Of a stretch of DNA of 30,143 nt, positions 1 to 30,143 are shown one piece after another. The position numbers and the translations under genes are program-made. The notes under the pieces are model-generated. The model searched no databases. It was not told the origin of the DNA and worked only from the letters and a program-made list of their open reading frames with translations. The first letter of the stretch is position 1. Each line of letters begins with the position of its first letter. The DNA comes from a virus: IMG/VR virus record IMGVR_UViG_3300031746_002900, positions 1 through 30,143 of that record; one strand, 5' to 3'.

Positions 1-585
1 GGCGTTACCTGGCTGGTTCTGTGGGTCTCCTTCAAGGGCTTGGCTAATTTGTTTGTCCGTATCCAATACGTTTTGCATATCGTATCCGGACCCCTTGAGA
101 TCCTCGAGGAGCATATCGAGGTATTCTTCGAAGCTCTTTCCAGTGGGGTACTCACGGTCTTCGGGCCAAATAAAGTCGCTACGGAAATCCCCAAAGTTAT
201 GCCCATAGGCTTTATCTGTTAGGAACGGACGTACCGCCACGTCATTTACGCACATGTCTGCTGCGACGTTGACTACCGGATGGAGGCGTTGGGCTGCCAT
301 GGGGCTGAGGTTGGCAAGGACGCGGGACATGCGCTCAACGTGCCTCAGTGCTAGGTGCCCGGCTTCGTGGATTACCACCAGGATGCGGAAGCCTTGCGCC
401 GTCGACTCAAACCAGTTTACGTCGTACATGAATAGGTATCGACCCGATTTGGACAGGGTGACACCACAGGTTCCCAGCCCCGGGGCGGGTATTTGGACGC
501 ACTGATTGAGCAATCTGCCGTAAAAATTGTTGCCTCCGCGGGGAGAACAGGTCCATTGAAGAACCTCACTGAGAGCGGTTGCCAT
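1..585 (-). CDS. VWA/DUF2201-type putative zinc metallopeptidase (partial, runs off the left edge)
   Basis: The minus strand is open from an ATG at 585 to base 1 (195 codons, no stop), so the C-terminal part is missing. An AAGGA-like ribosome site precedes the ATG. Residues 73-82 read HEAGHLALRH, a HExxH zinc motif followed by another His, and about 30 residues on comes AADMCVND (D110, N114). This arrangement, after an N-terminal FYGRLL segment, is what I know from the N-terminal domain of DUF2201 putative metallopeptidases, which usually sit beside MoxR AAA+ ATPases and often end in a VWA domain. Such an ATPase is present at 2414-3658 on the same strand. The substrate is unknown. The family call is fairly good; peptidase activity is inferred from the HExxH motif only. 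Confidence 0.7.
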   Translation of the reverse strand, partial: MATALSEVLQWTCSPRGGNNFYGRLLNQCVQIPAPGLGTCGVTLSKSGRYLFMYDVNWFESTAQGFRILVVIHEAGHLALRHVERMSRVLANLSPMAAQRLHPVVNVAADMCVNDVAVRPFLTDKAYGHNFGDFRSDFIWPEDREYPTGKSFEEYLDMLLEDLKGSGYDMQNVLDTDKQISQALEGDPQNQPGNA

Positions 586-646
586 CTCTTTCTTGTCCTT
601 TCCTTTGCTGCTATACTTGCAGCGGGTTTCTACTATGAGGTGTGTA
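586..646. promoter_or_regulatory. Divergent promoter region with a TATACT box
   Basis: This short gap lies between the leftward metallopeptidase gene and the rightward gene at 647. It holds TATACT at 612-617, a good -10-like hexamer for rightward transcription, with no clear -35. Read leftward, the same box is AGTATA, followed by an AAAGGAAAGG purine stretch leading into the leftward gene. The divergent gap at 3659-3693 has the same arrangement (TATACT next to CAAAGGAAAG on the other strand), which suggests a shared promoter design. Assignment is by eye. Confidence 0.35.
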
Positions 647-1651
647 ATGATTGACCAGACATCGGACGCCGGGTTTGCCACGCTGCGCACACTTGCGGAT
701 ATGTTTCCGCAGCTCGAAGAACTCGCAAAAACCGCGGAGCTAGATCCGGGGGAGTTTGAGACTCTTCCGGATTCCGCGTTTGCGTGGCCGGAAGCGCGCC
801 GACTCCCAATACATAACCGCGAGCACACCGCAATCTCGTTGGCATACGAGAAGGTTGCGACTGAGTTGCCCAAGTATGCTCATCATGCGCTACAACAAGC
901 CGCTGTTGCTTATGGACTGGATGCAGCAGTATTTGACCGACCCCTTCGACTGGTCAAGACTGCTTCGACACCTGAATTCTGGCTCCTTCCATCGCACCAG
1001 CGGTTCCGGGTTACGTCGTCAGAAGACGTCAAGCTCGCGGAGCAAGCGCTCCAAGCGCGGAGCAAAGACCTGCCGCCCAACGAGCGCGCGGAAGCCATGA
1101 TTAACCTGGAGAAGGCAGCAACCTTCTTCGGTGTCTCTCTGACACCTTCTACCAAGAAGATCGCCGGCTTTACGCTTACGAACACCCGGACTCTCCGCGA
1201 CTGGCTCCAAGCAAGACAGGAAGCTGCCGAGAAGGTGGGGTCTGACTTGTCCGCGACTTACGGCGAGCTGGCTCAGCAGTTTAATGGCGTAAACACACAC
1301 ATCTCGAATCGGGATTATCAGGTGAAGTTGGCGAGTGCCATCGATGCCTTGGACCAGAAGTCGGGTGTTTCGAAGTTCTATGGGAAGTCGCTGCTGGACC
1401 CCATTGAGACAGTTTGGAACACGTCCAAACTGGCCGCGGATACGATCGACGTCAACGGCGTGATGCTCGATAAGAGCATGCTGGCCTCCTTGCCCATTAC
1501 GTTCTGGCAGGACGTGATTGGGCCGGATATGGCACAGGAGATCGCTCCCAGTGGGCAGGTTGACCCCGAGCTCCTGGCGCAGATCATCCCCACACTCCCG
1601 GCAGACCTCAAATCAGTGTTGGTCACGCAGCTCTCCGCATATCGTTCATGA
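647..1651 (+). CDS. Protein of unknown function (334 aa), possibly a virion component
   Basis: I do not recognise this family. I chose the ATG at 647 because GAGGTG lies just upstream; the frame also allows an ATG at 635 and a TTG at 593, both without a good ribosome site. The protein is soluble, rich in Ala, Leu and Glu, and mostly helical in appearance, with no membrane segment and no Cys pairs. Its C-terminal 70 residues repeat short Leu/Pro-rich helices (for example around SLPITFWQDVIG). It overlaps the next gene by ATGA, so the two are probably translated together. Plus-strand location next to the terminase gene hints at a structural or morphogenesis role, but that is inference from position only. 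Confidence 0.7.
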   Translation: MIDQTSDAGFATLRTLADMFPQLEELAKTAELDPGEFETLPDSAFAWPEARRLPIHNREHTAISLAYEKVATELPKYAHHALQQAAVAYGLDAAVFDRPLRLVKTASTPEFWLLPSHQRFRVTSSEDVKLAEQALQARSKDLPPNERAEAMINLEKAATFFGVSLTPSTKKIAGFTLTNTRTLRDWLQARQEAAEKVGSDLSATYGELAQQFNGVNTHISNRDYQVKLASAIDALDQKSGVSKFYGKSLLDPIETVWNTSKLAADTIDVNGVMLDKSMLASLPITFWQDVIGPDMAQEIAPSGQVDPELLAQIIPTLPADLKSVLVTQLSAYRS

Positions 1652-2427
1652 TCCACGAGCAGCTCCAAGAGTTCATCCAATACGTCCCGCGGCTGCAGGC
1701 CGGCATGCTAAAGACGGCTGCAGCGGTGCTCACTGCTAGGGAGCTGCTGCAGAATCCGCATCAGGCGACGGCTGTTGGGTTGTACCTAGCTGCGAAAACC
1801 CTCTACGGTGCGGACCTCCTGCAGTGGGAGCCTGAGACCCTATGGCTTACCCTGGAAAAGGATAAGATTGACCTCACGGAGCTCGAGCGTAACAAGCTTC
1901 AAGCGGCTATTACGCTCACAACTAACCCGGCATTTTACTGGGACAACCTGGTATTTCAACGCACAGTCCACGCGTTATGCGAGGAGTATTACGACTCGGA
2001 GTCGTTACTTGAATGCAGTGTGGCGCACATGTGTTGGGCGGTTTATGAAGCTGGTATTCTTCGGGGATTAGACCAAGAGACACCGCAAATACCGGAGTTC
2101 GATGAGGACGTGCAGCAGTACGTTGCTGTGTGCTTATCCCGCGCAGGATATGCTCTCCCACCTCCACCTCTGGTTGAGTTCTGTGAAGACAATCTCGATG
2201 CACTCTTTGCCAAGGGTTCTGAGTTTGCAGAACTAAAAAAAGAGCTCAAGTATGCCTGGGCTAAGCTGGATAAGAGCGCCCTCGAAAGAACTGAGTTCTC
2301 CGAGGACGCTCTTGGTATCCAGCTTTCCCGCCTTTCCTTCTGTTATCTGTATGTCAGCGAACGTGCTGACGCAGTTGCCGCGGACCTAGCGAAGCTTGGC
2401 AGTCACGCCAAGGTCACTTCGTTCTGA
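1648..2427 (+). CDS. Protein of unknown function (259 aa)
   Basis: The ATG overlaps the stop of the preceding gene (ATGA), which indicates translational coupling. The protein looks helical and acidic, with several aromatic-rich helices (LYGADLLQW, NPAFYWDNLVF, LSFCYLYVSERADAV) and scattered single Cys residues but no CxxC pair. There is no signal peptide, membrane segment or known motif. Its 3' end overlaps the convergent MoxR-like gene by 14 bases, so little room exists for a terminator between them. Together with the upstream gene it forms a two-gene plus-strand cassette separating the MoxR ATPase from its likely metallopeptidase partner. A link to that pair or to the virion is possible but not shown. 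Confidence 0.7.
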   Translation: MIHEQLQEFIQYVPRLQAGMLKTAAAVLTARELLQNPHQATAVGLYLAAKTLYGADLLQWEPETLWLTLEKDKIDLTELERNKLQAAITLTTNPAFYWDNLVFQRTVHALCEEYYDSESLLECSVAHMCWAVYEAGILRGLDQETPQIPEFDEDVQQYVAVCLSRAGYALPPPPLVEFCEDNLDALFAKGSEFAELKKELKYAWAKLDKSALERTEFSEDALGIQLSRLSFCYLYVSERADAVAADLAKLGSHAKVTSF

Positions 2428-3658
2428 TCTTCTCTTCGACCGATTTGTACGCCGAGTCCACGCGCTGGTGCCACTCAATGAAGCCCTCCTGGTTCTGCAT
2501 GCCACGCATGAAGTCCTTGAGGTATTCCTTGGCGTCGGACTCCGCCGCGATAGCGCGCTGCTGCTGAAGCATCATCGCGCCTTGCTCATTGGGTAGGTCG
2601 ATGAGGAACTGCACGAAGTTCCCCACCGTTTTGTCAATGCTTGGCTTGATTGCGAACAGGGTTTTGAGGACGTTATGGCACAGGTCGGTAAGGACCTCCA
2701 TACGGCCATCTGTGATGAGCTTCTTGATTTTGTTTTTGACCGTCCCGTAGCTCTCGAGCACGTCGCCAGCGTTAATCAAGGTGTTGTGGTCCTTGATGTA
2801 CGCGCAGATTTGCTCCGCAGCGTGAACGCCCACAGATGCCGCGAACCTGTTAATGGCGGTTTCACCGTACAAACTCTTTCCACTCTTTTCGAGAACGTAA
2901 GCGCTGAGGCTCAGAGTCTCTACAGTGGCGGGGCACATGAACTGCTTGTTGTTCTTCAGTGCCTCTTCATCGTACAGCAGCTTCGGTGCTGCTTTGATGG
3001 GTCCCAGGATGGCGGGGTGACACGGTTTGCCGTCCTCGCCAATCGCTTTGCAGACACGGTCTGCGTAATGGAAATCGTTTGTTTTGGCGTGGTTTAGCCA
3101 GTCCGCGTACGATGGCACTAGAAATACTTTACGCAGTCGCCGATTAAGCGCTGCATTGTTTTCGATCTGTTGGACGTTGTAATTGGCGCCCGCGGGGTTC
3201 ATCAGAGCCACCACAATGGCGTCATCAGGGAGTTGGTAGTCGTACATGTTCCGGTCTTCAATAAGGCTGAAGAACATGGCGATGGCGTGCTGGAGTCCTT
3301 GATTGATCTCGTCGAATAGGACGATCGCCTTTTCCCCTTTGCGGGGAAACATCTCGGGAAGCTTTACCTTGAAGAATCCCTCGTCCGAGTCGCGCACAGA
3401 CGGAATGCCCGCGCCCATGAGACCATATTGAGCGGTACGAATCACACATACGCGGTATCCGTGTTTCCTGGCGAGTTGGTTGATGACCTGCGTTTTACCT
3501 ACGCCGGCAGGACCAATGACACACCAGCAGCCTCGGAGTTCGCGCTCGAGCATTGTCATCTCAAATTGCGAGCCAAACTCCTTGAGGCCCATGCGGGGTA
3601 TGTCGAGTAACTCAGCGTAATCAGGGGTTGTTTTGGTCTCTTCTTGCTTCTTAGCCAT
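2414..3658 (-). CDS. MoxR-family AAA+ ATPase
   Basis: This 414-residue protein has a Walker A motif GPAGVGKT (residues 49-56), Walker B VLFDEIN (113-119), a sensor-1-like MNP segment near residue 154 and an Arg pair (NRRLRK, about 172-177) where an arginine finger is expected. The spacing fits MoxR-type AAA+ ATPases, which act as chaperones with VWA or metallopeptidase partners. The start ATG follows AAAGGA on the minus strand. A likely partner with HExxH lies at 1-585 on the same strand. The C-terminal 120 residues are helical and unassigned. The gene is divergent from the terminase gene with only 35 bases between, and its end overlaps the convergent gene at 1648-2427. Confidence 0.85.
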   Translation of the reverse strand: MAKKQEETKTTPDYAELLDIPRMGLKEFGSQFEMTMLERELRGCWCVIGPAGVGKTQVINQLARKHGYRVCVIRTAQYGLMGAGIPSVRDSDEGFFKVKLPEMFPRKGEKAIVLFDEINQGLQHAIAMFFSLIEDRNMYDYQLPDDAIVVALMNPAGANYNVQQIENNAALNRRLRKVFLVPSYADWLNHAKTNDFHYADRVCKAIGEDGKPCHPAILGPIKAAPKLLYDEEALKNNKQFMCPATVETLSLSAYVLEKSGKSLYGETAINRFAASVGVHAAEQICAYIKDHNTLINAGDVLESYGTVKNKIKKLITDGRMEVLTDLCHNVLKTLFAIKPSIDKTVGNFVQFLIDLPNEQGAMMLQQQRAIAAESDAKEYLKDFMRGMQNQEGFIEWHQRVDSAYKSVEEKIRTK

Positions 3659-3693
3659 TTGTCTTTCCTTTGTTGATTGGTTATACTGTACGC
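3659..3693. promoter_or_regulatory. Divergent promoter region; TATACT box right before the terminase ATG
   Basis: TATACT lies at 3682-3687 and the terminase ATG starts at 3694, about where transcription would begin, so the terminase message may be leaderless; no ribosome site precedes the ATG. Read leftward, the box is CAGTATAAC and is followed by CAAAGGAAAG, the ribosome site of the MoxR-like gene. The same pairing occurs at 586-646. Confidence 0.35.
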
Positions 3694-5313
3694 ATGGTTG
3701 CTAAAACTAGCGCAACGCTTAGTGAGGTTGCTGAAGCGTGGTTACGCCTCAACGGTCGTCCTTTTTCATTAGAATACTGGCCAATGCACCGGGCATTCTA
3801 CGACGGACGTTATCGTAGAACTCTGTTCAAAACAAGTCGTCAGGTCGCTAAGTCCACCACCCTAGCGAACTTCGCCATCATTGAGTGCGCTCTTATACCA
3901 CATTTTTCTACGGTATTTGTCAGTCCGACTAAAGAGCAGACTACTCGGTTTTCCAACACGCGTGTATTGAAGGTAATGCGTTATTCGCCCATTATCAATT
4001 CGCGTTTTCTCAATCCAGAACTTGCTGATCGAGTATTCCATAAGCAGTTTTCGAACGGTGCTGAGATGCTCTTTACGTACGCACTCGATGACGCTGATCG
4101 ACTGCGTGGACCGTCATCCGACCGCAACATGTACGACGAGGTTCAAGACCTTCTGTACGATCCGGTTATTACTGTCGGTAACGAGACACTATCACACTCG
4201 CACTACGGCTTTGAGACGTACGCAGGTACGCCCAAAACCATGGATAACACAGTGCAGTACCTGTGGGAGTCGAGTAGCCAGACCGAGTGGGTCATCAAGT
4301 GTGATTCCTGTGGGTCTCACCAGTACATAGATTCGGATAAAGCGATTGGCGCTACGGGTATTATCTGTCTAAAGTGCAAGTCGTACCTAAATCCGTTTAA
4401 GGGTAAGTGGATCGATACGTACGCGTTTCCAAATTCAAACATTCCGGAGTCACAGCGGTTAAAGGGCTTCCACATCAGTCAGCTGATGATGCCCGAAAAC
4501 AATCCTCTGGCTATGAAAGCCATTGGCGCTGGCACTGAGATGGAAGAATTCGCGCTGCAGCAGTGGCAGCGCATCCTTCTAAAGCACGAGACCCTACCTA
4601 CAGCAACGTTTAACAACGAAGTGTTGGGGATATCAGACGCCATTGGTACGCGGATGATCTCCAAAGAGGAGCTCGAGGAGCTCTGTACTGGGCAGCCGCT
4701 GCAGCTGTACCCAAAAGCAGACACGTTTGTAGGCTTGAACCATGTGGTTGGAGGGGTTGACTGGTCTGGTGGTGGTACGACGGGTGTGTCGAGAACGGTC
4801 ATCTGGATTTGGGGATTTAGGCAGTCAGACCGACGGATGCTGACGCTGCTGTACAAGGTGTACCCGGGCATTAATCCCGTAAACATCATCGATGAAATCG
4901 CCAATATCTTTGCGTGTTACCGCGTAGAAATCGTGATCGGTGATGCTGGAGAGGGTCACACAGCGAATGACTTGCTGCGTAAAAAGCTCGGGTATCACCG
5001 TGTACAGCAGGTACAGTACGCGTCTGCTACTAAGGCGTTCGTTTGGAACGATTATGACAGGTATATAGCGGATCGCACGACTGTCATCGATAACTACTTC
5101 ATGGACATTAAGCAGAAGAAATTAGAATTTGGTCCGCTTAATGAAATGAAGGAAGCCATCGACGACATTCTAAATGTGTACGAAGATATCACGACCATGG
5201 GTAAGAAGGTGTGGAGACACTCACCGTCCAAATCGGATGACTGTCTCCACGCAGGACTTTTCGGTTGGCTGGCAATGAAGATGGTATTGAACGACGTGAA
5301 GTTCTACCAGTAG
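3694..5313 (+). CDS. terL: Terminase large subunit (ATPase-nuclease)
   Basis: The large terminase cuts and pumps viral DNA into the prohead. From the ATG at 3694 the protein is 539 residues. The ATPase shows a variant Walker A (SRQVAKST, Lys53) and Walker B-like MYDEVQD (D148, E149). A zinc-ribbon-like insert follows with two CxxC pairs (C203/C206, C225/C228), as in several terminase families. The C-terminal RNase H-like nuclease shows GGVDWSGGG (D356), VIGDAGEG (D417) and KSDDCLHA (D515, D516). An in-frame TTG at 3670 would add 8 residues but has no ribosome site. The stop abuts the stop of the convergent polymerase gene. No small terminase subunit is recognisable nearby. Confidence 0.93.
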   Translation: MVAKTSATLSEVAEAWLRLNGRPFSLEYWPMHRAFYDGRYRRTLFKTSRQVAKSTTLANFAIIECALIPHFSTVFVSPTKEQTTRFSNTRVLKVMRYSPIINSRFLNPELADRVFHKQFSNGAEMLFTYALDDADRLRGPSSDRNMYDEVQDLLYDPVITVGNETLSHSHYGFETYAGTPKTMDNTVQYLWESSSQTEWVIKCDSCGSHQYIDSDKAIGATGIICLKCKSYLNPFKGKWIDTYAFPNSNIPESQRLKGFHISQLMMPENNPLAMKAIGAGTEMEEFALQQWQRILLKHETLPTATFNNEVLGISDAIGTRMISKEELEELCTGQPLQLYPKADTFVGLNHVVGGVDWSGGGTTGVSRTVIWIWGFRQSDRRMLTLLYKVYPGINPVNIIDEIANIFACYRVEIVIGDAGEGHTANDLLRKKLGYHRVQQVQYASATKAFVWNDYDRYIADRTTVIDNYFMDIKQKKLEFGPLNEMKEAIDDILNVYEDITTMGKKVWRHSPSKSDDCLHAGLFGWLAMKMVLNDVKFYQ

Positions 5314-8300
5314 CTAGATGGCCTTGGCGAGGTTTTCTTCGAGGACAGCTTCTTCCAGTTCGTTGCGGATGTCGCACTCCATAAAGTCCTCTTCAACTTC
5401 AATTACCTGCAGAGCGCCCATGGTGTCTAGGTACTTCCGCGCTGAGATGAGCTCGCCGTAGGACGGTCCCATTTCCACGTCCCACTGGAAAGGAACAGGT
5501 AGCCAGGGATACTTTTTGGCAACAGCGTCGACACCGTGTTTCTGGATGAAGTCAGGAATCTGGTGCAAGTACTTTTTGGGTATTTGCATCACGAGGGAGT
5601 CATGCACGGTGTTCATCAGCTGACCGCCAAAGTCACCGCGGATGGCGTCGTCTACGGAAGCCATGACGTCCATGACGATGTCCGAGCTCGTACTCTGAAT
5701 CTTGAAGTTGATGCTCTGGCGCTCAGCGCGACTACGCTGCCAGGAGGTCAACTTCTTCAGGTCGAAGCGTCGGCGCCTACCGATAAACGTCTCGACCATT
5801 CCGAATGACCGAAGTTGCTGCTGCGTTATGGCGATGTAGTTAGGGATAGACGGGAACATCTTGAACAGCGTGTCGATGACGATCTGTGCCTGCTCATCCG
5901 GGATGCCGACGATAGACGCAATCTTCTTCTTGGCTGCGCCATAAAGGATGCCGAACACCACGCGCTTAACGATGGTGCGCAGTTTGTCTAGCATAACGCC
6001 GTAAGCGCGGTCCTTGCTATCCTCACTCGTGTCACGCACGCAGAAGTCTTCGTAGTTCCAGGCGTGGTTTTCGTCGATACCGACCGTACTGAGAACTTTG
6101 TGCTTATCACCCGGAGCTATGCCGCTTAGAACGTTGGCAGGGTTGTAAACGATGGACGCAAAGAAGCTATGGGGATCCATGCCCTTGTTTAAGGCGTCGA
6201 TGAGGTTCTTATCGTGACTGTAGGCGGCGTAGATACGGACTTCTGCAGCTTTCGCATCGGTGTTGACGATGGCGAATGTCCCAGAATCAGTGGGTACAAA
6301 CATCCTCTTAATGTTGTGACCCCCAATTTTCTTGGGGATATTCTGCATGTTTTCTTGCGAACTTGAGAGCCGGCCCGACGAGGTGCCGTGCTGGTGGAAG
6401 TTGCTATGCATCCTCCCATCTTCAGCACTCAGTACGAGGATATTCTCAACGAATGTGTTCCTCGCTTTCTTGATGGCTCGATGTCTGAGTAGCGCAGCAC
6501 AGAACGCACAGTTATGCTCCGTAACCAGCCGCCTTAAGAAGGAAGCGTTCGTAGATATCTGGCCGGTATCTGTACGCGGTGGTTCAACGCGGCCATTGTA
6601 GCAGACGCATTCTTTTGTTTCAGGATGCACGTACCCGCGGCTGTACAGAATAGCGGCAATCTGCTGAGAGCTCTCCGGGTTCAGCGCATCCTTAGTCCCG
6701 GAGATCAGCATTGAGTTGAGCTCGATATGGGACAGGATCAAGGAAGAGTCCATCTTTGTTGCGAGCTCGAGAGCATACTCCCGGTCGACGGGCATTCCAT
6801 GGAGTTCCATACGCGCCAGGACTCGCGCCGTAGGAACGGTGCGTGTCTTCATGATGTGTTCAAGCGGCGTCGCGGTGTTGCAGTGCGGAATCGCGCCCGC
6901 TTTGACGAGAGTCTGGGGGCTTTTGCTGGCTTGTACGCGCGCTTCGTAGAGTTTGACGTCTTCGCGGCGCATGCGTTTCATTTGCATGGACCGGATACGC
7001 CACGTTGCTTCACCGTCGATTGCACCGTACGGATTAAGAAGGTCCAGACCGATGTCGATAAAGCCGTCGTCCTCGATTAAGAGTTTGGCGATACCCTTTA
7101 TCTTGGTAGTACCGTTAGCTTCAGCCTCGGCGGCTTTAGCTTCTTTTGTCTTCTTGTTCCGGTTGAGGATGTTGTGCAGCTCATCCTCGTAGTTGGCGAA
7201 TTCTGGCACGTCTAGTTTTACGATTTCCTTTAGGCCGTAGAATCCTTTCTTATCCTCAGCCAAAAGGTGCTCGCCGAGCATGGTATCCCAGTAGATGTTG
7301 TTGACTTCGAATCCTTTGCGCCAAAGAACTTTGAGATCGAACTTAGTGTTATGGAAGATCTTTGGCTTAGGGCACATGAAAAGCTTATTCAGCATTGGAC
7401 GAACATCCTCGAGAGACCACGTACTCTCTGGGTGCTCTACTGGGATCGAGGTCGCTTTTCCGTGTCCCCAAGAAACGATGACAGTAAGAAGCTTGAGCTT
7501 TTCGCGGTGGGGATACTTGGTGTTGGTTTCAGTATCGATTGATATGGAGTGCTTCTCAGGTGACGTGTTTTGCGGGACGTGGAAACCAATGATGTGGTCA
7601 ACTACTTCGGATACTTCCTGGAGTGTCTTCGGGAAGATATAGTTGCGGGTGATGTCTGCGGTGGTTTTCGTACACTGGAGCGCTTTGCCCTCAACGTTGT
7701 TTTGCACTGCTTTTAGGAACAGCTCAATCTGCTGCCCCGCAACTTCGGAGAATCCCGCTTTGGCGTCAATCTGCCTCTTGGAAAGTCCGCCGTATACGAT
7801 GACCTTGCGTCCGCTGAGTTCGATTTCGGTGTAGTTTCCCTGGTAGTCTCCATACTTCTTTGCGGAGATACCGAGTGCTTTGAGGACGGTGATGCCCATC
7901 GCGAACAACATGATGGGACGGTCTTTTACAGCACGCTCGAGGATGCGGGCGCGTAGAAAGTGTTGGCATGCTTTGAGGTGCTTAGAGGAGGGCTTATCAA
8001 CCGTACACCGTACCGCGTAGGTAAAGTCCCCGGCGAAGGTGCGCATACCTGCGTTTTTTTCCTGTATCGTTTTAAAGGTCTGGTATATCACGCGCTCCGC
8101 GTCGGTGTCCCAGCATGAGTGCCCGTTGATAGTACGAGACACTGGACTCAGGGTGGGAGATTCAGCCACGCAGAAGTAGTCGCAGTTACGTAGAGGACCT
8201 ATGCCCTCTGCGTAATGGTCTTCTTGGTAGCTAGGACATCTTTTACAGGTTTCATCCGGCCACGCCTCTGATTTTTTACAGAGGTCGCAGTCTCTGCCGA

Positions 8301-8331
8301 TAACGGTCTCTGTGCGTTGATTTTTAAACAT
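5314..8331 (-). CDS. polA: A-family DNA polymerase with 3'-5' exonuclease and N-terminal UDG-like Fe-S domain
   Basis: I chose the ATG at 8331 (1005 aa), which overlaps the primase stop by 8 bases; an upstream ATG at 8382 would add 17 residues. Residues about 10-205 resemble family 4 uracil-DNA glycosylases: CDLC (C15, C18), AVRC109 and C122 match the four 4Fe-4S ligands, and AESP replaces the usual GEAPG. The His of the second catalytic motif is not visible, so uracil excision is doubtful. The exonuclease has DTET (D266, E268), HNTKFD (D332) and YGAID (Y435, D439). The polymerase has motif A NTDAKAAEVRIY (D692), motif B RTIVKRVVFGILYG (R785, K789, F793) and motif C VHDS (H910, D911), where Ser replaces the common Glu. 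It is probably the main replicative polymerase and is cotranscribed with the primase. Confidence 0.93.
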   Translation of the reverse strand: MFKNQRTETVIGRDCDLCKKSEAWPDETCKRCPSYQEDHYAEGIGPLRNCDYFCVAESPTLSPVSRTINGHSCWDTDAERVIYQTFKTIQEKNAGMRTFAGDFTYAVRCTVDKPSSKHLKACQHFLRARILERAVKDRPIMLFAMGITVLKALGISAKKYGDYQGNYTEIELSGRKVIVYGGLSKRQIDAKAGFSEVAGQQIELFLKAVQNNVEGKALQCTKTTADITRNYIFPKTLQEVSEVVDHIIGFHVPQNTSPEKHSISIDTETNTKYPHREKLKLLTVIVSWGHGKATSIPVEHPESTWSLEDVRPMLNKLFMCPKPKIFHNTKFDLKVLWRKGFEVNNIYWDTMLGEHLLAEDKKGFYGLKEIVKLDVPEFANYEDELHNILNRNKKTKEAKAAEAEANGTTKIKGIAKLLIEDDGFIDIGLDLLNPYGAIDGEATWRIRSMQMKRMRREDVKLYEARVQASKSPQTLVKAGAIPHCNTATPLEHIMKTRTVPTARVLARMELHGMPVDREYALELATKMDSSLILSHIELNSMLISGTKDALNPESSQQIAAILYSRGYVHPETKECVCYNGRVEPPRTDTGQISTNASFLRRLVTEHNCAFCAALLRHRAIKKARNTFVENILVLSAEDGRMHSNFHQHGTSSGRLSSSQENMQNIPKKIGGHNIKRMFVPTDSGTFAIVNTDAKAAEVRIYAAYSHDKNLIDALNKGMDPHSFFASIVYNPANVLSGIAPGDKHKVLSTVGIDENHAWNYEDFCVRDTSEDSKDRAYGVMLDKLRTIVKRVVFGILYGAAKKKIASIVGIPDEQAQIVIDTLFKMFPSIPNYIAITQQQLRSFGMVETFIGRRRRFDLKKLTSWQRSRAERQSINFKIQSTSSDIVMDVMASVDDAIRGDFGGQLMNTVHDSLVMQIPKKYLHQIPDFIQKHGVDAVAKKYPWLPVPFQWDVEMGPSYGELISARKYLDTMGALQVIEVEEDFMECDIRNELEEAVLEENLAKAI

Positions 8332-11300
8332 CGTCGCTTGTTGCCTCCAGGTCACGCTCAGCGTCAGTGAGTTCTCGCTCATCCATCGTGGTTACAGTAC
8401 GTGGAGCATGCACGTCAGTTGACGTTATCCAGTCACGTGCGCGTATCCCGCAGATGTCTTGTGGATTGATACCTGTTCCAAGGTAATTTTTCATACGGTC
8501 TAGTATCCCTAGTTTTACTAGGTCGTCGGGGGGCACTGCGTCATGATGGCGATCTAGGATGGATTTAAGTACGGGGCTATTTAAATGACGTGCGGTACGG
8601 TAATGCTGGGGTATGAGTGTACTGATGGCGGGCTCAAGGTGTACCACCATTATCTCTGTTATGTCGTCGTAATAGATTCCGTTAGGATAAGAGTTGATAG
8701 TTAGCCGTTGTCCAGGGTTTGCTAGCAGCATCGCTACGGAGTACTTGCGCTGGTTAGGTCGGTCTTCGCATACTGGGTTTGTGAGCATGGCGTTTAGGTA
8801 CATGCTCGACTCAGAGATACGGGCACCGCGTTCGATCATGTCCTGGTTGGCGGTTACGAAATCCAGGAAAATCTTCTTCCAATCCATTCCCAGAAATTCT
8901 GCAACTGCGAACATCCCCACAAAGGAAGAGATGTACCTGGGCTCGAGTCGAGACTTAAGCGGTATGGTTGCCGCATACGTCGAGAGTTCGAGTCTGACGG
9001 TATCGTACAGTGCTTGGATTTCATGGGCATGTGCGTACATCGCCGTATTGAGGCGGTATGCTATGTCGTAGATTTTTTCTGGAGTAAAACCAGCGCGCTT
9101 GAGGCAGATGAAGGAAGACTCGCGCCCTACTTGCTTAAGCGTTTCAATTACTAAAAGTCGGTTATAGTCCTGGGGTTTTTCAGTGGTGTTAATGGCGGCG
9201 AAGATGACGTTCATCTTTAAGCGTTTTGAGACTGAGTGTCCCGCCATGCCCATGCGCTTGCGCTCAGTGGCACCGCTTACCGTGCCTCGAACAGATTCCA
9301 TAATGTTCTGGGCGCGTTTACCGCGGGCGCTATCTTCCCCCGTTTCAAACTCATCGAAAATCATGGCGCGAGTATCGTAATTACACTCGTCAGCCATACT
9401 CGCTTCGGTTGCGTTATCCGATCCGTGGGAACTCCACAGCAGGAGTAGCTCACGGTAGAATGCATAGAAAGTGGAGAGAAGCGAAGATTTTCCTGAGTTC
9501 GATTCACCAGTAAAGAACGCCAAGAGCGTACGCTCAAATGCGTCCGAAATTGGGAAGGACATAATCATAAGGGGCAGGAGTGGAATTGTCTCGGCGTGAT
9601 TCTTAAGGACGAATCCCACATCATAAAGATGGAATAAGTCTTTTTGGAGTTGCTGCACATCGACAGTCTTACCGAAGTTGAGGTCTTCGATGGTTAGGCG
9701 CTTTTTGGGGCCAAACCAACCTTCAGGCGCTCGTCCACTATACCCTACGTCAAAGATGATCTCGCCGTCGCGGGGAACCAGCAACAAGGTGTAGTCTGTT
9801 CCAGTACCTGTACGAATGATCTTAAAGACATCCGGGCCACATACCACGTACTCTTGCCCCTCACCAAACCAGTGGTACCCTTGTTTAGGCAGGTTATCCA
9901 CATTGAGAGTCGGGATACCACGGGCCATATTGGTAACGGCTTCGCGAAAGTAGAACCGTAGCTTACGGTCAATGTTGGAGAGCTTGTCCCCACCCTTTTC
10001 AGCTGTTATGAAAGACGGGATTCCTAGGTGCTTGAGAGCGAATTCATGGAGGGTGCCTTCCACCTGCGCAAGTTGCTGAGCGATACTTGAAGCGTCGTCT
10101 AAACAAATTGTGTGGTACTCGCGGCGCTGGACGTTGTAGGTGACGAGAAGCTTTCCGGATCCTCCCTCGACATTACGCACACCCACGATTTGAAGGATGC
10201 CGCGGATAGCTTCTTCGCAGCGGAGAATGTAGCCGTACTCATCGTCTACTTGAGATGCCAGGTCGCGTATGAGGACTTCTGCGTTAATCCGTCCCGTGTA
10301 CTTATTGGCCAGTTCCTCTGCGTAGTATTCGTGGTCTTTTCGATTCTGTAAGCAAGCGCCTTGCGCTTTAGCGATATCGGATAGCTTTCGGTGGTCCAGC
10401 GCGTCTACCTGGTCCATCTCTATCACGGCGCGGTCAAACACCCAGCGCCAGGGCATTGCTATATTGGCTGGGTTTCCCAGCGTCTTCATAAGTACGTCGT
10501 ATCCGAGGCTGGGCGTATTGACTGCTTCGTCAAAGTCCTTGGCGGGGTAAAGGTCTTTCCATCCGTCGAATATGTACGTGTTTAGCTCTTTAAGGTCCCC
10601 GAGCCAGACACGAACAATTTTATCTCCCGCTTCGTTTGGTGCGTCACCTATTAGCAATGCTTCACTGATACCCGAAGACTTAAGGATGTCCTCGAGCTGA
10701 CTCCCACCTCCGCCGCCTCCCACGCTTATCAAGGGGTACTCACAAGCACCGCGTAGCACGTACTGTGACATGGTGGTGAGAGCGTCCATCTCACCTTCTA
10801 CAAGGTAGGCGCGCATGCCGGCGCCTTGCGCATTATGCAAAAGCGGCCCGTAGAGCTCCCAGCCTAGACCAAATATGCCGTGATGCTCGACGTAGTCGTC
10901 ATCAATCATCAGCCACTGGTGCCCTGGCTGCGGTACTCGAATCTTAATACGCCCAATTTCTGTGGGAGAGATGTGCAGTGGGAATACGAGTCCGCCGGCG
11001 TACTTCGCACTACTGCGGTACGCTGGTTCGATATAGGTGACTGCCGCCTCTGCGATGTTATCAGGTTTTTGTAGAGTGGTAGGGCTATTCATCCACGCTT
11101 TTGTTAATAGGTTATGCTCTGCTTCTAGTGCGATAGATATCTCGGCGAGAGGCGGGAGAATACCCACAGGGAGAGCCGGGAGTGTGTCAATGTGAATACG
11201 GCGTGTTTGGAGCAGCCACTCAAGCGATTCTTTAGCTCCGGCGTACTTTGGATTCGTTGGATCGCCAGCTGCACGGCACATGTAGTCATGCGTTATCCTG

Positions 11301-11704
11301 CACACCGCCGTTTTAGCGAGGGTGTTTAGGTGCATCGCCTCGAACTCGGCGGTAGTCTTCTTGGGAAGACCTTTAATGTTGTAGTCTTCTATTATGGACT
11401 TATAAGCGGCATCCTTAGTCTGACTCGTAATTATCGCATAGAGCTCTATGGGGTTAGAGGTGTGCTTTTTACACCCAAAGCACTTCGCATAGTGCTTACC
11501 GGTGTAGATGTTGAAAGAGGGGTTAGTGTCCGGGTGATCCGGGTGGACGCACAGACCCAGGAGCGTCCCCTCCGATTTGGTCATGAAGCGACCTTGGGGT
11601 TGGTGCGCTTTTACAAGCTGCTCCCATCCCTGGTGTCCAATCGCTTCCCAAATTTTGCTAAGCTGTGCTCCCGTCAGACCCGCTGTTTTCTTGATGTCTG
11701 TCAT
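8324..11704 (-). CDS. DnaG-type primase fused to an SF3/DUF927-like helicase
   Basis: This 1126-residue protein would prime and unwind DNA at the replication fork. From the ATG at 11704, an N-terminal zinc finger has C52 with His54/57, then CFGC (C75, C78). A TOPRIM core follows with VEGEMDAL (E303) and LIGDAPNEAGDK (D354). A long unassigned middle part (about 390-720) comes next. The ATPase has Walker A TGESNSGKSS (K739) and Walker B AMIFDEFE (D784, E785); the segment between them (SHGSDNATEAS) recalls DUF927-type phage helicases rather than DnaB. An in-frame GTG at 11746 could extend it by 14 residues. Its 5' end overlaps the upstream nuclease gene by 47 bases, and its stop overlaps the polymerase start, so the three genes form an operon. 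Confidence 0.85.
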   Translation of the reverse strand: MTDIKKTAGLTGAQLSKIWEAIGHQGWEQLVKAHQPQGRFMTKSEGTLLGLCVHPDHPDTNPSFNIYTGKHYAKCFGCKKHTSNPIELYAIITSQTKDAAYKSIIEDYNIKGLPKKTTAEFEAMHLNTLAKTAVCRITHDYMCRAAGDPTNPKYAGAKESLEWLLQTRRIHIDTLPALPVGILPPLAEISIALEAEHNLLTKAWMNSPTTLQKPDNIAEAAVTYIEPAYRSSAKYAGGLVFPLHISPTEIGRIKIRVPQPGHQWLMIDDDYVEHHGIFGLGWELYGPLLHNAQGAGMRAYLVEGEMDALTTMSQYVLRGACEYPLISVGGGGGGSQLEDILKSSGISEALLIGDAPNEAGDKIVRVWLGDLKELNTYIFDGWKDLYPAKDFDEAVNTPSLGYDVLMKTLGNPANIAMPWRWVFDRAVIEMDQVDALDHRKLSDIAKAQGACLQNRKDHEYYAEELANKYTGRINAEVLIRDLASQVDDEYGYILRCEEAIRGILQIVGVRNVEGGSGKLLVTYNVQRREYHTICLDDASSIAQQLAQVEGTLHEFALKHLGIPSFITAEKGGDKLSNIDRKLRFYFREAVTNMARGIPTLNVDNLPKQGYHWFGEGQEYVVCGPDVFKIIRTGTGTDYTLLLVPRDGEIIFDVGYSGRAPEGWFGPKKRLTIEDLNFGKTVDVQQLQKDLFHLYDVGFVLKNHAETIPLLPLMIMSFPISDAFERTLLAFFTGESNSGKSSLLSTFYAFYRELLLLWSSHGSDNATEASMADECNYDTRAMIFDEFETGEDSARGKRAQNIMESVRGTVSGATERKRMGMAGHSVSKRLKMNVIFAAINTTEKPQDYNRLLVIETLKQVGRESSFICLKRAGFTPEKIYDIAYRLNTAMYAHAHEIQALYDTVRLELSTYAATIPLKSRLEPRYISSFVGMFAVAEFLGMDWKKIFLDFVTANQDMIERGARISESSMYLNAMLTNPVCEDRPNQRKYSVAMLLANPGQRLTINSYPNGIYYDDITEIMVVHLEPAISTLIPQHYRTARHLNSPVLKSILDRHHDAVPPDDLVKLGILDRMKNYLGTGINPQDICGIRARDWITSTDVHAPRTVTTMDERELTDAERDLEATSDDV

Positions 11705-12497
11705 GGTTACCCAGAACGTAGGCCGGACACTCTGTGCGGTTGTCACACCAGTTACACAAAGGTCCAGTTTTGGTTTTGTCGAAATCTGCCGTGTTGACCG
11801 TGGCTTTGTTCAGGCGCGTCATCACATTGTTGTAGAGTGTATCGAGGTCACCAACCGGCACTCGCTTTTCAGACAGTTCAATGGCGCCTTCTTGTACCCA
11901 GTGAATACCCGGTATCACGTGTGTGATTTCAGGATAATTGACTTTGATGAGGTAGTAGTACGCCTCAAACTGATGCGCGTAATACTCGAGGCTCCTCCTA
12001 GAACCCGTCTTGTGGTCAATTACCACGAAAAAAGGAGAATGCGCGATACACAACCCTACGTCGAGAACTCCGCGCAGCATGCCACTATTATCAAAAAACT
12101 TGAGTGCCCGGTCATCATAGCTAGCAGCGAGTTTTTTCTCTACAAGCAAGTTACCGCGTACACCGTGTTTAGTGCAGTACGCGCTAAAGCGACGCAGAAA
12201 ACTCTCCACTGATGGCACCATGTCCAACACGCGGGTCCGTTCGGGAGTGCACAACTTGTGCAGCTCCATGGCATTTCTTGTTGCGACCTCTACCGTCATA
12301 CCGTTGAGCGCAACTTCAATGATACTATGAACAGCTTTACCGACCAGCGCGTCTGCGTTATACGACTCCACTTTGCGTTTTATCACATACGAAAAATGGA
12401 ACTTTTTAGGACATTGTGCAGCGGTGTCAGCTTTAGACGTAGACCACGGCGCGTACTTGGATACAAACGCGGACGGAGCAACTCTGTCAGATAACAT
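11658..12497 (-). CDS. RecB/Cas4-like PD-(D/E)XK nuclease with Fe-S cysteines (279 aa)
   Basis: I chose the ATG at 12497 because GGGAGGA lies 6 bases upstream; the longer frame (to 12644) would start inside the terminator. The nuclease core shows H57, D146 (GVLDVG), DHK (D161, K163) and the following QFEAYYYL (Q176), the order of the PDDEXK_1 group. One N-terminal Cys (C29, QCPKKFHF) and a C-terminal CNWCDNRTEC (C248, C251, C257) match the four ligands of a 4Fe-4S cluster in Cas4 and AddB-type nucleases. It probably processes DNA ends in replication or recombination. There is no sign of CRISPR genes, so it is not a CRISPR Cas4. A similar nuclease is encoded at 17597-18439. Confidence 0.85.
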   Translation of the reverse strand: MLSDRVAPSAFVSKYAPWSTSKADTAAQCPKKFHFSYVIKRKVESYNADALVGKAVHSIIEVALNGMTVEVATRNAMELHKLCTPERTRVLDMVPSVESFLRRFSAYCTKHGVRGNLLVEKKLAASYDDRALKFFDNSGMLRGVLDVGLCIAHSPFFVVIDHKTGSRRSLEYYAHQFEAYYYLIKVNYPEITHVIPGIHWVQEGAIELSEKRVPVGDLDTLYNNVMTRLNKATVNTADFDKTKTGPLCNWCDNRTECPAYVLGNHDRHQENSGSDGSTA

Positions 12498-12510
12498 GGA
12501 GAATCCTCCC

Positions 12511-12584
12511 AAGAAAAAAAGAGACTGAAGAACTGCTACAGTGGCCGTGGGGGGGAACAAACCACTGCAGCAGTCTTCAGTCTC
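12511..12584 (-). terminator. Long hairpin terminator for the leftward gene at 12601-13596
   Basis: Arms at 12521-12544 and 12562-12584 pair over about 22 base pairs with one mismatch and one bulged base, closing a 17-base loop. On the minus strand the hairpin is followed by a run of seven T (plus-strand A run at 12514-12520), the usual form of an intrinsic terminator. The stem is unusually long, so it may also be an RNase III site or protect the upstream message. The ribosome site of the next gene starts only a few bases after the T run, so some read-through or a promoter just there is needed for the nuclease operon. Confidence 0.8.
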
Positions 12585-12600
12585 AGGATACGAACGCCGA

Positions 12601-13596
12601 CTACATCTTGCTGGTATCGTTTGCCAGGTCGTCAGACCCTTCACCGACAGCGTCAGGGTCCGCCGGTGGAACGATGTTCATGCCGCCGCCGGCACTCGAA
12701 ACCGCCGCGTCATCTACCGCGCCTTGAGCTTTACGGTAAACCGCCGCAGTGGTCGCCAGTACGTAATCCCGCTCTGCAGCCGCGGACATCGCGTCACAGA
12801 AGGGATAGATGGCGGTGGGGACGCGCTCCTCGTTGATTGGAGCAACCGTCATGACAAACCAGCGCATGGACTTGTCGGTCGCGCTTTTGCGCTCTTCGGT
12901 ACCAATCTTGTACCAACGCATCCAGGGCACACTTGTGCGCTGGGCGAAGTTGATCAGTTGCCGGCCAGCGGAGTTGCTGGTCTTCTGGAAACGGACGAGG
13001 ACGATGTCCTGGAGGTTGCGACGGAGCATGAACGCGTTGACCTCGTCGCGGCAGGACTGACTGACAGGCATGCTCTTATCGCGCCATGGGCGATAGTAAC
13101 AGTCGGCGCACTTACCGTGGGCGTCGCCGTACTTGCGGTCGTTCGAGCGGCAGAGGACTTGGAATCCGCCTTCGCTGTTATTATCCGCTGTCAGTGTGCG
13201 GCTCTCCCAGACAACGAGGGGCGTGCCTTCGAACGTCTTGCCAACGAACTCGTTGCTCGTGAGGAAGAAGTTGCCCGGAGCCATGTCCTCGGGACGGTTG
13301 GGATTGGCACCTACGCCGTGATACAGCTTGAGCTCGGTGTACACGGGATTAGCGCTGTCGGTGAGAACGCCCCTCTTATTGGGGTTGAGCTGTGCGAGAA
13401 TCTTCAGAAGGTTTTCTTGGAACTCCTCGGGGAAGCTGAAGATCGTCTCCTCGATCTCTTCCCGCGTTTTGATGTCTTGCTCGACACGCAGAAGCCGTTG
13501 TCCGTACTCGTGCAGGAAGAGGTCATTCCCTTCAAAGCGAGCGAGAGCGTTACCGGTATCCACCGTGGCGAGCGCGTCTGTTTTCGTTTCAGTCAT
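12601..13596 (-). CDS. Cys-containing protein of unknown function, possibly DNA-binding (331 aa)
   Basis: I chose the ATG at 13596, preceded by GGAG at good spacing; a GTG at 13620 would add 8 residues. The middle of the protein has four Cys (one at VLCRSND, then KCADC, then QSCRDE) that could bind zinc. Aromatic and basic residues follow (WMRWYK, MRWFVMT), and the C-terminus is a loose, acidic tail. A zinc-bearing core plus acidic tail, its place at the head of the replication block and its own strong terminator would suit an abundant single-strand DNA-binding protein. That is a guess from context; I do not recognise the family with certainty. Confidence 0.7.
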   Translation of the reverse strand: MTETKTDALATVDTGNALARFEGNDLFLHEYGQRLLRVEQDIKTREEIEETIFSFPEEFQENLLKILAQLNPNKRGVLTDSANPVYTELKLYHGVGANPNRPEDMAPGNFFLTSNEFVGKTFEGTPLVVWESRTLTADNNSEGGFQVLCRSNDRKYGDAHGKCADCYYRPWRDKSMPVSQSCRDEVNAFMLRRNLQDIVLVRFQKTSNSAGRQLINFAQRTSVPWMRWYKIGTEERKSATDKSMRWFVMTVAPINEERVPTAIYPFCDAMSAAAERDYVLATTAAVYRKAQGAVDDAAVSSAGGGMNIVPPADPDAVGEGSDDLANDTSKM

Positions 13597-13712
13597 GTGT
13601 TCTCCGTGTTCCTTTGTCACTGTTGGTTTGTTTGAGGCCCTAGTACTATCACCATCCGCTTGCCCTGTCTAGGATGTTAAGGTAGAACTACATTAACGTA
13701 CAGGAGGGTGAC
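13597..13712. promoter_or_regulatory. Divergent intergenic region upstream of the sigma-factor gene
   Basis: About 115 bases separate the leftward gene start from the sigma gene start. For rightward transcription, TTGCCC (13660-13665) and TAGAAC (13683-13688) are 17 bases apart, a weak sigma-70-like promoter. AGGAGGG at 13702-13708 is a strong ribosome site for the sigma gene. For the leftward gene I see AAAGGA and GGAGA ribosome-site candidates but no convincing promoter. The TATACT box found at two other divergent gaps is absent here. Confidence 0.35.
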
Positions 13713-14726
13713 ATGTCGGATGATTTCTTCTCTGACCGTACCTTTAAGACTTATTACGACGATGTCGGTAAGCACACAGTACTCACAACTCCTCAGGAGC
13801 GTGAACTTCTACTACGTTACAAGACGTGTCCACTATGTCATAAACGTTTGCCGCACCTAATCCGCCGTCCTAACTGCCCACATTGCGGAGAGATCTCGCC
13901 ACAGCGTGGCGATGGTAAAGCAGCTACTTGTACCACATGTGGCAAGCGTTTTGACCTAATCGTACCTCCGGCTTACTGCCCAGAATGTGGGTCATCTCGC
14001 GACACAATAGCGAGAGAGCAAATCCTAGTTACAAATTTACGTTTCGTCGTAAAGATGGCCAAGAAGTACTCTCGGCATCCATCCCACATACAGCGTTTAG
14101 TGTCGGCAGGTAACGTAGGTCTTATAGTGGCTCTCGACAAATTCGAGATTGAGCGCGGCACCAAGTTCCTAACGTACGCTGCATGGTGGATACAGAAGGA
14201 AATCCGAGAAGAACTCTATAACGGAGGGCTTGTTCGGATTCCCTCCCACAAACAGAAAACACAGCGTAAAAAGCAGAAGTTAGGAGCCTACACGTGTGTG
14301 GCTTGCGGATTACAAGCACATGACCCGTTAATCGCGTGTAAGTGTTCCCCCGGATTGTCTCCTGAATACTTCCAGACAGAGACTCTCGAAGACGAGTGCT
14401 TAACCACCCTAGTACCGATCGATAACGTCACGTTAATCGACGAGGACGATGCGGAGTTTCAGTATATTGACTCCACGATGGCAGATGCGCTGCGTGAAGC
14501 AATAACGTCTCTGGCAGTCCGCGTACGTGACCAATTCATCTTGATCCAGTACTACGACGTTGCACGTGATGACCGGAAAAATGGGAGTAAAACACTCCCA
14601 GAGATTGCCGAGATTTCAGGGGTTACGCCGGAGAGAGTCCGGCAGGTGAAGATGAAAGTCCTCAAAGAGCTCAAGAAAGAGCTTCAGAGGAGGTCACTCC
14701 GGGGGTCTGAGGATATCTGCAGGTAG
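13713..14726 (+). CDS. Sigma-70 family factor with several zinc-binding insertions
   Basis: A 337-residue sigma factor that would direct RNA polymerase, plausibly the viral enzyme encoded downstream, to viral promoters. Residues 8-37 resemble region 1.2. Four CxxC pairs follow (C39/C42, C55/C58, C73/C76, C89/C92), enough for two zinc ribbons. Region 2 spans about 98-180 and is very typical: LVTNLRFVVKMAKKYS, SAGNVGLIVALDKFE and FLTYAAWWIQKEIR. A third Cys group (C195, C198, C209, C211) sits where region 3 should begin. Region 4 (about 260-325) includes the helix-turn-helix TLPEIAEISGVTPERVRQVK. The first insert takes the position of the non-conserved region between 1.2 and 2.1. The start follows AGGAGGG. 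The gene ends two bases before the convergent parB stop. Confidence 0.9.
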   Translation: MSDDFFSDRTFKTYYDDVGKHTVLTTPQERELLLRYKTCPLCHKRLPHLIRRPNCPHCGEISPQRGDGKAATCTTCGKRFDLIVPPAYCPECGSSRDTIAREQILVTNLRFVVKMAKKYSRHPSHIQRLVSAGNVGLIVALDKFEIERGTKFLTYAAWWIQKEIREELYNGGLVRIPSHKQKTQRKKQKLGAYTCVACGLQAHDPLIACKCSPGLSPEYFQTETLEDECLTTLVPIDNVTLIDEDDAEFQYIDSTMADALREAITSLAVRVRDQFILIQYYDVARDDRKNGSKTLPEIAEISGVTPERVRQVKMKVLKELKKELQRRSLRGSEDICR

Positions 14727-14728
14727 GC

Positions 14729-15622
14729 TTACTTGCTGAGGTCGGGGAGCTCGACGACCTCGAGCTTACAGTTGTGCTTGCACGCGGCAATCCAACCCTC
14801 GAAGTATGCCCTGCGCTTGGGGCTCTGGGCCTTGGCACGGTAGGTTTCGCCGTACACCAGGGCTTGCACGTACGACTCCTTGGCGGTCTCCGGCTTCATC
14901 ATCTTCTTGACTGAGGCATCGGTGTAGTCCACGAACTTCGGAGCGCGTGGAGCCTTCTTCTTGTTGTCGCCCTTCTCTTTGCCCTTGGCACCGTCTTCGA
15001 CACTCTTCATCTTGTCGAGGAACCTAGTGGTCGCTTCCTCAACCCAGTATGGGTTGGCCCCGTCTTTGACGATGGCGTCGACCAGGCGGTTCATGGCGCG
15101 AACGTGCTTCGGGTTCTCAGCGTCGAGCCGGCAGAGGTTGCGCGCCTGGGAGAAGTTGATCTTGTCCTGCGCCACGTACTTCTGGATGTCTTCCGGAAGT
15201 GACATGAGCGCCAAGTACTGGTTGATACTGCCCACAGTAACGCCGAACTTTGCCGCGAGGTCTTTCACTGACCGCTTGGCTTCGGCTTTCAGGAAGAGAT
15301 ACTCCTTGGCGATTTCCATGGGAGCGTTGTCTTTGCGCGCCAGGTTGACCACGAGGGCCTTCTCACGGTAGTCGGCTTCGTCCGCGATTTCCGTGATGAC
15401 CACGAGTGCCGTATCGATGCCAGCTTCCTTGAGGGCAGTGTACCGGCGGCGACCGTCAACGAGGTAGTACTTACCCGTTTCCGCGTCGAGGCTGACGTTG
15501 ATCGGGACGAGCTGGCCTTCGTTCTTGATACTCTGTACCAGGCCGGAGATGTCACCAATCTTCTCGCGATTCCAGTGCTCGCGGAGGTTAATTTCAGACA
15601 GGGGTAGCGTGAGATTTTCCAT
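14729..15622 (-). CDS. parB: ParB-like DNA-binding protein (297 aa)
   Basis: I chose the ATG at 15622 because GAAAGGA lies 6 bases upstream; an ATG at 15637 would add five residues. The N-terminal ParB/Srx domain shows QSIKNEGQLVPINV and VDGRRRYTALKEAG, the counterpart of the GERRxRA nucleotide-binding motif. A helix-turn-helix follows (VKDLAAKFGVTVGSINQYLA). A Lys-rich linker (KGKEKGDNKKKAPR) leads to a C-terminal domain with YVQALVYGETYRAKA and a basic, aromatic end. No ParA is visible, so the role may be gene regulation, genome positioning or recombination rather than partition. It is the last gene of the minus-strand block that begins near 20869. Confidence 0.85.
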   Translation of the reverse strand: MENLTLPLSEINLREHWNREKIGDISGLVQSIKNEGQLVPINVSLDAETGKYYLVDGRRRYTALKEAGIDTALVVITEIADEADYREKALVVNLARKDNAPMEIAKEYLFLKAEAKRSVKDLAAKFGVTVGSINQYLALMSLPEDIQKYVAQDKINFSQARNLCRLDAENPKHVRAMNRLVDAIVKDGANPYWVEEATTRFLDKMKSVEDGAKGKEKGDNKKKAPRAPKFVDYTDASVKKMMKPETAKESYVQALVYGETYRAKAQSPKRRAYFEGWIAACKHNCKLEVVELPDLSK

Positions 15623-15636
15623 CTCGATTCCTTTCA

Positions 15637-15897
15637 TCAGGTCTCAGTGGTTGCGTGTTGCAGCTCGTATAAGACCGCAGATTTGTTAATTTGGTGAAGC
15701 TCTAAACACTCCACCGGCTTACCTTCTAGTATCGCGCCGACGGCGTGAAAGAGCTCCACAGCTTGCGGGATAATGCTCCGTGAGTCGTTGTACGTTACCA
15801 TGTACAGCGCCCGTATCGCCTGGAGCTTATCTTCCGCTTTTCCCTTGTTCGAACGGGCTCGTGCCGTGCACTGGGCACTTGTAGACGCCGACTTCAT
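15637..15897 (-). CDS. Small protein of unknown function (up to 86 aa)
   Basis: The frame is open from an ATG at 15897 to a stop just before parB. The first 24 residues overlap the end of the zinc-ribbon gene in another frame and look like out-of-frame sequence, so translation may really begin later, for example at the ATG at 15801. The part after that reads like a real protein (SIIPQAVELFHAVGAILEGK, then LHQINKSAVLYELQ). It is a short helical, soluble protein without motifs. Tight spacing with its neighbours indicates an operon. Function unknown. Confidence 0.5.
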   Translation of the reverse strand: MKSASTSAQCTARARSNKGKAEDKLQAIRALYMVTYNDSRSIIPQAVELFHAVGAILEGKPVECLELHQINKSAVLYELQHATTET

Positions 15898-15991
15898 CGA
15901 GCACCTCCAAAGGTGCGCCGCAGAGCGGGCACTTGTCTGTCCCTAGCTTCTCGAATTCGGGTTTTGCTTCAGATACGCCGTATTTTTCCAT
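15827..15991 (-). CDS. Zinc-ribbon mini-protein (54 aa)
   Basis: An ATG at 15991-15989 overlaps the stop of the upstream gene (TGATG), and the frame runs 54 codons to a TAA at 15827. The protein contains CPLCGAPLE (C21, C24) and, 15 residues on, KCPVHG (C39, H42), a compact CxxC/CxxH zinc-binding pattern. The CPLCG...CPVHG form is typical of small zinc ribbons in phages and archaea. It could be a transcription or nucleic-acid accessory factor, but nothing in the sequence says which. Its 3' end overlaps the next small gene by 71 bases if that gene starts at 15897. Confidence 0.65.
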   Translation of the reverse strand: MEKYGVSEAKPEFEKLGTDKCPLCGAPLEVLDEVGVYKCPVHGTSPFEQGKSGR

Positions 15992-16449
15992 CACGCGCTC
16001 TCAAGGTCTTCGACAGCAGCCTCTTCGACTTCTTCACCCTCATCCGCGATGCTCTCGAGCTCTTGAGACAGCTTCTCGTCCGGGGGAAGCTCTTTCTCCT
16101 TCTTCTCTTTCTTGGGCTTCACGGGCTTGTCGCCAGTGTTGAAGGCGTCAGCAATGAGGTCTGCAACGCGTGCGCGGCAACCGCGGCGCTTCTTCTCTTC
16201 GCCCTCGTTGGAGCAGAGGTTGTCGAGGGTGTTGATGACGTAGGCGTCGGTACCGCGCCCCTTGATCATGACAATCACCTCGGGAAGGTTCTGCGTATCA
16301 GGATAGCCTCCAATGGCTTCCTTGAACTTGGCCAGAGCTATCCGGCGCTCATTCTCCGCGGCGACCATGCCTTGGACTTCGTCGAGCTCACGCTGGGTCT
16401 CTTCCTTCTTCCCGCACCGGCCACAAATGGTCTCTACCTTGACTTTCAT
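15991..16449 (-). CDS. Small Cys-containing protein with charged C-terminal tail (152 aa)
   Basis: The ATG follows AGGAGGA that overlaps the stop of the endolysin gene. The N-terminus holds CGRCGKKEE (C9, C12) and a second Cys pair lies around LCSNEGEEKKRRGCRARV, together enough for one zinc site. The last 45 residues are a Lys-rich stretch (KPKKEKKEKEL) then a strongly acidic tail (DEGEEVEEAAVEDLE). That layout suggests a nucleic-acid or protein-binding adaptor. I do not recognise the family. Its TGATG overlap with the zinc-ribbon mini-protein shows that the two are translated together. Confidence 0.7.
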   Translation of the reverse strand: MKVKVETICGRCGKKEETQRELDEVQGMVAAENERRIALAKFKEAIGGYPDTQNLPEVIVMIKGRGTDAYVINTLDNLCSNEGEEKKRRGCRARVADLIADAFNTGDKPVKPKKEKKEKELPPDEKLSQELESIADEGEEVEEAAVEDLESA

Positions 16450-16457
16450 GGTTCCTC

Positions 16458-17600
16458 CTAGTTTTTCCGTGTTTCTCTGATGGCGGCTTGTGTCTGTGGA
16501 CCTGCGATACCATCAACCTTTAGCAACTTCTCTTCTTCACGGTCGTGCTGAATGTTCCAATGGTTTTGGAAAGTCATCACGGCTTGGTGCGTTCTTGGCC
16601 CGTACACGCCATCGACGGTAAGGGCATACCCGAGTTTAAGTAACGCGTCTTGAACATCTGCAACGGACATCAACGTAGACGCTGAGACATCCGCATCCAG
16701 AATTGCTTCAGTACCATACTCCGGTGAATTTTGTTCTTCAATCTCCGGAATGCTTCCTGACCACTTTTTATCGAAATGTTCATCTTCGATATCACGCAGG
16801 AACGAATTCTCGCTGATATCAATGGCGTCGAAGGCAGCGCTATTGACATCTGCGAAAGGCCATAGCGGACCCATATCAGACTTACCGATTTGCCAATCTG
16901 AGTGCTGCGACATGCGTAGCGGACTAAAACGTGTGGGGTCTGCTGCGATTACGAGTCGTTTGAGTTTGATGTTGTTGATGATCTGATCGGGCGTGAAGGG
17001 CTGCATATAATGCGCGCCCCTCCACGGCTTGTCTAGCGGAACTGGAGGAAGTTCCTGCACGAGCCCCACAGGTATTTCCTGCGTGAACTTCTTCGGCCAG
17101 TAACACCATTTCCCCGCGGCATTCTGCTCGATCTTTCCCGCGTTAACCATCTCGACGGAAACGCTGTCAGAGTTTCTGGCGGGGCAGTGCCAGGCTCCGT
17201 GCATGATTGGGATAATGCAGAACGGAAAGCCGTGATAATCCACGATAAAATGGGTAGAAGCGGCACCGTGTACCTTCATTGCGCTGAACCAACTCAGCGT
17301 TCCCCAGACGTTGATGCCCGCGGTGTAATGGTCCACCCACCACAACGCTGTTTTTTTCTCGAAGCGGTTACGGCTGTATTTGATGGTAGGATACAGGCCC
17401 GCGAGCGTACCCGCGTGCTCTTTGATACGCTGCATCGAGTGGATGTACAGCGCGTCGAGGCACTCGTGCGCTTCTGTCTTCGTAATGGGCGCTTTTCCCA
17501 CTTTGTCCCACAACTGGGTCAATTTCTCGAGAGCCCCCTGATGGTTTAGGTCGACCATCTTCCACATCTCGTGGGGCGTCATGGCCAGAAAATCAATCAT
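16458..17600 (-). CDS. N-acetylmuramoyl-L-alanine amidase endolysin with C-terminal peptidoglycan-binding domain
   Basis: The enzyme would cut the amide bond between muramic acid and the stem peptide to lyse the host. An extra helical segment (1-80) precedes the Amidase_2 domain. Zinc ligands appear in WVDHYTAG (H91), GAWHCPARN (H138) and SQHSDWQIGKSD (H233); E150 (SVEMVN) and K240 fit the active site. Residues about 313-376 form a PG_binding_1 repeat (VADVQDALLKLGY, DGVYGPRTHQAV, VDGIAGPQTQAAI). There is no signal peptide, so a holin should release it, but none is seen here. It overlaps the upstream nuclease gene by ATGA. Placement among replication genes is unusual for a lysis gene. Confidence 0.88.
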   Translation of the reverse strand: MIDFLAMTPHEMWKMVDLNHQGALEKLTQLWDKVGKAPITKTEAHECLDALYIHSMQRIKEHAGTLAGLYPTIKYSRNRFEKKTALWWVDHYTAGINVWGTLSWFSAMKVHGAASTHFIVDYHGFPFCIIPIMHGAWHCPARNSDSVSVEMVNAGKIEQNAAGKWCYWPKKFTQEIPVGLVQELPPVPLDKPWRGAHYMQPFTPDQIINNIKLKRLVIAADPTRFSPLRMSQHSDWQIGKSDMGPLWPFADVNSAAFDAIDISENSFLRDIEDEHFDKKWSGSIPEIEEQNSPEYGTEAILDADVSASTLMSVADVQDALLKLGYALTVDGVYGPRTHQAVMTFQNHWNIQHDREEEKLLKVDGIAGPQTQAAIRETRKN

Positions 17601-18439
17601 TCTCTACCTCGGCACCGGTTGTAGTACCCGCAGAATTTGAGGGTACAGGTATAAGACGTTGGGTCGCACCGCGGGAAATACCCCGCTTTGATTTGGTCGA
17701 CTACTTCTCCGACATCTTCTATTAACAGGCGCTTATCCACGGCGTCGCGCACTGTTCTCATTGGTTTGTAAGATACCCCTTTCTTTTGGTCAAGGAGTAA
17801 GTCGACTCTTACGCGGTGAGTGTGCTCTGCTAACGCATAAAACGTCATTTGGGGGTCTTGTCGAAGCTTTTGTTCCGTCCAAGTCGTAGATGTCGTCTTA
17901 AGGTCGGATACTACCTCAACGTGATTTGGGTTTTCTGGGTCGTTTTCCAGGGACATCTCGGTATCGACGATACGGTCAACGAGGTCAATCACCCCGTATA
18001 CGGGCACGTCTCCTACTTTGATGGCGAAGGGATGCTCAGATTTTACCGGAGTGATGTAGGGAACGGCGTCGCGGTAGTAGACTCGCATACCGCGTATTGA
18101 GTCATCTTGCACCGCTCCCGCGCTAGTTTCTTCCCAATTTTCGATACCTTCCGCCCGTTTTTTAAAGTCATCTGCAAGGTACTGCACAACCTCGTCGATG
18201 GGAGCGGGCTTCCCAGTAGCGATGGTCCGCTTGTGCGTAATTTCTACCCCCTTGTGGATGAGAGTTCCCTTCAACATGGAGATGCTGGGAGGAGCAACGA
18301 GCCCCAAAACGTACCGGTAGTACCACTGCTTTGGACAGCGCCTAAACATGTTGAATTGGGATGGGGAAAGATATCCCCGGGGAAGCGTGGGGTCTAGGAA
18401 CCCCTCAGGGAATACGCGATCTTCGGCTTCAATGGCCAC
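17597..18439 (-). CDS. Second RecB/Cas4-like PD-(D/E)XK nuclease with Fe-S cysteines (280 aa)
   Basis: A GTG start at 18439 follows AAGGAG at 6 bases. The opening LSPSQFNMFRRCPKQWYYRY is typical of PDDEXK_1 nucleases. Key residues are H62, D152 (GVIDLVD), DLK (D179, K181) and the following QMTFYAL (Q197, Y201). C35 near the N-terminus and C265, C270 and C276 at the end could hold a 4Fe-4S cluster, although C-x4-C-x5-C differs from the C-x2-C-x5-C of the nuclease at 11658-12497. The two proteins share a plan but little sequence, so they are distant paralogues or separate gains. It overlaps the endolysin gene by ATGA. Likely role: DNA end processing. Confidence 0.85.
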   Translation of the reverse strand: MAIEAEDRVFPEGFLDPTLPRGYLSPSQFNMFRRCPKQWYYRYVLGLVAPPSISMLKGTLIHKGVEITHKRTIATGKPAPIDEVVQYLADDFKKRAEGIENWEETSAGAVQDDSIRGMRVYYRDAVPYITPVKSEHPFAIKVGDVPVYGVIDLVDRIVDTEMSLENDPENPNHVEVVSDLKTTSTTWTEQKLRQDPQMTFYALAEHTHRVRVDLLLDQKKGVSYKPMRTVRDAVDKRLLIEDVGEVVDQIKAGYFPRCDPTSYTCTLKFCGYYNRCRGRE

Positions 18440-18468
18440 AGTGTTCTCCTTTGTAGTGATGATGGTTT

Positions 18469-18822
18469 TTAACGGACAGGGGGCTGCGGAATTGCGGCGC
18501 TACCTTCTTTAGGGTCGTAGGGCGGCGGGTCGTAACTTTCGTTATCGTTGGAAGGACGTAAAACAACGAAGTCTTCTGGATCAGGGATCGTTGTAGGCGG
18601 GAGTGTTTTGGCCTTTGCCACGGGAGGAATAGGAGGGGCTGCATCCGCAATTGATGGTGCACTGCTTGTACCACCAATCGTTACGAGATCTTGTAGACTC
18701 AGGTCACATAAGGTGAGCTCGCCTGTCGCAGGGTCAAACTTCGCTGCAGAGTGATGCAAATCACACCCCAGGGCTTTTCCCAGTAGCTGCAGCACGTCAT
18801 GTCTCTCGAATTTAATCTGCAT
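18469..18822 (-). CDS. Small protein with Pro-rich tail (117 aa), unknown function
   Basis: The ATG overlaps the end of the helicase gene (11 bases) and follows AAGGATC. Residues 1-50 form a compact domain (FERHDVLQLLGKALGC, LCDLSLQDLVTIGG). The rest is Pro/Ala-rich and probably disordered (APPIPPVAKAKTLPP, YDPPPYDPKEG). A frame overlapping it on the same strand (18429-18677) lacks a ribosome site and is not preferred. The disordered Pro tail suggests protein contacts, perhaps with the helicase encoded just upstream, but this is only inference. Confidence 0.6.
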   Translation of the reverse strand: MQIKFERHDVLQLLGKALGCDLHHSAAKFDPATGELTLCDLSLQDLVTIGGTSSAPSIADAAPPIPPVAKAKTLPPTTIPDPEDFVVLRPSNDNESYDPPPYDPKEGSAAIPQPPVR

Positions 18823-20869
18823 TTCCGATGATCCTTGCTCGTGTGGTGAAGCGCGTAACCGCGCGGGAAAGGCAACATCCCGTTGCCCACGGGGTTATAC
18901 CATGTGCTTGGCACTTACTGAAGTTTTCACACGTAAGACACGTGTACTTTTCCGTAAGTAGTTTTGAAATGTTCTCTTTGGAATCCAGAGCGTAGAGTTG
19001 CGCGTACTCCAAGGTCTTATCCCCGCATAGCCGGTATACCACCACCTTTTGCTTTTGGCCGATGCGGTAGTTACGCGCACGGGATTGCTGCCAGTGTTCC
19101 AAAGACCAAGAACGACTGTAATACACCGAGTGCCTTGCACACGTTAGGTTAATGGCGATTCCCGTAGCCTCTTGTCCCAGGTAAACACGGCAGGCGGGGT
19201 TCGTCATAAACTCTTTTTCAAGTTTCTTAATATGCTGCGTGGTATTGCCATCAACTCGCACATACGGCCAGTTTCGAGACCTGAGGAGGTCCTCAATGTC
19301 ATCGAGCTCTGCTCCAAAGTTTGCCCACACGATTGCTTTTTCGGTAGGTTCTTGAAGGATGTCCACTAATAAGTCGTCGAGTGCATCGAGTTTGGGGTTA
19401 TTGGAAAACCGTAGCGTTTCCCGTTCAGGCATGGGGATGTTACCCAGTTCTTCCTTGCGCACGCACGCGTAAGTACCGGGGTGCACAGAGTTTGCAGTGC
19501 ATAAAAGAAGGTGAGGACATTCATCACAGACCCCAGCAAACCGGTCATCTTGCCAGTAGATAAACCCACTGCATATTTGAAGCAGTTTAGCCAAACGTAT
19601 CGCAGGATTTGGCAGTGCTACCGTAACTGACCCGAGGTGAATTGCAACTGTCGCGTCTTCCGTTTTTATGATCTCGTCATACACCTGGATTTGCTCGTCT
19701 GATAAGGTGTATGTAACATTCTGGTCCGTTATCCCCGGCATATCGATACAGTCTTCGAGTCTGCAAGTACTGGACAAAGATCCTACGCGTTCGTTGATTA
19801 CATTTAGGCACTTATAGCTTGTAACGACGTGCGTGTTTCGTTCTGAAAACACACAGTGAGTTTGTACAAACTTGGTATAGCTCGTAGTAAACTCGTAGTG
19901 GTTCGAAATAGCGCGTATCTGCGGGTACAAATCCCGGGGATCACCGAGAGATAACGTACCCGTAAGAAGATAACGCCGCGCTGCCTTCTTCGCTAACTCC
20001 GTTATCGCGACCGTTCTCTTACTGTGATAGTTCTTTATTCGGTGAGACTCGTCCAAGATAATCGTGGTGTAGTCAATATCACTTATAAACGGATGCGTAG
20101 GGAGAACTGCGGCTTCTGCGATGATGCTGGCCTCGTCACGCCCGGCAAGCCACTCGTTAAAGAATCTAGCAACTGTCGGCATCCCTAGAACTCTAAGCAC
20201 CGTATTCCAAAACTTGGGTGAGGGAACTATACCGCGTTGTCTCAGTATCTTCTCAAACTGTTTGGGAATGTTCGGCGCAGCGTATAACCTAGCGGTATCG
20301 TACGGAACGATGATTACGTCGCAGTTCTGTGCTTGTGCCAGTAGCTCGTACTTTTTTGTTTTTGAGGTGAACGCGATGGCTACAGTTTTTAAAGTTCCAC
20401 CAGAGTGCATCGCGACTTCGCGGACCCAGTTATCCACTGCGATGAGGGGGCAGATAACCAACGCACGCTGCTTCAGTACGTTAAGCGCTTCGATGGCTAC
20501 TTTGGTTTTACCCGTTCCCATTTCCCACTGAAGAATCCATCTCCAGTTGTGCAGAAACTCAGCTAATCCTTTCAGTTGGTGCTCGTAGCACTGAATACCT
20601 CCAGGGCTTACGTGCGCAGCCGCCTGTGCAACTGCGTCTTCGAAGGTAGTCCTAGATGCGATAAATTGCTGGGCTTCTGCGGTGAACTGAACGTCGGGCT
20701 GGACCTGCGGGAGGTCGTGAAGTACTCTCTCAAGGAATGGCGGATACGCAGGAAAAGCCCAAGTATGATTTCTGTTGATGCGCGTTGCCCCGAAGACACG
20801 AGACCACGCAAGGTTTTCAGTGTCGACTGCTAGGACGGGTACGTTGTAATTGATTAGCTTGACTTCCAT
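18812..20869 (-). CDS. SNF2-like superfamily 2 helicase/translocase with two Cys clusters (685 aa)
   Basis: An ATP-driven DNA translocase. Walker A is EMGTGKT (116-122), motif II LDESHRIK (272-279), motif III LLTGTLS (301-307) and motif VI RARNYRIGQ (597-605), the last typical of the SNF2/Rad54 group. About 90 N-terminal residues are unassigned. Two Cys clusters of identical spacing, C-x2-C-x5-C-x11-C, occur at C448-C469 (an insert between the two helicase lobes) and C644-C665 near the C-terminus; they may bind zinc or an Fe-S cluster. The ATG follows GAGGAG. The gene diverges from the portal gene and heads the minus-strand block running to parB. Likely role: replication, recombination or control of transcription. 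Confidence 0.88.
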   Translation of the reverse strand: MEVKLINYNVPVLAVDTENLAWSRVFGATRINRNHTWAFPAYPPFLERVLHDLPQVQPDVQFTAEAQQFIASRTTFEDAVAQAAAHVSPGGIQCYEHQLKGLAEFLHNWRWILQWEMGTGKTKVAIEALNVLKQRALVICPLIAVDNWVREVAMHSGGTLKTVAIAFTSKTKKYELLAQAQNCDVIIVPYDTARLYAAPNIPKQFEKILRQRGIVPSPKFWNTVLRVLGMPTVARFFNEWLAGRDEASIIAEAAVLPTHPFISDIDYTTIILDESHRIKNYHSKRTVAITELAKKAARRYLLTGTLSLGDPRDLYPQIRAISNHYEFTTSYTKFVQTHCVFSERNTHVVTSYKCLNVINERVGSLSSTCRLEDCIDMPGITDQNVTYTLSDEQIQVYDEIIKTEDATVAIHLGSVTVALPNPAIRLAKLLQICSGFIYWQDDRFAGVCDECPHLLLCTANSVHPGTYACVRKEELGNIPMPERETLRFSNNPKLDALDDLLVDILQEPTEKAIVWANFGAELDDIEDLLRSRNWPYVRVDGNTTQHIKKLEKEFMTNPACRVYLGQEATGIAINLTCARHSVYYSRSWSLEHWQQSRARNYRIGQKQKVVVYRLCGDKTLEYAQLYALDSKENISKLLTEKYTCLTCENFSKCQAHGITPWATGCCLSRAVTRFTTRARIIGNAD

Positions 20870-20925
20870 TGGGTTACTCCTCGTATCATTTGTTTGTCTC
20901 GACGTTGTCTTTTAAGGAGAGCTAG
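20870..20925. promoter_or_regulatory. Divergent gap between helicase and portal genes
   Basis: These 56 bases hold ribosome sites for both genes: GAGGAGT on the minus strand for the helicase and AAGGAGA on the plus strand for the portal. Promoters for both directions should lie here or reach into the coding regions, but I see no confident -10/-35 pair and no TATACT box like those at the other two divergent gaps. Confidence 0.3.
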
Positions 20926-22689
20926 ATGGCACAAGACCTAATGATGTCGGATGCTGCGCTGTGGAATCAGAACGGGGGGACGCACTCCAACCCGTACTAC
21001 ACCTTCAGTCAGCTCTACAGTCCTAAACGGCTCAAAGAGCTCTTCAAAATGTGCGAGTACCTTTTCTACCAAAGCCCACAAATTTTCGCGGCTTTGCGTA
21101 AGTTTGGGGAATACCCTATCACAGAAGTAACGTATGAGACCACCAATGAATCTCTTAAACGTCAGCATAAGGACCTCCTCGAGCGTGTGATTCGTGTCCG
21201 AGAGTTTTTGCTCAAGTGCTCTCTCGACAAATGGATTTACGGTAACGCGTTTATCACGATGTATCAGCCGTTCGTACGTTATCTCAAGTGCCCCTCCTGC
21301 AGCGCGCTGACGAACATTAAGCACATCAAATACAAGTTCAACGTAAAGGGTCTTACGTTTACGTATTCCTGCGACAGCTGCCACAAAGAAGTCGTTGCCA
21401 AAGAGAAAGACATCCAAGACCGAAAGCTGATGCTAAGTCGCAGTATCAACTTCATTCGCTGGGATCCCAAGAACATGGAGATCGACCATAACGCCATGAC
21501 GGGTGAGTCGGTCTATTACTACAAGATTCCGCAGTCAGATGTCGAAAAAGTAAACCGCGGGCATAAGACGTTTATCGACACGTTGCCCATCGGATTTCTG
21601 AAGGCCATCCAGAAGTCGAAGCCTTTCAAATTTGCGGATGGCGCCATCTTCCACATGAAGTTTGGGTCACCGGCCGGTATCAATCCCCAGTGGGGCATGC
21701 CGCCTCTGTTGCCGGCGTTGGATCGCTTCTTCTATACGCAGATTCTGCGAAAGGCCAACGAAGCCATCGCACTGGATCACCTGGTTCCTTTTCGTATTTT
21801 GCACCCGCTGCAGTCCACTGCAGTAGCGGATCCGATGCAGACCATTAGCCTTTCGAACTGGAAATACAACCTCGACCAGAACATCCGTAGATTCCGAAAA
21901 GACCCTCTGCACATCATGTACTCACCGATCCCAGTGGGCGTGGTTCAGGTAGGTGGTCAGGGGCGCGCGCTGCTTACGCTGGGTGAAGTCCAGGAAGCTG
22001 AGAAGAGCATTATCGCGGCACTCGGTATCCCAATGGAGTTCATTTATGGCGGGCTCACCGGACAAGGAATGAACGCTACGATGCGTCTTATCGAGAATCA
22101 GCTCGAAACGCATATCGCGGACATCATCAACCTACTGCAGTGGGTCGACGACAGCTGTGCCAAGTTCCTGGGTTGGGAAAAGATACAGGTTGGGCTGACG
22201 CCGTTCAAGATCATCGACGATCTCAATAAGCAGAACACCATCCTCAGTATTTGGACCCAGGGTAAGACGGGCCAGGGACCCCAAATCATCTCGGATTCAA
22301 CAATGGCTGAGATGAACGACATCGATCTGGATAAGGAATACAAGCGTATCAAGCAGGAGACCTTGGACAACTTCCGGATGCAGCAGGATACGAACATCGA
22401 AATCCAGAAGATGCAGAATGCCGCGGCGTCGCAGGCGCAGCAGCAGTCAGCTGCCGGTGGTCCACAGCAGTACAACCAGCAGCAGGTCATCGCAAACGCT
22501 GACCAACTTGTGGCCGAAATCTCCGCGCTAGACCAAGGGTCACGGAAGAGTCGGCTGTACCAGCTCATGCAGGAAGATTTCGTTTTATACGCAGTAGTCG
22601 TTCAACGTCTCGAGCAACAGACAAATACGACGAGACAGCAGGCTACTGCGAACATCCAACAGCAACAGCAAACGCCACAGCAGGGGTAG
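20926..22689 (+). CDS. Portal protein with zinc-ribbon insert (587 aa)
   Basis: The portal ring sits at one vertex of the capsid and lets DNA in and out. Length and layout fit: an N-terminal part with SPQIFAALRKF, a core with DKWIYGNAFITMY, then GGQGRALLTLGEVQEAEKSI and IPMEFIYGGLTGQGMNATMR, and a Gln-rich C-terminal tail (from about residue 490). An insert with two CxxC pairs (C122/C125, C149/C152) looks like a zinc ribbon and is not a usual portal feature. The stem and clip are not resolved by eye. The ATG follows AAGGAGA. The gene is 15.6 kb from terL, whereas the two are often neighbours in phages. The next gene starts four bases after its stop. Confidence 0.8.
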   Translation: MAQDLMMSDAALWNQNGGTHSNPYYTFSQLYSPKRLKELFKMCEYLFYQSPQIFAALRKFGEYPITEVTYETTNESLKRQHKDLLERVIRVREFLLKCSLDKWIYGNAFITMYQPFVRYLKCPSCSALTNIKHIKYKFNVKGLTFTYSCDSCHKEVVAKEKDIQDRKLMLSRSINFIRWDPKNMEIDHNAMTGESVYYYKIPQSDVEKVNRGHKTFIDTLPIGFLKAIQKSKPFKFADGAIFHMKFGSPAGINPQWGMPPLLPALDRFFYTQILRKANEAIALDHLVPFRILHPLQSTAVADPMQTISLSNWKYNLDQNIRRFRKDPLHIMYSPIPVGVVQVGGQGRALLTLGEVQEAEKSIIAALGIPMEFIYGGLTGQGMNATMRLIENQLETHIADIINLLQWVDDSCAKFLGWEKIQVGLTPFKIIDDLNKQNTILSIWTQGKTGQGPQIISDSTMAEMNDIDLDKEYKRIKQETLDNFRMQQDTNIEIQKMQNAAASQAQQQSAAGGPQQYNQQQVIANADQLVAEISALDQGSRKSRLYQLMQEDFVLYAVVVQRLEQQTNTTRQQATANIQQQQQTPQQG

Positions 22690-22692
22690 AAC

Positions 22693-23241
22693 ATGGCACT
22701 AGGACCGAGCGAAAGTTTTGTAGACAGCCTGAATAAGGCGCGAGAAATTCCCGCGAGTCAGGCCGGCAACGGGTATGACATGCCCAGCGTTTTTGGTCCG
22801 ATGCCGGGGTCCAATGCGGGGGCACAAACCGAAGGTGCTGTAGGTACCAAGTTGCCCTGCGTGGCGCACTCGAAAGTGTTTACGATTTGGCGCGACTGGG
22901 AAGGGTGTAAACGCTGTCTTTCGGACATTGACCATCAAGTGGTAATGCTTCCTGCGTCTGGGGACTATACCTGTCCTCATACGAGTGAAGCAGAGTTCAA
23001 GATGACGCTGGATCGTTGTCTCGCAGGAGATGGTGCGCTGCAGTCGAAGGAGTTCTTCAATCTGCAGAACGGGACACGTTGTGCCCACGTTGTGTGGATG
23101 GAAGCGGATGAGAAGCGGCTAGAAGAGATGAAGAAGGCAGAAGCGGAAAAGGACAAAAACTGGGTATATCCTCCGCGGCTTGACCAGGTGTTTGGGGAAC
23201 AAAACCCGGCAGCAAAAAAGGCCGCGGACGGCCCAAAGTGA
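22693..23241 (+). CDS. Cys-rich protein of unknown function (182 aa)
   Basis: The gene follows the portal gene by three bases and is probably cotranscribed with it. The first 50 residues are Gly/Pro/Ala-rich and likely flexible. The middle has LPCVAHS, WEGCKRC, YTCPHTSE and DRC, so at least five Cys and two His are spaced to bind one or two metal ions. The C-terminal part is a charged helix (EKRLEEMKKAEAEKDK) with a Lys-rich end. It could be a virion or head-assembly protein from its position. Its last codons include the slippery run A-AAA-AAG (23214-23220) directly followed by a GC-rich hairpin. Confidence 0.65.
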   Translation: MALGPSESFVDSLNKAREIPASQAGNGYDMPSVFGPMPGSNAGAQTEGAVGTKLPCVAHSKVFTIWRDWEGCKRCLSDIDHQVVMLPASGDYTCPHTSEAEFKMTLDRCLAGDGALQSKEFFNLQNGTRCAHVVWMEADEKRLEEMKKAEAEKDKNWVYPPRLDQVFGEQNPAAKKAADGPK

Positions 23242-23281
23242 ACCACATCAGCATCCGCCCGCGGCTGGATTCCTCTTTTTT
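23221..23281 (+). terminator. GC-rich hairpin followed by T run, possible terminator or attenuator
   Basis: GCCGCGGACGG (23221-23231) pairs with CCGCCCGCGGC (23255-23265) over 11 positions with one mismatch; a run of six T lies at 23276-23281. The hairpin spans the end of the Cys-rich gene. The 10-base gap between stem and T run is long for a standard terminator, so termination may be weak or conditional. It could reduce transcription into the RNA polymerase gene. Confidence 0.4.
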
Positions 23282-23327
23282 AGGGCCTCTAGGTTAGTCC
23301 CAGAGAATCCCAACGAGGATGCTGATG
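23246..23327 (+). promoter_or_regulatory. Nested inverted repeats in the leader of the RNA polymerase gene
   Basis: CATCAGCATCC (23246-23256) and GGATGCTGATG (23317-23327) are perfect inverted repeats of 11 bases. Between them GGATTCCTCT (23267-23276) pairs with AGAGAATCC (23302-23310) with one bulge. The elements nest, so they could form one long two-part stem in the leader RNA. The first arm shares two bases and the loop with the hairpin at 23221-23265, so the two folds may compete or form a pseudoknot. A regulatory role is inferred. Confidence 0.35.
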
Positions 23328-23409
23328 AACTGGATGAGCATATGCCCTCCTTGTTACTTGAGCAACGTGATTACTGCTCATCTTCTTTTACCAAAAGTGG
23401 AGCGTTGAT

Positions 23410-26400
23410 ATGACTACCGAACTCACACCTCTATTGGTACATCCGGACACTAAGCGCGAAGCTATTCGGCAAAAGGTTATTGAGGGTATTCACGAGTCTT
23501 TCCCAATGCGTTCCCGTAATAAGATGGTTGAAATAACTGACGTGAAATTTACTCCAGAGAATTTCACGTCACGGGAACAGAAGAATGCGATTTTAAGTGG
23601 AAATACGCTATTTGAAGCCGTAAAGGGAACAGTAGTCGTAAAGGACCGCGACTCTGGACACGTCATCGATACTGCGAAAAACTTCCTGTTGGCAAAAGTG
23701 CCGTGGTTTACGCCGCGCCACACAGTTATTGTTGGGGGTAATGAGTACTCAATCTCCAGCATGGTTCGTCCAAAGCCTGGGGTTTATACCCGCAAACGGG
23801 CTAACGGCGTACTCGAAGCGAATTTCAACGTCGTTGGTACGAAGAATTTCAACATCACTATGGACCCTGAAAAGGGTGAACCAGAGCTAGAGTACGACTC
23901 TACGCACATTCCCTTATACCCCATTCTACGTAAATCTGGGCTCTCCCACGACCAGATTGCTTCAGCGTGGGGTAGGCAGCTCGCAGACGTTAACCAATCG
24001 CGTCTGATGAAGAACGCGGATGGTTCGGTCAGTAAGCTGTATACGAAGGCGGTTCCTGAGTACTTCCATAAACCTGGACTCTCAGCTGAAGAAAAAGCTC
24101 AAGAGATTTTCAGCCGGTATTCCAGTGCTCACATGGACCCTGAGGTCAATAAGCAAACACTCGGAGTAGCGCATAGCAAAATTACTCCACACAGCTTGCT
24201 CGACGCATCGTCAAAGATGCTGAAGATTTTCCGCAATGACGCTGAAGTAGACGACCGTGATAACCTCGACTTCAAGGTGATTAAGGGAATCGACGACTAC
24301 TTTAAAGAGCGTATCAAATTGGATGCGCGCGAAGTGTCGAAGAAGGTGGCGATCAAAATAGATGCGCACCCTGACATCAGACAAGCGATTCCTACTGGCG
24401 TATTTACAAAGGGCATTCTGCAGTTCATCAACAGCTCCTCGCTGTCTACCGTACCTACGCAGACCAACCCCATGGAGCTCGTGGACGCTGCACTGCGTAT
24501 CACAGCGCTGGGTGAAGGTGGTATCGGTTCTGAGCGCGCCATTCCAATGGACGCGCGCATGGTGCATCCGACACAGATTGGTGCGTTAGACCCCGTACGA
24601 ACTCCTGAGTCATTCGCAGCCGGCGTGGACGTTCGAGCTGCGATGATGGTCAAAAAGGATAAGGATGGAAACATCCATGTCCCCATGATCGACTTTAGAA
24701 CTGGCAGAGGTAAGTACGTACGTGCGGGAGAGATCATCAGTAAGGTAGTCGCGTTTCCTACGACGACTCCGCTAAAAGGAAAAGTCGATGCGCTAGTAAA
24801 TGGCGTCGTGCGTAAGGTAGACGTGTCGCAGGTAGACTACCAGTTGCCGCATCCCACATCGATGTACAGTCCCGCGGCGAACTTGATTCCGTTTTTAGAG
24901 TCGAACCAGGGCAATCGTTTGGTCATGGGGTCAAAGTACCAGACTCAAGCGCTGTCGTTGATTGACCGGGAAGAGCCCCACGTTCAGGTAATGTCTCAGT
25001 CGGGTAAGTCTTTCGAAGAACTCATGGGTACTCTGATTAACCCTGTAGCATCTGCGACTGGAGTAGTGTCAAAAATTGACGGAGACTTCGTACACATTCG
25101 AGCGGACAAAGACCATAAGACTGCCGCAAAAGAGGACATGCACCAGGTCTCTTACGATACTTTTTTGCCGATGGCAGCGAAAACGTATTTACACCATACC
25201 CTCACGGTAAAAGAGGGGGATCGTGTTAATGCAGGTCAGTCACTAGCCGATTCCAACTTCACCAAAAACGGCAAGTTGGCTTTAGGTAAAAACTTGAGCG
25301 TCGCGTACATGCCGTACTATGGTGACAACTCAAATGATGCAGTCGTTATCAGTGAAGGTGCCGCGAAGAAGCTAACGTCTGAGCGCATGTATAAGGTTGT
25401 CATTGACCGTGATCCTGACCTCTCGTTCAATCGAGATAAGCACCGAACGTATTATGGCCACAATTACACGAAAGACCACTACAGTAAGCTAGACGAGGAT
25501 GGGATTGTGAAGCCCGGTACGACTGTTATGCCGGGTGACATCGTAGTGGCAGGTCTTCGTAAGTCTCAGATGACTTCGGATGATATGCTGCTCGGACGTC
25601 TCCATAAGTCGCTAGCCCGCCCGTACCGTGAGAGTACTGAGTCCTGGGATCATGACCATGCTGGAGAAGTGGTAGATGTAGTTAAGACGCCCAAACGTTT
25701 TGCTCTCACTATTCGGACCAAAGAACCGATGACTATCGGGGATAAAATCGCTGGGCGGTTCGGGGACAAGGGCGTCGTATCGCGCATCATCCCAGATACG
25801 CAGATGATTAAAGACGAAAGTGGAAAACCTATTGATGTGATTGTCACATCTGCTGGGGTAGTTGGACGTATCAACCCCGCGCAGATTCTTGAAGGTGCGT
25901 TAGGTAAGGTTGTTGAAAAGACCGGTAAACCTATCTTGGTAGAGAACCTCACTGGTCGTAATAACATTCAATACGTACGTGGGATCATGAAAGAGCACGG
26001 TATTAAGGACAAAGAAACCGTGTATGACCCGATAGCGGATAAGCAGATTCCGAATGTGTTCGTTGGCAACCGGTACATGATGAAGTTGTTTAAGTCAACG
26101 GACACCAACTACAGTGCGCGAGGTGTAGAGAGTTACGACGCAAACATGCAGCCTACGAAAGGCGGCGTGATGAGCTCCAAGGCATTGGGCAAAATGGAGT
26201 TCGACGCACTTGTAGCACATAACGCTCGTAGTGTTTTGCAAGAAGTTGTCACGCTGAAGAGCCAGAAGAACGACGAGTACTGGCGTGCGCTGCAGTTGGG
26301 GTTGCCCACACCACCTCCAAAGACCACGTTCGCTTCCAACAAGTTTTTGAACATGCTGACGGGCGCCGGGGTACGCGTCGACCGTAAGGGAAGTAAGATA

Positions 26401-29265
26401 TCGCTTGCGCCTCTAACGGACAAAGACATCATGCAGATGTCGTCAGGTGCAATTACTGAAGCGAAGCTGGTGCGTGCAAAAGATTTGATGCCTGAAAAGG
26501 GTGGGTTATTTGACCCGGTCATTACGGGCGGAGTCCGCGGAGAGAAGTGGTCGCATATCGAGCTTGCTGAACCGATTATAAATCCCATGTTCATGGACCC
26601 GGTACGGCGTCTATTAGGTATGAACAACGCTCAGTTATCTCAGACCATCCGCGATAAGGGCGGAGCTCACATCAAAGCCGAGCTGGGCAAATTAGACTTG
26701 TCCGAAAAGGAGCGCGAGCTTCTGAATAAGACGAAGACGTTGACGGGATCGTCGTTGGATGACGCAGTAAAGCAGATCAAGTACATACGCGCGCTGAAGT
26801 CGCAGAATCTAAAGGCGAGTGACGCATACGTCGTATCAAAAGTCCCAGTAGTTCCCCCGCTTATTCGGCCAGTTCTTCCAAGCAAGGGCGGGCAAGAGCT
26901 CATGTATGGGGACATCAACCCTCTGTACCGCGACCTCATCTACGTAAACAACCAGCTTAAAGAGCTCAAAGAGTCAGGCAAGCTCCCAGAAGAAGAAGCC
27001 AAACTCCGTGACACGCTGCATGGCGCAGTGGGAGCGGTGTATGGGACGAATGAGCCGATTACGCAGAAGTCTCAGGCACGTGGCCACAAGGGTTTTCTGA
27101 CGTACATCGCAGGCGTAGGTAGTCCCAAGTTTGGGTACTTCCAGAAAAAGCTCATGTCACGGTCACAGGACGTTACCGGGCGTGGCACCATCGTTCCAGA
27201 CAGTACGCTCGGCATCGACGAAGTTGGGTTACCAGAAAACATGATCTGGGGGATGTACGAGCCCTTCCTTATTAGGAACCTCGTACGGCAGGGCTATCCA
27301 GCGCTTCAAGCCAAAGAGATGGTGAAGGACAAGCACCCAGCAGCTCGAGACTCAATGCTACGGGAAATCAAAGAACGTCCGGTCATGATTAACCGCGCGC
27401 CAACGCTGCATAGGTACAACATCATCGGCGCTTATCCGGTGCCGGTGCCGGGTAAAACAATCCGCACGAGTCCATTCCTAGAGGTAGGAATGAATGCAGA
27501 TTATGACGGTGATAGTGCAGATTGTACCCTAGAATTAGCCACTTGCGTCGACGGGAAACTCGTGCTACAAAGTCTCCACATCGGGGATTTCCCCCACAAC
27601 GAGGAGACGAAAAAAGTGACTGGAAACAAAGAGCTCTACGAAGTCCCGGCGAACACATTTGTCTTTGGCTACAGCGAGAAGAACAAGCGGGTTCAGCTTT
27701 GCGAGGTTTCTCATTTCTCGGTGCACCACGACTTGGAGATGGTGAAAGTCACGCTCATGAGCGGCCGGACGGTAAAAGTCTCCCAGGACCACAGCATGTT
27801 CGGCATGAACCCTGAAACGGGAGAGCTCACACGATTTAAGGCTGAAGAGGGTATTGGTTGGGGTACCCCCAAACCCCGCAAACTATTCGTGGAGCAAAAA
27901 CAAGAATTCCTTACAGAGAGCCAGGATGCTCCTGACTTAGAAAAAGTCCCCGTAGACTTCAATTTGGGATGGGTCCTTGGTGCGTGGGCTGGGGACGGTT
28001 GGGTAGGACATTCGAATGACAAACCCAATCAAGTATGTCTAGCAAAGGTCGACGCGGTAGTACGTCACACGTTTACGCAGCGCATGTTCAGGTACAAAGA
28101 GGACGCTATTTTACGCGAGTATTCGGCGACGCATAACTACGGTGGTGGAGATTACACTTCCACGAAGATTCACATAAACAACACTAAATTAGCGAAATGG
28201 TTTTCGGGCATAACTGAAGGTGTCAGAGGTTCCAAGAACAAGAAGCTTCCGAGTTGGTTCATGCACGGTAAAGAAGATTTCCTGTTGGGACTTCTCAGTG
28301 GGTTACTCGATACAGACGGTACCGTTTGCAGTGTGAAAGCCGTAGCCAAGAACAAACCGCAGATTATGGCGAACTACCAAACGATATCCCACAACTTAGC
28401 TGTAGACGTATCGACGCTGCTGTGCCTTTTAGGAGTGAAGTCCCGCATCCACCCGTACACCAAGAAGGAGAGTATGGAGACGTACTACAACGTAGTAATC
28501 TCTGTGCCCGACCTGCAGCGTATCGCCGGGCAGCTGGAGCTTGCTACTCAAGAGAAGGCGCAGGTCCTAAAAGAGCTGGCAAAGAACCCCTACAACATGG
28601 ACGCAGCGGAAAATGCCCGCTGGGACATGGTACCCATATCTCCGAAGCGGGCTAAGGCTCTCGCGCAGGCTAACGGCGCTCCTAAGGTAGCTCCAAGGGA
28701 TGATAGCACTGAAAATCTGGCACGCAAGCAGGTTTCTACAACCTACTCCTCGCTGATCCAGGCGGTCAAGAAGGGGCGCTTGAGCCGTTCCACACTGAAC
28801 GTTCTGCGTAAGCGCATCGGCGATGATACCGTACGGGCCATCAGCGGTGATGCCTGGTTCAACAACGTTACCAACGACGAGCTCGTCTGGGACTTCGTGG
28901 AGACGGTAGACCATGTCCCCGGGCGTCATACGGCGTGGGACCTCACCGTACCGGATGGTTGTACCTTCATGACAAGTGAGCAAATCATTGTCTATGACAC
29001 CCTCATGGTTCATACCCCGGTTTCACAGAAGGCCATCGAAGAGGTCAAAAAGATGACCCTCTCGAATCTGCTCTACGGCGACAAGTCGAAAGATGACCTT
29101 TTAGCCGTGCCTCGGCACGAAGCTATGATGGGAATTTCACACGCGTCCAGCGCCGACGACAAAGAACCCGTCAAAGTTTTCGCAAACAGGGCGGACGTTA
29201 TGAAGGATTACGCGGCGGGTAAGATTGGGATGGGCACGCACATCAAAATTAAGGACAGTAAATGA
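23410..29265 (+). CDS. Fused beta/N-terminal beta-prime RNA polymerase subunit interrupted by an intein
   Basis: This is the catalytic core of a multisubunit-type DNA-dependent RNA polymerase in one chain of 1951 residues (1456 without the intein). Beta signatures: YYGDNSNDAVVISE (from about 636), GDKIAGRFGDKGVVS (777-791) and GGVMSSKALGKMEFDAL (918-934). Beta-prime starts around residue 1000 with LMPEKGGLFDP and HIELAEPI, without the usual Zn-binding Cys. Then come GRGTIVPDSTLGIDEVGLP, RPVMINRAPTLHR and the metal-binding NADYDGD (1362-1368). The extein continues at TLMVHTPVS (1864) and ends 88 residues later, so the bridge helix, trigger loop and rest of beta-prime are absent. GTGGAG precedes the ATG by seven bases. 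A LigD-like gene overlaps its stop by ATGA. Confidence 0.93.
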   Translation: MTTELTPLLVHPDTKREAIRQKVIEGIHESFPMRSRNKMVEITDVKFTPENFTSREQKNAILSGNTLFEAVKGTVVVKDRDSGHVIDTAKNFLLAKVPWFTPRHTVIVGGNEYSISSMVRPKPGVYTRKRANGVLEANFNVVGTKNFNITMDPEKGEPELEYDSTHIPLYPILRKSGLSHDQIASAWGRQLADVNQSRLMKNADGSVSKLYTKAVPEYFHKPGLSAEEKAQEIFSRYSSAHMDPEVNKQTLGVAHSKITPHSLLDASSKMLKIFRNDAEVDDRDNLDFKVIKGIDDYFKERIKLDAREVSKKVAIKIDAHPDIRQAIPTGVFTKGILQFINSSSLSTVPTQTNPMELVDAALRITALGEGGIGSERAIPMDARMVHPTQIGALDPVRTPESFAAGVDVRAAMMVKKDKDGNIHVPMIDFRTGRGKYVRAGEIISKVVAFPTTTPLKGKVDALVNGVVRKVDVSQVDYQLPHPTSMYSPAANLIPFLESNQGNRLVMGSKYQTQALSLIDREEPHVQVMSQSGKSFEELMGTLINPVASATGVVSKIDGDFVHIRADKDHKTAAKEDMHQVSYDTFLPMAAKTYLHHTLTVKEGDRVNAGQSLADSNFTKNGKLALGKNLSVAYMPYYGDNSNDAVVISEGAAKKLTSERMYKVVIDRDPDLSFNRDKHRTYYGHNYTKDHYSKLDEDGIVKPGTTVMPGDIVVAGLRKSQMTSDDMLLGRLHKSLARPYRESTESWDHDHAGEVVDVVKTPKRFALTIRTKEPMTIGDKIAGRFGDKGVVSRIIPDTQMIKDESGKPIDVIVTSAGVVGRINPAQILEGALGKVVEKTGKPILVENLTGRNNIQYVRGIMKEHGIKDKETVYDPIADKQIPNVFVGNRYMMKLFKSTDTNYSARGVESYDANMQPTKGGVMSSKALGKMEFDALVAHNARSVLQEVVTLKSQKNDEYWRALQLGLPTPPPKTTFASNKFLNMLTGAGVRVDRKGSKISLAPLTDKDIMQMSSGAITEAKLVRAKDLMPEKGGLFDPVITGGVRGEKWSHIELAEPIINPMFMDPVRRLLGMNNAQLSQTIRDKGGAHIKAELGKLDLSEKERELLNKTKTLTGSSLDDAVKQIKYIRALKSQNLKASDAYVVSKVPVVPPLIRPVLPSKGGQELMYGDINPLYRDLIYVNNQLKELKESGKLPEEEAKLRDTLHGAVGAVYGTNEPITQKSQARGHKGFLTYIAGVGSPKFGYFQKKLMSRSQDVTGRGTIVPDSTLGIDEVGLPENMIWGMYEPFLIRNLVRQGYPALQAKEMVKDKHPAARDSMLREIKERPVMINRAPTLHRYNIIGAYPVPVPGKTIRTSPFLEVGMNADYDGDSADCTLELATCVDGKLVLQSLHIGDFPHNEETKKVTGNKELYEVPANTFVFGYSEKNKRVQLCEVSHFSVHHDLEMVKVTLMSGRTVKVSQDHSMFGMNPETGELTRFKAEEGIGWGTPKPRKLFVEQKQEFLTESQDAPDLEKVPVDFNLGWVLGAWAGDGWVGHSNDKPNQVCLAKVDAVVRHTFTQRMFRYKEDAILREYSATHNYGGGDYTSTKIHINNTKLAKWFSGITEGVRGSKNKKLPSWFMHGKEDFLLGLLSGLLDTDGTVCSVKAVAKNKPQIMANYQTISHNLAVDVSTLLCLLGVKSRIHPYTKKESMETYYNVVISVPDLQRIAGQLELATQEKAQVLKELAKNPYNMDAAENARWDMVPISPKRAKALAQANGAPKVAPRDDSTENLARKQVSTTYSSLIQAVKKGRLSRSTLNVLRKRIGDDTVRAISGDAWFNNVTNDELVWDFVETVDHVPGRHTAWDLTVPDGCTFMTSEQIIVYDTLMVHTPVSQKAIEEVKKMTLSNLLYGDKSKDDLLAVPRHEAMMGISHASSADDKEPVKVFANRADVMKDYAAGKIGMGTHIKIKDSK
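23538..23571. repeat. Perfect 12-bp inverted repeat inside the RNA polymerase gene
   Basis: TGACGTGAAATT (23538-23549) and AATTTCACGTCA (23560-23571) are perfect inverted repeats around a 10-base loop, about 130 bases into the coding region. It could be a protein-binding operator or an RNA hairpin, or simply chance within codons. Confidence 0.5.
27514..28998 (+). other. Intein with LAGLIDADG homing endonuclease in the RNA polymerase catalytic loop (495 aa)
   Basis: Removing residues 1369-1863 joins NADYDGD to TLMVHTPVS, which matches the normal NADFDGD-QMAVH-VP course of beta-prime, so these are the likely borders. The intein begins with Ser (SADCTLELATCVDGK), has a block B-like segment VKVSQDHSMFG, and LAGLIDADG-type helices at LGWVLGAWAGDG and LLGLLSGLLDTDG. 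Block F is near VDHVPGRHTAWDLTV, and the end reads FMTSEQIIVYD followed by Thr. Ser1 and a terminal Tyr-Asp in place of the common Cys1 and His-Asn are unusual. The endonuclease would spread the element into intein-free copies of the gene; splicing is needed for an active polymerase. Confidence 0.9.
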
Positions 29266-30143
29266 CGTCACCAGTACTAATCGACAACGCTGAAACGGGG
29301 CAGAAGCTCACGAAGCAGGACGTTATCGATTATTACAACGCGCCGCACATTCGTAAGGGTATCCTGGCGGGTATGTACGGCGAAGGTGTGCTGACAGTCA
29401 TGCAGCGCGAGCCAGGTAAACCGATCTATCGAAGATACCTCGCTAAAGATAGACCAATAGAGCTGCGTACCCCAGCGCATATGGAGCAGCTGACGCACCA
29501 ACGAACGGTCGAGATTCATCCAAGTGTTGGAGCGTCTACGAGCGTAATCTGGGTAGACCTCGATCCCGGAGAACATGTCGACCTTGACACTACCAAGGAC
29601 ACTGTACGGCAAGTACACAGTATGATGCGTACGCTACCGGACGCGGTGCACACGGATATCGCGTTCTCTGGTGGTCGAGGTTTTTATGTACGGTCATTTC
29701 TGTCTGCGCCGATGAACACTGACAAAGCGCGCATACTGCTTGCTTCGAAACTTTCTCCGCTAATAAACAGCGACCCCAAGTTGACTTTGGAGCCCCCCGG
29801 GAAGGGCCAGATTCGTTTGGATATTTCTACGCTGCATGACAAAGGCTCGATTCGAGCACTTTACTCGCTCAATGCTGCGACAGGTCTCGCGTCGGTCCCA
29901 GTGAAAACGCGGGAGCTCGAAGACTTCAATCCACACGTAGATGCGGATCCGCGGAGACTCACGTCCGAGAAGAAAATATCTGAATTTGCCCCTGGAATCC
30001 CAAAGGCACGGGTTACTCACCCCCTTCCAGAAGGAAGTGGGCACTCGTGGACGATGTCTGTTCAGCACCACAACGCTGACAAAGCGGGTCTACACTGGGA
30101 TCTGCGCCTGGTAGACCCTGAAACATCCCACGCGCACTCCTGG
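29262..30143 (+). CDS. LigD-like primase-polymerase (AEP) with 3'-phosphoesterase domain (partial, runs off the right edge)
   Basis: The ATG overlaps the stop of the RNA polymerase gene (ATGA) and the frame stays open for 294 codons to the window end. The N-terminus LTKQDVIDYYNAP matches the LigD polymerase opening. Motif I is VIWVDLDPGE (D99, D101), motif II FSGGRGFYV (S136-Y142, with Tyr where His is usual) and motif III IRLDIST (D187), followed by SIRALYSLN. From about 262, VQHHNADKAGLHWDLRL (H270, H278, D280, R282) and HSW match the LigD 3'-phosphoesterase domain. The order is polymerase then phosphoesterase, as in mycobacterial LigD; whether a ligase domain follows cannot be seen. Expected role: filling and trimming DNA ends in non-homologous end joining. 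No Ku gene is visible here. Confidence 0.85.
   Translation, partial: MTSPVLIDNAETGQKLTKQDVIDYYNAPHIRKGILAGMYGEGVLTVMQREPGKPIYRRYLAKDRPIELRTPAHMEQLTHQRTVEIHPSVGASTSVIWVDLDPGEHVDLDTTKDTVRQVHSMMRTLPDAVHTDIAFSGGRGFYVRSFLSAPMNTDKARILLASKLSPLINSDPKLTLEPPGKGQIRLDISTLHDKGSIRALYSLNAATGLASVPVKTRELEDFNPHVDADPRRLTSEKKISEFAPGIPKARVTHPLPEGSGHSWTMSVQHHNADKAGLHWDLRLVDPETSHAHSW

Follow-up and report, generated by a model that had tools for sequence, protein, structure and literature searches.

The window, a virus fragment of 30,143 bases, very probably carries, in the catalytic loop of its RNA polymerase, a mobile intein that includes a homing endonuclease; this intein would be removed by class 1 excision and would belong to a site-specific clade with a fixed terminal Asp. 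Judged from the sequences, what is new is this site-specific clade of Asp-ended inteins of phage RNA polymerase, which includes natural splits and in which the unusual ends are a clade-wide trait. To our knowledge, Asp-ended inteins were previously only rare exceptions, and the release of a C-extein with Asp instead of Asn was a chemical question that rested on one natural example. A further-reaching reading is moderately probable: the whole clade would splice with an invariant Asp and without the helper His, by a distinct C-terminal cleavage chemistry, and its split members would build the catalytic centre by trans-splicing proteins encoded up to ~77 kb apart.

The polymerase gene and its insert

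The phage genes of the window include those for a terminase large subunit, a family A DNA polymerase, an AAA ATPase, and a sigma-70-type factor. The polymerase gene (Table 1) encodes a protein whose residues 1-1368 match profiles of bacterial RNA polymerase beta and then the start of beta'. The NCBIfam rpoC model (TIGR02386) aligns on both sides of the insert, with model positions 163-446 preceding it and 449-535 following it, and NADYDGD aligns with E. coli beta' up to D464, which places the insertion directly after the Mg-binding aspartates, as the preliminary description had proposed. The last of these, residue -1 of the junction, is fixed by the polymerase active site. Three relatives encode the remaining part of beta' in a gene of its own (G002, G003, and G016; RNA_pol_Rpb1_5 matches, ORFs of ~600 aa). 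This arrangement resembles jumbo-phage and cyanobacterial polymerases, which are reported to be split after the catalytic domain (PMC7598289). Beta is likewise joined to the N-terminal part of beta' in the cultured Vibrio phage D69, which is intein-free (AADYDGD/AMSVFAPV, where the slash marks the site). With its catalytic domain interrupted at the Mg-binding loop, the unspliced precursor can soundly be inferred to be inactive.

Table 1. Positions in the window of the polymerase gene, its intein, and the intein's motifs
Feature	Position	Strand	Details and evidence
RNA polymerase beta + beta'-N fusion precursor gene	23410..29265	+	1951 aa; 1456 aa without the intein
N-extein: beta and N-terminal part of beta', ending NADYDGD	23410..27513	+	Pfam RNA_pol_Rpb2_6 7.5e-46, Rpb1_1, Rpb1_2
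NADYDGD, catalytic Mg2+-binding aspartate loop; last Asp is residue -1	27493..27513	+	E. coli beta' alignment
Intein, 495 aa, splicing domain with nested LAGLIDADG endonuclease	27514..28998	+	Domains, empty-site homologues, fold model
Ser1 codon AGT, first nucleophile (TGT/TGC = Cys in the three closest relatives)	27514..27516	+	
Block B, S-Q-D-H at the class 1 T-x-x-H position	27781..27792	+	His in 24/26 of the clade
First LAGLIDADG motif, LGWVLGAWAGDGWVG	27964..28008	+	
Second LAGLIDADG motif, GLLSGLLDTDGTV	28288..28326	+	
Block F, WDLTVPDGCTF: F:4 Asp present, usual F:13 His missing	28936..28968	+	
Block G end, Tyr494-Asp495 replacing His-Asn	28993..28998	+	Asp in 26/26 scored same-site inteins
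Thr +1, second nucleophile	28999..29001	+	
C-extein, 88 residues of beta' (TLMVHTPVSQ...)	28999..29262	+	TIGR02386 449-535

Within the insert, Pfam matches are found to Intein_splicing (5.1e-9, above the cut-off) and to LAGLIDADG_3 (2.6e-11), and the acidic residues of the two endonuclease motifs lie in GDG at intein residues 160-162 and DTDG at 266-269. An AlphaFold2 model of the intein (pLDDT 83.5, pTM 0.84, from a 9-sequence alignment) has as its best PDB match the TliVMA intein with its endonuclease (7qss; E 5.6e-22, TM 0.64/0.74). The profile matches and the predicted fold confirm the intein that had been proposed, with LAGLIDADG endonuclease motifs and with the coordinates of Table 1 exact.

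The junctions read ...GMNADYDGD/SADCTLELATC...QIIVYD/TLMVHTPVSQ. Six intein-free homologues (L003-L008), which are 56-67% identical over 338 residues, continue without interruption across the site, with empty-site sequences such as NADYDGD/TFQVHVPV, NADYDGD/SMNIHVPV, and /AIQLHAPV. The 495-aa segment is absent from all six, so it is not a normal polymerase domain. Asp occupies both residue -1 and the last position of the intein. For this reason, comparison with empty sites cannot by itself separate these borders from a shift by one residue, and the product is the same either way. The conserved Ser or Cys at position 1, together with Thr, Ser, or Cys at +1, favours the borders given here.

The window intein has all the features of class 1 except the terminal His-Asn. 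Ser1 and Thr+1 supply the nucleophiles, and Cys or Ser at position 1 with Cys, Ser, or Thr at +1 is found in 26/26 of the clade. Block B has Ser in place of Thr, and the F:4 Asp is D476. The end is Tyr-Asp instead of the usual His followed by terminal Asn; however, ends in Gln, Asp, and Glu are recorded as class 1 variants, so Tyr-Asp is compatible with membership (PMC4031507). Both motifs of a putative two-motif LAGLIDADG homing endonuclease are present in the sequence. Other assignments were rejected: class 3, since F:4 is Asp rather than Cys and position 1 is Ser; class 2 (the KlbA type), since Ser1 is present and +1 is Thr rather than Cys; and a bacterial intein-like domain (BIL), since the +1 nucleophile is Thr, Ser, or Cys in 26/26.

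Inteins at the same site in viral contigs

A viral collection was scanned for codons of NAD[FY]DGD followed by Cys (with NGD also allowed), by any residue, or by Ser. At least 26 inteins, to be read as related sequences and not as independent trials, lie exactly at this site, 18 of them complete cis inteins and 8 split; L308, L316, and L331 are near-duplicates, as are the window, L010, L011, and L012. The last residue is Asp in all 26 (Trp-Asp in 10, Tyr-Asp and Gln-Asp in 7 each, Phe-Asp in 2, and never His-Asp), and the first is Ser in 21 and Cys in 5. A 27th same-site member, joined from two contig ends (L027 and L039) of one metagenomic bin, ends in His-Gln, so that terminal Asp is found in 26 of 27, including the eight split members. 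Throughout the Asp-ended clade, the F:13 His and the penultimate G:6 His are missing and other, often aromatic, residues occupy their positions. The block B His is replaced in two members, by Ala in L011 and by Asp in L154. Thus the Ser1, Tyr-Asp, and Thr+1 ends noted in the preliminary description are present, but they are not peculiar to the window gene.

Residue +1 is Thr in 19 of the 26 inteins, Cys in 5, and Ser in 2. Among the matches listed, 105 intein-free beta' genes have T (47), A (29), Q (21), S (4), K (3), or E (1) at this position, that is, T or S in 51/105 and C in none. A +1 Thr, Cys, or Ser in 26/26 intein genes compared with 51/105 intein-free genes indicates that the ligation nucleophile is retained; among the sequence evidence, this retention speaks most strongly for ligation over simple cleavage. 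It weighs against the idea that one or both junctions are only cleaved, without ligation, and that the polymerase pieces then assemble noncovalently, as in multi-piece phage polymerases; simple cleavage does not need a +1 nucleophile. Such cleavage would suit the lack of terminal Asn and of both assisting His, and an Asp at -1 promotes early cleavage of the N-terminal junction in many inteins (PMC11842431). Also, beta' is already divided 88 residues downstream, and jumbo-phage polymerases made of multiple polypeptides exist (PMC7598289). However, a break after the last catalytic Asp would put a new chain end inside the active site, and the split members keep both intein halves. We therefore regard cleavage without ligation as unlikely.

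Because the odd end recurs in 26 of the 27 same-site relatives, Asp looks like a working variant of protein splicing rather than a product of decay. A tree of splicing domains, built from 37 sequences and 149 columns (a short alignment with weak deep branches), places all 27 same-site inteins in a single clade (UFBoot 92), apart from ten inteins that occupy other sites and end in Asn; the 26 Asp-ended members group together (UFBoot 76). Those ten controls, all Asn-ended, come from polymerase beta (TPE/C and GDKL/C), DNA polymerase, terminase, helicase, L033, and the polymerase of phage EL, whose intein occupies a different position and ends in His-Asn. A second control, rough because the TIGR01443 profile favours Asn, recovered 25 intein C-termini from 399 bacterial genomes. 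Of these, 23 have a terminal Asn, L371 is an ambiguous match, and the sole clear non-Asn case is L372, the Gln-ended 27th same-site member described above.

It is nevertheless conceivable that the window copy itself is decaying and now splices poorly, having exchanged Cys1 for Ser1 and lost His-Asn, given that its three closest relatives have Cys1 and that one base change yields Ser. This is very improbable. The scans for NAD[FY]DGD followed by Ser and by Cys led us to reject Ser1 as a degenerate mutation (Ser1 in 21/26, alongside Asp ends in 26/26), the reading frame is intact with both endonuclease motifs kept, and dN/dS against relatives is 0.04-0.06.

The three relatives (contigs L010, L011, and L012) carry the window intein at 77-83% identity, with Cys1 and a VYD/T end. 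Across comparisons with relatives, the intein has dN/dS values of 0.04-0.09, and its synonymous sites are close to saturation. This indicates strong purifying selection, although selection on the endonuclease alone could partly explain such values. Between the window and L010, the exteins are 65% identical and the inteins 83%; between the window and L011, the exteins are 97% identical and the inteins 83%, and similarity is mosaic along the intein. This mismatch and the mosaic pattern indicate horizontal movement and recombination of the intein, as expected for homing.

The site is occupied in ~10 of 118 sampled beta' genes among the matches listed; L073, L152, and L255, which were flagged by the intein filter, are plain genes on inspection. 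This patchy distribution is easier to reconcile with a mobile element than with a conserved device for control, and no condition or sensor was identified, so it is highly doubtful that slow or conditional splicing times phage transcription, even though a polymerase with an insertion in its catalytic loop would need splicing to be active and the C1-A-D-C4 of three relatives could form a disulphide. A redox switch of that kind was rejected for the window, which has Ser1, and the earlier proposal of splicing as a control point of viral transcription is unsupported.

In cultured phages, tblastn with the window segment or with the L122 intein found no same-site member. Among bacterial and archaeal genomes, a search for the Cys1 form (NADxDGD-C) gave one polymerase match, in a proteobacterial bin and possibly on a phage contig. 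An open literature search found no paper that names this insertion site.

Split members of the clade

In eight same-site members (G013, G014, and G017-G022), the gene for the N-terminal half of beta' ends in an intein-N segment and the gene for the C-terminal half starts with an intein-C segment. Each locus keeps both intein halves, all have Ser1, and the C-halves end in Asp. Some halves are adjacent, and others are 25-77 kb apart. In G013, the N gene (520 aa, minus strand, 10.4-11.9 kb) reads ...NADFDGD/SVLCDC...IIKYK-stop, and the C gene (plus strand, 88.4 kb) starts MNKNIEL...YDFTVEDYFTFCTDDGIFVQD/SMSIIHPL. The intein is divided in the same way in G017, G018, G019, and G020, with halves ~0.3-1.3 kb apart; a gene carrying a DUF7487 domain separates the halves in G017 and G020. 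We infer that this gene is a candidate homing endonuclease. Very early splits leave intein-N segments of only 44 (G014), 26 (G021), and 24 (G022) residues. In G014, ribosome-binding-site-like sequences (AGGAGG/GGAGG) lie upstream of the C gene and of the ORF that separates it from the N gene.

Seven of the eight splits cluster in the tree and G021 stands apart, so splitting probably occurred at least twice. The split halves imply trans-splicing of the polymerase catalytic loop. Some members of the clade have probably lost the endonuclease and are now encoded by two genes, whose products would be joined in this way.

Proposed splicing route and known systems

The residues present suggest a route of four steps. 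An ester would first form when Ser1 attacks the bond between itself and Asp(-1), and the N-extein would then pass to Thr+1, giving a branched intermediate. In the third and least certain step, the C-terminal junction would be cut by the terminal Asp, probably via a cyclic anhydride. According to a published review, an intein whose last residue is Glu, Gln, or Asp goes through the class 1 steps and cyclises this residue, and other mechanisms are possible (PMC4031507). This third step has no obvious catalyst, because the F:13 and penultimate G:6 His are missing clade-wide. Finally, an O-N shift would yield ...NADYDGD-TLMVH... (ligated NADYDGDTLMVH) with an intact catalytic loop. It is a matter of speculation that Asp(-1), Ser1, and the Asp end are linked.

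Between them, the 26 related natural sequences use three nucleophiles at +1 and two at position 1, so that comparison and mutagenesis may reveal the residues that replace the missing His. The Ser1 split members are candidate natural trans-splicing tools. Also, protein trans-splicing may serve phages in assembling an RNA polymerase core, a possibility relevant to the question of why their polymerases are so fragmented.

Inteins are known from other RNA polymerases, including Mja rPol A' and A'' and eukaryotic RPA2, RPB2, and RPC2, and the sites in the last three are in or near the active-site cleft (PMC1635734). By this comparison, the insertion site in the window, near the active-site cleft, appears usual for inteins. 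The host protein family is common to these cases and the window; the site in the window, however, is in a bacterial-type phage beta', directly after NAD[FY]DGD. With class 1 LAGLIDADG inteins such as TliVMA (7qss) and PI-PfuI (1dq3), the window intein shares the fold, Ser or Cys at position 1, block B S-x-D-H, the F:4 Asp, Thr, Ser, or Cys at +1, and the endonuclease motifs. In contrast to both, it has a terminal Asp and lacks the penultimate His and the F:13 His, and the best structure matches are only 10-19% identical to it.

Inteins with atypical Gln or Asp C-termini, from CIV and Carboxydothermus hydrogenoformans, were reportedly studied by Amitai, Dassa, and Pietrokovski in 2004 (J Biol Chem 279:3121). 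The one Asp-ended intein of that study is said to have spliced, and changing its Asp to Asn reportedly abolished splicing. The terminal Asp is common to that intein and ours; the earlier case is reportedly a single exception, whereas the present inteins form a site-specific clade with Asp in 26/26 and with natural splits. Dassa et al. (2009) are said to have described naturally split inteins in fractured phage genes with intervening endonucleases. The splits in the present clade likewise consist of two half genes, with the DUF7487 gene between them in two loci. They differ in that the host is the catalytic loop of RNA polymerase beta', the C-halves are Asp-ended, and some intein-N segments are only 24-44 aa.

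Intein borders and splicing residues

An Asp residue precedes both splice junctions of the window's intein, and two borders one residue apart are therefore indistinguishable by comparison with empty sites. L011, one of the closest carriers of this intein, and the related locus L154 have Ala and Asp, respectively, in place of the strongly conserved His of block B; the remaining splicing residues are still present in both.

Other inteins and split inteins

The beta part of these polymerases contains two more intein sites, GDKL/C...GN/S, located at the GDK...NKGV motif, and TPE/C...GN/S (slashes mark junctions). Both beta and beta' bear inteins in L012, another close carrier, and likewise in the records of L139, L072 and L164. 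Phage RNA polymerase beta' is also divided at the catalytic loop by naturally split inteins, whose halves are adjoining or 25-77 kb apart. In G002, a near relative, the DNA polymerase has a His-Asn intein (GRL/C...HN/SSSQENM), and the same site is empty in the window's DNA polymerase (GRLSSSQENM).

Polymerase neighbors and architecture

The gene immediately after the window's RNA polymerase overlaps it by 4 bases and matches a LigD primase-polymerase domain (1.2e-8). A sigma-70-type factor is also encoded in the window; its N-terminus has an unusual cluster of Cys residues resembling a zinc ribbon, and the factor is possibly the partner of this polymerase. In locus L009, a beta-beta' fusion polymerase forms one 2491-aa chain, with GADVDGD instead of NADYDGD. 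The RNA polymerase genes of Vibrio phage D69 (OZ195729.1), one for a beta + beta'-N fusion and one for beta'-C, were deposited as "hypothetical proteins".

Locations of inteins, polymerases and associated genes
Feature	Record or locus	Positions (strand)
Splice junctions	window	27511-27516; 28996-29001
LigD-domain gene	window	29262-30143 (+)
Sigma-70-type factor	window	13713-14726 (+)
DNA polymerase, empty site	window	5314-8382 (-)
DNA polymerase intein	G002 (L035)	
Further beta intein sites	L012 (start at CYAVNTDILT), L290, L291; L004, L293	
Split inteins	G013, G014, G017-G022 (in order: L276/L292, L279, L312/L337, L315/L335, L318/L338, L329/L336, L317/L340, L319/L347)	
Beta-beta' fusion	L009	5621-13093
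Beta + beta'-N fusion	D69 (L296)	3166-7749
Beta'-C	D69 (L296)	8388-10217
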